Positions 1-64,000 of a stretch of 64,000 bases of DNA are shown piece by piece. Within the stretch, counting starts at the first letter, position 1; every line of letters begins with the position of its first letter. The notes below the pieces were generated by a model. It was not told the origin of the DNA and did not search any database. It saw only the letters and a list, made by a program, of their open reading frames with translations. Source of the DNA: Sediminibacterium roseum (GTDB lineage: Bacteria > Bacteroidota > Bacteroidia > Chitinophagales > Chitinophagaceae). The position numbers and the translations under genes are program-made. The stretch is from contig NZ_JAACJS010000015.1 in NCBI RefSeq assembly GCF_009939005.1, positions 1,738,325 through 1,802,324 on the forward strand, read 5' to 3'.

Positions 1-201
1 ACGGTAACATAACTAAGATTGTCTACCAGGCCCGGTTGTAAATTCTGTATGTACATAGTTGTTTCTTTTAAGCTGTTTTAATATGCCTGTGCACCGGGTA
101 GTGAATAGACACGTTAATTGTAGTGATCGCTGCTCAAATATCACAACTATGATGCCATAAAATTTCGGGCCAGCCCAGAAACGGGGAATTTCCCGTGGTG
201 G

Positions 202-708
202 TTACAGGGTTTTTTCGGCCGGGGATGCATCCATCAGTACATATTTCCTTACATCGTTGATGCGCATTTCATCCAGCACAGCCACCACGTTCCTGTAGGT
301 GGCCAGGTCGGTGGGCTTGATGAGTACAACGGCATCGTTCTTACCCGAACGCTGCTGTACCTGCCGTAGCTTTTGCCGGATCACTGCGCGCAAACCGCCC
401 ACCGCGTAATGGGTGGGTTTCGATGTTGCAGGATCCATTCCTTCGTAATAATGAATTACATCGTTACCACTCAATACAAGCGAAAGCGTTTTGCTCTCCG
501 CTGTAACATCCGCATCGTTGTCTTCCGGATCTGCCGGCACCACAAGGCCCAGCCCGTTTGGCTGCGTCATGGTAGTGGTGAAGATGAAGAAAGTGATGAG
601 CAGGAAGCCGAGGTCAACCATCGGCGTAAGATCAACACGGGTAGATAATTTTTTGCTTTGGATACCGCCCCTCTTGTTGCGGTTGTCCTTTTGCTGGATC
701 TCGGCCAT
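202..708 (-). CDS. exbD: ExbD/TolR-type biopolymer transport protein
   Basis: Inner-membrane stator partner of ExbB that couples the proton gradient to TonB-dependent uptake. The chosen start gives 168 aa beginning MAEIQQKD, the usual start of Bacteroidota ExbD. An in-frame ATG 30 bases upstream (738) is possible but adds atypical residues. A charged N-terminus is followed by one membrane helix (about residues 28-48) that begins TPMVDLGFLL and contains the conserved Asp (D32). A periplasmic domain of about 120 aa ends with the ExbD-like pattern VAVLDEMRINDVRKYVLMD. Any exbB or second exbD partner would lie beyond the left edge of the window, since transcription runs leftward and only this gene is visible. 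Family assignment is firm; the substrate system served is unknown. Confidence 0.9.
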   Translation of the reverse strand: MAEIQQKDNRNKRGGIQSKKLSTRVDLTPMVDLGFLLITFFIFTTTMTQPNGLGLVVPADPEDNDADVTAESKTLSLVLSGNDVIHYYEGMDPATSKPTHYAVGGLRAVIRQKLRQVQQRSGKNDAVVLIKPTDLATYRNVVAVLDEMRINDVRKYVLMDASPAEKTL

Positions 709-786
709 AAGCGTTCTTTTCAATGAGATACGCGGCACCTTGAAATTCCATAAGGGAAAGGAACGATTGTGGAGTGGGCGGGGAAA

Positions 787-1152
787 TTACCGGCCGGAGC
801 CTGTGTTTTTGTTTTCGATCTGCGACTCGAGTTTTTCGAGTTTGGTATTGATCTGGCGGATGAGTTGCGCAAGATTTTCTACATCCTCCCTGCTGGCGTA
901 GGTACTGTATTTATTGCTTTCGGGTTCGGCCACCAGGCTTAGCCCTGCAGGTTGCTCCTGGAAGAAAAAGGTAACATCCACTTTCAGAATATCAGCGATC
1001 TGTTTGATCCGGGTAATGGAAGGATCGGTTTCACCACGTTCGATCTTGGCATACGCACCGGCGGTAATGTCAAGCTCCGATGCAATGTTCTCCTGCGTGA
1101 GGTCCTTGCTTTCCCTGAGCTTTCTGATCCGCGTTCCGATGAGTTTTTTCAC
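787..1152 (-). CDS. XRE-family helix-turn-helix regulator
   Basis: Small DNA-binding protein of 121 aa. Residues 5-62 form a Cro/CI-type HTH (IGTRIRKLRESKDLTQENIA, then AGAYAKIERGETDPS). Residues about 92-118 are a predicted coiled coil (LAQLIRQINTKLEKLESQI) that could mediate dimerisation. The start is GTG at 1152; the overlapping ATG two bases upstream is out of frame. The upstream region holds a 13-bp palindrome at 1279-1291 and a related half-site at 1208-1216, suggesting autoregulation. It lies 79 bases upstream of exbD on the same strand. Regulated genes cannot be inferred. Confidence 0.85.
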   Translation of the reverse strand: MKKLIGTRIRKLRESKDLTQENIASELDITAGAYAKIERGETDPSITRIKQIADILKVDVTFFFQEQPAGLSLVAEPESNKYSTYASREDVENLAQLIRQINTKLEKLESQIENKNTGSGR

Positions 1153-1278
1153 ATGACAAAATTCATAACATTTAAAAATATTTTACTATTCTGAAAGTAC
1201 AGTTATCGTCGTTTAAATAGCTTTTGTTGAACTATCATTACATTTTTTCCTGTTTTTAGTGTCGTAATAGTGAATTAC

Positions 1279-1291
1279 GTCGTTAAACGAC
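1279..1291. promoter_or_regulatory. Palindrome GTCGTTAAACGAC, candidate XRE operator
   Basis: Perfect 13-bp palindrome around a central A. A related half-site GTCGTTTAA lies at 1208-1216, 56 bases from the regulator start. Both sit in the 301-base gap between the XRE gene and recQ, which otherwise holds only the recQ terminator. Binding is inferred. Confidence 0.4.
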
Positions 1292-1385
1292 AGTTTGAAA
1301 AAATTCATCCCCGGCCCTTTTGATAAGTATCGCTCCACCATGTTTGAAATGAAATTTTGTTGGATGGTTGACCCCTTAAAACAAA

Positions 1386-1417
1386 CGATCCGGCTGGTTT
1401 TATAACCAACCGGATCG
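1386..1417 (-). terminator. Intrinsic terminator of recQ
   Basis: Inverted repeat CGATCCGG-C-TGGTT / AACCA-A-CCGGATCG around a 4-base TTAT loop, with one internal mismatch. It lies 36 bases past the recQ stop codon and is followed on the minus strand by the T-rich TTTGTTTTAA. Confidence 0.75.
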
Positions 1418-1453
1418 CGGTTTATGTTTTAATTCAACGTCTGTGTTGATCAA

Positions 1454-3745
1454 TCAATTCCCATACACACTCAAAAATTTGATGCGCATGATCTTCAACT
1501 GCTCCCAGGTATAATTGTTCTCACTCAGTTCTTCCTGTGCAATCTGCAGTGACGAGGTTTGGCAACCTTTGAAGTATTCGATGATCTCTTCCTGGTCGTA
1601 TTCATCAAGCCATTCGTCTATAGCGTAATCGAGGTTGAGCTTGGTGCCGCTGGCGGCGATGGTTTCCATTTCTTCCAGGAGCTCATCGAGCCGCAGGCTT
1701 TTGTTTTTGGCGATGGTTTCCAGCGGTATTTTTTTGTCTACGTTCTGGATGATGTAGATCTTATTATTGGCTTTGTTGGCCACGCTCTTCATCACAAAAT
1801 CATCGGGCTTTTCTATGTCGTTCTCCTCTACGTATTTGGCAATAAGCTCTACAAACGGGCGGCCGTATTTGATCGCTTTCCCTTTGCTCACCCCCTGGCA
1901 CCGCTCCATTTCCTCTACCGTGGTTGGGTAAATGGTGGCCATATCCTGCAGCGAGTTTTCAAGAAAGATCACAAACGGCGGCAGGCTTTTTTTCTTCGCC
2001 TCTTTCTGGCGAAGCTCCTTCAGCATCTCGAACAATTTTTCGTCTGCCGCTGCGCCGCTTTGTGTTGCGTTCTCGTTCTCATCTTCATCAAACTGCGCAT
2101 CTTCAAACAGATTGTTCAGCACAATTTTAAACGATGCCGGTTTTTTGATGAACTTCTCCCCCTTATCGGTAAGCTTCAGGAGCCCGTATTCTTCAATGTC
2201 TTTTTTGATGAGGTTTTCGAGCAGCATTTGTCTTACAAGGCTGTTCCACAAATGCGCTTCCTTGTCTTTGCCGATGCCAAAAACCGGTAGCGCATCATGC
2301 CGGTACAGGTTGATCTGTGGGGTGAGCTTGCCCATTACCACGTTCACAACATAATCCGTAGTAAACCTTTCATCCAGCGCCTTGATCACTTTCAGCATTT
2401 TAACCACGTCGTCCTTCGCTTCAATTTTTTCTTTGGGATGTTTGCAGTTGTCGCAGTTACCGCAGTTCGCCGTTTCCCAGTCTTCTCCAAAATAGTGGAG
2501 CAATATTTTCCTCCTGCATACCGCGCTTTCTGCGTAGGCCACGGTTTCGTCGATGAGCTGTGCTCCCACCTCGCGTTCGCTGAGGGGTTTGTCGCGCATG
2601 AGGTGTTCCAGCTTTGAAACATCTTTGTGCGAATAGTACAACACGCAAATGCCTTCCATCCCGTCTCTGCCGGCCCTGCCTGTTTCCTGGTAATAGTTTT
2701 CGATGGATTTGGGGATGTTGAAATGGATCACATAACGGATATCCGGTTTGTCGATACCCATTCCAAACGCAATGGTGGCAACGATCACCTGCACGTCTTC
2801 GTTCAAAAACTGGTCCTGTCTTTCTGCGCGCAATTTCTGGTCGAGCCCTGCATGATAGGCCACTGCCTTTATCTGGTTGGCCATCAGTATTTCCGCAAGT
2901 TCTTCTGTGGTTTTGCGGTTGAGTGTATAGATGATGCCGCTTTTCCCTTTGTGACCGGTAATGAATTTTACAATGCTCTTGATCGTTTGTTCTTTTTCGA
3001 TCTTGGGCTGGATCTCATAATACAGGTTGGACCTGTTGAATGAAGAAAGAAAAATATTGGGTTCGCGGAGCGCGAGGTTTTTTACGATATCGCTTTTTAC
3101 TTTGGGTGTTGCGGTTGCGGTAAGCGCTATAACCGGAACATCGGGATTGATGATGTCCATCATCTCGCGCAATCTCCGGTATTCGGGCCTGAAATCGTGG
3201 CCCCATTCCGAGATACAGTGTGCCTCATCAACGGCAAAGAAAGAAATTTTCAGATCGCTGAAGTATTCGAGGTTCTCCTGTTTGGTCAATGTTTCGGGTG
3301 CCACATACAGCAGTTTTGTTTTTCCGCTGGTGAGGTCGTCTTTAACGGCCTTGATCTGTCCTTTGTTGAGCGAAGAGTTCAGAAAGTGCGCCACCTCATC
3401 ATTTTCGCTGTAGCCTCTTACAAGGTCAACCTGGTTCTTCATCAAAGCGATGAGTGGCGACACGATGATGGCGCAGCCGGGCATGATCATAGCGGGAAGC
3501 TGGTAGCAGAGGCTTTTGCCGCCGCCGGTTGGCATGATCACGAAAGTATCCTGCCCGTTGAGTACGCTGTTGATGGCTTCTTCCTGTGTGCCTTTGAATT
3601 CGCGGAAGCCGAAATATTGTTCCAGTGATCCGTATATATCATACGTATGTGCGGCGGTTTTTGCCGGGGCCGCAGTTTTGGCGGCGGTGGATTTTTTAGG
3701 GGAAGCCGCTTTTTTAGGAGCCGCTTTTTTTGCAGTTGTAGCCAT
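1454..3745 (-). CDS. recQ: ATP-dependent DNA helicase RecQ
   Basis: 3'-5' superfamily 2 helicase for recombination and replication-fork repair. The protein is 763 aa. Walker A is at about 71-79 ([10 protein letters not shown]), the DEAH box at 173-176 within [18 protein letters not shown], and the RecQ arginine-rich motif is ETGRAGRDG. The zinc-binding cysteines follow the pattern [10 protein letters not shown]...CGNCDNC. RQC and HRDC regions follow, with an extra C-terminal domain. Residues 1-32 form a lysine/alanine/proline tail unlike most bacterial RecQ, resembling a histone H1-like tail that may add nonspecific DNA affinity (inference). It is monocistronic, with a terminator just downstream. 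Confidence 0.96.
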
Positions 3746-4085
3746 GTATTAAAAATCAATTTTCTTCCCGCAGGCGGGAGTACTTTCAAACACGTAATAA
3801 TTTACTTCTTTTACCGGAAACGGTCAGCTAAAATCCAGGCCGGTTCGGAAAATGCGGGCAGATCGATCGTAATCGTAAATCGTCAATCGTGAATTTGGCG
3901 TGGTGGCGGCAAGCAGCCAGTGGAGTGTTTTGCAGGTAACCCGGCAAAGCACAACGCATCTCTCACCCCAGAACACGCACGATTCACGTTCCCCGGTCAG
4001 CGGGAAGCCTTACAAAAGGACAGCGAAGTTAACGATTATGCGCGCAATACCCCCGGTTTGCTGTTAAAGTTTACCTTTGTTTACC
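3746..4085. other. Intergenic region between recQ and the isomerase gene
   Basis: About 340 bases between divergent genes. It holds a short tandem repeat at about 3865-3890 in which ATCGT recurs every 6-7 bases (3866, 3872, 3879, 3886). A promoter element TACCTTTG at 4072-4079 abuts the next gene. No convincing small gene was found. Confidence 0.6.
4072..4079 (+). promoter_or_regulatory. Bacteroidota -7 element TACCTTTG
   Basis: Exact match to TAnnTTTG, six bases before the ATG at 4086. No good -33 TTTG lies at the usual spacing. If used, transcription would start almost at the start codon, giving a nearly leaderless mRNA. Confidence 0.5.
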
Positions 4086-5048
4086 ATGAGCTCATCCATT
4101 CATCAAACCGCACAGCGCACCATTGAACTGGAGGCGCAATCAGTGTCGGGACTTGCCGCTTTTATAGACGCAGATTTTGAAAAAGCCGTTACTACTGTGC
4201 ATGCATCCAGGGGCAGGCTGGTGATCAGCGGCATTGGTAAAAGCGCCATCGTGGGGCAAAAGATCGTTTCTACCCTCAATTCTACCGGAACGCCATCGCT
4301 TTTCATGCATGCGGCGGATGCCATTCATGGCGACCTGGGTATGATACAGGAAGCAGACGTGGTGATGATCATCAGCAAAAGCGGCGAGAGCCCGGAGATC
4401 AAGGTACTGGTTCCTCTTATCAGGAATTTTGGTAATACATTGATAGGGATGGTAGGAAATACGGAGAGTTTCCTCGCATCGCGGTCAGATATCGTCTTAA
4501 ATACCACGGTAAGCAAAGAGGCCTGTCCCAATAACCTGGCCCCCACCAGCAGCACTACGGCGCAGATGGTGATGGGTGATGTGCTTGCCGTTTGCCTGAT
4601 GGAGCTGAACGGCTTTACCGGTAAGGATTTTGCGCGTTACCACCCCGGCGGCAACCTGGGCAAACGGATGTACCTGCGTGTGGCCGATCTCTATACCAGC
4701 AATGAGAAACCACAGGTGCGCGCCGGCGCCACACTCAAAGAAGTGATCGTAGAGATCACGGCAAAACGGCTGGGCGTAACGGCAGTAACCGATGAGCACG
4801 AACAGGTAACAGGTATTATTACAGATGGGGACCTTAGGCGCATGCTGGAAAAAAGCGGGGAGCTGGGCTCCGTTACGGCAAAAGACATCTTATCCGCAAA
4901 CCCGAAAACCATCGCGCCCGGCGTGTTGGCGGTAGAGGCGCTGGATATGCTGCGCAACCACAACATAAGCCAGCTGGTGGTGGCTGAAAACGGCAAATAC
5001 CTGGGAATTCTACACATACATGATCTTGTAAGGGAGGGAATTGTTTAA
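4086..5048 (+). CDS. kdsD: Arabinose-5-phosphate isomerase, KpsF/GutQ family
   Basis: Interconverts ribulose-5-phosphate and arabinose-5-phosphate, the first committed step toward Kdo for lipopolysaccharide. From the ATG at 4086 the protein is 320 aa, the normal family length; a TTG nine bases earlier is a less likely start. The N-terminal half is a SIS sugar-isomerase domain with SGIGKSAIVGQK and the phosphosugar-binding SKSGESPE. The C-terminal 120 residues form two CBS repeats (RVADLYTS..., then TAKDILSANPKTI...). The next gene makes activated mannose, so both fit envelope polysaccharide synthesis. Confidence 0.92.
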   Translation: MSSSIHQTAQRTIELEAQSVSGLAAFIDADFEKAVTTVHASRGRLVISGIGKSAIVGQKIVSTLNSTGTPSLFMHAADAIHGDLGMIQEADVVMIISKSGESPEIKVLVPLIRNFGNTLIGMVGNTESFLASRSDIVLNTTVSKEACPNNLAPTSSTTAQMVMGDVLAVCLMELNGFTGKDFARYHPGGNLGKRMYLRVADLYTSNEKPQVRAGATLKEVIVEITAKRLGVTAVTDEHEQVTGIITDGDLRRMLEKSGELGSVTAKDILSANPKTIAPGVLAVEALDMLRNHNISQLVVAENGKYLGILHIHDLVREGIV

Positions 5049-5122
5049 CGGCGAAATAGCGGTTGGCAATGAATAAGCCTGTAATATTGCAGCGCAACAG
5101 CCATTCTTAATTAATTGAAGTA

Positions 5123-6205
5123 ATGAACAAGCATCACTACGTAGCGATCATGGCAGGTGGTATCGGCAGCCGTTTCTGGCCGAGCAGCCGCACAGGTTTT
5201 CCAAAACAGTTTCTTGACATATTGAATTCCGGGCAATCGCTCATCCAATGGACCTTCGATCGTTTTGCTGCTTTCATCCCTGTTGAAAATATCTACATCG
5301 TTACTTCTGAAGAATACATCGATATTACGCAGAAACAGCTGCCGCAGATCAACCCCGAAAATATCCTGGCAGAACCCAGCCGCAAAAACACGGCGCCCTG
5401 CGTGGCCTATATTTCTTTCAAGCTCCTGCAAAAAGATCCCGAAGCTTCTTTGATCGTTGCGCCGAGTGATCATATGGTCCTTGACAATGAAGCGTTCCGC
5501 AAAATAACCATGCAGGCCCTTGATTTTGCAGGACACATCAAATCGCTTGTAACCCTGGGTATCAAACCCACCCATCCCAATACCGGCTACGGCTATATCC
5601 AGCATGAGCCATTGGCCGTTGCAGAGGGCATTTATAAAGTAAAAACCTTTACCGAAAAGCCTAACCTCGAACTCGCCAAGACCTTCCTCGCCAGCGGCGA
5701 TTTTTTATGGAACGCAGGTATTTTTGTCTGGAAAGTGAAGACCGTAGTGAAAGCCTTCGAGAACCACCAGCCTGAAATGTTTGAGCTGTTCGATGGCGAG
5801 AAAGAAAACTTCAACACACCGCGGGAGAAAGAGGCCATCAACCGCATCTATCCCTTGTGCACAAACGTGTCTATCGATTTTGCCATTCTCGAGAAAGCCG
5901 AGAATGTATACGTGATCCCCTCTTCCTTTGGCTGGAGCGATCTCGGAACCTGGAACAGCGCATACGATAACCTCGAAAAAGACTACCTCGGCAATGCCGT
6001 TGCAGGCGAAAATGTAGTGGTGATAGACGCTACCAAATGCATGGTATCCGCACCCAACGAAAAACTGGTTGTGCTGCAGGGTATGGACGATTTTATCGTA
6101 GTAGACACAAAAGATGTGCTGCTGATCTGTAAAAAAGAAAAAGAACAACAGATCAAAGAATACGTGGCGGAAGTAAAACGCAGTAAAGGCGATCGTTATT
6201 TGTAA
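5123..6205 (+). CDS. manC: Mannose-1-phosphate guanylyltransferase
   Basis: Makes GDP-mannose from GTP and mannose-1-phosphate for surface polysaccharides and GDP-fucose. The protein is 360 aa, the size of the short family form without a fused isomerase domain. The nucleotidyltransferase signature is near the N-terminus (AGGIGSRFWPSSR, then FPKQFLD). Sugar-binding motifs APSDHM, NTGYGYIQ, FTEKP and WNAGIFVW follow in family order. It lies 74 bases after the isomerase gene on the same strand and may be cotranscribed. Confidence 0.93.
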   Translation: MNKHHYVAIMAGGIGSRFWPSSRTGFPKQFLDILNSGQSLIQWTFDRFAAFIPVENIYIVTSEEYIDITQKQLPQINPENILAEPSRKNTAPCVAYISFKLLQKDPEASLIVAPSDHMVLDNEAFRKITMQALDFAGHIKSLVTLGIKPTHPNTGYGYIQHEPLAVAEGIYKVKTFTEKPNLELAKTFLASGDFLWNAGIFVWKVKTVVKAFENHQPEMFELFDGEKENFNTPREKEAINRIYPLCTNVSIDFAILEKAENVYVIPSSFGWSDLGTWNSAYDNLEKDYLGNAVAGENVVVIDATKCMVSAPNEKLVVLQGMDDFIVVDTKDVLLICKKEKEQQIKEYVAEVKRSKGDRYL

Positions 6206-6318
6206 GTTGTACGGGCCCGTTAAATAACTATTGTTAGTTACCCGATCTTTATGCTGAAACACATTGATTATCGCTTGCCCGTTTTTTACTACATTGTGGA
6301 ATAACTACAGAGAGCAAC

Positions 6319-7398
6319 ATGTCGCAGATAAGAACTGTTATCACCGGTACCGGAAGCTATATCCCCCCCAACATAAAAACAAACAGGGATTTTATTGACC
6401 AGCCGTTTTTTGGCGAGGACCATGAACCCATTGTTACACCACCCAACGAGATCGTTGACAAGTTCAAAGACATCACCGGTATTGAAGAAAGAAGGTATGC
6501 CGATGCCGACATGAACACTTCCGACATGGCCACCCTTGCCGCACGCAAAGCCATTGCGGATTCGGGTGTTGATCCTGAAACGCTCGACCAGATTATCGTT
6601 GCCCATAATTTTGGAAACGTTCTCAGCAACACCATTCAAACAGATGCATTGCCCGCGCTTTCATCACGCGTAAAACAATCTTTGGGGATACGCAATCCCG
6701 ATTGTGTGGCGTACGATATTTTATTCGGCTGCCCGGGATGGATCCAGGGCATGATACAGGCCGACGCATACATCAAAGCCGGCATTGCACGGAAATGCCT
6801 GGTAATAGGCGCCGAAACCCTCAGCCGTGTAATTGATAAATACGACCGCGACAGCATGATCTTCAGCGATGGTGCGGGCGCCACGGTGATAGAAGCAGTA
6901 GAGGGCGATGAAACAGGCAGCGGAATCCTTGCCGCCAGTGTGCAGAGCCATTGTGTAGACGAAGCTTTTTACCTCAGTTATGGAAAATCAAACTTCCCCG
7001 GCGCCGATCCCGATGTTCGCTATATGAAAATGAAGGGCCGCAAAGTATACGAGTACGCCATCAGGAATGTACCGCTTGCGATGAAGGCCTGCCTCGATAA
7101 ATGCGGGCTGCACGTAACAGACGTAAAAAAATTCTTTCTCCACCAGGCGAATGAAAAAATGGATGAAGGTTTTGTAAAAGCGCTTTATAAACTTTACGGC
7201 CTCAGGGATGTTCCCACAGACATCATGCCCATGAGCATTCATAAATTCGGGAACAGCTCTGTGGCAACCATTCCTACGCTCTACGACCTGGTTAAGCACG
7301 AATGCTTTGGCTCCCACGAACTTGAACCCGGCGATATCGTAATGTTTGCCTCTGTGGGCGCGGGAATGAACATCAATGCGATCTGCTACAGGGTATAA
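6319..7398 (+). CDS. 3-oxoacyl-ACP synthase III family protein (KAS III-like)
   Basis: Thiolase-fold condensing enzyme of 359 aa. The catalytic triad is visible: Cys138 in LFGCPGWIQG, His275 in FLHQANEK and Asn312 in FGNSSVATIP. The active-site context CPGW differs from the CSGF of housekeeping FabH, and a 25-30 residue insertion follows the N-terminal strand. It therefore may not be the main fatty-acid initiator. Related proteins make aryl polyenes, alkylresorcinols or other special lipids; the true substrate cannot be read from sequence. A strong bidirectional terminator lies 44 bases downstream. Confidence 0.85.
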   Translation: MSQIRTVITGTGSYIPPNIKTNRDFIDQPFFGEDHEPIVTPPNEIVDKFKDITGIEERRYADADMNTSDMATLAARKAIADSGVDPETLDQIIVAHNFGNVLSNTIQTDALPALSSRVKQSLGIRNPDCVAYDILFGCPGWIQGMIQADAYIKAGIARKCLVIGAETLSRVIDKYDRDSMIFSDGAGATVIEAVEGDETGSGILAASVQSHCVDEAFYLSYGKSNFPGADPDVRYMKMKGRKVYEYAIRNVPLAMKACLDKCGLHVTDVKKFFLHQANEKMDEGFVKALYKLYGLRDVPTDIMPMSIHKFGNSSVATIPTLYDLVKHECFGSHELEPGDIVMFASVGAGMNINAICYRV

Positions 7399-7441
7399 CC
7401 AACAGCGAAACCAAACTGTAAAACCTGACCTACATACTATA

Positions 7442-7480
7442 AACAGGAAGACCGATGCTGAAATCATCGGTCTTCCTGTT
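7442..7480. terminator. Bidirectional terminator between convergent genes
   Basis: Perfect 16-bp inverted repeat (AACAGGAAGACCGATG and its complement) around a 7-base loop CTGAAAT. It sits between the ends of the KAS III-like gene and the PurF-like gene. Confidence 0.85.
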
Positions 7481-7529
7481 ATTGAAACAATATCGGTCTT
7501 CAACCCGGTGTTTAGTGTCCGATGTTGCG

Positions 7530-9377
7530 CTAATATCCCCGCACATTCTTTCCTTCCATGTAATTCAAAAAGGCTTTGTTCACCACGCGGTTTCCACCCG
7601 CTGTCGGGTAGTTGCCGGTAAAGTACCAGTCGCCGGTGTTGGTAGGGCAACTATCGTGAAGGTCTTCGATGGTCTGGTAGATCACTTCCACATCAATATT
7701 GAGTTCTGAAGGCGTGATGAGTTGTGCGATCTTGTCTGAGATCTCAAGCGTAGTAAAAGGTTTGTAGATATGGCGCACCATATTTTCTGTGTGCAGTTGG
7801 TTGTTGCGCTGCAATTCCTTTATTTTTTCCTGGATATCGGTGATCACGTGTTCCATGTTGCGTTCTTTCAGCAATGCGATGGCCGCGCGGAACGCGATGA
7901 AATCGCCGAGCTTGCTCATGTCTATTCCATAACAGTCAGGATAGCGGATCTGCGGTGCCGACGAAACCACGATGATCTTTTTCGGCTGCAAACGGGCCAG
8001 CATACGGATGATGCTTTCTTTGAGCGTTGTTCCCCGAACGATGCTGTCGTCTATCACCACCAGCGTATCTTCATTGCGGCGAACGGTTCCGTAAGTAACA
8101 TCGTAAACGTGCTGAACCATTTCGTTCCGGTTCGCATCTTCGGTTATGAATGTTCTGAGCTTCACATCCTTGATAGCGATCTTTTCCTGGCGGATCTTTC
8201 TCGTTACCATCTCCTCCAGTTTCTCCGGGGTAAAATCGTTGCCCCAGCTGAGTATGCGCTCCACTTTGATCTTGTTCAGGTATTCTTCCATGCCTTTCAC
8301 CAGCCCGTAAAAAGCAACTTCTGCGGTATTGGGAATGTAAGAGAAGATGGTATTCTTAAGATCGTAATTGATCCTGTCGAGCACCGTCTGGCTGAGGTGG
8401 TGCCCCAGCGCGATCCGTTCGCGGTAGATCTTTTCATCGCTGCCGCGTGAAAAATAAATGCGCTCGAAGCTGCAGGCCCTTCTTTCTTTTGGTTCGAGAA
8501 TTTGTTCTATGCGGTAATTACCTGTGTCGTCTACGATCAGTGCGGTGCCCGGCATAAGTTCCATCACTTCGTTCTCACCCACATTGAATGTTGTTCGGAT
8601 GGCCGCTCGTTCGCTCGCGGCAACGATCACTTCATCGTTGATATAATAGTAGGCCGGGCGTATTCCATGCGCATCCCTCATCACAAAACTATGCCCGTTG
8701 CCGAGCAATGCGCCGATGCTGTAGCCCCCGTCGAACAACGGTGTAGCCTTTTTCAGTACATGAATAATATCCGCGGCATTCGGGTGCTCCTCGTCGGCTT
8801 TGGATAAGAAATGATGAAACACTTCCATCATCGCCGCCAGGTCACTCTGTTTCTGAAAATCTCCGGGCGCCATGTTAATGAGGTCGAACAGCTCATCTGT
8901 ATTTACCATGTTGAAATTACCCGCGAGTGCGAGGTTCTTTCCGGGCATCAGGTCCCTTTTAATAAAAGGATGGCAAAACTCAGCGTTGTTCTTACCCTGC
9001 GTGCCATAGCGTAAATGCCCCAGCAGCAATTCGCCCAGGAACGGAAGATGGCCTTTCATCAGCCCCGGGTGTTGTTTGATGTCTGGCTGGTACTTCTCCA
9101 GTTCCGCTATCTCCTGACCGATCTTAAAGAAAATATCGGCGATCGGCTGCGGCGCGCAACTGCGCATGCGGTGAAGAAAGGGATTGCCCGGTTCAACATT
9201 GAGTTTAACGGCTGCAATACCGGCGCCATCCTGCCCGCGGTTGTGTTGCTTTTCCATCAGCAGGTACAGCTTGTTGAGGCCGTAGGTTACTGCGCCATAC
9301 TTTTGCTGGTAAAAGGAGAAGGGTTTTCTTAAACGGATGTAGGCCAGGCCACACTCGTGCTTGATGTCTTCGCTCAT
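7530..9377 (-). CDS. purF: Amidophosphoribosyltransferase-like protein, long Bacteroidota form
   Basis: Class II glutamine amidotransferase plus phosphoribosyltransferase, the architecture of the first step of purine synthesis (PRPP + glutamine to phosphoribosylamine). The protein is 615 aa. The nucleophile aligns with Cys9 (KHECGLAYI) rather than Cys2, so the propeptide would have to be removed or the active site used internally. Further amidotransferase motifs are KQHNRGQDGAG and HLRYGTQG. The PRPP loop is at about 440-451 (VIDDSIVRGTT). At 615 aa it exceeds the usual 470-510 aa. Bacteroidota often carry such a long paralog beside a standard PurF, so whether this one is the main enzyme is uncertain. 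Confidence 0.85.
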   Translation of the reverse strand: MSEDIKHECGLAYIRLRKPFSFYQQKYGAVTYGLNKLYLLMEKQHNRGQDGAGIAAVKLNVEPGNPFLHRMRSCAPQPIADIFFKIGQEIAELEKYQPDIKQHPGLMKGHLPFLGELLLGHLRYGTQGKNNAEFCHPFIKRDLMPGKNLALAGNFNMVNTDELFDLINMAPGDFQKQSDLAAMMEVFHHFLSKADEEHPNAADIIHVLKKATPLFDGGYSIGALLGNGHSFVMRDAHGIRPAYYYINDEVIVAASERAAIRTTFNVGENEVMELMPGTALIVDDTGNYRIEQILEPKERRACSFERIYFSRGSDEKIYRERIALGHHLSQTVLDRINYDLKNTIFSYIPNTAEVAFYGLVKGMEEYLNKIKVERILSWGNDFTPEKLEEMVTRKIRQEKIAIKDVKLRTFITEDANRNEMVQHVYDVTYGTVRRNEDTLVVIDDSIVRGTTLKESIIRMLARLQPKKIIVVSSAPQIRYPDCYGIDMSKLGDFIAFRAAIALLKERNMEHVITDIQEKIKELQRNNQLHTENMVRHIYKPFTTLEISDKIAQLITPSELNIDVEVIYQTIEDLHDSCPTNTGDWYFTGNYPTAGGNRVVNKAFLNYMEGKNVRGY

Positions 9378-9395
9378 GGTGGTGTTTAAAAAGAA

Positions 9396-9419
9396 GTGGC
9401 GAAGTTACAACTCCGCCAC
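9396..9419 (-). terminator. Terminator of the FMN reductase gene
   Basis: GTGGCG / CGCCAC inverted repeat with inner pairing AAGTT/AACT. On the minus strand it is followed by TTCTTTTT. It lies between the reductase stop and the PurF-like start. Confidence 0.65.
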
Positions 9420-9431
9420 GTTTTATACTCG

Positions 9432-9995
9432 TTAATTATACGCTGTTTCAAGTTCCGGCCTGAGCGCTGTGGCCAGCCACAGAAACTCATTAACAAAAAT
9501 ATCTATGTTTCGCTGGAAGGCCTCGTCGAGGAGATTGCCATCCGCATCAAATTTCTTGTCTGCAAACGGGGTTACCAGCATATGCGGCGATGCGATGCCG
9601 AACAGGGCCGGTACCAAAAGCAGCAACTGCTGTGTTGATCTCATCCCGCCCATCGATCCCGCGGATGCGGTTACAATGCCAAATGGCTTGTGCGACTGCT
9701 TCGGGAAATGGTCAAGTAAATTCTGGAGCGCCGGCGAATAGCTTCCATTGTATTCCGGCGAAACCAGTATAAATGCGTCGGCCGCAAACATGCGTTTGGC
9801 CAGCGGCTTGAACGGGTCCGGCGTTTTTTCATCGGATGAAAATACCTGTTGCAACAAAGGCAGGTTCCATTCACGCACATCTATGATGCCTACGTTGTGA
9901 TTCGTTTTTTCTGATAGAAAGCGCTTCAGAAAAACAGCGATCCGGAAGGATATGCTGTCTTTTTTAGGGCTTCCTGATATGATCTCTATGTTCAT
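9432..9995 (-). CDS. NAD(P)H-dependent FMN reductase
   Basis: Flavodoxin-fold reductase of 187 aa that transfers electrons from NAD(P)H to FMN and often to quinones or azo dyes. The phosphate-binding loop is SGSPKKDSISFRIA near the N-terminus. The family motif SPEYNGSYSPALQNLLDHFP is near residue 80-98. It begins a run of leftward genes with OsmC, YceI and pirins, a grouping consistent with detoxification of quinones and peroxides, though each has its own spacing or terminator. The physiological substrate is unknown. Confidence 0.9.
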   Translation of the reverse strand: MNIEIISGSPKKDSISFRIAVFLKRFLSEKTNHNVGIIDVREWNLPLLQQVFSSDEKTPDPFKPLAKRMFAADAFILVSPEYNGSYSPALQNLLDHFPKQSHKPFGIVTASAGSMGGMRSTQQLLLLVPALFGIASPHMLVTPFADKKFDADGNLLDEAFQRNIDIFVNEFLWLATALRPELETAYN

Positions 9996-10113
9996 TGTTG
10001 ATTGATTTGCCTGTATGGGCCGGTGTTTTACCGGTTACCAGTACTGCATGGTAACCGTTTAACAATCCAACCACTAACATCTATAACACACAATCCCGCT
10101 CCTTGTTCGCCCA

Positions 10114-10494
10114 TCAGGATATTGTTCCGGCGATCTCTACCTCGTTCATCAGTGTTCTCGAAACGGGACAAAGCTCCGCGATCTCCAGTAAGCGTTTCCG
10201 CTGGGCATCGTCTACGTTCCCGTGTATTTTTATCGATTTGGTGAAGATCGTCTTCTTATCCACGCGTTGCAGCTTTACGGTTACTTCTATACCCGCCACC
10301 GCCAGTTTCTTGCGGTCGGCATACATCCGCAACGTTACCGCGGTGCAGCTTGCGAGCGCCGACTCGAGCAATTCGTCGGGGTCAGGACCGGCATCTGCAC
10401 CGCCTTTTTCAAGTGGCTCGTCTGATAAGAATTCGTGTCGCCCGTTCTGTAAAGACACGGTGTAGCTGGTTGATCCGATCGTGGCTGTGGTCAT
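10114..10494 (-). CDS. OsmC family protein
   Basis: Small cytoplasmic protein of 126 aa related to organic hydroperoxide reductases, which use two cysteines to reduce peroxides. The expected cysteines are visible in ALASCTAVTLRMYAD and IAELCPVSRTLMNEV. An ELLESA segment precedes the first. It is slightly shorter than typical OsmC/Ohr (about 140 aa). It lies between yceI and the FMN reductase in a redox-stress neighbourhood. Whether it acts on hydroperoxides is inferred. Confidence 0.9.
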   Translation of the reverse strand: MTTATIGSTSYTVSLQNGRHEFLSDEPLEKGGADAGPDPDELLESALASCTAVTLRMYADRKKLAVAGIEVTVKLQRVDKKTIFTKSIKIHGNVDDAQRKRLLEIAELCPVSRTLMNEVEIAGTIS

Positions 10495-10563
10495 CGTAAA
10501 TAATTAGGTAAGAATCAGGAACGAATATCGACCATGGAAATCGAAAAAGAACATTCTTTCAAA

Positions 10564-10611
10564 ATCCCTCAGGTGTTACCGCTGCCCGCAGGCTGCGGCA
10601 ACACCAGGGAT
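10564..10611 (-). terminator. Terminator of yceI
   Basis: Long interrupted hairpin: ATCCCT/AGGGAT, GGTGTT/AACACC and CCGC/GCGG arms nested in order. It starts 23 bases past the yceI stop and is followed on the minus strand by TTTTG. Confidence 0.65.
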
Positions 10612-10633
10612 CGGTATTTATTCCTACATCAAC

Positions 10634-11158
10634 TTATTGCCTGACCATCTCTATGTTAAAATGCAGTTTCACCTCATCACTCACCACAACACCACCGGCT
10701 TCTGTTACCGCGCCCCAGGTTAAGCCGAAATCTTTGCGGTTGATCTTCCCGTTGATCTCGAAACCGGCTTTTACCTGTCCCCATGGATCCGTAACCGTTC
10801 CACCGTATTCAACGGCGAGCTCAACTGTTTTCGTATTGTCGCGGATGGTAAGATCGCCCGTAAGCGTGTATTGGTCATCGCTTTTTTTAGTAAAGCTTTT
10901 CGAAACAAAACTCAGTTTCGGAAATTTATCTGCCGCAAAAAAATCATCGCCTTTCAAATGCGCGTCGCGTTGCTCGTTGTTGGTGGTAACGCTGTCCACA
11001 TCTGCTTCAAAAGTGATCTTTGCATCGCTGAAATCATCTGCATCGCTTTCAAGCGTGGCATCGAACCTGGTAAAACTACCTGTTACATTGGTGATCATTA
11101 AGTGTTTCACTTTAAAAGTGATCTCACTGTGTGCTGCATCGATTTTGTAAGTTGACAT
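10634..11158 (-). CDS. yceI: YceI family lipid-binding protein
   Basis: Lipocalin-like beta-barrel of 174 aa that binds polyisoprenoid lipids or quinone-like molecules. It starts MSTYKIDAAHSEITFKVKHL, typical of the family, and keeps the later motifs SVTTNNEQRDAHLKGDDFF, FPKLSFVSK and LTIRDNTKTVELAVEY. No signal peptide is visible, so unlike E. coli YceI it is probably cytoplasmic. It is followed by a terminator and preceded by the two pirin genes. Confidence 0.93.
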   Translation of the reverse strand: MSTYKIDAAHSEITFKVKHLMITNVTGSFTRFDATLESDADDFSDAKITFEADVDSVTTNNEQRDAHLKGDDFFAADKFPKLSFVSKSFTKKSDDQYTLTGDLTIRDNTKTVELAVEYGGTVTDPWGQVKAGFEINGKINRKDFGLTWGAVTEAGGVVVSDEVKLHFNIEMVRQ

Positions 11159-11207
11159 AAAATTGGTTTTTAAAATTTATAATTGATGTTTGAATAAATA
11201 CGGTATC

Positions 11208-12077
11208 TCAGTCTTCTATCAGTACGCCCATTTTTCCCAACTGGTAATCCCTGAACGCTTCCATCAGTTCTGTCTGGTTGTTCATTACAAACGGCCCGTG
11301 CGAAACCATCGGTTCGTTCAGCGGTTCACCGGTTCCGATGAAGAGGCGTGTGTCTTCCGTGGCCTCAAGTTCAAAGCCATCGCCATCGTTGTTGAATACG
11401 GCAACATATTTCGCATCTACTTCGCCATCGCCTGTTACGGTGAGCTTTCCATCCATCACATAAATAAATGCGTTGTGTGATGAAGGAATGTTGAAGAAAT
11501 ATTTCCCACCCTTGCGGATGGTTGCCGTAAAGGTGTTCACGTCAGACAATGTTTTGATTGGCCCTTTCACCCCATCCAGTTCTCCGGCGATCACGTTGAT
11601 GGATGTTGATCCATCTCCCGATCTTACAACAGGCGTTTCTTCAGCCGTGAGCGGTTGATATTGCGGCGCATCCATTTTGTGTTTGGCGGGTGTGTTTACC
11701 CAAAGCTGGATCAACTCCTGCCTGCCACCGATCTCATGAATGTCTGCCGGCGGGCGCTCACTGTGTATCACACCCATTCCCGCGTTCATCCATTGTGTGC
11801 CGCCTGCGTAAACAATGTTGTTGTTGCCGCGACTGTCGCGGTGATGCACACCGCCTTTAAAAATAAAACTCACGGGCGAGAAGCCGCGGTGCGGGTGCGG
11901 ACCAACACCGGCATGCCTTGTTTCAACATGCGTGGGTACTTTAATATCTGCGTGGTGAAGCAGCAGGAACGGATCGATCTGTTCGGCCTTTGCAGAAGGG
12001 AACGGCTGCCTGATGGGCATTCCGCCCATATCCATTGGCGTTGCGTACAAGATGCTTTTGATCGTTCTGTTTTTCAT
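11208..12077 (-). CDS. Pirin family protein (bicupin)
   Basis: Cupin-fold protein of 289 aa; some pirins are quercetinases or redox-responsive coregulators. The N-terminal cupin carries the metal-site pattern HPHRGFSPVSFIFKGGVHH, followed by SRGNNNIVYAGGTQWMNAG and GVIHSERP. The C-terminal pirin domain ends with FIGTGEPLNEPMVSHGPFVM. It sits two bases after the other pirin gene, so they are surely cotranscribed. Function is inferred from family only. Confidence 0.92.
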   Translation of the reverse strand: MKNRTIKSILYATPMDMGGMPIRQPFPSAKAEQIDPFLLLHHADIKVPTHVETRHAGVGPHPHRGFSPVSFIFKGGVHHRDSRGNNNIVYAGGTQWMNAGMGVIHSERPPADIHEIGGRQELIQLWVNTPAKHKMDAPQYQPLTAEETPVVRSGDGSTSINVIAGELDGVKGPIKTLSDVNTFTATIRKGGKYFFNIPSSHNAFIYVMDGKLTVTGDGEVDAKYVAVFNNDGDGFELEATEDTRLFIGTGEPLNEPMVSHGPFVMNNQTELMEAFRDYQLGKMGVLIED

Positions 12078-12079
12078 AA

Positions 12080-12799
12080 TTATTCTCCTTGTGTTTGCAT
12101 AGGAACTTCGATGAGTAAAATATCTGCGGCGGTAGTTGCGGTTATGCTGATGGAACCCGTTTCTGAAATTCCAAAACCATCACGCGCCTCAAGAACCTGG
12201 CCGTTTACGGTAACGGTGCCGTTGAGTACAAAAACATACACACCGTTTCCTTCTTTGTGCAGCTGGTAGTTTGCAGCGAGACCTTCCGAAAGCTTGCCCA
12301 GCGAAAACCATGCGTCCTGGTTGATCCACACTGCGTTTGCATCATCGGGAGCAACAACGGTCACGATCTTGTCCTGCCTGTTTTCGGGCGCAAAATTTTT
12401 CTGCTCGTAGCGGGGTTCGATGTTTTTTTCTTTCGGATAGACCCACACCTGTAAAAATTTTACTTCCCTGTCGCGGTTTGCATTGGTTTCGCTGTGCGCG
12501 ATACCGCTGCCGGCGCTCATGATCTGGACATCGTTCTGGCGTATGATCTCGTCCCTGCCCGTACTGTCCTTGTGATGCAGGTCGCCAGACAATGGAATGG
12601 AAACGATTTCCATGTTATCGTGCGGATGTTTTCCAAAACCCATTCCTGCGGCAACCGTATCATCGTTCAACACACGCAGCGCTCCAAAATTGTGGCGCTC
12701 GGCATTGTAATAGCCTGCGAAACTGAAACTGTGGTAACTGTTGAGCCATCCATGGTTGGCATGGCCCCTTGTATCTGCTTTGTGTAATATCGTTTTCAT
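12080..12799 (-). CDS. Pirin family protein, YhhW/YhaK type
   Basis: Second bicupin of 239 aa. The metal-site pattern HPHDNMEIVSIPLSGDLHHK is near residue 58, then SAGSGIAHSETN. E. coli YhhW of this type has quercetinase activity. It is first in a two-gene operon with the longer pirin. A 12-bp palindrome at 12818-12829 lies 19 bases upstream of its start, in a spot where a repressor would block transcription. The divergently relevant MarR regulator is encoded 48 bases upstream on the same strand, making it a probable regulator (inference). Confidence 0.92.
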   Translation of the reverse strand: MKTILHKADTRGHANHGWLNSYHSFSFAGYYNAERHNFGALRVLNDDTVAAGMGFGKHPHDNMEIVSIPLSGDLHHKDSTGRDEIIRQNDVQIMSAGSGIAHSETNANRDREVKFLQVWVYPKEKNIEPRYEQKNFAPENRQDKIVTVVAPDDANAVWINQDAWFSLGKLSEGLAANYQLHKEGNGVYVFVLNGTVTVNGQVLEARDGFGISETGSISITATTAADILLIEVPMQTQGE

Positions 12800-12817
12800 A
12801 ATTATCTTTTTAATGCG

Positions 12818-12829
12818 TGTATATACACC
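12818..12829. promoter_or_regulatory. Palindrome GTGTATATACAC, candidate MarR operator
   Basis: Perfect 12-bp palindrome directly upstream of the pirin operon. Its half-site TGTAT also occurs in the palindrome before the MarR gene (13313-13328), which supports one regulator at both places. Confidence 0.5.
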
Positions 12830-12846
12830 TATTTATTCAAAAAAAA

Positions 12847-13305
12847 TCAGTCTTCGGTTGTCCGTACTTTTTCAAGAAGGTGGTTGAGTTCGGCTGCATC
12901 TTTTTCGTTGATGGAAAGCATGCTGTCCATGAGTTTGTCTACCACCGCTGTTGTTGCATTTAAAATGGCTATGCCGCTCTGCGTAAGCGTAATCACCGTT
13001 TCTCTTTTGTCGATGGCTGAAGTGGCGCGTTTCACCAGTTTTTTCAGCTCCAACCTGTCTATGATACGAGGCACGTTAGAGTTTTTCTCTATCATTCTGC
13101 AGGCAATGTCTTTTACGCACATCTGCTCCGGGTACTTGCCTTTTAAAATGCGCAACACATTGTACTGCTCATGTGTTAACCCGAACTCTTTCATTTCCCT
13201 GCTCATTACTGTTTTCAACCACCAGGCTGTGTACAGTATATTCAATCCCGCTTTTTGCACTTCGCTTCTGAATTTTGTACTTTGTATGGCCTTTTCTAAT
13301 TTCAC
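12847..13305 (-). CDS. MarR family transcriptional regulator
   Basis: Winged-helix repressor of 152 aa from a GTG start at 13305. A longer in-frame reading back to 13479 would cross the surA terminator and overlap surA, so it is rejected. The N-terminal helix (KLEKAIQSTKFRSEVQKAG) is followed by the winged helix with LTHEQYNVLRILKGKYPEQM and RIIDRLELKKLVKR, then the DKRETVITLT wing. A perfect 16-bp palindrome lies 8 bases upstream of the start, typical of MarR autoregulation. Adjacent pirins and redox genes suggest an oxidative or phenolic signal. Cys residues are few, one at about 84 (MCVKDIACRM). Confidence 0.88.
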   Translation of the reverse strand: MKLEKAIQSTKFRSEVQKAGLNILYTAWWLKTVMSREMKEFGLTHEQYNVLRILKGKYPEQMCVKDIACRMIEKNSNVPRIIDRLELKKLVKRATSAIDKRETVITLTQSGIAILNATTAVVDKLMDSMLSINEKDAAELNHLLEKVRTTED

Positions 13306-13312
13306 AATACAA

Positions 13313-13328
13313 ATGTATGTACATACAT
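13313..13328. promoter_or_regulatory. Palindrome ATGTATGTACATACAT, candidate MarR autoregulatory operator
   Basis: Perfect 16-bp palindrome 8 bases upstream of the MarR GTG start, overlapping where the ribosome and probably RNA polymerase would bind. It shares TGTAT half-sites with the palindrome upstream of the pirin operon. Confidence 0.6.
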
Positions 13329-13372
13329 GTAATTTTCCAAATCTTTTTTTGGGGAAAGGTGCGGGCAATAAA

Positions 13373-13419
13373 AAAAGGGTAAACAGGATGTGCCGGTTGC
13401 CCGTCCTGTTTACCCTTTT
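13373..13419 (-). terminator. Terminator of the surA-like gene
   Basis: 16-bp perfect inverted repeat (AAAAGGGTAAACAGGA and its complement, 13373-13388 and 13404-13419). On the minus strand it is followed by a T run. It starts 18 bases past the surA-like stop. Confidence 0.85.
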
Positions 13420-13436
13420 GCCGGTATTCTTTTTTC

Positions 13437-14846
13437 CTAGTTTCTTGCCTGTGCCGCATTGGCCGCCGCCTTGCTCCATTCGTTCAGGCTGCTGCAGGAT
13501 GCAAAGTCTTTGTCAATCGAAACAAAATAAGTTGGAATATGCTCTTTGAACCATTTTTCCAGCGCACCTGTTTTTTTCTCTTCCAGCGCTCTTTTTGCAA
13601 CGCGGTCGTAGTCTTCTTTCAGGTTTTCGCGGTGTGGCTCTGTGCGGTTGCGGAGGTATACGAGTCTTACCACTGTTGAACCGCGCTCATCTTTTGTTAC
13701 CTGTGGTGCCGAATAGCTCCCTGGCTTCAGGTCTTTCAGCAATACAACCATGTCTTTATCGAGCTGGTCGATGGTAAGAAATGTGGTTGCCTGGCCATTG
13801 GCATCCCTGCCGGTTTTTGAGCCGGCGGTGAATTTGCTCTGTTCGTCATCGCTGTACTTGCTCACTGCGGCGCCGAAACTGATGGTTCCATCGATAAGGT
13901 TCTTGCGCACCGAATCGAGCATCTTCTTTGTTTCATTGATCTCTATGTCTGCGATCGGCGGTATGCGGAGTATGTGTTTTACCACGGCTTCATCGCCCGC
14001 GCGGCTCACCATCATAATGATGTGCAGGCCGAATTTTGATTTTACCGGTGCGGAGATCTGTCCTTCTTTCAAACTGAATGCTGTTTTAAGAAAAGTAGGG
14101 TCCCAGGTATTTTTATCGTTCCTGTTCAAGGTATACTGGCCGCCGTTCTCTTTTACTGCAGGGTCTTCGCTGTATGTTTTTGCGAGTTGGTCAAATTTTT
14201 TCGGTCCCTGTGCCTCTGCCTGTTTTTTATAATCGCTCATTTGTTTGGCAACGTACTCTTCCACATCCTTGTTTGCTTTTGGATGCACAACAATCTCGCT
14301 TACCTCTACTTCGCTTTCATAAAAAGGGAGGCTGTCTTTGGGTGTTCTTGCGTAGAACGCTTTTACTTCTGTTGGTGTGATCTTTACCAGCTCCACAATT
14401 TTCTGCTGCATCTGGTCGGCCAGTTTCTGCTCGCGTAAGCTTTCGCGGAAATCTTCCTTGATCTGGTATACTGTCTTTCCTTCAATCTCTTCGAGCACTT
14501 CTTTACCGCCGTAAGCCTGTATGTAGTAACGGATCCTGTTATCGAGTTCTCCATCCAGTTCATCTTCGTTCACATGAAGCGAATCTTTCTGGGCCTGCAA
14601 TACCAGCGCCTTGCGGATGAGTTGTCCTTCCATAACCTGGCACTCTGTTGGCAACACCGCGTTTTCCTGTCCGGATTGTGCCGCGCGGCGTTTCATATCT
14701 TCGATCGCATTTCTAACGTCCGAGCGGAGAATGATCTTATCACCAACCTGCCCAACGATCCCGTCGGCCAACACTTTTTTTACCTGTGCCGACACCGTAA
14801 CCACAGCCGCACAGCTCACGATAAGGAGTAAAACCAGTTTCTTCAT
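13437..14846 (-). CDS. surA: SurA-like periplasmic peptidyl-prolyl isomerase
   Basis: Exported chaperone and proline isomerase that assists outer-membrane protein folding. The protein is 469 aa with a signal peptide (MKKLVLLLIVSCAAVVTVSA, cleavage near 20). An N-terminal SurA-like helical region has EDMKRRAAQSG and MEGQLIRKALVLQAQ. Two parvulin domains follow, about 175-285 (EVSEIVVHPK, YSEDPAVKENGGQY, FGLHIIMM) and about 287-390 (VVKHILRIPP, FGAAVSKYSDDEQSK). A TACTTTTG element on the minus strand ends five bases before the ATG. Confidence 0.9.
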   Translation of the reverse strand: MKKLVLLLIVSCAAVVTVSAQVKKVLADGIVGQVGDKIILRSDVRNAIEDMKRRAAQSGQENAVLPTECQVMEGQLIRKALVLQAQKDSLHVNEDELDGELDNRIRYYIQAYGGKEVLEEIEGKTVYQIKEDFRESLREQKLADQMQQKIVELVKITPTEVKAFYARTPKDSLPFYESEVEVSEIVVHPKANKDVEEYVAKQMSDYKKQAEAQGPKKFDQLAKTYSEDPAVKENGGQYTLNRNDKNTWDPTFLKTAFSLKEGQISAPVKSKFGLHIIMMVSRAGDEAVVKHILRIPPIADIEINETKKMLDSVRKNLIDGTISFGAAVSKYSDDEQSKFTAGSKTGRDANGQATTFLTIDQLDKDMVVLLKDLKPGSYSAPQVTKDERGSTVVRLVYLRNRTEPHRENLKEDYDRVAKRALEEKKTGALEKWFKEHIPTYFVSIDKDFASCSSLNEWSKAAANAAQARN

Positions 14847-14851
14847 AATCT

Positions 14852-14859
14852 CAAAAGTA
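14852..14859 (-). promoter_or_regulatory. Bacteroidota -7 element TACTTTTG before surA
   Basis: Minus-strand match to TAnnTTTG ending 5 bases before the surA-like ATG. No -33 element at ideal spacing. If active, the transcript would be nearly leaderless. Confidence 0.45.
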
Positions 14860-14947
14860 GTTTGTTATATTATTTGGGGATGGCTTTTAACAAGGTGTTA
14901 GCTGTTTGGCTGTCCCCACATGCTTTGGAATATGGCTTTTTTGTAAA

Positions 14948-14980
14948 GAGGGGTATAAACACCGGATGCTTATACCCCTC
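14948..14980 (-). terminator. Hairpin after infB
   Basis: Perfect 11-bp inverted repeat GAGGGGTATAA / TTATACCCCTC 34 bases past the infB stop. The following minus-strand T run is weak (TCTTTAC), so termination efficiency is uncertain. Confidence 0.55.
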
Positions 14981-15014
14981 AAAAGCCCATGGCCCCGCCC
15001 GCAGCCGGTAGCTG

Positions 15015-17936
15015 CTAGAGCGTTCTCTTCACTTCCTCTTCTTCGAAAGCCTCTACTATATCGCCAACTTTGATGTCGTTGTAATTTTTGATGGTCAAAC
15101 CGCACTCCATGTTCGATGCAACTTCTTTGGCGTCGTCTTTGAAGCGTTTCAGGCTGCCCAGCTCGCCCGACTGGCCCTCGCCTTTCGGATATTCCACGAT
15201 ACCATCGCGGATGATGCGGATCTTGCTGTTGCGGGCGATCTTTCCTTCGAGTACAAAACAGCCGGCAACCGTTGCCTTGTCGAATTTATAGACCTCGCGT
15301 ACCTCAACATTGGCCGTGATCTTTTCCTGGATCTTCGGTTCAAGCATACCCTCCATCGCGCTCTTGATCTCGTCGATCGCCTGGTAGATGATCGAGTACA
15401 GCTTGATCTCCACGCCTTCGGTTTCCGAGAGCCTGTTGGCCTGCATAGACGGACGAACGTTGAACCCGATGATGATCGCATCCGATGCCGTTGCCAGCAA
15501 TACATCACTTTCGGAGATCTGTCCTACGCCTTTGTGTACCACGCGTATCGCGATCTCGTCTGTTGAGAGTTTCTGCAATGAATCGCTCAGAGCCTCTACG
15601 GATCCGTCCACGTCTCCTTTGATGATGACGTTGAGTTCCTTAAAGTTACCGAGTGCGAGACGGCGGCCGATCTCATCAAGCGTAATGTGTTTTCTTGCAC
15701 GCAGTCCCTGCTCACGCAGCAACTGTGCACGTTTGGTGGCCACTTCTTTTGCTTCGCCTTCGTCTTCGTAAACGCGGAATTTTTCACCGGCCTGCGGCGC
15801 GCCGTTCAATCCCAATATTACTACCGGTGTTGATGGCGGTGCTTCTTCGATGCGCTGGTTACGTTCGTTGAACATTGCTTTTACACGTCCGTAATGCTGG
15901 CCCGATACGATCAGGTCGCCCTGGCGGAGTGTTCCGTTCTGTACGAGAATGGTTGCTACGTAACCGCGTCCTTTATCAAGCGAGGCTTCAATGATCGTTC
16001 CGTTGCCTTCCCTTTCCGGGTTGGCTTTGAGGTCGAGCACTTCTGCTTCGAGCAATACTTTCTCCAGCAACAGGTCAACATTCAATCCCTGTTTTGCAGA
16101 GAGTTCCTGGTTCTGGTATTTACCGCCCCATGCTTCCACGAGGATGTTCATCTGCGAAAGCTGTTCGTATATTTTCTGCGGATTGGCTCCGTCTTTGTCT
16201 ATTTTGTTCACCGCAAAGATCATCGGAACACCCGCTGCCTGTGCGTGGCTGATGGCCTCTTTGGTTTGCGGCATCACCGCATCGTCTGCCGCTACCACGA
16301 TGATCGCGATATCGGTAACCTTGGCACCCCTTGCACGCATCGCGGTAAACGCTTCGTGGCCCGGTGTATCGAGGAAGGTGATGGCCTGCCCGTTTGGCAA
16401 GGTAACCTCGTACGCACCAATGTGCTGCGTGATACCACCGGCCTCACCGGCTACCACGTTCGCATTACGGATGTAATCGAGCAATGATGTTTTACCATGG
16501 TCTACGTGCCCCATGATGGTAACGATCGGTGGTCTTGGCACGAGTTCTTCTTCGCTGTCTTCGTAATCATCGTCGTCCATCTCATCTGCGTCTTCTATAC
16601 CAATGAACTCCACTTCGTAACCAAATTCACTTACCACGAGCTCTATCACTTCCGCATCGAGGCGTTGGTTGATGGATACCATGATACCGAGGTTCATACA
16701 TTTCCCGATGATGTCTGCAAAGCTTACATCCATGAGGTTGGCAAGTTCGCTAACGGTAACGAACTCGGTTACCTGCAGCTTGTTGTCTACCACCTCATCG
16801 CCCATATTCTCAGCGGCTTCGTCGCGTTTGGCGCGGCGGTATTTTGCCTTGAGGCTCTTACCACGTCCACCCGTTCCGGCAAGCTTAGCCTGGGTTTCGC
16901 GTATCTTCTCCTGTATCGCTTTTTGATCGATCTCTTTGTCTTCGCGCCGTTGTGCCGGACCGCCGCTGCGGTTGCCGCCACGGTTTGGACCGCCTTGTCC
17001 GCCACGGTTAAACCCACCCTGTCCGCGGTTGTCGCGTCCACCGGTGTTGTTGTTTGCAGGAACGATCGGCCTGTTCGGACCTGTAAGCGGTTTGCCATTT
17101 GCATCGCGTGCAGGCTGGGCCGCGCCGGGTTGGCCGGGACCGCCTGCCTTGTCAACAGGAATGCGTTTGCGTTTGCGTTTTTCATCACGGCCCATTGGTT
17201 TGGGGCGTGTATCGCTGTTCACAGGTAATTCTATTTTTCCGAGGATCTTTGGCCCTTCGAGTTTTTCTGCCCGGATGTTGGTGATCACGGGAGCCGTTTC
17301 TTCCGGAGCGGCTACAACAGGCGCGGGAGCCGGTGCAGGAGGAGGCGCCGGTGCTTCTGCAACGGGTTCTGCTTCTTTCTTTTTGCTCTTGGCCGCAGGT
17401 TTTGTTTCTGCCGCAGGCGTTTCTTCGGCAGGCTCTTCTTTTTTCTTCGCGGTCTTTTTCGGACGCGTGGAAGAATCGATGGCCGACAGGTCGATTTTAT
17501 TGATCACCGTGGTGCCTTCCAGTTCGGGCGCCTCTATTTTAACGATGCCCGGATCAGGAGTTGGTGCAGGTTTTTCTGCCACCGGCTCTGGCTTGGGTGG
17601 TTCAGGAACGGGAGCAACCTCCGGTTTGGGCTCTTCTTTGGCCGGGGCCGGTTTCTTCTCTTCTTTCCTGAAAGTGATTTCTTCCTCGTCTCTTTTCTTC
17701 TTGTTCTCTGCCTGCGCACCCTTGGGTATCTCTACCTGGTCGGCCTTGTTCTTCGCAACTTTATCGCTCTGGAACTCTGCCTGCAGCGCATAGTATTGGT
17801 CTTCCTGGAGCTTGGCGGTGGGCTTCAGGTCATCGCGGTTAAATCCTTTCTTCACCAAAAATTCGACCAGGGTATCCTGGCCAATGTTGAATTCTTTGGC
17901 GGCTGCTAACAGTCTCGGTAATTTCAGTTCTGACAT
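15015..17936 (-). CDS. infB: Translation initiation factor IF-2
   Basis: GTPase that positions initiator tRNA on the 30S subunit. The protein is 973 aa, long for the family because of its linker. An N-terminal IF2N segment covers residues 5-35. A proline, alanine and lysine-rich linker runs to about 340, including an Asn/Gly/Arg-rich stretch at 295-325. A second IF2N lies at about 388-445, then a conserved acidic run. The G domain starts at 476 (GHVDHGKT), with DTPGHEAF and [10 protein letters not shown] following, then domains 2-4. Within the linker a module repeats: [11 protein letters not shown]...STRPK (131-160) and [11 protein letters not shown]...DTRPK (218-246). It is the last gene of the rimP-nusA-infB operon. 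Confidence 0.98.
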
Positions 17937-18140
17937 TCAGTATTTTTTAGTCCATCTTTTAGGGTCGGCGTTCATGAACTATGGACAATGGCTCATGGAC
18001 GGTATTCTTTTCAAAAATCGTTCCCAAAGGCAAATTCCTCAGCCCTCGGACAAAGATATGCTCTTATAAGCTGCTTTGGGGCGTTAGGTGTATGGAGTTT
18101 GAAGTAAACATCCCCTAACCGCTCCAAACCCTTCACCCTG

Positions 18141-19391
18141 CTATTCTTCCCTGTCAAACTCTTCCTGGAGGATCCTTCTTACCTCGTCGATGGTATTTTT
18201 CTCGAGGTCGGTCCTTCTTTCGAGTTCTTCTGCAGAGAGTTTCAGGATGCTGCGGGCGGTATCGCAACCGATCTTTTTGAATTCTTCGATGATCCATGGT
18301 TCGATCTCATCGCTGAACTCATCCATATCGATGTCAAATTCATCTGCCACTTCTTCGTCTTCGCGGAACACATCGATCTCATAACCCGTAAGCTCACAGG
18401 CGAGTTTGATGTTCACGCCACGGCGGCCGATGGCGAGTGAAACCTGGTCTGCCTTGAGGTAAACCTCAGCATGTTTCTTCTCGTTATCCAGCTCCATGTA
18501 GCTGATCTTGGCCGGTGTTAACGAACGCTGGATCAGCAATTGTATGTTGGATGTGAAATTGATCACATCGATGTTCTCGTTTTTCAGTTCGCGTACGATG
18601 CCATGGATACGGCTTCCTTTCATACCTACGCAGGCGCCCACCGGGTCGATCCTGTCGTCGTAAGATTCCACGGCCACTTTCGCCCTTTCTCCCGGGTCGC
18701 GAACGATCTTTTTGATGGCGATCAACCCGTCGAAGATCTCGGGAACCTCGATCTCGAGCAATTTGGCAAGGAACAAAGGACTTGTCCTGGAAAGGATGAT
18801 GACAGGCGAGTTGTTTTTCAGGTCAACACGGGCCACCACGGCACGGATGTTCTCCCCTTTCTTGAAATAATCCTGCGGTATCTGTTCAGACTTTGGAAGG
18901 ATGAGCTCATTGCCTTCTTCATCGAGCAGCAAAACTTCTTTTTTCCATACCTGGTACACTTCAGCGGAGATGATATCGCCGATGCGTGCGCCGTATTTCT
19001 GTATGAGTACATTTTTCTTCAGGTCGCTGATGCGGCTCGCCAGTGTTTGTTTGGCGGCGAGGATGGCGCGGCGGCCGAAATCGAAAATGTTTACTTCTTC
19101 GTAGAGTTCTTCACCCACTTCAAAATCGGGTTCGATCTTGGAGGCCTGGGTGTAGGCAACTTCGGCCAGGGGGTCCATCACTTCACCATCATCAACGATC
19201 ATCCTGCGGCGGATGATCTCGAGATCACCTTTTTCCGCGTTCACGATCACGTCAAAATTATCATCGCTCCCGAATTTCTTACGGAGCAAGGTTTTGAATA
19301 CGTCTTCAACGACTTTCATCATCGTGGGGCGGTCGATATTTTCTGCGTCTTTAAACTCCTGGAACGCCTCAATGAGATTGATACTGGCCAT
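18141..19391 (-). CDS. nusA: Transcription termination/antitermination protein NusA
   Basis: RNA polymerase-associated factor for pausing, termination and antitermination. The protein is 416 aa, without the C-terminal acidic repeats of E. coli NusA. The N-terminal domain is followed by an S1 RNA-binding domain (about 130-200, GDIISAEVYQVWKKEVLLLD). KH1 and KH2 span about 225-345 (SRTSPLFLAKLLEIEVPEI, GACVGMKGSRIHGI, AIGRRGVNIKLACELTGY). A short C-terminal helix-hairpin-helix contains KKIGCDTARSILKLS. It lies between rimP and infB, the conserved order. Confidence 0.97.
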   Translation of the reverse strand: MASINLIEAFQEFKDAENIDRPTMMKVVEDVFKTLLRKKFGSDDNFDVIVNAEKGDLEIIRRRMIVDDGEVMDPLAEVAYTQASKIEPDFEVGEELYEEVNIFDFGRRAILAAKQTLASRISDLKKNVLIQKYGARIGDIISAEVYQVWKKEVLLLDEEGNELILPKSEQIPQDYFKKGENIRAVVARVDLKNNSPVIILSRTSPLFLAKLLEIEVPEIFDGLIAIKKIVRDPGERAKVAVESYDDRIDPVGACVGMKGSRIHGIVRELKNENIDVINFTSNIQLLIQRSLTPAKISYMELDNEKKHAEVYLKADQVSLAIGRRGVNIKLACELTGYEIDVFREDEEVADEFDIDMDEFSDEIEPWIIEEFKKIGCDTARSILKLSAEELERRTDLEKNTIDEVRRILQEEFDREE

Positions 19392-19559
19392 AGTTTTTGT
19401 TTTTACTTTATGTTGGCTGTTTTAGCTGCGGGCCTAATGCTCCCCGGCTGCAAGCCAGTTTGGTATTGAATGTTTGTTTTGCGGCAAATCGCGCTTTGGC
19501 TGATTTACCTATTGATTGAATTGTTTTTTTTCGATCTTCCGGTAGCCGGTGCCCGAAGC

Positions 19560-20030
19560 TTAAAACTTCACCTGCACAACAGCTGTCTTGATATTCGCAA
19601 ACGGAACCACGATCTGCTGGGTTACCGCTTTTTTGCCTTTTCCTTCGGTGTGTTCGAGGATGATGTCTGCGTCGGTTACAGAGAGCAGTTTGCCTTCTTT
19701 TTTGGTGTCGTCGTTGAAGGTGATCTCCAGGTCGCGGCCAATGTTTTTGGTAAACTGCCGCGTGAGTTTCAACGGTTCATCCAGGCCGGGCGAAGAGACT
19801 TCGAGCGAAAAATCGCCGTCGGGGTACATCCCGCTTTCTTCGATCGCCTTATACAGCCTGCGGTTGATGCGCACGCATTTTTCGATGGTGATGCCCTGGT
19901 CGCCGTCCACGAACACTTTTACATTGTTGGTGGGTTTGATGCGCAGGGATACGAGAAAGAACTCGGGTTCTTCCGCCAGGATCTCGCCCACAAAGGCCTC
20001 CAATTGTTGTATCTGTGCTTCGTTTGCCAT
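19560..20030 (-). CDS. rimP: Ribosome maturation factor RimP
   Basis: Helps assemble the 30S subunit. The ATG at 20030 gives 156 aa starting MANEAQIQQLEAFV, the normal length. The reading frame is open further upstream, but that would translate a 12-bp perfect hairpin at 20041-20068, so the shorter form is chosen. Family motifs include FVDGDQGITIEKCVRINRRL and DFSLEVSSPGLDEPLKL. First gene of the nusA-infB operon. The leader hairpin 10 bases before its ATG may control expression of the whole operon. Confidence 0.95.
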   Translation of the reverse strand: MANEAQIQQLEAFVGEILAEEPEFFLVSLRIKPTNNVKVFVDGDQGITIEKCVRINRRLYKAIEESGMYPDGDFSLEVSSPGLDEPLKLTRQFTKNIGRDLEITFNDDTKKEGKLLSVTDADIILEHTEGKGKKAVTQQIVVPFANIKTAVVQVKF

Positions 20031-20040
20031 GTTAAAATAG

Positions 20041-20068
20041 AAGAAGGGAACGCTTCCGTTCCCTTCTT
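20041..20068 (-). promoter_or_regulatory. Leader hairpin before rimP, possible attenuator
   Basis: Perfect 12-bp stem AAGAAGGGAACG / CGTTCCCTTCTT with a four-base loop. On the minus strand it ends 10 bases before the rimP ATG and is followed by CTATTTTAAC, partly U-rich. It could act as an attenuator or occlude the ribosome-binding region of the rimP-nusA-infB mRNA. It is not a terminator of any other visible gene, since the neighbouring gene is divergent. Confidence 0.6.
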
Positions 20069-20259
20069 TCGATTCATTGTATGTTGCAAATGTAGGTCTT
20101 TTTTTCAGAAATCCAAGAAAGCCAAGGGAGATTTGGGGCCCGTATTCACCCAACAAAACTGTCAAAATGTTGTTAAGGGCACAGTGCCTGGCTAATATTG
20201 GTCAAAATATTACGACCAACCGATCGTCAACCTTAACAAAAAACACCATCATCAGCCAT

Positions 20260-20267
20260 TATCTTTG
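20260..20267 (+). promoter_or_regulatory. Bacteroidota -7 element TATCTTTG before DUF4834 gene
   Basis: Exact TAnnTTTG match, four bases before the ATG at 20272. No clear -33 TTTG. Position suggests a leaderless or near-leaderless transcript. Confidence 0.45.
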
Positions 20268-20271
20268 ACCC

Positions 20272-20520
20272 ATGTTACTGAAATACATCTTTTACGGCCT
20301 TCTTATTTATTTCCTGTACAAGTTCATTTTCGAACTGGTTATTCCTGTGGGCAAAGCCACTTCGCAGGTGAAAGACAAAATGCGCGAGATGCAGCAGATG
20401 CAGCAACGCCAGCAGGAGCAGTTTCAGCAACAGCAGCAGCAACAGGCGCGTGCGCAGCAACAGCAGGCCTCTACGGCGCCATCGAAAGGCGATTATATTG
20501 AATTTGAGGAGGTGAAATAG
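20272..20520 (+). CDS. DUF4834 family small membrane protein
   Basis: Protein of 82 aa. An N-terminal membrane helix (about 3-27, LKYIFYGLLIYFLYKFIFEL) is followed by a cytosolic tail of mostly Gln (about 38-65) and a charged end DYIEFEEVK. The layout matches DUF4834 of Bacteroidota, whose function is unknown. The tail is unusually glutamine-rich, with runs of up to seven Gln encoded mostly by CAG/CAA. It is divergent from rimP. Confidence 0.8.
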   Translation: MLLKYIFYGLLIYFLYKFIFELVIPVGKATSQVKDKMREMQQMQQRQQEQFQQQQQQQARAQQQQASTAPSKGDYIEFEEVK

Positions 20521-20545
20521 CCATCCTGCCCCCCAGGAAAGAAAC

Positions 20546-21160
20546 TCAAAGGCCCAGTTCCATCACAGACATTGGTTTCTCCAGGAAAACCGTTTGCATG
20601 CCCAGTTCGGCGGCGGCGATCGTGTTTTTTTCGGTATCGTCGATGAAGAGGGTTTCAGAAGGAACCAGCTCCTGCTCGTCGAGAATCAACTGGTAAGATG
20701 CCGGGTCTGGTTTGCGGAGCCCCATTTCGTGGGAGTAATAGGCTTTTACAAAAACATCATTGAAAACTTTACCGGTTTGTTTTTCAAACGCCGCAGCGAA
20801 CCATTTGTAGTGAACCTGGTTGGTGTTTGAAAAAAGAAAGATCCTGTACTTTTCCGCGATCGAAAACAGCCATTCCACCCGTTCTTCCGGGAAGCGGATG
20901 AGCAGGGCGTTCCAGGCATCGCGTACCTGGCTGTGACTGAGGTGCCTGCAGTTGCAGATTTCCTGGATGTGGTTGAAAAAGGCTTCGTCTGACTGTTTGC
21001 CTTTTTCAAAATCGGAGAAAAAAGCATCGGCGTGGTATTGGTTGTAGAGCGAGAGAAAATTGTGAACGCCCAGTTTTTCAAAGGCCTGGCCGGTGCGGGC
21101 GAAGTCGATATCGAGCAAGACCCCGCCGAGGTCGAAGATGATGTTCTTAGGATTCAGCAT
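20546..21160 (-). CDS. HAD family hydrolase (YihX-like phosphatase)
   Basis: Haloacid dehalogenase fold phosphatase of 204 aa. Motif I is FDLGGVLLDID (nucleophile Asp near residue 10), motif II LFSNTNQ, motif III KPDPASYQLIL with its lysine, and motif IV FIDDTEKNT. The cap resembles the YihX group, which dephosphorylates sugar phosphates such as glucose-1-phosphate. The substrate cannot be fixed from sequence. A TACCTTTG element lies five bases before the start codon. Confidence 0.9.
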   Translation of the reverse strand: MLNPKNIIFDLGGVLLDIDFARTGQAFEKLGVHNFLSLYNQYHADAFFSDFEKGKQSDEAFFNHIQEICNCRHLSHSQVRDAWNALLIRFPEERVEWLFSIAEKYRIFLFSNTNQVHYKWFAAAFEKQTGKVFNDVFVKAYYSHEMGLRKPDPASYQLILDEQELVPSETLFIDDTEKNTIAAAELGMQTVFLEKPMSVMELGL

Positions 21161-21165
21161 AGCCC

Positions 21166-21173
21166 CAAAGGTA
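21166..21173 (-). promoter_or_regulatory. Bacteroidota -7 element TACCTTTG before HAD gene
   Basis: Minus-strand exact TAnnTTTG, with five bases between it and the HAD ATG at 21160. One of four genes in this window with this close spacing. Confidence 0.45.
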
Positions 21174-21189
21174 AGCGAGGAGAAATGGT

Positions 21190-21220
21190 TTTGAATGTGT
21201 GCCCGATTTTGTTATTTTTG
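21190..21220 (+). promoter_or_regulatory. tRNA promoter TTTG-N19-TATTTTTG
   Basis: TTTG at 21190-21193 and TATTTTTG at 21213-21220 match the Bacteroidota -33 and -7 elements with 19 bases between. Transcription would begin near 21223, about 29 bases before the mature tRNA. The best promoter match in the window. Confidence 0.75.
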
Positions 21221-21251
21221 CCGCCTTGTTGATCTGATGCTTCAGATCAAT

Positions 21252-21325
21252 GGGCCTATAGCTCAGTTGGTTAGAGCACCTGACTCATAATCAGGGGGTC
21301 CCTGGATCATGCCCAGGTGGGCCCA
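21252..21325 (+). tRNA. tRNA with CAU anticodon (Ile2 or elongator Met)
   Basis: 74-nt cloverleaf. The acceptor pairs GGGCCTA with TGGGCCC (one T-G wobble). The D stem is GCTC/GAGC. The anticodon stem is CCTGA/TCAGG around loop CTCATAA, anticodon CAT. The T stem is CCTGG/CCAGG and the discriminator is A. CCA is not encoded. The T loop reads ATCATGC rather than the usual TTCRANN, so positions 54 and 58 are exchanged (A and T). CAU may be decoded as isoleucine after lysidine modification or as methionine; the overall sequence resembles Ile2. It is the insertion site of the downstream island. Confidence 0.9.
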
Positions 21326-21328
21326 CTT
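21284..21328 (+). repeat. Att copy A (3' half of the intact tRNA)
   Basis: Begins CTCATAATCAGGGGGTCCC and ends GGTGGGCCCACTT. The first 19 bases and the last 13 are identical to copy B at 44400-44444. The middle differs by a coordinated T to A and A to T change in the T stem. Confidence 0.85.
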
Positions 21329-21335
21329 AATAATC

Positions 21336-21372
21336 AAGCAGTTATGAAGGGAAACCTCATAGCTGCTTTTTT
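21336..21372 (+). terminator. Terminator of the tRNA gene
   Basis: AAGCAGTTATGA / TCATAGCTGCTT stem with one G-U pair and a T run. The same core hairpin (GCAGTTATGA) follows copy E at 50663. Confidence 0.8.
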
Positions 21373-21511
21373 GTTGTGCAAACAATTTGCAAACAAAACC
21401 GCTTGAGGGTTCATTTTGTGTGATATGGTTATGCGCGGATAACATCGGTTTATCTAAGTTAAGTTTTGTAAATAAAAAAGCAATAAAAAGATACTAATCC
21501 ATTTCCTTATC

Positions 21512-22123
21512 TCACAAAGATTGGTGACTCTTGGGCCATATTTTTTTACACAACCATTCAGAAAGAATGGCACTGCCAGTACCAAGTGCGGCACCGGCTA
21601 CCACATCACTTGGGTAATGCTGGCCGAGGTAGAGGCGCGAATATCCAACGCCAGCAGCCCATGCAAAAGCTGGTACAATAACATACCATTTCTTATAATG
21701 CATACTCAAAGTCATAGCCGTAGCAAAAGCAAATGAAGTATGCTGTGAAGGGAAAGACAACCCAGTCTCACTATTATCAAAAGGATGAACATCCAATGGG
21801 TAGGTAATAAAGGGGCGGTCGCGATTAACAGTATATTTAGTCGCTTGGGTGATTAACATCGAGGTAAGGATCCCGCCTGCGATATGAAGGGCTTTGACCT
21901 TACCATTTTGATTGCGTTTAAGCTGGCTGACCAGGTACATGCCCACCGGCAGGCCAATGATGACCGGTGATACGGAAGAACTAAACCCGCGCCAGACACC
22001 ACTGTTGGGCACATCGGGATTGATCCCTTTTAAAATATTGATGTCAAGGTTCTGTGAGATACAGGTCGCAGTGCAAAAAATAAACAACAGCACAAATAAC
22101 AAACGGATTTGCGGTATAGCCAT
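21512..22123 (-). CDS. PAP2 superfamily phosphatase
   Basis: Membrane-associated type 2 phosphatidic acid phosphatase of 203 aa. A signal or first helix (about 5-23) is followed by further hydrophobic segments. The three catalytic patches are KYTVNRDRP, PSQHTS (usual PSGH; here Gln replaces Gly) and SRLYLGQHYPSDV. Members act on lipid phosphates, for example undecaprenyl pyrophosphate or lipid A. It is the first gene after the left island boundary and is divergent from the two-component system, whose start is 113 bases away. Confidence 0.87.
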   Translation of the reverse strand: MAIPQIRLLFVLLFIFCTATCISQNLDINILKGINPDVPNSGVWRGFSSSVSPVIIGLPVGMYLVSQLKRNQNGKVKALHIAGGILTSMLITQATKYTVNRDRPFITYPLDVHPFDNSETGLSFPSQHTSFAFATAMTLSMHYKKWYVIVPAFAWAAGVGYSRLYLGQHYPSDVVAGAALGTGSAILSEWLCKKIWPKSHQSL

Positions 22124-22235
22124 ATGTAAAATAAACCCCCGATTCTGAGGAAATTCTGAATTCGAAAAAAGATACCGCTTCTACAGAATCTCTCCAATAT
22201 TATAGAGCAACTTCGCTATTGTAAACCAGCTACAC

Positions 22236-22913
22236 TTGAAGATCCTCATCATTGAAGACGAACCAGCCCTTAATCAGAGCATGGCAGCTTTCCTGGCGGC
22301 GGCAGGATACCTGTGTGAATCTGTATTCACCTACAAGGATGCGCTCGAAAAGATTGATTACCATAGTTACGATTGCATTGTGCTGGATATCATGTTACCA
22401 GGCGGCTCAGGTCTCGACCTGCTGAACTACCTGAGACAGGATAAGAAAAATGATGGGGTAATTATTATATCCGCGCGCGGATCCCTGGAGGATAAAATAG
22501 AAGGGCTACAACTAGGCGCGGACGATTATCTCATCAAACCATTCCACTTCGCCGAACTCAGTGTAAGGATCGCAGCCATCATTCGGCGCAAGAGTTACAA
22601 TGGGCAGTCTATTGTTGCAGCAGGTGACATACAAATAGACACCACCAGCAAGTCCGTCCTTATTAACCGGAAAAGCATCGACCTTACTCAGAAAGAGTTT
22701 CAACTCCTGCTGTTCCTTGTGGTGAATCGCAACCGCATCCTTTCTAAAAACTCGATCGCGCAGCATCTCTGGGGTGACCAGATGGATTTCCCCGACAATT
22801 ACGACTTTATATATTCGCATATCAAGAACCTGCGCAAAAAAATACTTGCGGCAGGCGGTGAAGATTCCATTAAATCGATGTACGGTGAAGGATATAAAAT
22901 GCAGTTGCCATGA
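22236..22913 (+). CDS. OmpR-family response regulator
   Basis: DNA-binding response regulator of 225 aa. The receiver domain (1-115) carries acidic residues in IIEDEP, phospho-acceptor Asp in CIVLDIML, and Lys in LIKPFHFAEL. The C-terminal winged helix has LTQKEFQLLLFLVVNRNRI and GEGYKM. The start is TTG at 22236. Its stop overlaps the kinase start by four bases (ATGA), indicating translational coupling. It probably controls the downstream efflux genes. Confidence 0.93.
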   Translation: MKILIIEDEPALNQSMAAFLAAAGYLCESVFTYKDALEKIDYHSYDCIVLDIMLPGGSGLDLLNYLRQDKKNDGVIIISARGSLEDKIEGLQLGADDYLIKPFHFAELSVRIAAIIRRKSYNGQSIVAAGDIQIDTTSKSVLINRKSIDLTQKEFQLLLFLVVNRNRILSKNSIAQHLWGDQMDFPDNYDFIYSHIKNLRKKILAAGGEDSIKSMYGEGYKMQLP

Positions 22914-24178
22914 AATTATTTACGAAGTATAACCGTGTCAACATCACAGCTACGATCCTGACCTTTGTTGTGGGTAGCGTGGCATTTTATTTTGTGCTTG
23001 ATTATGTTTTGACAAGACAACTTGACCGTGGCTTACGGGTAGAACAACAAGAGGTAATTGACTTTGTGAAAGAACATAACCAGTTACCTGAATTACTTGC
23101 TTCCCGGCATCAATGGATAGAAGCTGTTCCAACGAATAGACCCATCGAAAATCCAAAACCCCATACTTCGAAAGCGTATAATAAATTAGAAGATGAAAAA
23201 GAGCCCATACGCCAATTGTCTTTTACAGTAAATGCCGGTGGCAAACTATATATGGTTTCTGTCAATCAGTCTAAAACAGAAACAGAGGATCTTTTGCAAT
23301 TGATCATACTTGTAACCGTATGCATGATTGCATTTATCCTGTTATCTAATTACCTCATTAACCGCAAACTCATCACGCGGCTGTGGAAGCCTTTTTATAC
23401 GACCATCGACACTATCAAAGATTACCAGCTTGCTGTAAAAACACCGCTGCAGCTTTCAAAGCAAGACATTGATGAACTGGACCTCCTCAACGATTCGTTG
23501 AATAAAATGACCACAAGAATTTACCAGGACTACGTGGCCCTAAAAACGTTTACAGAGAACGCCTCCCACGAAATGCAGACACCGCTGGCCGTGATCCGGT
23601 CCAAAGTAGAATCTATGCTGCAGCTTGCAGAGGGTAAAGAGTTATTCATTCAGCAATTACTTACAATAGAAGATGCTACCTTAAAATTATCAAAACTTCA
23701 CCAGTCACTGTTACTGCTAACCAAACTGGGAAACAGGCAGTTTGAATTAAGCGAAAACATCAACCTGACACAAATACTACAGGCCAAACTTGCGGAGAGG
23801 GAAGAGTTGATCGAGGCGCAGGAGCTGACCGTAGCTGTCACAGCAGACGAAGTTTGTTTAAGTTTTCATAAGCACCTGGCAGAGATAATGATCAATAACC
23901 TGCTTAACAATGTGATCCGTTACACACCGATGCATGGAACAGTCGCCATCAGCTTGAATGACTATTCACTTTCGATCAAAAATTATGCAGCTGATGGCCC
24001 ACTGAATAAGGAAAAAATATTCCAGCGTTTTTACAAGGAAGAGCAATTAGCGGAAAGTACTGGCCTTGGGCTGGCAATTGTAAAAGAAATTTGTACGCTT
24101 GCCGGATTTACAATCGCCTACAATTATGCATTCCATGAACACGAGTTCATCATTTATTTTAAACAAGGATATGAATAA
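22910..24178 (+). CDS. Sensor histidine kinase
   Basis: Membrane kinase of 422 aa pairing with the preceding regulator. Two helices (about 11-33 and 127-147) flank a periplasmic sensor of about 95 aa. The HisKA motif is ENASHEMQTPLAVIRS (His near residue 222). The ATPase domain has the N box NNLLNNVIRYTP and STGLGLAIVKEI. It lies in a four-base overlap with the response regulator and overlaps the TolC-like start by eight bases. The ligand is unknown; a drug or envelope stress signal is plausible. Confidence 0.92.
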   Translation: MKLFTKYNRVNITATILTFVVGSVAFYFVLDYVLTRQLDRGLRVEQQEVIDFVKEHNQLPELLASRHQWIEAVPTNRPIENPKPHTSKAYNKLEDEKEPIRQLSFTVNAGGKLYMVSVNQSKTETEDLLQLIILVTVCMIAFILLSNYLINRKLITRLWKPFYTTIDTIKDYQLAVKTPLQLSKQDIDELDLLNDSLNKMTTRIYQDYVALKTFTENASHEMQTPLAVIRSKVESMLQLAEGKELFIQQLLTIEDATLKLSKLHQSLLLLTKLGNRQFELSENINLTQILQAKLAEREELIEAQELTVAVTADEVCLSFHKHLAEIMINNLLNNVIRYTPMHGTVAISLNDYSLSIKNYAADGPLNKEKIFQRFYKEEQLAESTGLGLAIVKEICTLAGFTIAYNYAFHEHEFIIYFKQGYE

Positions 24179-25421
24179 GAAACTGAATTATATTTTTTTC
24201 ACGATCTGTTTTGTATCATTCTCGCTTTTGGCAAATGCACAAGACCGTTCGCTCGAATATTACCTGAATGCGGCTGCGCAGAACAGTCCCCTTCTTAATG
24301 ATTATAACAACCAGAAATTAGCCAACCTGATCGATAGCTTACGCATCCAGGCAGCAACAAAGCCGCAGGTCACGGCCAATAGTACCAACAGCTACGCGCC
24401 TTCATTCGGCGGCTTCGGGTATGATGGCGCTGTAACCAATGGTGCAAATTTCAGTCAACTGATCACAGTTTCTAAAGACTTTACAAGAAAAGATTACCTG
24501 AACAGCCAATATGAAGCAATCCGCCTGTTGAATGAATCATTAACCATCACGGGTAAGATTTCTGCGCAGGATCTGATCAAATCCGTAACTGCACAATACA
24601 TCACCGCTTACGGTGATTGGCAGCAGGTAAGTTTTAATTCGGAAATGCTCGCCCTCTTCAAAAAAGAGGAATTGATCTTAAAAAATCTGACCGAAAAAGG
24701 TGTGTACAGGCAAACAGATTATTTAAGTTTCCTGGTCACCGTTCAGGCTCAGGAAATTCAGATTGCGCAGGCGAGACTGCAATACCAAAATGATTTTGCG
24801 ACCTTGAATTATCTCGCTGGCATCACGGATACCACTACGCTTCCCTTGCCTGCGCCGTCAATTGAACTGGCCCTCTTGCCTGATGCACAAAGCACTGTCT
24901 TCTACCAGCAATACACAATCGACAGTTTGAAATTGCGTAACAGTGATGCCTTGATCGACTATACCTACAAACCAAAAATTAGCGCGTATGCTGATGGAGG
25001 CTACCTGACCGCATTCCCTTCAGATTTTTATAAAAATTTCGGTGTTAGCGTAGGACTAAATATTGCGATCCCAATTTACGATGGTAGGCAAAGAAAAATG
25101 CAACATGATAAAATTGCGATCTCCGAAAGAACGAGACAGGGCTATCGTGATTTTTTCAGGAAACAATACGATCAACAACTTGCACAACTCAGCCAGCAGT
25201 TAAAAAATACGCAGGCTCTTATTGACCAGTTGAACAGCCAGATCAAATACACCGAAACGTTGGTGGAAGCGAATAGAAAATTACTCGAAACGGGCGATGC
25301 ACGTATGGCGGATTATATCCTGGCCATCGGCAATTATCTCAACGCGAAAAACACCATCAGGCAAAACAATACCAACAAATTACAGATCATTAACCAGATC
25401 AATTACTGGAATAAAAAATAA
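24171..25421 (+). CDS. TolC-family outer membrane efflux protein
   Basis: Outer-membrane channel of 416 aa, with signal peptide (about 1-25, ending SLLANAQ). The ATG at 24171 is chosen, since the open frame starting earlier overlaps the kinase. Long amphipathic helical repeats with many Gln and Asn follow, as in TolC, including ITAYGDWQQVSFN and the C-terminal repeat KYTETLVEANRKLLETGDA. It provides the exit duct for the adaptor and RND pump downstream. Confidence 0.9.
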   Translation: MNKKLNYIFFTICFVSFSLLANAQDRSLEYYLNAAAQNSPLLNDYNNQKLANLIDSLRIQAATKPQVTANSTNSYAPSFGGFGYDGAVTNGANFSQLITVSKDFTRKDYLNSQYEAIRLLNESLTITGKISAQDLIKSVTAQYITAYGDWQQVSFNSEMLALFKKEELILKNLTEKGVYRQTDYLSFLVTVQAQEIQIAQARLQYQNDFATLNYLAGITDTTTLPLPAPSIELALLPDAQSTVFYQQYTIDSLKLRNSDALIDYTYKPKISAYADGGYLTAFPSDFYKNFGVSVGLNIAIPIYDGRQRKMQHDKIAISERTRQGYRDFFRKQYDQQLAQLSQQLKNTQALIDQLNSQIKYTETLVEANRKLLETGDARMADYILAIGNYLNAKNTIRQNNTNKLQIINQINYWNKK

Positions 25422-25427
25422 AAGAAC

Positions 25428-26366
25428 ATGAGATTAGTAAAACATGCTTTGGCGGTTTTTATTTCATTACTTTTTTTGGTTGCCTGTAAATCCGGCGATA
25501 AAAAAGAAGCGGCACCTGCGGCAGAAGAAGCCGCAGCAGGAGGTGCAACGCCTGTGACACTTACCGAACCAGAGACAGGCGATATGTCGGACAGTGTTGA
25601 ACTCAACGCTGTATCTTCCTATCGATTAAAGACATTTGTAAAATCAAGTGCCAACGGTTACTTGCAATTAGTAAATGCAGAAGTTGGGCGCTACGTTATT
25701 AAGGGGCAGGAACTCTTCGTCGTAAGAACGAAAGAATCGCAAAGCCTGGGCAACACCATTACCAAACTGGATACATCCTTACATTTCGACGGCTCCATTC
25801 ATATCAAATCACCTGGCACAGGCTTTATCACGCAGATCAATTATCGCTCTGGCGATTATGTGCAGGATGGAGAACAGCTACTTACGATTACCGACACCAA
25901 AAGCTTTGTATTCATTCTTTCGCTTCCTTATGAACTCCGGCCATACCTCGCTTCCAATAAAAATTTACAATTAACGCTTCCGGATAAAACCCTGCTGAAT
26001 GGTTATGTGGAAATGGCGATGCCGACGGTAGATTCAGTATCACAGACACAGAATTTTGTGATCAGGGTGAATACTGAAAGGCAGATTCCTGAGAACCTGA
26101 TCGCAAAAGTAAATATCGTTAAGCAATCCAGGCTGCATACAGTTTCCTTATTGAAATCAGCAGTACTAACTGATGAAGTTCAGAGCCAGTTCTGGATCAT
26201 GAAAATGATAGACAGTGTTACCGCAGTAAAAGTTCCCGTAACAAAGGGAATGGAATCAGTAGATAAGGTTGAGATCCTCTCTCCCAAATTATTGCCGACC
26301 GATAAAATACTACTTACCGGTAACTATGGTTTAGGAGACACAGCAAAAGTAACCGTCATCAAATAA
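25428..26366 (+). CDS. RND efflux periplasmic adaptor lipoprotein
   Basis: Membrane fusion protein of 312 aa. The N-terminal lipobox is LFLVAC (Cys near residue 20), so it is anchored in the membrane. A barrel-sandwich (biotinyl-lipoyl) hybrid contains YLQLVNAEVGRYVIKGQEL and ITQINYRSGDYVQDGEQL, with a short coil between. A beta barrel follows. The adaptor is short, lacking a long helical hairpin. It lies seven bases after the TolC-like gene and five before the pump. Confidence 0.9.
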   Translation: MRLVKHALAVFISLLFLVACKSGDKKEAAPAAEEAAAGGATPVTLTEPETGDMSDSVELNAVSSYRLKTFVKSSANGYLQLVNAEVGRYVIKGQELFVVRTKESQSLGNTITKLDTSLHFDGSIHIKSPGTGFITQINYRSGDYVQDGEQLLTITDTKSFVFILSLPYELRPYLASNKNLQLTLPDKTLLNGYVEMAMPTVDSVSQTQNFVIRVNTERQIPENLIAKVNIVKQSRLHTVSLLKSAVLTDEVQSQFWIMKMIDSVTAVKVPVTKGMESVDKVEILSPKLLPTDKILLTGNYGLGDTAKVTVIK

Positions 26367-26371
26367 TCCAC

Positions 26372-29300
26372 ATGCGTAATTTCTTTACTTCCTACAAGAA
26401 CCCGTTAAGCGTGATGGCCGTGATCATCATCATGGGTGGATTATTTGCCTACAGCAAAATGCAAACGGCACTTTTTCCTGAGATCACTTTTCCGAAGATC
26501 AAGATCATCGCTGATGCGGGACAGCAGCCGGTAAAAAAAATGATGATCACCGTTACACGGCAACTGGAAAATGCAGTGAAGCAGGTGCCTGACTTAAAAA
26601 AGATCCGCAGCATCACCAGTCGCGGCAGCTGTGAAATCTCAGCGTACATGGACTGGAACGCGAACATTGATATCAGCCAGCAACGCATTGAATCAAAGAT
26701 CAATGAAATAAAAAACACGCTTCCACCGGACATACAGATCACAGTGGAGCGGATGAATCCTTCTATCCTGCCTATCACAGGTTTTTCACTTGAAAGCAAA
26801 ACACGTTCGCCAATAGAAATGAAATTACTGGCGATGTATACCATCAAACCTTTTTTATCGCAGGTGGATGGCGTATCTGAAATACGCGTGATCGGAGGAA
26901 AAGAAAAAGAATATTGGCTTGTGTTGAATGTACAGAAAATGAACACACTCGGTATTACCCCGGACATGATCAATACAGCGCTCAGCCAGACTAATTTTAT
27001 TAAATCCAACGGATATTTATCTGATTACCGTTTGCTGTATCTCACTGTAACAGATGCTGCAGTTACTTCCAAAGATCAGCTTGCCAATCTTGTGATCAGT
27101 AACAACAGCAGGCGCGTGATTTTGCTAAAAGATATCGCGGACCTGCAGATCCAGGAAGCGAAAGAATACATCAAGATCAATGCAAATGGCCGAGAAGGTG
27201 TATTACTTGCAGTAATCAAGCAGCCCAATGCGAACCTGGTTGCATTAAGTGATCAGATGGATGCCAAACTCGCTGACTTAAAAAAGATCCTCCCGAAAGA
27301 TGTTACCATTAACCCTTTTTATGAGCAGGCTGCTTTTGTCAAAGACTCGATCAAAAGTGTAACAGACAGTTTGATGATCGGCCTCGCACTTGCGATTATT
27401 GTAGCGATCATCTTCCTGCGTTCTTTCAAAGCCAGTGCGGTGATCCTGGTCACGATCCCTGTTATCCTATGCCTGTCCATTATATGCCTCTTTGCATACG
27501 GGCAGACTTTAAATATCATGACACTTGGCGCATTGGCCGCTGCCATTGGCCTCATCATCGATGACGCGATCGTTGTTGTGGAGCAGATCCACCGGACACA
27601 TGAAGAACATCCGGGAGAACCTACTACAACACTTGTGCAAAAGGCAATCAAATATTTATTGCCGGCAATGGTCGGTTCATCCTTGAGCACCATTGTAATC
27701 TTCCTTCCTTTTGTACTCATGAGCGGCGTTGCAGGCGCATATTTCAAAGTAATGACCGATACGATGATCATCACTTTGGTCTGTTCTTTTTTTGTTACCT
27801 GGCTTATACTGCCTGTCATCTACATTTTCTTTACACGCAAAGCGGGTATTGTAAATTCATTTAAACAGAAAGCCAAACCGCATAATGTAAAGAACCAGCG
27901 TTGGGTTGGATTTTTTATACGCCGTCCATGGATCAGCTTGGTGATGATACTGGGTCTCATCTTTTCGATCTGGTTCATCTATCCAAAACTGGAAACAGGT
28001 TTTTTACCGGAAATGGACGAAGGAAGCATTGTTCTGGATTACACATCGCCGCCCGGTACATCATTGGAAGAAACCGACCGGATGTTACGACAGGTTGAAA
28101 AAATCCTTGTCACTATCCCAGAAGTGGAGGCCTACAGCAGGAGAACAGGCACACAGATGGGTTTCTTTATCACTGAACCCAACAGCGGCGATTATCTTAT
28201 ACAGTTAAAAAAAGAAAGGGATAAATCAACGGACGATGTGATCGCCGATATCCGCAAAGCAGTTGAATCTTCGCAACCCGCACTCCGTATAGATTTCGGG
28301 CAGGTTATCGGTGATATGCTCGGTGATCTCATGACATCAGTGCAGCCGGTTGAAGTAAAAATATTCGGTAACGACATTTCAAAATTACAGGAACTATCCA
28401 AACAGGTTTCCGATGTGGTAACCCATGTGGAAGGTGCAGCAGATGTGTTCGATGGCATCGTGATCGCGGGCCCGTCCATCAATATTGAACCCAATGCTAC
28501 GGCACTGGCGCAGTATGGTCTTACGCCTTCTGCTCTTCAGTACCAGTTGCAGTCTTCACTAGAGGGAAATATTGTGGGATCGGTCTATGATCGGGAACAA
28601 CTCAGTAATATCCGTCTGGTGTACCCTGGCAACAAAACATTAAGTGTTGCAGACATTGATAAGATTCCCGTGTTTTTGCCTAACGGCAGACTGATGCCGA
28701 TCAACCAACTCGCAAACGTACGCATCAACACTGGTGAAGCTGAAGTGGAACGTGAAGACCTGCAATCAATGGGCGTAGTTACCGCACGTCTTGAGAACCG
28801 CGACCTAGGCAGCGTGATCAAAGACATACAGGCAGAAGTATCTAAGAAAGTAGTATTGCCGCAAGGTTACGCAATTGTTTATGGCGGCGCTTATGCGGAA
28901 CAACAACAGTCGTTTAAAGAATTGCTGATGATTTTGATAACGTCTAGTTTATTGGTATTCGGTGTGATACTATTTCTTTTTAAAGATTTCAGGATCGCGT
29001 GTATCATTTTACTTATCGCCGTGCTGGGTATCAGCGGAAGTTACATGGGTTTGTATTTTACCAATACACCATTGAATGTGGGCAGTTATACAGGCCTTAT
29101 CATGATCGTTGGGATCATTGGGGAAAACGCAATTTTCACCTTCCTGCAATTCAGGGAATCCCTGGCTGAATCGGGAGACGCAGATCAATCCATCATCTAC
29201 TCCATTTCCACCAGGCTCAGGCCCAAACTAATGACTGCCCTCGGCGCCATCATCGCGCTTATGCCCATTGCGTTGGGTATTGGTACGGGTGCACAACTTC

Positions 29301-29431
29301 ACCAGCCGCTCGCCATTGCCGTGATCAGTGGGTTCATTGTTGCACTGCCATTGCTATTGATTGTACTACCGAGTTTAATAAGATTGACCTATAAACGTAA
29401 AATTCAGAATCTCTACAAAATGGATACTTAG
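26372..29431 (+). CDS. RND-family efflux pump (AcrB/HAE-like)
   Basis: Inner-membrane proton-driven pump of 1019 aa with the RND duplicated architecture (12 helices and two periplasmic loops). Helix 4 carries the paired aspartates D397-D398 (GLIIDDAIVVVEQ), typical of pumps for organic compounds rather than the DGA pattern of heavy-metal pumps. Start ATG at 26372. It is cotranscribed with the TolC-like protein and adaptor. The natural substrate is unknown; antibiotics or bile-like compounds are plausible. Confidence 0.93.
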   Translation: MRNFFTSYKNPLSVMAVIIIMGGLFAYSKMQTALFPEITFPKIKIIADAGQQPVKKMMITVTRQLENAVKQVPDLKKIRSITSRGSCEISAYMDWNANIDISQQRIESKINEIKNTLPPDIQITVERMNPSILPITGFSLESKTRSPIEMKLLAMYTIKPFLSQVDGVSEIRVIGGKEKEYWLVLNVQKMNTLGITPDMINTALSQTNFIKSNGYLSDYRLLYLTVTDAAVTSKDQLANLVISNNSRRVILLKDIADLQIQEAKEYIKINANGREGVLLAVIKQPNANLVALSDQMDAKLADLKKILPKDVTINPFYEQAAFVKDSIKSVTDSLMIGLALAIIVAIIFLRSFKASAVILVTIPVILCLSIICLFAYGQTLNIMTLGALAAAIGLIIDDAIVVVEQIHRTHEEHPGEPTTTLVQKAIKYLLPAMVGSSLSTIVIFLPFVLMSGVAGAYFKVMTDTMIITLVCSFFVTWLILPVIYIFFTRKAGIVNSFKQKAKPHNVKNQRWVGFFIRRPWISLVMILGLIFSIWFIYPKLETGFLPEMDEGSIVLDYTSPPGTSLEETDRMLRQVEKILVTIPEVEAYSRRTGTQMGFFITEPNSGDYLIQLKKERDKSTDDVIADIRKAVESSQPALRIDFGQVIGDMLGDLMTSVQPVEVKIFGNDISKLQELSKQVSDVVTHVEGAADVFDGIVIAGPSINIEPNATALAQYGLTPSALQYQLQSSLEGNIVGSVYDREQLSNIRLVYPGNKTLSVADIDKIPVFLPNGRLMPINQLANVRINTGEAEVEREDLQSMGVVTARLENRDLGSVIKDIQAEVSKKVVLPQGYAIVYGGAYAEQQQSFKELLMILITSSLLVFGVILFLFKDFRIACIILLIAVLGISGSYMGLYFTNTPLNVGSYTGLIMIVGIIGENAIFTFLQFRESLAESGDADQSIIYSISTRLRPKLMTALGAIIALMPIALGIGTGAQLHQPLAIAVISGFIVALPLLLIVLPSLIRLTYKRKIQNLYKMDT

Positions 29432-29459
29432 GTTTGAGAAACAATAAAAAAATACTATT

Positions 29460-29879
29460 ATGAAAAAGATTTTCTTAGGACTCGCCCTCATCGTTACCAT
29501 CGCAGTGATCGCACAGAAAACAGGCGGCGCTCCGGATGCAGCCAAAGCAGCTTTCGCAAAAGCATATCCAAATGCAACAAAAGTGAAATGGGAAAAAGAA
29601 GATGGAAATTATGAAGTTTCTTTTGTACAGGGTGGAAATGAACTATCAGCTATCTACAACCCGAAAGGTGTATTGCAGGAATCAGAACAGGAAATGAAAG
29701 TAAATGAATTGCCTGCAGCCATTATGACCTACATGAAAGAACACTACAAAGGCATTACAGTAAAAGGTGCTGCCAAAATTACCAAGGCAGACGGCAGCGT
29801 GAATTATGAAGCGGCAGTAAAAGGAAAAGATGTACTCTTTGACGCGAATGGTAAATTTTTGAAGGAAGCAAAAGATTAA
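29460..29879 (+). CDS. PepSY-like domain protein
   Basis: Exported protein of 139 aa with signal peptide (about 1-18, ending AVIAQ). Two copies of the PepSY-like pattern are visible, AKAAFAKAYPNATKVKWEKE with YNPKGVLQESE, and IMTYMKEHYKGITVKGAAK with FDANGKFLKE. It sits 28 bases after the pump gene. Such proteins bind or inhibit partners in the periplasm; the role beside an RND pump is unknown. Confidence 0.82.
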   Translation: MKKIFLGLALIVTIAVIAQKTGGAPDAAKAAFAKAYPNATKVKWEKEDGNYEVSFVQGGNELSAIYNPKGVLQESEQEMKVNELPAAIMTYMKEHYKGITVKGAAKITKADGSVNYEAAVKGKDVLFDANGKFLKEAKD

Positions 29880-29911
29880 ACACATTCATATCACCTAAAT
29901 CAACTACTACC

Positions 29912-30919
29912 ATGAAACGCAGCACCTTCTGTTTACTCGCGCTGTCTTTACTGACTGCATCCGTTAATGCCCAAAGTGGTTACCACCTTGTGAAAACCAT
30001 TCATATTGCAAGTCCCGGCGGCTGGGACTACCCTGCTTCTGATCCGGGATCCAATAAACTATTTCTCTCCCACAGTTCGCAGGTTAACATCGTGGATAAG
30101 ACAACCGGAGATTCAGTAGGTGTAATAACAGGCACTACCGGTGTTCATGGTATTGCTTTCGCAAATGCATTTGGCAAAGGATACACCAGTAATGGAAGGA
30201 CCAACAATGTAACCGTGTTCGACCTGAAAACACATGCGATGCTGGGACAGGTTGCCACGGGAAAAAATCCGGACTGGATCATGTATGATGCATTTTCAAA
30301 AAAGATCATTACCAGTGATCATTCTGCGGGAAGTCTCACGGTGATTGATCCGGCAACAGATAAAGTGGTGGCAACTATCATTGTTCCCGGTACCCTGGAA
30401 ACTATCGCCAGCGACAACGCAGGTAAATTGTTTGTGAATGTGGAAGATAAAAACGAGATCGTTGCGGTGGACATTGTAAAGAACGAGGTGATCGCCCATT
30501 GGTCACTTGGTTCTGCAGAAGGACCGACGGGTCTTGCTATCGATACAAAAACAAAAAGGCTGTTTGCTACCTGCGACAAAGTAATGGTGGTGATGGATTG
30601 CACCAACGGAAAAATAGTTGCGCAGGTTCCCATCGGTGATGGTTGCGATGGTGCCGCTTTCGATCCTGCTACCAAAACGGTTTTTGCTTCTAACGGTGAG
30701 GGTACTATGACAGTAGTTAGCGAAGTCAGCGCAAACGAATACAAAGTGACCGAAACAGTGAAAACAAAAAAAGGTGCACGCACCATTACAATTGATGAAA
30801 AAACGCACAGGTTGTATTTACCAACTGCCGATTACGAGCCAGTACCGGCAGATGCACCTAAGAACACCAGGGCCAAAATGATTCCAGGTTCTTTCCAGGT
30901 GCTTGTTTATGAAAAATAG
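29912..30919 (+). CDS. YncE-like beta-propeller protein
   Basis: Exported protein of 335 aa, signal peptide about 1-20 (TASVNAQ). At least five blades show the repeated pattern TVFDLKTHAMLGQVATGKNP, TVIDPATDKVVATI, VAVDIVKNEVIAHWSLG, VMDCTNGKIVAQVPIGDG and VFASNGEGTMTVV. Ligand and partner are unknown. It lies 32 bases after the PepSY gene and just before the terminator, so it probably ends the efflux operon. Confidence 0.85.
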   Translation: MKRSTFCLLALSLLTASVNAQSGYHLVKTIHIASPGGWDYPASDPGSNKLFLSHSSQVNIVDKTTGDSVGVITGTTGVHGIAFANAFGKGYTSNGRTNNVTVFDLKTHAMLGQVATGKNPDWIMYDAFSKKIITSDHSAGSLTVIDPATDKVVATIIVPGTLETIASDNAGKLFVNVEDKNEIVAVDIVKNEVIAHWSLGSAEGPTGLAIDTKTKRLFATCDKVMVVMDCTNGKIVAQVPIGDGCDGAAFDPATKTVFASNGEGTMTVVSEVSANEYKVTETVKTKKGARTITIDEKTHRLYLPTADYEPVPADAPKNTRAKMIPGSFQVLVYEK

Positions 30920-30947
30920 TCTCATGTACAGGTAGTTTTGATAAACG

Positions 30948-30976
30948 AAGGGGTTCCGTAAATACGGGCCCCTTTT
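30948..30976 (+). terminator. Terminator of the efflux operon
   Basis: AAGGGG..CCGTA / TACGG..CCCCTT hairpin with a T-G wobble, followed by TTTT. It starts 29 bases past the YncE-like stop codon. Confidence 0.8.
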
Positions 30977-31094
30977 ATGATGTCTTGGCTGCACGTGAAA
31001 TGTATGTGAAGCGCGTTGGTCCATTATTATATAATGGATAACAATTCAAATTCTCTCCAGATTCACCATTTACTTTCGTGCGACAAATTAATAT

Positions 31095-33509
31095 ATGAAT
31101 ACCAGAAATTTACTCGCTGTTTTATTATTGTGCTTTAGTGTTCTTTCAGTTGAAGCACAACAATCTACTTCAACTGTGCTGGGAACTATTGTCGATAAAA
31201 CATCAAAATCTCCTATAGAATTTGCCAATGTGGAATTGCTGAATCCCAAAGACAGTATGGTGATCAAAGGGATGGTTACGGACAATAAAGGAAAGTTCTC
31301 ATTTGATCAGGTAAAAAACGGCACCTATCTGATCCGCTATAGTTTCATTGGTTATGAAAAGACCGTAATTGCGGTTACCGCTGACAAAGGGCGAATCAAT
31401 GTCGGATCATTACCCATTACCTTGCTCAACGTGGCAATGAATAATGTGACTGTTACTTCAAGTAAACCGCTTCTCAATACATCCATCGACCGCAAATCTT
31501 ACGATGTTACAAAAGATATTATGGCGCAAAGCGGAACGGCAAGTGACGTGCTAAAAAACGTGCCATCTGTTGAGGTTGATATCGAAGGAAATGTTAGCCT
31601 ACGCGGTTCGGGCGATGTGATGATCCTGATCAATGGACGCACTTCACCATTGCTGGGCAAACTAAATAAAGCGGAAGTGCTTCAGCAATTTCCTGCCAAT
31701 ACAATTGAAAGAATTGAAGTAATCACCAATCCTTCTGCACGTTACAAACCCGATGGCACTTCCGGCATCATCAATATAGTTTTGAAAAAAACGGTAAAAG
31801 GCGGATGGAACGGCAGTGTAACTGCCAACGCTGGAAACCGCGACCGATATAACGCTAGCGCAACCCTGAATTACAAACCCGGCAAACTGAATATTTTCGG
31901 CAATTATGGAATAAGGCAGGATAACAGGCTCAGAACCATCATTACCAGCAGGGATTATCTTGACGCTACAACGCATGCTACAACAGGTTATTATTCTGAA
32001 GATGGAAGCTCGGTTACCAATCCGCTAACACACTTGGCAACATTGGGTTTTACTTATGCACCGGATAAAAACAACAGTTTCGGTTTGTCTGGTAACTACC
32101 AGAACCGCGATCAGTTAAAGAACGATATTAACACTAAGATTTTCTCTGATAAAAATCACGTTTACACAAGCTACTTCGATCGCTTACGCGTAGATCCCGA
32201 AACAGAAAAAGAAAAAGATGCTACAGCATTTTACGAGCACAATTTTCCATGTGAGGATCATACCTTACGTGTAGAGTTTAATGTGTCTTCTTCTAAAGAA
32301 GTGGAAAACAATGCGTACAAAAATATTTATCATGCGCCGGGTAACAGTACCTCGCTTGACAACAACCGTATTTTCCAGGGCGATGACCAGCAGCAATTAA
32401 CCGTTGATTATTCTCATGTTATCAATGAAAGCTCCAAACTGGAAGCCGGCTATTCCGGTTCCTTCAATCAGCAGGACTTTAATTTCTATTTTGAAAATTA
32501 CGATAATAATGCCGGCAAGTTCCTTGCGGATAAAATTAAAACCAACCAGTTTCTTTTTAACCAGTCAATCCATGCCCTGTATGGAACTTATCAGAAGAAC
32601 TATAATAAGTTTGGCTATTCACTTGGTTTGCGCCTGGAGGAAGCCATCGTTAAAGGATACCAGGTTACTAAAGACACTTCAATCAAAAACGATTACCTGA
32701 AATTGTATCCGACTATTCACCTCGCATACGAATTAACCGGCACAAGTCAGCTGCAGTTGAACTACAGCCGGAGGGTACACCGTCCCGAAGGCGATGACAT
32801 CAATCCTTTTCCTGAGTACCAGGATCCATATAATGTAAGAGCGGGTAACGCCAAGTTGTTACCAGAGATTATTCATTCTGTTGAATTCGGATACAAATGG
32901 CAGAATAAGAATTTTTCCTTTGTACCAAGCCTATACTATCGCTATAAACAAAATGGATTTACGCAGGTAACTGTTGCATTAAATGACAGCGTACTACTCA
33001 CTACACAGCAAAATCTTTCAAACGATCAGTCTGCTGGACTGGAATTGATTTTTTCAGCAAAAGCCGGTAAATTCTTTTCTTCCAACCTTAGTACCAATTT
33101 TTTTTACAACCAGATCAATGCTTCTAACTTAGGGTATTTTGATAAAAAAACGATTATCTCATTCAGCACGAACTTCAACAGTACATTTACGCTTACGCCG
33201 ACAACAATGATTCAACTCAGCGCCAATTACCGTTCGGCGCGGCTGACACCGCAAGGCAAGAACTATCCCTCCTTCGTAATGAATACGGGCATACGACAGG
33301 ATGTTTTTAAGAAAAAAGTTTCCATCATCCTCGCTGTCTCTGATGTTCTCAAATCACAGCAACAGAAATCAGAACTCAATACTACTTATTTGAAGCAAAT
33401 CAGCATCCGCAGAGCAGATCAACCAGTGATTTATTTAGGAGTGAGTTACCGTTTTGGAAAGCTGATCAAAAAGCCGGAGGATAAACTTCAGTTTGATAAC
33501 GCCCAGTAA
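31095..33509 (+). CDS. TonB-dependent outer membrane beta-barrel protein
   Basis: Outer-membrane protein of 804 aa. The signal peptide (1-21) is followed by a carboxypeptidase-regulatory-like domain (about 25-110, SKSPIEFANVELLNPKD). A plug region (about 118-220) has TASDVLKNVPSVEVD and SLRGSGDVMILING. The C-terminal 550 aa is an OMP barrel of the PF14905 type (alternating aromatic strands, ending FGKLIKKPEDK). No SusD partner is adjacent. It may serve as an importer for a small ligand. It is inside the island between the efflux operon and the Fic gene. Confidence 0.88.
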   Translation: MNTRNLLAVLLLCFSVLSVEAQQSTSTVLGTIVDKTSKSPIEFANVELLNPKDSMVIKGMVTDNKGKFSFDQVKNGTYLIRYSFIGYEKTVIAVTADKGRINVGSLPITLLNVAMNNVTVTSSKPLLNTSIDRKSYDVTKDIMAQSGTASDVLKNVPSVEVDIEGNVSLRGSGDVMILINGRTSPLLGKLNKAEVLQQFPANTIERIEVITNPSARYKPDGTSGIINIVLKKTVKGGWNGSVTANAGNRDRYNASATLNYKPGKLNIFGNYGIRQDNRLRTIITSRDYLDATTHATTGYYSEDGSSVTNPLTHLATLGFTYAPDKNNSFGLSGNYQNRDQLKNDINTKIFSDKNHVYTSYFDRLRVDPETEKEKDATAFYEHNFPCEDHTLRVEFNVSSSKEVENNAYKNIYHAPGNSTSLDNNRIFQGDDQQQLTVDYSHVINESSKLEAGYSGSFNQQDFNFYFENYDNNAGKFLADKIKTNQFLFNQSIHALYGTYQKNYNKFGYSLGLRLEEAIVKGYQVTKDTSIKNDYLKLYPTIHLAYELTGTSQLQLNYSRRVHRPEGDDINPFPEYQDPYNVRAGNAKLLPEIIHSVEFGYKWQNKNFSFVPSLYYRYKQNGFTQVTVALNDSVLLTTQQNLSNDQSAGLELIFSAKAGKFFSSNLSTNFFYNQINASNLGYFDKKTIISFSTNFNSTFTLTPTTMIQLSANYRSARLTPQGKNYPSFVMNTGIRQDVFKKKVSIILAVSDVLKSQQQKSELNTTYLKQISIRRADQPVIYLGVSYRFGKLIKKPEDKLQFDNAQ

Positions 33510-33599
33510 GGGATGCTTTCTTTTCACCAGCAAAAAAACATGGATAAATAAGGATTCACTTTGCTTTCAGTCTTGTATAGCGGTTTTTTAATTGCAGTG

Positions 33600-35090
33600 T
33601 TATCGCCTAAGTGAACGTCTTTGCTTTTGAGATTGTTCATCGAGTTTCAGATATCCTTCTTTGTGTGTTAAAAACGCATTGCTTTGAGTTAAGAATTTTT
33701 CCATTTGATCGAATTTTTGCTGATTTACCTGGCTGCTGAAGGTCCAAGCTTTCTGAAGCATTCTTATGTAAGCATCCCCTTCTCTCAGCTTGGTCAGTTT
33801 TTTTATCGCGCCCATATAATCTTCACGATAAACTGTTGGGATAATGATTTTTGCCAGTTGTTGTGAGCTGAGTTCGGCATTCATCATTACACGCGCTATT
33901 CTTCCATTTCCATCCAGAAAGGGATGCACTTCGCTTACAAGGAACATCATGTACGCTGCTTTGGCAAACGGGTGGCGTAAAATACTGTACCACTCATAGC
34001 CTTTCTTAAGCGTTCCTCGTACGAGTTCTTTATCTACAAATTCTGTATTACCTGCGCGGTTATTCTTGTCTTTGAATTCACCTGGATTTTTTGACGCTCG
34101 CGCGCTCAAAAGTATTGCGTGCCTTTCTTTTAGCAGATTGAGAAAATGATCGGGGGATGTCGGGGTTACCGCCATTTCCTTCTGATTCGAAACAATCTGG
34201 TAAGTTCCCAAAATATCATGCGAATCCTCATCGCGCGCCGGAATCGGCATTTCGGTTGTAATTATCTTTTTTGCTTCATCCAGCGTAAACTCGGTTCCTT
34301 CTATATAATTGGAGAAATAGCCTTCAAAAAATGCAAAGTTATGATATGCCTGCGTTGTTCGATTTTCTTCCGGATAATCTGGGTATTCTCGTTTAATCAG
34401 TTCATGGTAAAGGGATTCAAACAATTCGACTCTATCGGGATCTACCGGTTCGCCCAACACTCTTGATTTTGCGATGGGACTTATAAGATTTTTAGAGATC
34501 CCGGTGCCGAGCATGGCGGATACCAAACGGGTCAATTCTTCCGCTTCTTTTTCCATGCCCAGTTTTGGCGCAATTTCTTTCGCTTTGTCTCTTATTTGAT
34601 TGAGTGCTTCTTCCCCTTTGACCCGGATGAATTTTTCGATTTTTTCTTCCAGCTCCTGGCGTGGCAGGGCTTTGGATTCTTCACCAGTTCCTTTGGTTCT
34701 TTGAAGATTTTCAAGATAGGCTCGTGGTAGGCTGGAGATTCGTAAATTTCCAAAGAATAGCGAATCTTCATGTAATGGACCTGGGCCGCTGATAAAGTGT
34801 AAAGTGAGACCTGGAAGCTCTATACTATTTTTACTTTTACGGGTAAGGTAAAGATGCCCGTTTGAAGTCGGTATATGATCCAATGCACTGCGATGGCTCA
34901 ACTGCGCATCGGGAAATAATTCTGAGACCAGGTGATACCAGTTGCGCCGGATAATTTTTTCCGGTGGATCAGTAAGATTCGAGGTATATATTCTTGGTGC
35001 GATTTTTCTTACCAACCCCTCACGTTCCAGATTTCCGATTTCTTTCGAATTTTCGGCAGTTCCGATAAGTATTTCTTTCAATTTGTTCAT
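33600..35090 (-). CDS. AbiEi-like N-terminal domain fused to Fic AMP-transferase domain
   Basis: Protein of 496 aa with two parts. Residues 1-130 resemble the N-terminus of AbiEi-type antitoxins: a winged-helix-like segment (LEREGLVRKIAPRIYTS), then PPEKIIRRNW and LSHRSALDHIP. Residues 245-460 form a Fic domain with the catalytic motif HPFLDGNGRIAR (389-400). The inhibitory motif (S/T)xxxE(G/N) is present as SNYIEG at 260-265, before the Fic core, as in class II Fic proteins. Fic proteins usually attach AMP to target hydroxyls; the target here is unknown. A pair of 18-base direct repeats upstream may be its operator. Confidence 0.85.
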   Translation of the reverse strand: MNKLKEILIGTAENSKEIGNLEREGLVRKIAPRIYTSNLTDPPEKIIRRNWYHLVSELFPDAQLSHRSALDHIPTSNGHLYLTRKSKNSIELPGLTLHFISGPGPLHEDSLFFGNLRISSLPRAYLENLQRTKGTGEESKALPRQELEEKIEKFIRVKGEEALNQIRDKAKEIAPKLGMEKEAEELTRLVSAMLGTGISKNLISPIAKSRVLGEPVDPDRVELFESLYHELIKREYPDYPEENRTTQAYHNFAFFEGYFSNYIEGTEFTLDEAKKIITTEMPIPARDEDSHDILGTYQIVSNQKEMAVTPTSPDHFLNLLKERHAILLSARASKNPGEFKDKNNRAGNTEFVDKELVRGTLKKGYEWYSILRHPFAKAAYMMFLVSEVHPFLDGNGRIARVMMNAELSSQQLAKIIIPTVYREDYMGAIKKLTKLREGDAYIRMLQKAWTFSSQVNQQKFDQMEKFLTQSNAFLTHKEGYLKLDEQSQKQRRSLRR

Positions 35091-35130
35091 GGTAATATTT
35101 GTCTCCTAAAACCCAACCAAGCCACGCAAA

Positions 35131-35179
35131 TGGAAATAATTTACCCCATAAGTCTGCGTTTTGGAAATAATTTACCCCA
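35131..35179. promoter_or_regulatory. Two 18-bp direct repeats upstream of the AbiEi-Fic gene
   Basis: TGGAAATAATTTACCCCA occurs exactly at 35131-35148 and 35162-35179, 31 bases apart (three helical turns). The Fic start is at 35090, so the repeats lie 41-89 bases upstream, in the promoter zone. AbiEi-type domains repress their own operons via repeats, so autoregulation is likely but inferred. Confidence 0.6.
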
Positions 35180-35197
35180 AATATAAATAAATATCCC

Positions 35198-35794
35198 CTA
35201 ATTTCTATTTTTCGGCTTACTTTTTCCATTCTTTTGGAGGCTTAGCCGAACTGAATCAGTTAGAAGTTGAAGCTGTTTTTCTGCGCTCACAACGTTATTT
35301 CTAAAATTGTCATTATCTATATTAAACAGACTATCGATTCGGTAGGTTAACTTTACGACACCTTCATTACCGAACGCCCTTAGATACCGGTATTTAATAC
35401 TGTTTTCATTATACCAACTTAATCTATCGTATGTACGCATCCAACCACCGGCGAACAATAGCGTAATGAAAGCCAGACCTACGGATAACCAAACACCTTT
35501 GTGAAGTACGTGCTTGTGTTCAATTTTATTGTCTTTAATTGCTGATATCTCCTCATGCAGCCTTGCGATATTTTGGCTCAACTCTTTAACCACATTTCTA
35601 TCCAACAAAAACTTCGCGAGTATCTCTTTTTTTAAGCTGGCTATTTCATTAGTGATAGCTGAGTAGTCTATTTGTGGTCTTTGGTCTAGGGCTGCATGTA
35701 ATAATATTTCCATTCCTTCAAACCTTTCCACTACGGATTGCATAAGTAAATTCTGCGTATCATCATCCCTGATTTTTAATTCATTCTTATCCAT
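35198..35794 (-). CDS. Mobilization-associated membrane protein
   Basis: Unrecognised protein of 198 aa. Charged N-terminal helices (about 60-95, coiled-coil prone: SLKKEILAKFLLDRNVVKEL) precede one membrane helix (about 103-122, GVWLSVGLAFITLLFAGG). A soluble C-terminal part ends in a basic tail (KNGKSKPKNRN). It lies one base after the MobB relaxase in a Mob operon. Similar single-span proteins follow MobB in Bacteroidota mobilizable islands and may aid contact with the transfer apparatus (inference). Confidence 0.6.
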   Translation of the reverse strand: MDKNELKIRDDDTQNLLMQSVVERFEGMEILLHAALDQRPQIDYSAITNEIASLKKEILAKFLLDRNVVKELSQNIARLHEEISAIKDNKIEHKHVLHKGVWLSVGLAFITLLFAGGWMRTYDRLSWYNENSIKYRYLRAFGNEGVVKLTYRIDSLFNIDNDNFRNNVVSAEKQLQLLTDSVRLSLQKNGKSKPKNRN

Positions 35795-35795
35795 A

Positions 35796-36698
35796 TTATA
35801 ATCGGTGTCGTTTGCGTTTCTTTTTCAAAAACTCGGAAGGAAGTTGATTGTATTCCTCTTCAGGTTTCAGCAATTCTCTGGCCATATCCATCGCACGTGC
35901 GACAGCCCATGCTTTGAGATCAATCTTAGTTCCTGAGTGGCTCATATTAAGAATTTGTTTTTTCGCCTTGGATTGTTCCAATTTCTTACTCAGCATTCCG
36001 TAAGAAAACGAACGATCAATTTCTGAACCTTTATACTTGAATTTACCTTTGGTGAAACTAATTCCCTGCACCTCATTTGTTTGGCCTTTGAACTTATATA
36101 CCAGCCCGATTTTCTCTACTTTCAACAGCACAGCCAACTCATCCATCGATCTGCATTTGGGAAGCAATTCGGTAATGGCCTGAAATATTTCATAACGGGT
36201 AGCATCGAAATCGTTCATGCGTTCCATCTGTGTCCGTTCCAGATCTTTTTTAATCGCGGGAACTAGTCCGTATTCCTGTGTCAATTGTTGGGCTATTTTC
36301 TTTCCCCGAAGTCCCAAAAAATTATCCTTGATTGTACGCCCTTCATTGTCTACCCGGTTGAACAAAATATGTGCATGTGGGTTGTTCCGATCATTGTGCC
36401 TTACCACAACAAACTGTGTGTTCGAAACCTGTATCCTTTTCAAATATTCTAATGCGATTTCAGACATCTTTTCGTTTTGGATGTCCTCACCGGCACACCA
36501 GGATAATATGATATGTTGGACCGGTGATTTTAGACCCGGATTTAATTGCCGCTGAGATTCCAAATCTTCAGCCATTAGGACATGATCATAATCCCTGACT
36601 CCTTCCGAAAATATCACTTCTGCCCGTTCGCGGTTACTGCACAAATACCTGCAAGCGCCAGCGAATGATTTACCCGGTTTAATTACCTTACTGATCAT
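35796..36698 (-). CDS. mobB: MobB-type relaxase (mobilization nuclease)
   Basis: Nicks oriT and pilots the strand during conjugative mobilization. The protein is 300 aa, a short form. The HUH-type metal motif is HNDRNNPHAHILFNRV (H101, D103, H108, H110). A conserved Tyr in CRYLC near residue 18 is the nicking candidate. A basic C-terminus follows. The start overlaps the MobC gene by 11 bases. Confidence 0.9.
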   Translation of the reverse strand: MISKVIKPGKSFAGACRYLCSNRERAEVIFSEGVRDYDHVLMAEDLESQRQLNPGLKSPVQHIILSWCAGEDIQNEKMSEIALEYLKRIQVSNTQFVVVRHNDRNNPHAHILFNRVDNEGRTIKDNFLGLRGKKIAQQLTQEYGLVPAIKKDLERTQMERMNDFDATRYEIFQAITELLPKCRSMDELAVLLKVEKIGLVYKFKGQTNEVQGISFTKGKFKYKGSEIDRSFSYGMLSKKLEQSKAKKQILNMSHSGTKIDLKAWAVARAMDMARELLKPEEEYNQLPSEFLKKKRKRHRL

Positions 36699-37032
36699 CG
36701 CGCAATCTGTTTAAAATATGGTGCAATTCACCCTTCACTTTTTCAAAAAATAGCAACGCAGTAAGTAGGCCCTTTTGATGGGCGAGTTTGGTTAGTTGAT
36801 TGATGTTATTAGCCATTCCTCCCAATTGTTTTTCCAGTTGCTTGTCAACTGGATGTGGCCTTGCTTTTACATATCCTTCAACGGCCATTGTCCGGACATA
36901 TACAGTGATCTTCATTCCGGCTTTTGTTGCCTTTTGTTTCACAATAAAATACTCGGCTTTCGTAAATCTCACACCGGTAGCTGCCTCTCTTTTTATTACC
37001 TTCTTAGGTCTACCGCCTTTACCGTTACCCAT
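36688..37032 (-). CDS. mobC: MobC-like mobilization accessory protein
   Basis: Small basic protein of 114 aa, first in the Mob operon. A GRPKK motif is followed by a ribbon-helix-helix-like N-terminal half (GVRFTKAEYFIVKQKATKAG) that binds oriT, and a C-terminal MobC pattern (LGGMANNINQLTKLAHQKG). It overlaps mobB by 11 bases. The nested inverted repeat 51 bases upstream is a candidate oriT. Confidence 0.88.
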   Translation of the reverse strand: MGNGKGGRPKKVIKREAATGVRFTKAEYFIVKQKATKAGMKITVYVRTMAVEGYVKARPHPVDKQLEKQLGGMANNINQLTKLAHQKGLLTALLFFEKVKGELHHILNRLRDDQ

Positions 37033-37082
37033 TTTTACTCACAGTTTTCTGCGTCATTTCTCTTTTGCGACCAACGGGAGAA

Positions 37083-37128
37083 AAAGCAAGCGGAAGCGTT
37101 TTTGTGCAACAAAAACACCGCTTGCTTT
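37083..37128. other. Candidate oriT: nested inverted repeats
   Basis: Outer 11-bp repeat AAAGCAAGCGG / CCGCTTGCTTT (37083-37093, 37118-37128). Inner 8-bp repeat GTTTTTGT / ACAAAAAC (37098-37105, 37109-37116) with loop GCA. It lies between mobC and the primase gene, where oriT is expected. The outer stem flanked by A and T runs could also terminate the primase transcript. Both uses are possible. Confidence 0.5.
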
Positions 37129-37137
37129 AAAAAATAA

Positions 37138-38034
37138 CTATCTGCCTATTCTTCTTGACTGGCTTTGATGCTGAGACTGAATCTTGCTCACATACCACTC
37201 ATTGAGATCCTTATAATCTTTGTAACTGCGACTCTCATCAATTACTTTTCCTTGACTTCTTTTCTCTATCGCCTGTACACATTTTCTACCGGCAGCGTCG
37301 TTATCCAGATACAAATGAATTCGTTCGTATTTCTCCTGGAGCAATAAACTGCGAGTGAAAAAAGAAAGGGAGTTCAGTACAAGAATGTTCGTTGGTTTTA
37401 CGAGTTGCGGGGTCTGCATGGAGCGCCATGTTAGAAAGTCAAAGAAGCCTTCAAACACCGAAATATTATCAGCCACATTATTAAACCAGGTTACATATTT
37501 TGGTGCGCTGCTTCCTTTGAAGTTTTCGGAGCGCAATTCGTAACCACCGCAATTGTTTTTAAAACCAATTGCGGCGAACCGTTTCCCGGCGTTTTCATAT
37601 AGCACCTGCTTACAGAATTTTGCAGCAACTAATTTGTCAATCTGACGTCGGTTTAAATAACGCAAAAGAAACATATCGGTGATCGATTGATCGACACGGA
37701 TAATCTGGATGGAATTTGAGGCATCGACCTGGGATGTAACATGCGCTTGGAAAATGGGGTCGGGTTGGTGGATGCTTCCTGATTCTATTTTACTTAATGC
37801 ATCTGTAAGGCCACATTTAAAATACAGCATCGCAAAGTCTACCAGATTTCCACCTTGACCAGTTCCATGATCGTACCATATATTTTTATTGCGGTTTACT
37901 TTGAATGAGGCAGTTTTCTCCGCATGGTTGGGTGACAGGAACCAATAGTTGTTCTGGCGTATTTTCTCCGGTTTGAATCCAAGGGTCGCCATATAATCAA
38001 CCATGTCAATTTGATTGGCTTGTTGACAATTCAT
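37138..38034 (-). CDS. Primase-like protein with CHC2-like and Toprim domains
   Basis: Protein of 298 aa typical of mobilizable islands, likely for priming after transfer. The N-terminal region (about 10-75) resembles the CHC2 zinc finger fold (SPNHAEKTASF, then WYDHGTGQGGNLVDF), but the expected zinc cysteines are absent, with Ser before Pro. The Toprim-like C-terminal half holds YERIHLYLDNDAAGRKC, with the acidic DND pair. It lies 12 bases before the excisionase-like HTH gene. Role inferred from family and place. Confidence 0.75.
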   Translation of the reverse strand: MNCQQANQIDMVDYMATLGFKPEKIRQNNYWFLSPNHAEKTASFKVNRNKNIWYDHGTGQGGNLVDFAMLYFKCGLTDALSKIESGSIHQPDPIFQAHVTSQVDASNSIQIIRVDQSITDMFLLRYLNRRQIDKLVAAKFCKQVLYENAGKRFAAIGFKNNCGGYELRSENFKGSSAPKYVTWFNNVADNISVFEGFFDFLTWRSMQTPQLVKPTNILVLNSLSFFTRSLLLQEKYERIHLYLDNDAAGRKCVQAIEKRSQGKVIDESRSYKDYKDLNEWYVSKIQSQHQSQSRRIGR

Positions 38035-38045
38035 ACGACAGCTTT

Positions 38046-38363
38046 TTACGGGTTAACAGGCGGTTGCATTTGGCGGATGACAAGTTCAATGTCTGCGCGG
38101 GAAAAATACCGGCGGGAACGGATCTTGAAACTGCGTAGTTTATCCTGCCTGATCCACGCATACAGCGTTGGCTTGGATACCCGGAAAATTTCGCAGACTT
38201 CCGTTGCTTTGAGAAGGGTTTTTTCCGGCATGTCGATACAAGACTGTGGAGTTCCATTCTGCATTGTGGCGAGTTTGGCATCTACAACTTCCGACACGAC
38301 TACTTTGATCTGTTTCCAAAACTCCGAAGGAGCTACCGGAAATAACATAGGGGTTTCCTGCAT
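38046..38363 (-). CDS. Helix-turn-helix excisionase-like protein
   Basis: Small DNA-binding protein of 105 aa with an HTH_17/MerR-like domain near residues 50-100 (LLKATEVCEIFRVSKPTLYA, then WIRQDK and YFSRADIELVIRQM). Found with integrases and mobilization genes of Bacteroidota, where it aids excision or controls transfer genes. It is first in this leftward operon (HTH, primase, mobC, mobB). Confidence 0.82.
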   Translation of the reverse strand: MQETPMLFPVAPSEFWKQIKVVVSEVVDAKLATMQNGTPQSCIDMPEKTLLKATEVCEIFRVSKPTLYAWIRQDKLRSFKIRSRRYFSRADIELVIRQMQPPVNP

Positions 38364-38797
38364 ACATCACGATTTATCTGTTCACTAAAGGATAGCTGAA
38401 TATTATGGATCAAATTACCAGTAAAAAAAGCCGGAGTTTCCAAGCCGGTTCCATAACCGGAGTGAAGATGTAATACAGATGGATGTAGGGAGATAAAATA
38501 AATGCCAGGTATGGCAAGAGGATTAAACCAGTTCAGTTTTGTCGTTTCCATTCTACACGTTATATCCAATCAAAAAATCACAATCGACCAGTAAAGATAA
38601 GTGGCCCGTTAGAACAAAAAGTTGCAAAAATCAACTTTTCAACAACAAAATATTGATTCATTAACAATTGATGGATAAATTTTTTGATAATGAAATTGAC
38701 TGGCGGTAATTAAAGTAAAGAGACGGCAAATCGAGTAAAGTGTTTTACTTTCAGCACTCTTTTTGATCCTATAATATTTAACAATTGAATTCGTAAA
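38364..38797. other. Intergenic region between mobilization module and metal cluster
   Basis: 434 bases between divergently transcribed genes. The sequence is AT-rich, especially 38620-38790. No hairpin, repeat or convincing ORF was seen. It should contain the promoters for both directions. Confidence 0.5.
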
Positions 38798-39595
38798 ATG
38801 AAAAAGTATCTGATAGCTATCGCATTCTGTATTATGATTGTCTCAGTTTTTGCGCATGAGTACATATTACTTGCCGCCAAGTTCAGAGTTAATGAAGGGG
38901 ACATTCTTGAGATGCATTTATTCGTTGCAGACGGCTTGAACATTCAAATAGAAAGACCATACCAAAAACCTCAAACCCTCAGTTTTGAGTTACTGACCAA
39001 AAATGGAAAAACGGATCTGAGTAATTCGGAAAACGGAACGTTGCCAATTTTGACCAGGAAAGTTGATTTCACCGGTGGTGGTCTTTTGCATAGCGAGCGT
39101 AACTATGCACGCATTTCGCTGGCAACAGATAAGTTTTTTGACTACCTGATAGAGGACCATCTTGACGGTATTGCGGGTAAAGTTGACAAAACAAAAAAGG
39201 AGCAGAAAGAAAGATATACCCGCTACATTAAATCACTGGTGCAAAGTGAAAAGGATTATTCGGACACTATGTACAAAACCGTAATTGGCCAAAAATTTGA
39301 AATCGTATTACTCGACAACCCGTATAAGCTCGCAGTTGGCGGCACCTTACACGCAAAGGCTTATTTTAACGGATCTCCGATAAAAGGTAAAATCATTACT
39401 GCAAGAAACCGGATCGGAAGCGAGCCGGCGAGCGTAGTTACAGGTAGAACAGATGCAAACGGCAATTGTACTTTCAAAATAACTCGCAAGGGCGACTGGG
39501 TATTGCATGCAACACATATGATTCCATGTCCAGATAAATCCGACAGCGATTGGGAAAGTTTTTGGGCCTCTTACAGTTTTGGAATCGTCGACTGA
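38798..39595 (+). CDS. DUF4198 family exported protein
   Basis: Exported protein of 265 aa. The signal peptide is about 1-19 (ending SVFAHEY), so the mature form starts with the family-typical HEY/HE sequence that can bind metal. A C-terminal Ig-like domain has AVGGTLHAKAYFNGSPIKG and GRTDANGNCTFKITRKGDW. DUF4198 proteins occur with metal (nickel, cobalt, copper) uptake systems. It is convergent with the MbnH-type operon, whose last stop lies seven bases downstream. Confidence 0.82.
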   Translation: MKKYLIAIAFCIMIVSVFAHEYILLAAKFRVNEGDILEMHLFVADGLNIQIERPYQKPQTLSFELLTKNGKTDLSNSENGTLPILTRKVDFTGGGLLHSERNYARISLATDKFFDYLIEDHLDGIAGKVDKTKKEQKERYTRYIKSLVQSEKDYSDTMYKTVIGQKFEIVLLDNPYKLAVGGTLHAKAYFNGSPIKGKIITARNRIGSEPASVVTGRTDANGNCTFKITRKGDWVLHATHMIPCPDKSDSDWESFWASYSFGIVD

Positions 39596-39602
39596 TTATT
39601 GA

Positions 39603-40529
39603 TCACAGGCTTATTGCCAAATGTACCATAGCCCTGTTCTGCGCCCGCACAATTCCATTAGCAAGGTTCTGGCTCAAAGGCGTCTGCCAGTTAATTCCGA
39701 AGGATAATTTGCCTATCCCACTTTCAAGACCGACCGTACCCAAAAGAAGATTACCTCCGGAAACGTTCACCAACAGGTTTTCATCACGGTCCAGGTCTGA
39801 GCGTTCGTATTGCAAACCGGCATTGGGTGCAAGCAGTAATTTATTCTGTATGCGGAACTTGTAATATCCCTGGAGACTGCCATTTACTTTGTTGCCATAT
39901 TGATAATGGTGCTGGTTTGCCGTATTGATCTTATAAGCAGCATTTAGGTTCACGCCAAAATCCTGGATCCTTAGATCATACATTGCGTTTAGGTTAAGAT
40001 CAAAACTACCTGTACCCAGCTGGAATAGATTAGTGCTTTGGCCACCAGCTGCTTTATCAGTTGGGCTATACTTGCCGCTTGCAAATTTGAGTCCGGCACC
40101 AACCCATAAACTTTGTACAACCAATTTGGTTGAAACAGTGTGGCGCTTATTAATAAGCTCGTACAATCCTGAAACACTGATGTCCCCTAAGCCACTCTTG
40201 GTTTGGGTAACGCCCTGGTTATATTTTTCATTGAATGCGTAAGGAACCGAAGCCATAAGCCGGAAGCGGTTGCTAATATTCCAACCGCCCCAGGCCTCAA
40301 GCGTGTTGTAATGTTCTTCGGTGGTAAGATAGCTTGTTGTGCCTCCTATGCCCACGTGGGTTAACATCGAATTACTCCGGTAACGGAACCCAAAAATATG
40401 CTTCTGAAATTCAGGTAAAATGCCTATGTAATTGTTGCCCGCCCCGCAACCGCAGATATCGCAGGCGAAGCCCAAGGCCGGCAACAGTATAATCAATACG
40501 CAGACTATTATTTTATAACAATGCTTCAT
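39603..40529 (-). CDS. Outer membrane transporter-like protein with CDICGCG motif
   Basis: Exported protein of 308 aa. The signal peptide (about 1-22) is followed at once by CDICGCGAGNNYIG, a cysteine cluster that could bind metal. The rest shows alternating beta strands and a C-terminal aromatic/hydrophobic end (MVHLAISL), typical of an outer-membrane barrel. It overlaps the cytochrome c peroxidase gene by four bases, so translation is coupled. Its place beside MbnH/MbnP suggests copper or related metal handling; direct function is unknown. Confidence 0.78.
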   Translation of the reverse strand: MKHCYKIIVCVLIILLPALGFACDICGCGAGNNYIGILPEFQKHIFGFRYRSNSMLTHVGIGGTTSYLTTEEHYNTLEAWGGWNISNRFRLMASVPYAFNEKYNQGVTQTKSGLGDISVSGLYELINKRHTVSTKLVVQSLWVGAGLKFASGKYSPTDKAAGGQSTNLFQLGTGSFDLNLNAMYDLRIQDFGVNLNAAYKINTANQHHYQYGNKVNGSLQGYYKFRIQNKLLLAPNAGLQYERSDLDRDENLLVNVSGGNLLLGTVGLESGIGKLSFGINWQTPLSQNLANGIVRAQNRAMVHLAISL

Positions 40530-41542
40530 TGTTCTGATAATAATTTGTTGGTTACAAAAACATGGTCATTCAGCGTGTTCAGAAAAGCAAGAATGGCTGA
40601 CCTTTCATCCGTAGTAAGACTGATTCCGGCTCCTAAAGAAGCGTCCAGTGTAGCCGAAGCCTGTATTCCGTTGCTGTAATGATCCAGTACCGCATCAAGC
40701 GTTAGAAATCTGCCATCATGCATATAAGGAGCGGTGAACGCGAGGTTGCGCAACGAGGGTACTTTAAAGCGATACCGGTCTTCGTTTTTTTGTGTTACAA
40801 GATACCTGCCTTCGTCATTGACCAAAGAAGGAACCAGTCCATTGTTGCGGAATGAATTATCGGTAAACAACGGTTCTTTATGACATGAACCGCATTTGGC
40901 TGCGAACAAAATGTAGCCTTTACTTTCGGTGGAAGTAAATACCGCCTGCTTACGCATTACGCTGTCATAGTGGGAATTACTGCTGACACACATCAGCATG
41001 AATTGGGAAAGTGCTTTCAGAAACTTTGCCCCGTTAATTTCTGGATCGCCATATGCTTTTGAAAACAGTTGAGGATAAGACGGGCTTGCCTTTATTTTCT
41101 TTAAAACATTGTCCATCGTTTCATCCATTTCCACATGATTGGTAATTGGTGCTATCGCCTGCAGGTCGAGATCGAAAATTCCGCCATCCCACATAAAGGA
41201 TCTGTTCCATGCCATGTTCATGATCGGGGGACTGTTGCGCGTTCCCATTCTGTCGGCAATACCGTGACTTACGATATGTCCGTGGTGAGTGAAAGCAGAA
41301 GTTTGTATATGACAACTCCCGCAACTGATGGTATTGTCAGCTGATAATATGGGATCATAGAAAAGTTTCCGCCCGAGTTCAAAACCTTCTTTGGTTACGG
41401 GGTTGGAAGCGAAATGATAGGCAGGCTCTGGAAATCCTTCAGGCCGGGTAAAGCCCGCGAACGCATCTGCAACAACATCCTTGCTGCAGGCGTATAGCGC
41501 CGCAGCAAGGAAAAATATAATGATGATATGGTTGCGTTTCAT
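40526..41542 (-). CDS. MbnH-like di-heme cytochrome c peroxidase family lipoprotein
   Basis: Exported lipoprotein of 338 aa with lipobox ALYAC (Cys19). The ATG at 41542 is chosen over an earlier in-frame reading. Two CxxCH heme sites are seen: CGSCH at about 74-78 and at about 217-221. Family context is MbnH, which oxidises a tryptophan of MbnP to kynurenine with two high-valent hemes; other family members are ordinary peroxidases. The adjacent MbnP gene supports MbnH. It starts five bases after the MbnP stop codon. Confidence 0.87.
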   Translation of the reverse strand: MKRNHIIIIFFLAAALYACSKDVVADAFAGFTRPEGFPEPAYHFASNPVTKEGFELGRKLFYDPILSADNTISCGSCHIQTSAFTHHGHIVSHGIADRMGTRNSPPIMNMAWNRSFMWDGGIFDLDLQAIAPITNHVEMDETMDNVLKKIKASPSYPQLFSKAYGDPEINGAKFLKALSQFMLMCVSSNSHYDSVMRKQAVFTSTESKGYILFAAKCGSCHKEPLFTDNSFRNNGLVPSLVNDEGRYLVTQKNEDRYRFKVPSLRNLAFTAPYMHDGRFLTLDAVLDHYSNGIQASATLDASLGAGISLTTDERSAILAFLNTLNDHVFVTNKLLSEQ

Positions 41543-41546
41543 ACTG

Positions 41547-42326
41547 TTAGTTTTCAGTATGATCGTGCGTGAACATAGCTGCAATATTATTTGCAACCGG
41601 TGTACCGGCAGCAGCCGAATGTATCATTGTCACAGAAGCAAAGCTCATGTTGGTGCTGCCGTTGAATGCTTTCAACACGTCTGCAAACAGGTGAATATTC
41701 GCATTACGGGTTGAGACCACCTTGGCAGTTCCACGTGCAGTCAGGTCAAGTGTGATTTTCTTTAAGTTGTTTACGGTTGCAGCGTTATATCCGCCGAATC
41801 CGCCAACGTGATAAGCAAAACTGCCGCCTGCTGCTGATGCGCTCGTTCCCTCCACTTTAAAGAAAATGTAACCGCTGTTCCATCCCCAATACATATCAGA
41901 GGCCGCTGCGGTAGGATCAAGTACACCTATACGTTTTGAAACATCCATTGTATTGCGGAGACTGTCTACGCCCAAGACAAAACTTAATGTCTTGTATTCA
42001 CCTTCCGGCACTTTTAAGACCGGCTTGAGAGATGAGGCAACACTTTCATCGATAAGAAAATAACAACTGTCTTGCGGAACGGTGTAGACAGTGCCGTCTG
42101 TTTTGGTAACTGTAAAATTGCTTACATAATATCTCAATTTAGTAACCTTAAAACTTTCGTTTGCAGCATTTGTATAAGTTGCTGTATTGAGTTGCAGATC
42201 GCTTGAACCGGCAGTATTATCAAATTCAACAGAAAGGTTGCCCGTTAGATTAGCTTTATATGTATCGACTGTTTCTTTTTTGCATGAGGCAAAAAGAATT
42301 ACAGACGCAAAAAGAATGCGTTTCAT
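41547..42326 (-). CDS. MbnP family copper-binding protein
   Basis: Exported lipoprotein of 259 aa (lipobox FASC, Cys15). MbnP family features include LRYYVSNFTVTKTDG, YFLIDES, LSFVLGVDSLRN and DMYWGWNSGYIFFKVEG, with tryptophans that could be the substrate of MbnH. It may bind copper after modification. It is upstream of MbnH-like and the CDICGCG protein. No methanobactin precursor or synthesis genes are visible. Confidence 0.88.
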   Translation of the reverse strand: MKRILFASVILFASCKKETVDTYKANLTGNLSVEFDNTAGSSDLQLNTATYTNAANESFKVTKLRYYVSNFTVTKTDGTVYTVPQDSCYFLIDESVASSLKPVLKVPEGEYKTLSFVLGVDSLRNTMDVSKRIGVLDPTAAASDMYWGWNSGYIFFKVEGTSASAAGGSFAYHVGGFGGYNAATVNNLKKITLDLTARGTAKVVSTRNANIHLFADVLKAFNGSTNMSFASVTMIHSAAAGTPVANNIAAMFTHDHTEN

Positions 42327-42406
42327 TTTTTATATTTAATAAGGTGGGACAATAGAATACACTATCGAAACCTGATGGTTACGACAATTAATCATCAAAA
42401 AGTATT

Positions 42407-42781
42407 CTATACGGATGGCGGATGAAATACCGAACGAGGCATCTTTGATTCTTTACCAGGCTGGTAAACAGAGTGTAATAAAATATGCTCAGCAACAATA
42501 AAGTCTACCGAGAGGTAAAAAGATTTTGAAGAAAGCACGACTTCATTTTTATTATCAGACCTGCGCTCCGGATTCTGCTGATCTTTCTGTTCCTGCGCTT
42601 TCAATTTTTTCATCATCTGGCATTTGCCATGACAGGCCAGTTGCGGCTTGGCTTTGTTCTCGCAATTTTTTTCGTACGCGGCGGTATTGGTGTAATAGCT
42701 CGTCACAATCGCAGTGCGGTTGAACAACTGGCAGCAGATCGCCAGAAGGACAATAGCAGAAAGGAATTGTTTGAACAGCAA
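42407..42781 (-). CDS. Unrecognised exported protein with cysteine cluster
   Basis: Protein of 124 aa. A hydrophobic N-terminus (about 5-20) suggests a signal peptide. A Cys-rich segment follows (YEKNCENKAKPQLACHGKCQ) and then a Lys/Glu/Gln-rich region. The pattern CxGKC recurs in small Bacteroidota proteins near copper and iron genes. It is the first gene of the leftward metal cluster, 80 bases upstream of MbnP, so may be cotranscribed. Function unknown; metal binding is a plausible guess. Confidence 0.6.
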   Translation of the reverse strand: MLFKQFLSAIVLLAICCQLFNRTAIVTSYYTNTAAYEKNCENKAKPQLACHGKCQMMKKLKAQEQKDQQNPERRSDNKNEVVLSSKSFYLSVDFIVAEHILLHSVYQPGKESKMPRSVFHPPSV

Positions 42782-42883
42782 AACGATTGTTTTTTTGCAA
42801 AGGTAGGGTGCTTACTCATTCATCGGCAAATTCTATGTTGTTTTTTGAGTAAGGAATAAAATAATTTCAATTTGCTGCCAGCG

Positions 42884-44146
42884 TCAACTCGCATCGAGAT
42901 TTTTGTCATTCTCAACGCCTGCAACAGCTTCTTTCTTTATAAAGCCCAGCAAATTCGCACTATATTTTTTCTTCATGTCATCTTCAAAACTATCGAGATA
43001 ATGCGCTGTGGTTTGAACCGAACTATGGCCAAGAGATTCAGAAATAAATTCAATGCTCGCGCCCGATCGTTTTAATACTGTAGAAAATGAATGCCTGGCG
43101 GAATAGGTTGTTAGAGGCTTTTCAAATTTCAGTTCGCTGGCGATCGTTTTCAACCCCTTATTGATCCGCCAGATCAGATCTTTGATTCTTTCTCGTTCCT
43201 GCGGTGAGGTTAATCCAGTTTCAAGCACCGGAAATATGTAGTTTTCCTTTGCCTTGTTCCAGTTACCCCATTTCTTCATGATAGCCCTGATGTCATCATT
43301 CATAACAATACTGATAATTTTAGGATTGCCTCTCATGGATCTGATTGTTTTGGCTCTTTCAAAATGAATAAAGTCTCCTGAAATATCATTATACTTTAAA
43401 CGTGCAACGTCTGCCATATTCATGCCGTTAGCGAAATAACTAAATAGCCAGTATGCTTTTGCTTTTGCCTCTTCCGGTGTCTTGGGTTCGTAATAGTATA
43501 TCCTTCCGATATCAACTAATGCCAATGCTTTTTTGACATTCCTTCCGGTTGGAACCTGGTAGCGTCTTTTTGTGAAAGGGTAATACTCTTTCGAAATTAG
43601 ATTTCTCTCTATCGCTTCATTAAATATAGCCCTAAGGCAACGGGTGTAAATGCCTACGGTAGTTATCGAGTTACCTTTTTCAAGCATCCACTCTTCGAAT
43701 TTGTAGAGAAATGTTGCATCCACATCTTCAAATCTCAGTCGTGGTTTAAATTTTAATAGTTTTCGCAAGGCTACTTTATAACTCTCCGCGGTACCTATCC
43801 GGTCTTGTTGCCTAAACCTGTCCATCACCTCGTTAAATATGGTCTCTACAAAAGACCCGTCAAAAGATTTTTGTAGAAAGCGCCGCTCGAAAACCGGGAA
43901 GTTGAACGGTTTGATTTCCTTTAAGAGATGCACTGCTTTCGCCTCGGCTTCTGCAAGAATTTCTTTCTTTTGCAGTAAGTCCGCCGGTATGCGGTTCATA
44001 AAGATTCGTTTAAACTCTTCTTCTGTAAGGCTTACGCCGGTTTCATAATATTTTGAACGGCGATCGTATGTAATCCTGACCTTGACCGGGTAAGTACCTG
44101 CCACTTTTTTACGCCTGGCATCGTGGAATAATTTGACTGTAATCAT
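42884..44146 (-). CDS. int: Tyrosine recombinase (Bacteroidota-type integrase)
   Basis: Site-specific recombinase of 420 aa, starting at the ATG at 44146. An open frame continues upstream, but its residues are not integrase-like. An arm-binding N-terminal segment precedes a SAM-like core-binding domain (about 100-195) and the catalytic domain. Active-site residues: the box I position is Asn (GMNMADVARLK) instead of Arg, as in several Bacteroidota recombinases; R351 is in SARHSFST; H374 is in SLGHSS; the nucleophile is Tyr383 (AHYLDSF). It sits 254 bases from att copy B, oriented away from it, which fits the integrase of this island. Confidence 0.92.
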   Translation of the reverse strand: MITVKLFHDARRKKVAGTYPVKVRITYDRRSKYYETGVSLTEEEFKRIFMNRIPADLLQKKEILAEAEAKAVHLLKEIKPFNFPVFERRFLQKSFDGSFVETIFNEVMDRFRQQDRIGTAESYKVALRKLLKFKPRLRFEDVDATFLYKFEEWMLEKGNSITTVGIYTRCLRAIFNEAIERNLISKEYYPFTKRRYQVPTGRNVKKALALVDIGRIYYYEPKTPEEAKAKAYWLFSYFANGMNMADVARLKYNDISGDFIHFERAKTIRSMRGNPKIISIVMNDDIRAIMKKWGNWNKAKENYIFPVLETGLTSPQERERIKDLIWRINKGLKTIASELKFEKPLTTYSARHSFSTVLKRSGASIEFISESLGHSSVQTTAHYLDSFEDDMKKKYSANLLGFIKKEAVAGVENDKNLDAS

Positions 44147-44399
44147 GACCCCCTGATTTTTGACTATGGGTTTGTGAATAGAAACGGGTGAAATTTGCAA
44201 ACAAAAAAGCCTTATTCGGTGGTCGTGCGTAGGGAAGCATGCCAAAAAGTGTGCAAACAATTTGCAAACAAAAGTACATTAAGGCAGTTTTCGAAGAGTA
44301 TTGATGCGATGCTAAAATTTCGCTAAAACCCTTGCTAGTAAAGAGTTTCATTGAATTTAGGTAAAGTTGGATAAACCTGAGAAAAGGGCAATTTTGGCG

Positions 44400-44444
44400 C
44401 TCATAATCAGGGGGTCCCAGGATCATGCCCTGGTGGGCCCACTT
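44400..44444 (+). repeat. Att copy B (right end of the mobilizable island)
   Basis: CTCATAATCAGGGGGTCCC through GGTGGGCCCACTT, as in copy A. The T-stem pair CCTGG/CCAGG in A is exchanged for CCAGG/CCTGG here, so both would fold. Loop ATCATGC is retained. Followed by a terminator. Confidence 0.85.
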
Positions 44445-44453
44445 CAATAATAG

Positions 44454-44490
44454 CAAGCGTTTCAGTAAAATGAGACGCTTGTTGTTTTTA
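44454..44490 (+). terminator. Terminator after att copy B
   Basis: CAAGCGTTTCA / TGAGACGCTTG stem with one G-U pair and a T-rich tail (TTGTTTTTA). It is the displaced tRNA terminator that travels with the att copy. Confidence 0.8.
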
Positions 44491-44550
44491 GGCTATCGCA
44501 ATAAACAGGTTCAATAGACTTGTCCACTGATTTGGCCGAAATGAGCTTTT

Positions 44551-44594
44551 GCAATGGGACAAATAGGTGCTCTAACCAATTGAGCTATTGGCCC
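44551..44594 (-). pseudogene. Inverted tRNA 5' half
   Basis: Minus-strand sequence GGGCCAATAGCTCAATTGG continuing into TTAGAGCACC: acceptor 5' strand, D arm and start of the anticodon arm of a tRNA related to the CAU tRNA. No matching 3' half follows, and the anticodon stem does not pair. Opposite in orientation to att copies A-E. Confidence 0.65.
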
Positions 44595-44656
44595 GAAAGG
44601 AATTTTAATTGAGATTTTGTAAATTGAACTTATACGAATCAAGTAAAGACAAACTC

Positions 44657-44878
44657 ATGGCTATTGACTTTTCACAATATGTGGTCAAAATGACGACCGT
44701 TGCAGACGGAAAAGTCCTTCACAAAACAGAGAAAGGATTGCTCGTTGAGTTTAAGCATAACGGAGTTCTCTTTCAGCATTGGTTTCCTGAAATCTTAACC
44801 AACTATACGGACGAATCCGTCCATTCTGTTCCAACGTTTGCCTTTGAAGAAGCGATAAAATCTAAATCGGTTAGTTAA
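44657..44878 (+). CDS. Small protein of unknown function
   Basis: Open frame of 73 aa from ATG 44657 (MAIDFSQYVVKM). No known family recognised; it is mixed alpha/beta with no signal peptide. It converges on the HEPN-like gene, whose stop lies 58 bases away, so the pair is not a classical head-to-tail toxin-antitoxin operon. Coding status is not certain. Confidence 0.45.
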   Translation: MAIDFSQYVVKMTTVADGKVLHKTEKGLLVEFKHNGVLFQHWFPEILTNYTDESVHSVPTFAFEEAIKSKSVS

Positions 44879-44935
44879 CGCGTTGCAAAATCCGATTGAA
44901 TTGATCAATGATTCCGATTTAGTCTGAGAAGACTC

Positions 44936-45706
44936 TCAACTTGGGAATAAAGTCCTATTAAAATTTTCCAGCAGAAACATCGCTTTTTCAAATCCTTGAA
45001 GAGTTAGTTGTACCTGGGTTTTGTAGTACTCGGGAAGCGCTTCTCTTTCAGTTTGTAATCTTTCCATTTCCTCTCTCGTTTTTACTTGCAAATGTTTTTG
45101 TCTGTATTCTGTATCAGTCGTTGTATAATGAACAATTTGTTTTCGAATCGAATTTAATTTTGCGTAATCGGTTTTTTTGAACTCATTTAGCCAAATGAAC
45201 TGTTCGCTTGTACGAAACTCATCGGGAACGCAGTCAAGTGCTTTAGCAAAAAAAACTTGATGTGATTTAATTCTGTCAGGGAAAAAGGAGGCAATTAAAT
45301 CACCGATTCTGTCCCAAAAGTTATAAGTCTTTTGACTAACTATGTCGGCAAACATGTTATATCTTTTAGCTTCTATATTTTGGCGATTAGGAAATATTTC
45401 TCGTCCATAGAATGAATGGCCCTCGTTAAGAGGATTATTTATATGCGGTTTGTATAAGAATAAGTGCGCGGTGAAATAAATCATTTCATCAGAACAGATG
45501 AACAAATCATTTTGGAGGTCGAAATAGGTATTATGTAGATTATGCTTTATAGCATTAGATTTTGTAACCTCATGAAACCATGTCAAAATTTCTCTTCCAC
45601 TAATTTTATAATCATCGTTTTCTCCTCTTAATGGTATAAGATGTTGCTCCTTATATATCTCAATAATTTTTTTTTGAAATGCCCAAATTAACTCGTGACT
45701 GTCCAT
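44936..45706 (-). CDS. HEPN-like domain protein, possible RNase
   Basis: Protein of 256 aa, mainly helical. It holds the Rx4-6H motif as RKQIVH (R188-H193) in a helix-rich C-terminal half, preceded by FWDRIGDLIASFF. This matches HEPN-type RNases and toxins. No separate MNT or other antitoxin partner is recognised; the only other gene in this segment is the small convergent ORF. Low GC compared with the chromosome suggests transfer. The target, if any, is unknown. Confidence 0.65.
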   Translation of the reverse strand: MDSHELIWAFQKKIIEIYKEQHLIPLRGENDDYKISGREILTWFHEVTKSNAIKHNLHNTYFDLQNDLFICSDEMIYFTAHLFLYKPHINNPLNEGHSFYGREIFPNRQNIEAKRYNMFADIVSQKTYNFWDRIGDLIASFFPDRIKSHQVFFAKALDCVPDEFRTSEQFIWLNEFKKTDYAKLNSIRKQIVHYTTTDTEYRQKHLQVKTREEMERLQTEREALPEYYKTQVQLTLQGFEKAMFLLENFNRTLFPS

Positions 45707-45865
45707 TTGCAGATTAACTATTTAAGTTGATAAACATCTAATATATCAACAACAATATTCAAATTTGTTCGAATGTCGCAATGTTCAGGTTCGTTTATTG
45801 GCCGTTTTGATGATCTTTCTAAAAAAGAAGGCATTAAACCAATTGATTAGATGACTCATAAGCCA

Positions 45866-45906
45866 CTCATAATCACGGGTCCCAGGATCATGCCCTGGTG
45901 GGCCCA
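45866..45906 (+). repeat. Att copy C
   Basis: CTCATAATCACGGGTCCC then AGGATCATGCCCTGG TGGGCCCA. Same T loop and T stem as copy B, with one base fewer in the variable region. Confidence 0.8.
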
Positions 45907-45918
45907 CACAAACGGTAC

Positions 45919-45951
45919 AAAGGATTCTAAGCAATTAGGATCCTTTTGTTT
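45919..45951 (+). terminator. Terminator after att copy C
   Basis: AAAGGATTCTAA / TTAGGATCCTTT stem with one G-U pair and a 4-base loop (GCAA), then TTGTTTTT. Confidence 0.8.
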
Positions 45952-46102
45952 TTCCGCTATCGCAATAAAACCTGCAATAAACGGTTTCAGAACAAAGGAT
46001 TGGTTAACATTCATACGGTTAAACAATTTACCCCTTTGGGTGTTATCCATCATCATCGCCCTTTACATCCAAACTTCTGCCGTTGCAGGTTGAAAATAAT
46101 AT

Positions 46103-48571
46103 ATGAGACACGCGATCACTAAGCTACCACGACTGCTGCTAACGCTGGTTTTACTTTTTAACGCCCTGCTGGCGTATACCCAGGCAAATGGCCGTTTGTC
46201 AGGCAGGGTAATTGACCGTACAACGCAAATGCCATTAATGGGCATCAGTGTTTCGTTGCAGGGCACCGCTATTGGCACAACCACCGATTCTTCGGGTTCT
46301 TTTCGTTTTGCATCGTTACTACCTGCATCGTACAATATTAACTTCACTGGTGTAGGCTATCAATCGGAAACAAGGAACAATATTGTCATCAATGCGGGTA
46401 ATGAAACGAGCCTGACCATCGAACTCGAACCCGCCATCAAATCGCTTGATGAGGTGGTGGTTCGCTCCAACCGCCGCACTGCGGCGGCGGCTACGATCGA
46501 GTCGCCATTGAGCGTACAACGTTTAACCTCCGAAGAGATCAAAAACAATCCAGGCGGCAATTTCGACATCAGCAAAGTCATCCAGGCTTTACCTGGCGTA
46601 GGCGGCGGAATTGGTGGCGGTGGCTTTCGCAATGACATCATCATACGGGGTGGAGCGCCCAATGAAAATGTTTTCTACCTGGATGGTATTGAAATTCCGG
46701 TGATCAATCATTTTCAGACACAAGGGAGCTCCGGGGGGCCACAGGGTATACTGAACATCTCGTTTATCGAAGATGTAAAACTCAGCTCTTCTGCTTTTGA
46801 AGCCCGCTACGATAATGCCTTGAGTTCCGTATTCCAGTTTCGCCAGCGTACGGGCAATTCTGATCACTTGCAGGGGAATGTTCGCCTCAGCGCCACCGAC
46901 CTTTCCACTACACTTGAAGGGCCTTTATCAAAAAATAAAAAAACAACATTCCTCGCTTCGGCACGGCGGTCGTATCTCCAATTGCTTTTTACGTTGATCG
47001 ACCTGCCCATACGTCCCAACTACTGGCATTTTCAAACCCGGGTTACACACAGGGTCAATGAGAAAACAACGATCTCTTTTATCGGGCTCGGGGCCATTGA
47101 CCAGTTCAGTTTTGCAAAGCTAAAAAATACCACCCCCGAAAAATTGTATGTTCTCAATTCAAACCCTTTCATTAACCAGTGGAACTATACTGCTGGCGTT
47201 ACTTTGAAAAGACTGATCAACAACGGGTTTATCAACATGGCCATCAGCCGCAACACTTTCGACAACGACATCCAGCAATACGAAAACAATGAAACCAGAT
47301 TGCCCAGTGAAAAAACATTGGATTACCGCTCGCGCGAAACCGAAAATAAACTACGGATCGATGTGAACAAATACCGGAATGGTTTGAAATGGGCCTATGG
47401 AGCGTCTGCGCAATTGACAGAATACGGCAATAATACGTTCAGTGTGATACGCCGCGAATTAAAGGACAATGCAGGAAACGTTATACAGCCCGAAGAAAGC
47501 GCCATCTTCAACAGCCCGCTTAAAAATTTTTGGCGGTTCGGCGGTTTTGCGCAGGTAAGCCAACGTTTTTTTGACTCGCGTTTGGGGATCAGTGCAGGTG
47601 TGCGTACAGATATCAATACATTTACAAAAGGAGGGAACGATCCTTTTAAAACACTTTCTCCCCGGGTGACTTTCAGCTACTTATTGGCAGAACGCTGGAC
47701 AGCCAATGCCTCTATTGGCCGGTATTACAAAATATCTCCTTATACTATTTTAGGTTTTGCCAACAACAATGGGTTGCTGGTTAACCAGGCCAGCGAGTAT
47801 CTCCGCAGTGATCATTATGTTGTTGGTGTTGAATTTTTACCCAGCAGGGATTTACGTTTTACCGCCGAACTTTTTTACAAAAATTACGACAACGTGCCCG
47901 TATCGGTACGCAATGGAATCTCCCTTTCCAATCTTGGGTCCGACTTCAACGTATTGGGCAATGAAGCAGTAACTACCAATGGCAGGGGACGGGCTTTTGG
48001 CTTTGAATTCTTTGCACAGCAAAAACTGTCCGATCGTTTTTTTGGTATTCTTTCCTACACGTATTATCGTTCGGAGTATAGTGGCCGGAACGGGAATTAT
48101 GTTCCGAGCAGTTGGGACAACCGGCACCTGTTGAGCGCCACGATGGGATACAAACTGGGCCGTAATTGGGAAATCGGCTTGAAGTTCCGGTTCCAGGGAG
48201 GAGCGCCTTACACACCTTTTGACGAAACCGCTTCGCGGGCAAATTTCCTGTCACGGGGCCAGGGCATTTTAGATTACAGCAAGCTGAATACGTTGCGGTT
48301 GAACAGTTTCAACTCCAGCGATATCCGCATTGATAAAAAATGGAACTTTCGGAAAACAACAATCGATCTCTTCCTGGATGTAACCAACTGGTACCGTGCC
48401 AAAAGTTCTGAACCGGATAGTTATGCGTTTAAACGCACTGCAGACAACAGTGGTTTTCTAACCTCCGATGGGCAGCCCATAAAAACGAATGGCAGCAATG
48501 GTATTCCCGTGCGTATTACGAATAGCGATGCGTCGTTTATTCCGTCGGTTGGTTTTATCCTGGAATTTTAA
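46103..48571 (+). CDS. TonB-dependent receptor with carboxypeptidase-like domain
   Basis: Outer-membrane protein of 822 aa. The signal peptide (about 1-26) is followed by a carboxypeptidase-regulatory-like domain (about 30-112). A plug domain (about 122-235) has the family SKVIQALPGVGGGIGG and DIIIRGGAPNENVFYLDGIE. The rest is a 22-strand barrel ending in LEF. No SusD-like partner is nearby. It is the only gene between att copies C and D, so it behaves as a mobile cassette. The ligand is not known. Confidence 0.92.
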   Translation: MRHAITKLPRLLLTLVLLFNALLAYTQANGRLSGRVIDRTTQMPLMGISVSLQGTAIGTTTDSSGSFRFASLLPASYNINFTGVGYQSETRNNIVINAGNETSLTIELEPAIKSLDEVVVRSNRRTAAAATIESPLSVQRLTSEEIKNNPGGNFDISKVIQALPGVGGGIGGGGFRNDIIIRGGAPNENVFYLDGIEIPVINHFQTQGSSGGPQGILNISFIEDVKLSSSAFEARYDNALSSVFQFRQRTGNSDHLQGNVRLSATDLSTTLEGPLSKNKKTTFLASARRSYLQLLFTLIDLPIRPNYWHFQTRVTHRVNEKTTISFIGLGAIDQFSFAKLKNTTPEKLYVLNSNPFINQWNYTAGVTLKRLINNGFINMAISRNTFDNDIQQYENNETRLPSEKTLDYRSRETENKLRIDVNKYRNGLKWAYGASAQLTEYGNNTFSVIRRELKDNAGNVIQPEESAIFNSPLKNFWRFGGFAQVSQRFFDSRLGISAGVRTDINTFTKGGNDPFKTLSPRVTFSYLLAERWTANASIGRYYKISPYTILGFANNNGLLVNQASEYLRSDHYVVGVEFLPSRDLRFTAELFYKNYDNVPVSVRNGISLSNLGSDFNVLGNEAVTTNGRGRAFGFEFFAQQKLSDRFFGILSYTYYRSEYSGRNGNYVPSSWDNRHLLSATMGYKLGRNWEIGLKFRFQGGAPYTPFDETASRANFLSRGQGILDYSKLNTLRLNSFNSSDIRIDKKWNFRKTTIDLFLDVTNWYRAKSSEPDSYAFKRTADNSGFLTSDGQPIKTNGSNGIPVRITNSDASFIPSVGFILEF

Positions 48572-48944
48572 AGCGGGAGATAGGCGGTTGCCGGATAAAT
48601 CTATAATGATAAACACACTAAAAGTCGCCATGAGTCCTGCAATATTCAATTAATTACGTCACTCCTTAGCCCCCGTTATCACGATTCACAGGATCATGCC
48701 TTGGTGGGCCCAGCCGTTTCAAAATATTCCAGTGCCAGCGGGTATTGCTATGACTAAACTTTATTTTTTCCATTCAGCTCCTTTCAATAGCTTAGTTACC
48801 GGAAACTTTTTGGCACTCCTGTGCCGCATTCTGAATTTTTCCTGATTTCCACATATCCATTTATACATAGCCAATTTAATAATGACGGCCGAGGGACTTG
48901 CCCTGCTGTGCCGTTAGTTTACCGTGTTAAAACAAACCGCACAT
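48572..48944. other. Intergenic region with att copy D
   Basis: 373 bases. The degenerate tRNA 3' fragment at 48689-48712 is inside. No clear terminator or extra gene was found. Confidence 0.55.
48689..48712 (+). repeat. Att copy D, degenerate
   Basis: CAGGATCATGCCTTGG TGGGCCCA: T loop ATCATGC retained, T stem weakened by one mismatch. The anticodon part upstream is largely lost. Confidence 0.65.
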
Positions 48945-49697
48945 ATGAAAAAAATGATCCTTAGTTTAATGACTGTTGTTATCACAGTCGCTTCCTTCGC
49001 ACAGGATGCAACCCAACTCCGCCGCGAACGTATTCAGGCTGCGTACATGCTGGCCTTCGGCCGCGCACCGCAGGATGGCGAGATTTCTTACTGGCAAGGC
49101 CGAAATGAATCCAACAGCATTGCCGATCTTTTAAGGAGTCATAAAACCTATATCGGCCAGGACGTTACTACCCGCACCGCAGCTATACGGAGGGCATACA
49201 TAGATGCAATAGGCCGCAACCCTTCTGCCGATGAAATTAAATACTGGTCGGCCTACAACCAGACTTATACTGAGCTCATGAAAAACCATGTACAATGGCT
49301 TAGCAGTAATCCGTCCGAGTATGAGAAAGTAATTAAAAACTCATACCAGTTTGTTCTGAACCGACAGCCGTCTTCTGCAGAGATTACCTATTGGAAGGGG
49401 CAAGGCGTACTTTCTTACGCCATGTTGGTGGGCTGCCATGAGGATTGGAAAAAGAAAAATCCACCCAGTGCGCAGAAAACATCCGGCAAGACTGAGATAT
49501 CATCCAGCTCTGGTTATCTTTCTGTAGTTGCGCTTTCGGCAGGTATTGCTGCAGAGGCGAGAATTGCAACCGGGCTTACATCATCCCCCGGAAGTAATAT
49601 GGTGGCTGCCGGCGGCGGTAATATGGTGGCTGCAGGTGGCGGTAATATGGTAGCAGCCGGGGGAGGCAACATGGTGGCTGCAGGTGGCGGTAATTAA
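48945..49697 (+). CDS. Secreted DUF4214-repeat protein with glycine-rich tail
   Basis: Exported protein of 250 aa from the ATG at 48945, signal peptide about 1-19 (ending SFAQ). Three tandem DUF4214-type repeats follow: YMLAFGRAPQDGEISYW, YIDAIGRNPSADEIKYW and YQFVLNRQPSSAEITYW. The C-terminus is four exact repeats of NMVAAGGG encoded by 24-base units with different synonymous codons. DUF4214 is found in large surface and S-layer-like proteins. The tail could be low-complexity adhesive. Function unknown. Confidence 0.8.
   Translation: MKKMILSLMTVVITVASFAQDATQLRRERIQAAYMLAFGRAPQDGEISYWQGRNESNSIADLLRSHKTYIGQDVTTRTAAIRRAYIDAIGRNPSADEIKYWSAYNQTYTELMKNHVQWLSSNPSEYEKVIKNSYQFVLNRQPSSAEITYWKGQGVLSYAMLVGCHEDWKKKNPPSAQKTSGKTEISSSSGYLSVVALSAGIAAEARIATGLTSSPGSNMVAAGGGNMVAAGGGNMVAAGGGNMVAAGGGN
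49596..49691 (+). repeat. Four 24-bp repeats encoding NMVAAGGG
   Basis: Four in-frame units. The protein repeats are identical, while the third codon positions vary (for example gct gcc, gct gca, gca gcc), suggesting selection on the protein. Confidence 0.85.
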
Positions 49698-49728
49698 TTA
49701 ATAACTGAATTAACACAAACTGTTACAT

Positions 49729-50394
49729 ATGAAAGTGCTCGGTTTATTCTGTATAAGCATTCTGCTTTTTTCCTGCTCTTCAAGCGCATCCAAGGCACCC
49801 GCTCCTTCCAAAGGTACACTCTATCTGCAGAGCTATATCGTGGGTGGGCTCCGTATTGGTTGGTTGTGGCTGGGTGATGATGGAACTTTTGTTCGCGATC
49901 CAAAATTTGGCGTTGACCCCGTAAACACCGCGATGGAAAAAGAACACAATGCCGCCAATGCCGGCACTTACACCAAAAACGGCAATGTTATAGCGGTAAC
50001 TTATTACAGCGGTAAAAAAGAAAACTGGGCCATGGAATACGACAAAGGCAAACTCAATACCATCGATGGCTGGTTTGTTGCCCCGCAAACAGGCTTGCCG
50101 GCCAATTACAAACTGGAAGGAAAATTTTCTGCAAACTTTCATATTGGCTATGTCAGCAAACAACAAACCTATACATTCAATAATGATGGCACGCTAACGC
50201 TGTCAGGGCAGGCTACTATTAACACAGGCGCCGCAGGAGCGACGGCTTCCGGTAGTGCACAAAAAGGCACTTATGTAATCAAAGGAAACACAATAAACAT
50301 CAGGATGGCCAACGGTGATAATTCCATTGCGGTTATTGGCTTTCTGCCGGGCGCCAAACCGGCCATCATTATCAATAATGCGATGTTCAAGTAG
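49729..50394 (+). CDS. Unrecognised lipoprotein
   Basis: Exported lipoprotein of 221 aa, lipobox LLFSC (Cys16). Beta-rich pattern with repeated structural phrases (AGTYTKNGNVIAVTYYSG and KGTYVIKGNTINIRMANG), suggesting two lipocalin-like halves. No known family recognised. It is 31 bases after the DUF4214 gene, so the two may be cotranscribed. Confidence 0.65.
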   Translation: MKVLGLFCISILLFSCSSSASKAPAPSKGTLYLQSYIVGGLRIGWLWLGDDGTFVRDPKFGVDPVNTAMEKEHNAANAGTYTKNGNVIAVTYYSGKKENWAMEYDKGKLNTIDGWFVAPQTGLPANYKLEGKFSANFHIGYVSKQQTYTFNNDGTLTLSGQATINTGAAGATASGSAQKGTYVIKGNTINIRMANGDNSIAVIGFLPGAKPAIIINNAMFK

Positions 50395-50608
50395 GAATTT
50401 ACTGCGTCCACGCACTTTGAGATGGAACATATGCTGTTGTTATATAAAGCCAAATAGCCAATTGCCATCATCAAATGAAAAGAGATCAGCACAGTGTGCA
50501 CTGTCGACTCCCGAAACGCAAGAGCGGTAAATGCCCGATGCTTTCAGGCTCACCAGCTGCAGGTTTCACATCCGTCATCGGAGTGGAATTATCTGTGACA
50601 TCCTGGAG

Positions 50609-50648
50609 CTCATGATCAGGGGGCTCCGGGATCGCGCCTGGGTAGGCC
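50609..50648 (+). repeat. Att copy E, probable original tRNA 3' end
   Basis: CTCATGATCAGGGGG then CTCCGGGATCGCGCCTGGG and TAGGCCCA. The last seven bases pair perfectly with the acceptor 5' strand GGGCCTA of the intact tRNA, unlike copies A-C. T stem and anticodon arm are damaged. This fits the oldest, displaced chromosomal 3' end. Confidence 0.7.
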
Positions 50649-50655
50649 CACGCAG

Positions 50656-50698
50656 AAAAAAAGCAGTTATGAAGATTGATTTCATAACTGCTTTTTTT
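50656..50698 (+). terminator. Terminator after att copy E
   Basis: GCAGTTATGAA / TTCATAACTGC stem, perfect, extended by A and T runs, with loop GATTGAT. The core GCAGTTATGA is shared with the tRNA terminator at 21338. Confidence 0.85.
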
Positions 50699-50912
50699 TG
50701 CACTACAACTCTTCCGTAACATCCTTTTACCTGTTATTGACAAATATTTGCTGGTTGTTGAATTCCGCCGCCGAAACATTTATCCGTTACTGAATATTCG
50801 TGAATTTACTAAGAGTAAAAGCCCCTTCGTCCCTATTGGTTTTACTTCTTTGGCAAATATGTTTGTGGATATAAAATACAGACCGAATCCGAATCAGTTG
50901 ATCATTGTGGAT

Positions 50913-52022
50913 TTACCTTTCGTTATTATCCCTCAACACATAGCTCGTACTTCTACCACCTGCATCTTCTTTTACAAGGATTCCTTTGTCCATTAAATCC
51001 TGAATATCCCGCAAGGCTGTATCAGTAGAGCATTTTGCAATGCTTGCCCATTTCGATGAATTCAGTTTTCCATCAAAGCCATCGAGTAATTTGTTCAACA
51101 TGAGCCTTTGTCGATTATTGATCTCAGCATCATTCACATGATCCCAAAACTTCGTTTTGCGATTTACGTCTTTCAATGTGCTTTCTACTTTATCAAGTGA
51201 ACGTCCGAGACAATTAAGAAACCACTCAAGCCATTCGGTAATATCTAACGCGCCCTTCTGCGTTTTCTCCAGCATATTATAATAATCGTTTCGCTCGATG
51301 CGGATCTGCGCTGACATACTATAAAATCTTTGCGTTGTTTTCTCGGCGCGGGCAAGTTGCATATCGGCAATTGCGCGCGCAATGCGGCCGTTGCCATCTT
51401 CAAAAGGGTGAATGGTTACGAACCATAAATGAGCAATCGCCGATTTCAAAACAGGGTCAAGGTTCTGTTCACCATTGAACCAATCCAGAAACGCGGCCAT
51501 TTCTTTTGGAAGCGCCCTGGCATCGGGCGCCTCAAAATGGACTTTTTCTTTGCCTATGGCGCCGGATACAACACGCATCGGGCCGTTTTGACCGGTTCTC
51601 CACGCGCCAACGGTAATTTTGAACAGACCGCTTCGCCCGGTTGGGAACAAGGCCGCTTGCCAGCCATATAAACGATCTTCTGTAAGAGGCTGATCGAAAT
51701 GTTGGGTGGCATCCAGCATCAACTCAACCACGCCATCCACATTACGATCCGAGGGTACAAGTCCGCTTACTTCCATTCCCAAGTGCCTTGCTATGGATGA
51801 GCGCACCTGGTCAACATCAAGGATCTCGCCTTCAATTTCACTCGATTTAACCACCTCCTGGGTCAGGTTTTCAAGTGCCGCTTCTGCCCTAACCGAAAAA
51901 CCCAAAGCCTCCATCCTGCCCAGCATTTTGCCCTGCCGGTGGCGTACATCTGCCAGTAGATTTGCCAGGGCTTCGCTGTTCCAGGAGAATTTGGGCCAGT
52001 CCTTGTGTTCATGGATATACAT
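50913..52022 (-). CDS. Fic family protein, DUF4172 type
   Basis: AMP-transferase-fold protein of 369 aa, from the ATG at 52022. Longer readings to 52163 include residues from the operator repeats and are rejected. The N-terminal DUF4172-like region holds the inhibitory motif SSEIEG (60-65), then the Fic motif HPFEDGNGRIAR (205-216). A C-terminal winged helix has LNSSKWASIAKCSTDTALRD and DLMDKGILVKEDAGGRS, likely to bind the upstream repeats. Target unknown. This is a class II Fic with intramolecular inhibition. Confidence 0.9.
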   Translation of the reverse strand: MYIHEHKDWPKFSWNSEALANLLADVRHRQGKMLGRMEALGFSVRAEAALENLTQEVVKSSEIEGEILDVDQVRSSIARHLGMEVSGLVPSDRNVDGVVELMLDATQHFDQPLTEDRLYGWQAALFPTGRSGLFKITVGAWRTGQNGPMRVVSGAIGKEKVHFEAPDARALPKEMAAFLDWFNGEQNLDPVLKSAIAHLWFVTIHPFEDGNGRIARAIADMQLARAEKTTQRFYSMSAQIRIERNDYYNMLEKTQKGALDITEWLEWFLNCLGRSLDKVESTLKDVNRKTKFWDHVNDAEINNRQRLMLNKLLDGFDGKLNSSKWASIAKCSTDTALRDIQDLMDKGILVKEDAGGRSTSYVLRDNNER

Positions 52023-52023
52023 T

Positions 52024-52119
52024 ATTCGCCGCTTTTCTGCGGCGAATATACCATTTATTCGCCGCATAATCAAAATTATTCGCCGCGCCGATGCGGCGAA
52101 TACTGCGTTTATTCGCCGC
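52024..52119. promoter_or_regulatory. Six-copy operator-like array upstream of Fic gene
   Basis: ATTCGCCGC at 52024-52032, 52057-52065, 52078-52086 and 52111-52119, and its complement GCGGCGAAT at 52039-52047 and 52093-52101. Six identical 9-mers in 96 bases immediately before the start. The array forms nested inverted pairs and starts one base before the ATG on the minus strand. Confidence 0.8.
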
Positions 52120-52280
52120 ATTTTCTTGAAAAACGGATGTAAAGTGATTTTACCAACTCCCAAGTCGGCATTTCATACCAAATCCATTTCGTTGCCTCTG
52201 CGTGATTTTGAAGAATTCCTGGCCCTGATCAACGCGACCGGATTTTTTGTCTCCGGAAACCATCCGGCATTTATAAATTC

Positions 52281-53354
52281 TTACAACTTCCCCAACAACT
52301 TCTCATACGCATCCGCATAAGCCTGCATACCCAGATCGGTTGGATGGGTATAGTCTACCGTGCCGTCTGAGGGAAATGCGATGGTGGCATGATCGAGGTA
52401 GTACAGGTTGGCAACGCCGTTTTTGAGCAGCTGCTGATACGCTTTTTGCTGGGCCAGGTTCATGCGTTGCCAGGCCGTTGCTTTCGCCGTATCCGTCTGG
52501 TCGTTGGTATAGCCGGCATGATCGGTCAGGATGATGGGTGCGGTATGTTTCGACCGGATCGTTTGCACGCCATTCAACACCCGATTATAAATCTCCTCAT
52601 CGGAAAGACTGCCCATGTTGGGGAGACAATCAAAAATAAAAACCTTCGCATCTATTTCCTGGATGAGATCCACCACCGCTTTTTCAAATGGCCCATTGCC
52701 GGAAAAAGCAAGGTTCACCACCGGGTAATTGAGTTTGCGCGACAATATATTCGTCCAGCCCATTGCCGGCCGCGATGCACAACCGCCTTGCGCAATGGAT
52801 GTGCCGTACACAACAATGGGCCTTTCTTTGCGCGCAGGGATGAACTCAAAAGAACAACTGTCGGGCACACCGATCTGCATCCATTCAACCGAGTTGTATA
52901 AGGGCAGGAACAACCTGTATTCAAACCCTTTCGGCAATGCGGCGCTGGTTACCAGTTGTTGGTACCTGTAGCGAACCGTGTCTGCAAAACGATAACTTCC
53001 CGCAGCGTATTTCAGGGCGCCGCCCGGGGTTACCGCGTACAGGTCTACACCCGAAACACCGGTGGCCGGCATATGGTTCATGGCAAAGCTGCCTTTCACT
53101 TTGTACCTTACAACGATCTCAGGAGAATTGGTGTAAAAATGAATGGCCAGTCCTGCGGTGTGGTGCGACAGCTCCCATACCGCCTTACGAACGGTTTTCT
53201 CCGCCCGTTCCGGAAACCGCTCGAAGCGGTTGCCGATTTCCGCACCCCAGGCCTGGTTTTGCAGTACCGGGAAGCCGGCAGCAGCAGGGTTGTTCCATTT
53301 GGTTTGTGCTTGCAGTGTACCTATAAAACAGAGAGAAAAGAAAAGTAGACGCAT
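52281..53354 (-). CDS. Secreted SGNH/GDSL hydrolase
   Basis: Exported esterase-like protein of 357 aa with a signal peptide (1-16, ending TLQAQ). A beta-sandwich N-terminal region precedes the SGNH domain, whose catalytic motif is YGTSIAQGG (Ser near residue 185), with Gly in FSGNGPFE and Asn near PNMGS. The Asp/His pair is in VDYTHPTDLGM. This two-domain pattern is common for carbohydrate acetyl esterases. No neighbour clarifies the substrate. Confidence 0.87.
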   Translation of the reverse strand: MRLLFFSLCFIGTLQAQTKWNNPAAAGFPVLQNQAWGAEIGNRFERFPERAEKTVRKAVWELSHHTAGLAIHFYTNSPEIVVRYKVKGSFAMNHMPATGVSGVDLYAVTPGGALKYAAGSYRFADTVRYRYQQLVTSAALPKGFEYRLFLPLYNSVEWMQIGVPDSCSFEFIPARKERPIVVYGTSIAQGGCASRPAMGWTNILSRKLNYPVVNLAFSGNGPFEKAVVDLIQEIDAKVFIFDCLPNMGSLSDEEIYNRVLNGVQTIRSKHTAPIILTDHAGYTNDQTDTAKATAWQRMNLAQQKAYQQLLKNGVANLYYLDHATIAFPSDGTVDYTHPTDLGMQAYADAYEKLLGKL

Positions 53355-53492
53355 AGATGGTTGTTTCTTGAGATGGGTTCCGGCGATGGTTCCGGTTGCG
53401 TAAGATAATTATCTTTTTTCAAGGTTGATCCGAGGTATGAATCCAAACTTTGGTCTCCGCACAGTGTCCTCCATAACCAACAGGACATGACC

Positions 53493-53533
53493 GTTCTCCG
53501 CAAATGTTTCCCAATGTTGACTTTGCGGAGAAC
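53493..53533. other. Inverted repeat of 12 bp downstream of the metal efflux operon
   Basis: GTTCTCCGCAAA / TTTGCGGAGAAC perfect, 17-base loop, between the SGNH gene and the end of the adaptor gene. No T run follows on the minus strand, so it may not terminate efficiently. Confidence 0.5.
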
Positions 53534-53599
53534 AGTTCACTCGTTTTTTTATGAAGGCGACGCTTTGCAGAGAAGTAATACAATGTGTTTTACATCTCG

Positions 53600-54733
53600 C
53601 TACTCCTCCGCCGTATTCTTCATCTTCATCAACAAAGTATACGCACCCTTCGTTACAAAAGACTCATTTTCGTGCTTCGGATCAATAATGATTTCAGTAA
53701 ACCCTTTCTCGGTAACACCTGCCTGGATTTCCACCATTTCAAATTGATGCTTACTCTTCGCAATGAATACATATTGCTTGTTTGCAAAACGCACAACTGA
53801 TTCTTCGGGCAGCGCTTTTACATTGTTGTTCTTAACTTCAATATCTGCATTCATAAACATGCCGGGCAAAAGCGTTTTATCGTACTGCTCAAAGTGACAA
53901 TGAACCATCGTACTCCTTTCAGCCGACAGGTCCTTGTTGATCAGCAATATTTCAGAGGGATGTTTCTTTTCCGGTTGCGTATTTGTATACGCCAGCAGCT
54001 TTTGACCAATGAAAAGCTTATCGATATCCTTTTCAAAAACCGTAAGCGCCAGGTGAATATCCGTTGGATTGACAAGTTCAAACAACACGTCCGACGGTGT
54101 TACGTATTTCCCGATATTGACGTTTACTGCAGAAACATAACCGGCTATCGGTGAATAAATATTGATGCTTCGTGAAATGGTATTAGCGGTAATCTTAGCC
54201 GGATTTATGCCAATCAGTTTTAATTTTTCTTCCAATGCTTTCATCAAAACATTCTGCGATTGGTACGCTGCTTTGGTTTGTTCAAAAACCTTATCACTCG
54301 TAGCCTTGCTTTGGTTCAGCTCACGCTGGCGGTTGTATTCACTTTCGTTGTAGGCAAATTGTGATTTTGCCGTTAGATAATCCTGCTGGATCTGGATGTA
54401 TTGCTGGTCCTCTATCACAGCCAACACCTCTCCCTTTACCACATGGGTTCCCGGCAGGAGTTTGGTTGATTTGAGGTAACCGCCCAGCGGAACGCTGACC
54501 GAAACCATGTTCTGAGGAGGCACGTCTACCTTTCCGCTCACTTTCAATACAGAAGACAACGATTGCGTTGAAAGTTTAGCAGTCTGTATGCCCGTATTCT
54601 GCAATTGCGCATCTGTGAGTGTAACGGTGTTTCCATTTACTTTTATATCCGGCTCTTTTGCTTCTTCTTTTTTTTCACCGCCACAGGATGATAAGAGCAA
54701 AGCCATCGTTGAAATAATAAATACCTGTTTCAT
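53600..54733 (-). CDS. CusB/CzcB-like RND adaptor lipoprotein
   Basis: Membrane fusion protein of 377 aa with lipobox LLLSSC (Cys17). The barrel-sandwich hybrid holds VSVPLGGYLKSTKLLPGTHVVKGEVLAVIEDQQY and the matching YSPIAGYVSAVNVNIGKYV. A helical hairpin lies between. The beta-barrel domain includes VNPTDIHLALTVFEKDIDKL. It is 11 bases after the RND-TolC fusion, completing a three-part efflux system in two genes. Confidence 0.9.
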   Translation of the reverse strand: MKQVFIISTMALLLSSCGGEKKEEAKEPDIKVNGNTVTLTDAQLQNTGIQTAKLSTQSLSSVLKVSGKVDVPPQNMVSVSVPLGGYLKSTKLLPGTHVVKGEVLAVIEDQQYIQIQQDYLTAKSQFAYNESEYNRQRELNQSKATSDKVFEQTKAAYQSQNVLMKALEEKLKLIGINPAKITANTISRSINIYSPIAGYVSAVNVNIGKYVTPSDVLFELVNPTDIHLALTVFEKDIDKLFIGQKLLAYTNTQPEKKHPSEILLINKDLSAERSTMVHCHFEQYDKTLLPGMFMNADIEVKNNNVKALPEESVVRFANKQYVFIAKSKHQFEMVEIQAGVTEKGFTEIIIDPKHENESFVTKGAYTLLMKMKNTAEE

Positions 54734-54744
54734 CTGTGTTTTTG

Positions 54745-57700
54745 TTATTTGATGATAAAAGAATTGATCTCGATAATACTTTCGTTCCTGTTTCTAACCG
54801 CTTCCAGGTAATCGCTCTGGATGGCCGTGGCCTGGTTGATCAGCATTACCCAATCGAGGTAACTGATGTCGCCGCCAAGAAACTGTTTGTTTGCGGTGCC
54901 GGTGATCACTTCCACATTCTTCAACCCGGTGGTTTCAAAATAGCGAACGGCTTCGGCATATTTCTGGTAAAGGCTGAACGCCGACCGGTATGCCGACTCC
55001 ATCTCTTTGGCCTTTAACTGGTAATCATTGGCAACAAGCACCTCGTTGGTTTTCGCGGCATTGATCTTTGCGCGCTGACCGCTGGTAAAAATGGGAAGTC
55101 CCAAACCCACCTGAACAGATTGAAATTGCGGCACACCGTTGTATGTTTTGTTGTTTGCACCAACACCGCGGATACTTGTAATGTTGTAACCGATCGTGAT
55201 ATCCGGTAAGAGCTTCGATCTTTCCACCTCCGTGGCGGCCATTGCGATCTGCTCCTGTTGCTTTAAGTATTGTAAGGCAGGATGCGATCGCAGTACTGCG
55301 GTGTCAACAGCTGTAATAATTGTTGCTTTGAACTCTTTTTCATCCGGTACAAAAACAACATCCGTATTAAGCAACACCTGGAACTGCAATTGCTGCAGGT
55401 CAATATCGTGCTGCAACAGCGATAGCTGCAGCGCGATCTGCCCGCGTTGGTTTTCGGCTGTGGCCTTTTCAAGAACATTGCTTTCTCCTTTATCAAACCG
55501 GAGCGTCGCCCTTCTTAAAAATTCCGCAAAAAGGCTGTCGTTCTTTTGCATGAGGTTCTTCTTTTGCTGCAGGTATACCAGGTTGTAATACACTTGCGCC
55601 ACTTTCTTTTTCAAAACGGCTTCCGTTACGTTAACATTGAGCACACTGCTTTTCCATTCTTCTGTGAGAAATGCTTTTTGCGCGGCGTACACTTTTGGGA
55701 AACTTATGGTTTGAGCGATGCCAAATTTGGTATCGATGTAGGCGCTGTTGATCTGGCCAAAATCACCCATCAATCCTGCTGCCGGGATAACCTTAGACGT
55801 TTTGATCATCTGCTCCCTGTAAGCCGAACGCAACCTTTCATTTTTTACAGACAGGTTATTTTTTAACGCAGTATCGATTGCCGCATTGAAACCAATGGTT
55901 GATTGTGCATGGGCCTGTTGCAGAAAGCTTGCCGAAATGAGTAAAAGCACTGCTGCTACAACAACCGGTTTCTTTTTTCTGAATGAAAAGCCATTTTCAA
56001 ACATGATGTAAAGGATTGGTAATACAAACAAAGTGAGGAAAGTTGCAATCAATAAACCACCGATCACAACCGTTGCAAGCGGCCGCTGTACCTCTGCACC
56101 TTCGCCGGTACTCAGCGCCATGGGCAGGAACCCGAGCGATGCCACAAATGCCGTCATTAACACCGGGCGCAACCTCGTAGCCGTTCCTTCTTTGACGATC
56201 GATCCCAGGTCGCGCGCTGCGTCTTCCCGTTTCAGCCTGTTGAATTCTGCAACGAGTACGATGCCGTTCAATACCGCAACACCAAACAACGCAATAAAAC
56301 CGACACCCGCTGAAATACTGAATGGAATGCCACGTATGGCAAGTGCAAATATGCCTCCGATAGCAGACAATGGAATGGCCGAATAGATCAATAGTCCTTG
56401 CTTCATTGATTTGAAAGCGAAATACAACATCAGCAGAATGAGCAGCAGGGAAACAGGTACCGCGATACTCAATCTTTTTTTCGCCGCTACAAGATTTTCA
56501 AATGCTCCGCCGTATGTGATGTAATAACCCGGAGGGAGTTTGAGTTGTTGATCCGCTTTCAACCGTAGTTCCTCAACCATACTTTGCACATCGCGGCCGC
56601 GCACGTTAAAGCCTACAATAATTCTCCGCTGTGCGTTTTCCCGCTGGATCTGGTTGGGGCCTTCTACCACGTCTACTTTAGCAATGGTATTGAGCGGTAT
56701 TTGCGAGCCTTGTGGTGTTTCGATCAAAAGGTTTTGTATATCGGTAACATCTTTGCGCTTCTCGCCACTCAACCGGACCACCAGTTCAAAACGTTTCTCG
56801 CCTTCGTAAACAAAACCACTGCTCTGTCCTGCAAAGGCTGTGTTTACAATTTTGTTTACATCACTGATGTTAAGACCGTATTGCGCAATCAGCGCCCGGT
56901 TGTATTTGATCACTACCTGTGGCATTCCGGTAACGGCCTCAACATACATCCCGCTTACTCCTTTCACCGTGTTACAGATGTCAGCGAGCTTGCCGGCGTA
57001 CATCGAGAGTGTATCAAGATCCTCACCAAATATTTTACAAACCACATCCTGTCTTGCACCGGAAAGGAGTTCATTGAAACGCATGGCAACAGGATACTGA
57101 AATCCGAAAGTGACACCCGGCACGGCTTCCAGTTCTTTGGCCATTTTCGCTTCAAGCTCCTCGTACGTATGTGCGGAGGTCCATTCTTTGCGGTCCTTTA
57201 AAATGATCATCATGTCGGTCGCGTCTATCGGCATCGGATCAGTGGGCACTTCACTGTTCCCTGTTTTTCCAACGATCTTTTCAACTTCGGGAAATTTGGA
57301 AAGTATGATCCTCGAACCTTTGGAAACAGCATCTATAGAAGTATTCACACTACTGCCGGGAAGCACACGGGTTTCCACCGCATAATCGCCTTCGGGCAAC
57401 GACGGAATAAATTCACCTCCCAAACGGGTTAATGTAAATACCGCAACTGCAAACAAGGCAATCACAACGCCAATGACGAGTTTGGGTATTTTCAAAACGT
57501 TTTCCAGTGTATGCCTATACGAACGCTCCACGCGTTCCATCATTCGATCTGAAAAGACCTTCTTGTGTTTTATCTTTTTTGAAAGAAAAAGTGAACTCAT
57601 CATCGGGATGTAAGTCAATGAGAGTATGAATGCACCAAGCAATGCGAAGGCAACCGTTTGCGCCATTGGCTTGAACATTTTTCCTTCGATGCCCTGCAAG

Positions 57701-59103
57701 GTGAAGATCGGGAGATATACGATGAGGATAATGATCTGCCCAAACACCGCGCTGTTCATCATCCTGCTTGCTGCGGATTGAACCTCGGTATCCATATCGC
57801 CCTGCGACAATTTATTGCGCAGTTGAAATTTTTTACTGTACGCGAGTTTGTGCATCACGGATTCAACGATGATCACCGCACCATCAACGATCAGGCCGAA
57901 ATCAAGCGCGCCCAGGCTCATCAGGTTACCGCTGACCCCGAAGAGATTCATTAGTATAATGGCAAAAAGCAATGCCAATGGTATAACAGAAGCTACGATC
58001 AACCCGGCGCGCAGGTTTCCAAGAAAAAGAACCAGTACAAAGATCACGATCAATGCACCTTCCATCAGGTTTTTGCTAACGGTACTGATGGAATGGTTTA
58101 CCATTTTGGTGCGATCGATAAACGGGTCGATGATCACACCTTCCGGCAATGTTTTTTGTATCTGCGCGATGCGATCCTTGATGTTCCTGATCACTTCATT
58201 ACTGTTGGCTCCCTTCAGCATCATCACCACCGCACCGGAAACCTGCTGTACGCCGTTGTACGTCATTGCGCCATACCTTGTTGCACTTCCGAACTGAACC
58301 GTGGCTACGTCGCGAATAAGTAACGGCGCTCCGTTCTTCATGTTCTTCACAACAACATTCTGTATGTCTTCGATGCTTCCGGCCAATCCTTCCGTTCGGA
58401 TAAAAAGTACGGTCGGGCCTTTTTCAATATAGGCACCACCCGTATTCTGGTTGTTGTTTTCGAGGGATTTGAAAATATCATTGATGGTGATGTTATTGGC
58501 CAGCAACCGGGCAGGATCAACCGCGATCTCGTACTGCTTTAAAAAACCTCCGAAGCTGCTTACCTCTGCAACACCTTGTACGCCCAACAATTGCCGGCGA
58601 ACGATCCAGTCCTGTATGGTACGCAACTGCATGGCATCGTATTTTCCTTCGTAGCCTTTTTTGGTACGAACCGTATATTGATAGATCTCACCAAGCCCTG
58701 TGGTAACGGGTGCCAGCGTAGGCGTACCAAATCCGTTCGGGATCTGGTCCCGTGCCTGCTGCAGGCGTTCGGCAACCTGCTGACGCGCCCAATAGACATC
58801 CGTTTTATCGTCAAACACAATGGTTACAACCGACAGGCCGAACCTGGAAAAACTCCGGATCTCTTTTAAGCCGGGTATATTGTTGTTGACCTGTTCTATC
58901 GGAAAGGTGATCAGCCGTTCAACGTCGGGTGCGCCGAGCGCCGGAGTGATCGTTATTACCTGTACCTGGTTGTCGCTGATATCAGGCACGGCATCAATGG
59001 GTAGTTTGGTAACTTCATAGCCACCATATCCAATCAGGGCGATGATAAACAGCCCGATGATGAGTTTCTGTTTGACAGAAAACTCAATTATTTTTTTGAG
59101 CAT
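54745..59103 (-). CDS. CusA/CzcA heavy-metal RND pump fused to TolC-like channel
   Basis: Protein of 1452 aa in two parts. Residues 1 to about 1035 are a heavy-metal RND pump (HME) with the helix-4 pattern DFGLIVDGAVIIVE (D401, D407, E414). Residues 1068-1452 are a TolC-like outer-membrane channel. Between them is a basic segment (RKKK) followed by a hydrophobic run ending AHAQ at about 1047-1067, looking like a signal peptide with a possible cleavage site. Cleavage would release a free TolC-like protein; otherwise the chain spans both membranes. Such fusions are known in Bacteroidota. Cation specificity is unclear (Cu, Ag, Zn, Co, Cd). Confidence 0.92.
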   Translation of the reverse strand: MLKKIIEFSVKQKLIIGLFIIALIGYGGYEVTKLPIDAVPDISDNQVQVITITPALGAPDVERLITFPIEQVNNNIPGLKEIRSFSRFGLSVVTIVFDDKTDVYWARQQVAERLQQARDQIPNGFGTPTLAPVTTGLGEIYQYTVRTKKGYEGKYDAMQLRTIQDWIVRRQLLGVQGVAEVSSFGGFLKQYEIAVDPARLLANNITINDIFKSLENNNQNTGGAYIEKGPTVLFIRTEGLAGSIEDIQNVVVKNMKNGAPLLIRDVATVQFGSATRYGAMTYNGVQQVSGAVVMMLKGANSNEVIRNIKDRIAQIQKTLPEGVIIDPFIDRTKMVNHSISTVSKNLMEGALIVIFVLVLFLGNLRAGLIVASVIPLALLFAIILMNLFGVSGNLMSLGALDFGLIVDGAVIIVESVMHKLAYSKKFQLRNKLSQGDMDTEVQSAASRMMNSAVFGQIIILIVYLPIFTLQGIEGKMFKPMAQTVAFALLGAFILSLTYIPMMSSLFLSKKIKHKKVFSDRMMERVERSYRHTLENVLKIPKLVIGVVIALFAVAVFTLTRLGGEFIPSLPEGDYAVETRVLPGSSVNTSIDAVSKGSRIILSKFPEVEKIVGKTGNSEVPTDPMPIDATDMMIILKDRKEWTSAHTYEELEAKMAKELEAVPGVTFGFQYPVAMRFNELLSGARQDVVCKIFGEDLDTLSMYAGKLADICNTVKGVSGMYVEAVTGMPQVVIKYNRALIAQYGLNISDVNKIVNTAFAGQSSGFVYEGEKRFELVVRLSGEKRKDVTDIQNLLIETPQGSQIPLNTIAKVDVVEGPNQIQRENAQRRIIVGFNVRGRDVQSMVEELRLKADQQLKLPPGYYITYGGAFENLVAAKKRLSIAVPVSLLLILLMLYFAFKSMKQGLLIYSAIPLSAIGGIFALAIRGIPFSISAGVGFIALFGVAVLNGIVLVAEFNRLKREDAARDLGSIVKEGTATRLRPVLMTAFVASLGFLPMALSTGEGAEVQRPLATVVIGGLLIATFLTLFVLPILYIMFENGFSFRKKKPVVVAAVLLLISASFLQQAHAQSTIGFNAAIDTALKNNLSVKNERLRSAYREQMIKTSKVIPAAGLMGDFGQINSAYIDTKFGIAQTISFPKVYAAQKAFLTEEWKSSVLNVNVTEAVLKKKVAQVYYNLVYLQQKKNLMQKNDSLFAEFLRRATLRFDKGESNVLEKATAENQRGQIALQLSLLQHDIDLQQLQFQVLLNTDVVFVPDEKEFKATIITAVDTAVLRSHPALQYLKQQEQIAMAATEVERSKLLPDITIGYNITSIRGVGANNKTYNGVPQFQSVQVGLGLPIFTSGQRAKINAAKTNEVLVANDYQLKAKEMESAYRSAFSLYQKYAEAVRYFETTGLKNVEVITGTANKQFLGGDISYLDWVMLINQATAIQSDYLEAVRNRNESIIEINSFIIK

Positions 59104-59216
59104 AGTTAAATCTTGTTAATCATGAAAGCACAGTGAACAGCACCCTGCCAATGGGGTACTATAAACAGCAACAGTAAAGGCATCGCTTTACGGTAATGAA
59201 TAAAAATCAAGAGTGA

Positions 59217-59585
59217 TTAACAAGCACGGGGAGGTTGCCAGATCCTGGAAAGAGCGGAAGGATAATGTGATTGCTCTGTGTAATGATTCTTTACAGTAAC
59301 AGGTAAAATGGACTCTAAGGTGCAATCAAACCCTGTTGATAGGGAACAAAAAACAGGTATCTGTGAAATGCCCGTGTGATGAGATTTGAAAGGAAGGTTC
59401 TGGTGATCATTGGCATGATGCTGGGAAGATGTGGATGGCGTGTGCTCTTCGGCATAATGTTCATGCAGGAAAGCCAGCAGGGATTTACCTGCATCATCCT
59501 TATGATGTTCTATGTAATGATGGATCAGTACAGGCAGCTTTAATAGCTGCTTCAGTTCCGTATTCGCAAACAGGAAAACGAGCAA
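59217..59585 (-). CDS. Small His-rich protein upstream of metal efflux genes
   Basis: Protein of about 122 aa. A hydrophobic N-terminus and a His-rich middle (IHHYIEHHKDD, HEHYAEEHT, SQHHANDHQ) suggest metal binding outside the cytoplasm. The reading frame is open upstream of the TTG used here, and the true start is unclear. It is 113 bases upstream of the fused pump. Family unknown; similar His-rich proteins commonly precede CusA/CzcA operons in Bacteroidota. Confidence 0.6.
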   Translation of the reverse strand: MLVFLFANTELKQLLKLPVLIHHYIEHHKDDAGKSLLAFLHEHYAEEHTPSTSSQHHANDHQNLPFKSHHTGISQIPVFCSLSTGFDCTLESILPVTVKNHYTEQSHYPSALSRIWQPPRAC

Positions 59586-59664
59586 AAATGATATCGCGGT
59601 TGCCTTTTTCAGTGTTTCAAATATACCGAATAAGTTTAAAAGATGATGCTTTTTACAGGTTGAT

Positions 59665-60600
59665 TCATCCCCCTTGCCCTATCACGCTATACAACCGCTC
59701 CGTATCCGCCTTACTACACAACTCCGTGCCCGGATGCAGCGTAGCCGCAGTGCCTGCAGCAACGCCATAGGCAAGCATGTTTTTTTCGGAATAGCCGTTA
59801 ACAAGTGCGTACAGCAATCCAGCCACCATACTATCGCCGGCGCCTACCGTGCTCAGCACTTCCACTTTTGGTGGTTTGATGTGATGATGTCCATTGCCTG
59901 TAACGAGTACCGCTCCATCGGCACCCATAGAAACCACGATCATTTCACAGCCATGGTTTTCAATCAGTTTTTTACAGGCGCTGACCGCATCTTCAAGATT
60001 CAGATCTTCTTTACTGCCGGTTAAGGAGGCCAGTTCCCCGAGGTTGGGCTTAAGCATGAACACACCTTCCTGAACAACTGCCTGTAGTGCCGGCCCGGAA
60101 GTATCTACGACCAATTTAATTTTTTTTTCGCGCGCCAGTGCGGCGAGTTTTGTATAGAACGCCGGCGGAACACCGGGGGCCAAACTTCCGCTGGCCACTA
60201 TATAATCAACATTTTTTTCATCACCGATTTTGTTAAGCAGCTCCTGCCACTCCAGCGGTTCAACGTTTGGGCCATCCATACCGAAACGGTATTGTTTGGT
60301 TGAGGTGGTGTCGAGCACAATGAAATTCTCACGCGTGTTTCCTTTGATCTCAACCGGGCGGCTGGTAACATGCTCTTCATCCAAAAGTTTCGAGAGTTCC
60401 TTGCCGGTATAGCCGCCGGCGAGGTAGAATGCTTCGGCTTCCTGTCCCAGCTTATGCAATGCCCGGGATACGTTAATGCCACCACCACCGGGTTCTGTCT
60501 TTACATTGCTTGCTTTCAACTTTTTTTCGGGAACCAGGGCCTGTACGGTAATGCTTTTATCGAGGGCGGGGTTGAGCGTAAGTGTTATGATTTTTGCCAT
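59665..60600 (-). CDS. pfkB: PfkB-type 6-phosphofructokinase
   Basis: Ribokinase-family sugar kinase of 311 aa, which phosphorylates fructose-6-phosphate (or 1-phosphate in FruK). Similarity to E. coli PfkB is high in EPGGGGINVSRA, the SGSLAPGV phosphate site, STVGAGDSMVAG with its catalytic Asp, and GVAAGTAATLHPGTELCS. That favours 6-phosphofructokinase II over FruK. It is monocistronic in this window. Confidence 0.88.
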   Translation of the reverse strand: MAKIITLTLNPALDKSITVQALVPEKKLKASNVKTEPGGGGINVSRALHKLGQEAEAFYLAGGYTGKELSKLLDEEHVTSRPVEIKGNTRENFIVLDTTSTKQYRFGMDGPNVEPLEWQELLNKIGDEKNVDYIVASGSLAPGVPPAFYTKLAALAREKKIKLVVDTSGPALQAVVQEGVFMLKPNLGELASLTGSKEDLNLEDAVSACKKLIENHGCEMIVVSMGADGAVLVTGNGHHHIKPPKVEVLSTVGAGDSMVAGLLYALVNGYSEKNMLAYGVAAGTAATLHPGTELCSKADTERLYSVIGQGG

Positions 60601-60811
60601 GTTTAGGCTGCTTTTTTAGCGGTGGTTAGCAATTCAATATCACGTATTGGCCATTCGCAACACATGGGGCAACACATTCGCCCGGCAATGCTGCATTTCT
60701 GAACAGGCACATCAATTGAATTAACTGATGGAAAGCTAAACAAATCCGCAACAAAAACCGTCCCGTTATTGGGGTGGGGTATACCTTCGTATTGTAAAAA
60801 AATTGATCTGC

Positions 60812-61528
60812 ATGAATAAGATTTACCCACGCCTTGTTGTGCCTTTGATTATGGTCGGTATTTTTTCGTGCCAGAGCATTAAGAAATCGTCCAAGTTTGG
60901 TCTTACAGAAGGATACTACACCGCTAAAAGAAAAGGAGGTGATGCGGTGCCCGTATATTTATTTCCCGATGAAGATTCTATAAAAGTATACCGCAAGCAA
61001 AGTCCGCACTTCAATGCAACTGACTCCACGGGATCTTTATTCATTGCTTTTCCCGGGGTGGTCCGGGCAGTCAAACCCCAGGATTACTTTCTCAAACAGG
61101 GTACGTTCGATATTGACATCCTGTCGATACTATTTAAATACCGGCCCGCGATTTCCGGATTTCCCAACCAGTTAAATACCTCGATCCTGAACGGCGCCTT
61201 GTTTCTCGGATACCGGACCGACCTTTATAAGATCAACTACAATGAAACGCCCTTTGGTGCTTATCGAAGATCCGTTACGCATTACGGTTTCAGTTTTGGT
61301 GTATTTACAGGGTTGGGTGCCTCAAGGATCGACCCCTCGCAAGGCGCCCTCAGCATTGAATACGACGGATTGGTGAACCCTTCCGGCCTGGCAGCAATTC
61401 TGGCCGTAGACAAATTTACCTTCGGCCTCACATACGGTGTGGATCATCTGATCGACAAAAATCACCGCTTCTGGATCTACCAGGGAAAACCCTGGATAGG
61501 GCTTGGTGTGGGGTTGAACCTGAATTAA
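60812..61528 (+). CDS. Unrecognised lipoprotein near the Kdp locus
   Basis: Exported lipoprotein of 238 aa with lipobox VGIFSC (Cys19). Beta-rich C-terminus (GAYRRSVTHYGFSFGVFTG, FTFGLTYGVDHL, WIGLGVGLNLN) suggests a small barrel. No family recognised. It converges on the histidine kinase gene, with 94 bases between the stops. Confidence 0.65.
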   Translation: MNKIYPRLVVPLIMVGIFSCQSIKKSSKFGLTEGYYTAKRKGGDAVPVYLFPDEDSIKVYRKQSPHFNATDSTGSLFIAFPGVVRAVKPQDYFLKQGTFDIDILSILFKYRPAISGFPNQLNTSILNGALFLGYRTDLYKINYNETPFGAYRRSVTHYGFSFGVFTGLGASRIDPSQGALSIEYDGLVNPSGLAAILAVDKFTFGLTYGVDHLIDKNHRFWIYQGKPWIGLGVGLNLN

Positions 61529-61622
61529 TTGAAATGGAATACACAGCGTGAGCAGCCCATCCACTATTCTCACTTCAGAAACAAATATTGTATCGGTGCG
61601 GGGTTTGCGATCTTGAAAGTGG

Positions 61623-63311
61623 TCATGCCAATGGCAGGCTAAAATAAAAACGGCTCCCTTGCCCCAATTCACTTTCTACCCAAGCCTTACCACCCATGGC
61701 TTCAATAAATTCTTTGCTGATTGAAAGCCCCAGGCCCGTTCCCGTTTTTTCGGTGCCCGGCACCTGGTAAAACCGGTCGAAGATCCTGGCCAGGTGCTCA
61801 TGCCCGATTCCTTTGCCCCTGTCGGTTACACTTATCACCATGGTGTCCGTTTCCCTTGAAACCTGAACGGTAACGGTACTGCCTGCAGGAGAATATTTAA
61901 TTGCATTGGTCAGTAGATTGGTCAGCACCCAGGCTACTTTTTCTTCATCCGCTTTGCAAAGCAGGGGTTGGTGCGCAAGCAGCGTGTCTATCAAAACCTG
62001 TTTCTGCTGTGCCGCAGCGGTAACCGCTTCCACCGCCCTCTTAACGGGCACAGAAGCATCGATCTCTTTGATATGCAGTTGTATTTTCCCGCTTTCTACC
62101 TGGGATAAATCCAACAACTCACTCAAAATTTTCAGCAGCCTTTGATTGTCGGCTTTCAGGTTTTGCACCAGTTCTTTCTGCTCGGTGTTCAAGGGGCCCA
62201 CGCGTTCGTCTTCCAGCAGTTTCAAACTAAAATCAGACGCTGCAAGTGGTGTTTTCAGTTCGTGAGATACCGTGGCCATGAAATTGGTTTTGGCCACATC
62301 CAGCTCTTTGTAGGGCGTGATGTTTTTCAAAACAGTCATTTGCCCGATGGTGCCTTCACTGTTATTGATGGGGATGGTTTCTTTTGTGAAGAACTGTTCC
62401 TTTGTATCTACTACAATTTTAAAAGGCTGGTCGCTTTCTTCGGTCATCAAAAACCTGAACAGGTCATTCTGTTCCCGCAACAGTTTTTCTTTTTTCCCGA
62501 TCACGGCTGTTTCGGGAAGATTCAGCAATTGGAGCGCCTGCGGGTTTGCAAAAAGGATCGTTCCATTTTTACCTATGCCAATACTGGCATCCTGCAAAGA
62601 ATTGATGACCGCCTCCGCCCTTTGTTTTTCGAACAAAATCCGGGCGAGATTGCTGTGTTCAAATTTATCCAGCTCTTCTGCCATGTTGTTAAAGGCCGCG
62701 GCCATTTCGCCAAACTCGTCTTTCCTGTTCAGGTGTATCCGTTCGGAGTATTTCTTACCGGCGATCGCTTTGATACCTTCGGTTAATGTAACGATGGGGT
62801 TGGCAATGTACCCGGGGAAATTGTATACAAACACAAGGCCCACGATCGCACACAAGGTCAGCAAAAGGGTTATGATGAATTTTGCGCTGTCCGAACTGTG
62901 ATTGAGCATCTTGTTCTTTTCGGATATCGCCAACAGGTTGATCTGCATGATCGCACTGATGTCGTTGCGCACAGCCTTTTCATGTTCCAATGATCCGGGA
63001 TGATCCTGCAGCGCGTTGAAGTCGCGCCGTAGTTTACGTGTTACATATTCTTCACCGGGTTCGGTAATATTGGATTCCTGCCCGCGCATGTTTTGTTCAA
63101 ACATTGCTTTCTTTCCTTCCGGGTCGGTATCGCGGTTGTCCATCGCTTCGAGCATACCTTTGGTATAGTCGAGTGTTTCATAATTTTCCTTTAGTATATC
63201 GCGCTGTTCCGAAGTGGATCGGTTCAGGTAAAAGAAACCGGTGCCGCCCACCAGCAGCAGCAACGTAAAGAGAAACATCACCCCAAGCGTAATTTTTGTT
63301 TTCAGTTTCAT
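61623..63311 (-). CDS. Sensor histidine kinase paired with KdpD
   Basis: Membrane histidine kinase of 562 aa. Two helices (about 8-28 and 144-166) flank a helical extracytoplasmic domain. A HAMP-like region (about 166-220), then a PAS domain (about 225-330), HisKA (SHELKTPLAASD, His near residue 351) and ATPase (NLLTNAIKYSP, TGTGLGLSISKEF) follow. The upstream gene encodes only the KdpD sensor and Usp parts. In Bacteroidota KdpD is split this way, so this protein likely provides the kinase half controlling potassium uptake (kdpFABC). The response regulator is not in view. Confidence 0.85.
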   Translation of the reverse strand: MKLKTKITLGVMFLFTLLLLVGGTGFFYLNRSTSEQRDILKENYETLDYTKGMLEAMDNRDTDPEGKKAMFEQNMRGQESNITEPGEEYVTRKLRRDFNALQDHPGSLEHEKAVRNDISAIMQINLLAISEKNKMLNHSSDSAKFIITLLLTLCAIVGLVFVYNFPGYIANPIVTLTEGIKAIAGKKYSERIHLNRKDEFGEMAAAFNNMAEELDKFEHSNLARILFEKQRAEAVINSLQDASIGIGKNGTILFANPQALQLLNLPETAVIGKKEKLLREQNDLFRFLMTEESDQPFKIVVDTKEQFFTKETIPINNSEGTIGQMTVLKNITPYKELDVAKTNFMATVSHELKTPLAASDFSLKLLEDERVGPLNTEQKELVQNLKADNQRLLKILSELLDLSQVESGKIQLHIKEIDASVPVKRAVEAVTAAAQQKQVLIDTLLAHQPLLCKADEEKVAWVLTNLLTNAIKYSPAGSTVTVQVSRETDTMVISVTDRGKGIGHEHLARIFDRFYQVPGTEKTGTGLGLSISKEFIEAMGGKAWVESELGQGSRFYFSLPLA

Positions 63312-63316
63312 TACCG

Positions 63317-64000
63317 CTACGATAGTATGATCAAATCGATGTCATTAACACTTAACTCCTTCAGCAATCTATTGAACACACTTGTGCTCAGGATCACCTG
63401 GAAAAGACTGAGATGTGGCTTGCCGATGCAAACCGTTGTGATCTCTTTCTCTATACAGGTTTGCATGATGGCTTCCGCGATATTGGTATGCTTCACCTGT
63501 ATCACCTCCGCCCCTGCCTCGGTTGCCGCCTTAAAGTTATTACTTAAATGCCGTTGGGCTGCAAGGGGAATCCTGTCCAGGCTTTCTTTTGGCGTCTGAA
63601 CATATAAAACATACCAGTTGCTGTTGTAATAACTCGCAAGCCGCGCTGTTTTTCGTATGATGTGCTGCGATGTTTCTGCATTGCTCGAAATACAGGCGAG
63701 AAATTTTTCGTGCCGCAACAATTTGTCCCGGGTTACTTCATGGTCCACTTTTCGTTCTACCTGCCCGGCCACTTCCTTCAAAGCCAGTTCGCGCAACTGG
63801 AGGATCTTTTCGGGAAGAAAAAAATTCTGCAACGCCTGCTGCACTTTTGTGGAGTCGTAGATCTTCCCTTCTTTCAAACGGGTGATCAGTTCGTCGGCGG
63901 TAAGGTCTATGTTAACCACTTCGTTCGACAATTGCAAGATTTTATCAGGCACTCTTTCCTGCACCTCTACACCCGTGATCTTCTTTACTTCCTGGTTGAT
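63317..64000 (-). CDS. kdpD: KdpD-like sensor, N-terminal and Usp domains (partial)
   Basis: Runs off the window edge; the N-terminal start is not visible. At least 228 codons are present. The final part of the KdpD sensor domain contains ITGVEVQERVPDKILQLSNE, DELITRLKEGKIYDSTKVQQ and LRELALKEVAGQVE. A UspA-like domain follows (EKFLACISSNAETSQHIIRK, VIQVKHTNIAEAI). No kinase domain follows; the stop is five bases upstream of the histidine kinase start. This is the split KdpD of Bacteroidota. It senses potassium or turgor. Confidence 0.85.
   Translation of the reverse strand: MNQEVKKITGVEVQERVPDKILQLSNEVVNIDLTADELITRLKEGKIYDSTKVQQALQNFFLPEKILQLRELALKEVAGQVERKVDHEVTRDKLLRHEKFLACISSNAETSQHIIRKTARLASYYNSNWYVLYVQTPKESLDRIPLAAQRHLSNNFKAATEAGAEVIQVKHTNIAEAIMQTCIEKEITTVCIGKPHLSLFQVILSTSVFNRLLKELSVNDIDLIILS

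Follow-up and report, generated by a model that had tools for sequence, protein, structure and literature searches.

An AbiEi-like domain fused to a class II Fic enzyme in Sediminibacterium roseum, with a conserved 31-bp direct-repeat geometry upstream of the gene

Introduction

Proteins of the AbiEi type have been described as separate antitoxins encoded beside the nucleotidyltransferase AbiEii, which bind inverted repeats of 23 bp and repress their own operon via these repeats (PMC3985639; PMC7319586). Among Fic proteins, CccR of Yersinia pseudotuberculosis is a Fic and DNA-binding protein in one, which represses itself and AMPylates FtsZ (PMC9755527), in CbFic2 DNA binding raises Fic activity (PMC10628234), and Sofic is a class II Fic defence protein (PMC12249575), each as given in the accessible portions of these reports. 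A survey of 2009 comprised several HTH-Fic fusions, AbiEi not being among them in the accessible text (PMC2686095), and the available part of a toxin-antitoxin survey of the same year does not name an AbiEi-Fic fusion (PMC2701414). No description of such a fusion was found in the accessible sections of PMC9755527, PMC3985639, PMC6504116, PMC8562856 and PMC9894559, a scope outside of which most of the subscription literature lies.

In the present study a stretch of 64,000 nucleotides of Sediminibacterium roseum, here called the window, was analysed with regard to one gene, its upstream region and its relatives. The gene belongs to a family in which a Fic enzyme carries a DNA-binding domain of the antitoxin type.

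Materials and Methods

Relatives were taken from 34 loci on genome contigs, 30 loci from the 39 of 395 phylum-sample genomes, ten stretches read out of 69 plasmid records with a match, and 21 viral-contig loci. For the count of 31-bp repeats 87 members were clustered to 33; nine loci were left out of this set as incomplete, as a duplicate of the window, for want of a usable start or because of a short upstream region (L031, L033, L034, L035, L073, L075, L143, L149, L162), L034 matching in the Fic part only. The repeat survey comprised 56 loci, from which L016, L017, L027, L028, L031, L033, L035 and L036 were omitted as duplicates or incomplete. A later fetch yielded 19 loci, five of which were dropped (L178, L179, L180 and L183 with no usable 5' end, L182 with no start), and three proteins identical to earlier ones were removed (L166, L168, L171). 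Start codons were set by rule as the ATG nearest to the aligned start. Significance of repeats was assessed against dinucleotide shuffles, 400 for spacing 31 and 60 for the 24 other spacings. The neighbour set was drawn from 24 loci and comprised ORFs that were at least 115 aa long and no more than three places away from the gene, and the neighbourhood layout covered 38 of 40 loci, L013 and L019 not being resolved. The N-terminal structure model comprised residues 1-200.

Results

The features of the locus are compiled in Table 1. The 496-aa protein contains a Pfam Fic domain (E=1.3e-13), and Foldseek recovered the Fic fold from its full-length model (FICD, E=2.3e-7; SoFic, E=6.9e-5). PADLOC matched SoFic (5.9e-19) and the candidate family PDC-S04 (3.5e-18), both confined to the Fic part. 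An inhibitory helix of class II, (S/T)xxxE(G/N), lies N-terminal to the FIC motif; across the family SN[YF]IEG is present in 87 of 87 members, and the canonical FIC motif is kept in 86 of 87. No helix-turn-helix of the CccR/SoFic type follows the Fic domain in the model, which consists of helices up to residue 469 and ends in a tail (476-496) with a pLDDT below 50. As a separate observation, locus L018 shows an altered catalytic motif (GNAR for GNGR) and has retained the inhibitory motif as well as the 31-bp repeats.

Table 1. Coordinates of the AbiEi-Fic gene, its repeats and neighbouring genes in the window.
Feature	Position	Strand	Basis and remarks
AbiEi-Fic gene	33600..35090	minus	496 aa, ATG start; ORF list, Pfam Fic, AF2 model with mean pLDDT 83.6
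AbiEi-like region (winged helix + AbiEi C-terminal-type domain)	34518..35090	minus	residues 1-191; N-terminal model pLDDT 91.4
Winged helix-turn-helix core, presumed DNA-binding	34983..35072	minus	about residues 7-36; model secondary structure; function inferred from AbiEi
Inhibitory motif SNYIEG (class II Fic)	34296..34313	minus	residues 260-265
Catalytic FIC motif HPFLDGNGRIAR	33891..33926	minus	residues 389-400
Operator-like repeat, distal copy TGGGGTAAATTATTTCCA	35162..35179	minus	-89 to -72 from ATG
Operator-like repeat, proximal copy	35131..35148	minus	-58 to -41 from ATG
TATATTTG, match to Bacteroidota -7 element	35178..35185	minus	touches the distal repeat
198-aa ORF, no assigned function	35198..35794	minus	ORF list; upstream of the AbiEi-Fic gene, between it and the relaxase
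Relaxase (MobA type) and NikA/MobC-like genes, mobilisation region	35796..37032	minus	profile matches
Primase-like and excisionase-like HTH genes, same mobilisation region	37138..38363	minus	profile matches

A Pfam search of the N-terminus gave no match, and the PADLOC AbiEi match of the window protein was weak (E=2.5e-4, residues 5-80). Across the family, the AbiEi model PDLC02269 was matched (E<=0.01) by 31 of 44 N-termini; these 44 gave matches to 13 PADLOC families in total, every one an AbiEi model. In Foldseek the best PDB match of the N-terminal model was AbiEi of Streptococcus agalactiae (6y8q; E=1.6e-4), at a TM of only 0.41 and an rmsd of 8.3; in VIA, whose list is a re-examination of the Foldseek matches and no independent search, the same structure reached Z 10.1 (rmsd 4.5, 168 residues aligned, model residues 1-191), followed by Rv2827c (1zel) with Z 6.6 over 176 residues, a match weak on its own. 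Since the 6y8q alignment extends across the N-terminal model, the fusion has a whole AbiEi-like part, winged helix and AbiEi C-terminal domain, and more than a winged helix. The original prediction, made from the letters of the window, had joined an AbiEi-like N-terminus to a Fic domain with SNYIEG and a catalytic motif, and both this architecture and the proposed alignment with AbiEi structures were confirmed. Residues 46-190 of the N-terminal model also align with toxins of the nucleotidyltransferase type (MenT1, 8an4, Z 8.0, the level of common matches); judged from the models, the AbiEi antitoxin domain and these toxins may possibly be of one fold.

Upstream of the gene two identical 18-mers with a start-to-start distance of 31 bp were found as had been claimed. 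The 18-mer is without a further match in the window at up to three mismatches (0.08 expected), and no other exact copy occurs in the 4.5-Mb genome; with three mismatches the genome holds three other matches versus 5 for the reversed control pattern. A single exact locus in the genome fits autoregulation rather than a regulon, which was rejected since the genome is without further exact sites. The sequence TATATTTG matches TAnnTTTG, the -7 consensus of Bacteroidota; such a match was found within 200 bases in only 7 of 23 representatives classed as Bacteroidota-like, and a promoter is not established.

With regard to the family, a 31-bp direct repeat lies upstream of the gene in 28 of the 33 members (p<=0.05). 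These members share less than 70% identity and comprise the window, without which the count is 27 of 32; at p<=0.01 it is 18 of 33, and Fisher p for the set is 1e-32. Among the 24 other spacings tried, 20 gave zero to three members out of 33, the exceptions being 41 (8 members), 72 (6), 32 (6) and 73 (4), and additional repeat copies at 41 and 72 bp exist in the family. The letters of the repeats vary by lineage while the spacing stays constant, as exemplified by ATTTTAGTGGAAAAAATTTTCCA, TTTAGGGTGAAATTTTTGC, TTAAGTCTGAAAAGTTTT and units with GTTGACATTAA, and four of the five Pseudomonadota plasmid representatives (L068-L072) pass the test. The members that fail are L005, L020, L066, L072 and L147, four of which have repeats at other spacings (L005 at 32 bp, L147 at 29 bp and, among others, L066 at 32 bp and L072 at 41 bp). 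In the closest relative, L001 (86% identical), an exact repeat of at least 10 is absent and the best imperfect ones lie at 20, 51 and 41 bp.

The spacing of 31 had first been noticed on many of the loci later counted in the 33-member test, and the later-fetched members are therefore the weightiest test: 13 of 14 pass at p<=0.05, or 10 of 11 once the three identical proteins are removed, with L170 as the sole failure and the nearest earlier protein being 58-85% identical. The repeats, on whose conservation with the gene the original prediction depended, accompany it across phyla in differing letters.

Spacings across 43 upstream regions follow a period of 10.5 bp (permutation p 0.0005; 0.001 excluding spacings 29-33), which aligns the repeat sites along one face of the helix. 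A significant palindrome was detected in only 2 of 28 members, one copy per member being considered; the notion that each copy is a palindrome was therefore rejected and the arrangement is read as head-to-tail. Regulation through repeats as in AbiEi, which the original prediction had brought up as a known precedent, is in keeping with their presence upstream and their conservation, but the form differs, as they are direct and helically phased and not the inverted 23-bp promoter repeats of the AbiEi type, and kinship with the S. agalactiae AbiEi repeats was not significant (p 0.10 and 0.14). The distal copy is centred in the interval from -72 to -59 relative to the start codon in 16 of 28 members and at -80 in the window; because the window protein begins some five codons downstream of the main alignment group, its repeats, when measured from the conserved coding sequence, probably lie much as those of its relatives do.

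As controls, the 31-bp test was applied to other ORFs of the same loci, of which 3 of 166 passed, these being rule-defined ORFs and not all real genes, and to AT-matched ORFs (1 of 68). Fic genes without the AbiEi-like N-terminus passed in 3 of 26 cases at 0.05 and in one at 0.01. They were defined by the lack of a match to an HMM built on alignment A2; this HMM recovered 87 of 87 members of the family and none of 223 control ORFs, and standalone AbiEi likewise did not match it. For standalone AbiEi-type genes the result was 1 of 30, a set of ORFs selected near a PADLOC AbiEi match for their length and position, of which at least one (L130) resembles the partner toxin more. The 31-bp repeat as a general trait of Fic or AbiEi genes was accordingly not borne out, and a chance repeat was rejected on the scans of window and genome, the conservation in the family and the rates in control ORFs. 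The three passing Fic genes without the AbiEi-like N-terminus fall within L083-L111 and may represent other self-regulated Fic types. In partial Mantel tests the repeat sequence was compared with the winged helix given Fic (r=0.115, p=0.098), with Fic given the winged helix (r=0.213, p=0.007) and with residues 43-135 given Fic (r=0.188, p=0.011); domain-specific covariation was not found, the repeats tracking the winged helix no better than the Fic domain.

The 198-aa ORF upstream of the gene gave no match in Pfam and NCBIfam. In L001 a 202-aa ORF, the start of which is similar to that of the window ORF, and a relaxase directly precede the AbiEi-Fic gene, and two more ORFs farther upstream, 114 and 297 aa long, correspond in size to those in the window. 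The gene had been placed on an island, and in the window and L001 it does follow mobilisation genes. Among 105 neighbour proteins of the 24 scanned loci no family occurred in more than four, relaxases and integrases were matched by two each and many matches were to metabolic families, all among the matches listed (25 of 132 families); PADLOC gave scattered defence-type matches, with no family matching more than one neighbour among those listed (25 of 41 families). A conserved neighbour of at least 80 aa was not found in the 38 loci with a mapped neighbourhood, and none of 497 small ORFs (25-79 aa) at 56 loci was common to loci with Fic proteins less than 70% identical, so that nothing resembling the small Sofic antitoxin was seen. 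A conserved partner gene or defence island was not found in these neighbourhood scans, and neither the AbiEi-Fic gene nor the five upstream ORFs of the window matched the AbiEii nucleotidyltransferase of the two-gene AbiE operon. On the other side of the gene an opposite-strand ORF looks, by eye, like an outer-membrane receptor.

Homologs covering at least 80% of the query were present in 19 plasmid records, and 21 loci were found on viral contigs; 50,697 phage records contained only one partial match, to the Fic part. With a cut-off of E<=1e-60, and including the source genome, the gene occurred in 39 of 395 genomes of the phylum sample, 15 of 395 of the class sample and 6 of 147 of the family sample. 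This patchy distribution suits a mobile accessory gene and is no demonstration of defence or addiction. A search for the empty site in 21 genomes of the genus matched the flank only in the own genome and in one 41-base piece. Two further genes were noticed: a second Fic gene in the window (50913-52163, minus, 416 aa, Pfam Fic 65.9 bits) showed no 31-bp signal upstream of either of two candidate starts, its likeliest start lying further in, and on the plasmids of L066 and L074 a gene annotated as DUF6088, which may encode a standalone AbiEi-like protein, is found near the AbiEi-Fic gene.

Discussion

In this family the AbiEi-like and Fic domains are fused, catalytic and inhibitory motifs are intact, and the conserved, helically phased geometry is specific to the fusion. 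We consider it likely that the one gene encodes a self-repressing, self-inhibited AMP-transferase. As the 31-bp spacing is kept while the letters change, the protein very probably regulates its own gene through a fixed docking geometry, as far as can be judged from the comparison of sequences. Given that AbiEi represses itself via repeats in the accessible parts of the reports (PMC3985639; PMC7319586), the N-terminus should by analogy bind the repeats and repress its own gene. The AbiEi-like N-terminus would sit on the direct repeats with one protomer per site, head to tail, two or sometimes three or more repeats lying before the start codon on the same DNA face and three helical turns apart; their occupancy would keep own expression low, the SNYIEG helix would keep the Fic domain of its own protein inactive, and upon release by some signal this domain would transfer AMP to a cellular target. 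We infer binding of the repeats by the AbiEi part, repression by this binding, AMPylation by the enzyme and, as a result, a slowing of growth. That one polypeptide could unite regulator and toxin, as originally predicted, agrees with the AbiEi-like fold, the class II Fic domain and the conservation of the repeats with the gene. That the scanned loci yielded neither a conserved neighbour nor a common small ORF was counted in favour of the reading as a self-repressing enzyme of one gene. In judging self-repression as likely, the covariation results for winged helix and Fic, the case of L001, the failures in 5 of 33 and 1 of 11 members, the TM of the 6y8q match, the promoter element and the lacking similarity to the S. 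agalactiae repeats were counted against it.

Several other readings were weighed. A single-gene phage-defence effector, which infection would free from self-inhibition and which would then, in a Sofic-like manner, stop the infection abortively by AMPylating a host target, is possible, if doubtful, and compatible with self-repression. The SoFic and PDC-S04 matches, the homologs on plasmids and viral contigs, the patchy distribution and the precedent of Sofic as a class II Fic protein in the accessible part of its description (PMC12249575) accord with it, but the PADLOC matches of the protein lie on its Fic part, phage records yielded a single partial match to that part, and the neighbours, among the matches listed, show few relaxases and integrases, many matches to metabolic families and no recurrent PADLOC family. 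It seems rather unlikely that the protein is a non-toxic regulatory enzyme, an AMP-transferase tuning a housekeeping target, the AbiEi part of which only sets its level: a housekeeping gene would hardly be distributed so patchily or be carried by plasmids and viral contigs, even though the self-inhibition motif of every member and the failure to find a partner gene speak for such an enzyme.

The repeats, in turn, might act for a different factor, either a regulator of the host or an element at the RNA level, with the AbiEi part doing another job. We regard this as improbable, since a fixed spacing with changing letters in Bacteroidota and in four of five Pseudomonadota plasmid representatives is hard to explain by a shared host factor and Fic genes without the AbiEi-like N-terminus are mostly without the 31-bp signal; on its side stand the lack of domain-specific covariation and the 16 of 28 distal copies centred at -72 to -59, which are perhaps partly transcribed. 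More speculative, and quite improbable, is an operator that is itself the antitoxin, where head-to-tail assembly on the phased repeats would hold the Fic domains off. If this were so, loss or dilution of the locus would free active enzyme, and the gene with its own promoter DNA would form a complete addiction module, one without an antitoxin gene.

Returning to the self-repressing AMP-transferase, the 31-bp head-to-tail repeats constitute a regulatory fingerprint that outlasts the turnover of letters and that offers an annotation route for plasmid proteins labelled only 'Fic family protein'. The geometry also provides a ready test of DNA docking as control of a Fic enzyme, and the family is a predicted collection of naturally diverged repressor-operator pairs.

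Compared with known systems, the family resembles the type IV AbiE antitoxin AbiEi (6y8q) in winged helix, C-terminal domain and the several repeats before the gene, but differs in its fusion to Fic, in the absence of AbiEii from the scanned window ORFs and in repeats that are direct. With CccR, according to the accessible part of its report (PMC9755527), it has in common that one polypeptide joins a class II Fic to a DNA-binding domain and that two sites lie in the promoter region; CccR represses its own gene, as the window protein would. The DNA-binding domain of CccR, however, is C-terminal, whereas the AbiEi-type domain is N-terminal here, and a CccR dimer binds inverted 10-mers separated by a 26-bp spacer, in contrast to direct repeats 31 bp apart. 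Sofic (EcSofic) and CbFic2 are likewise class II Fic proteins that bear an additional regulatory domain, theirs being C-terminal, and the accessible portions of their descriptions contain no self-operator with 31-bp direct repeats (PMC12249575; PMC10628234); a small antitoxin gene (AS1) lies downstream of Sofic (PMC12249575, accessible part), whereas no small ORF common to the AbiEi-Fic loci was found. To these systems the family adds the AbiEi part, its N-terminal placement and a fixed geometry of direct repeats 31 bp apart.
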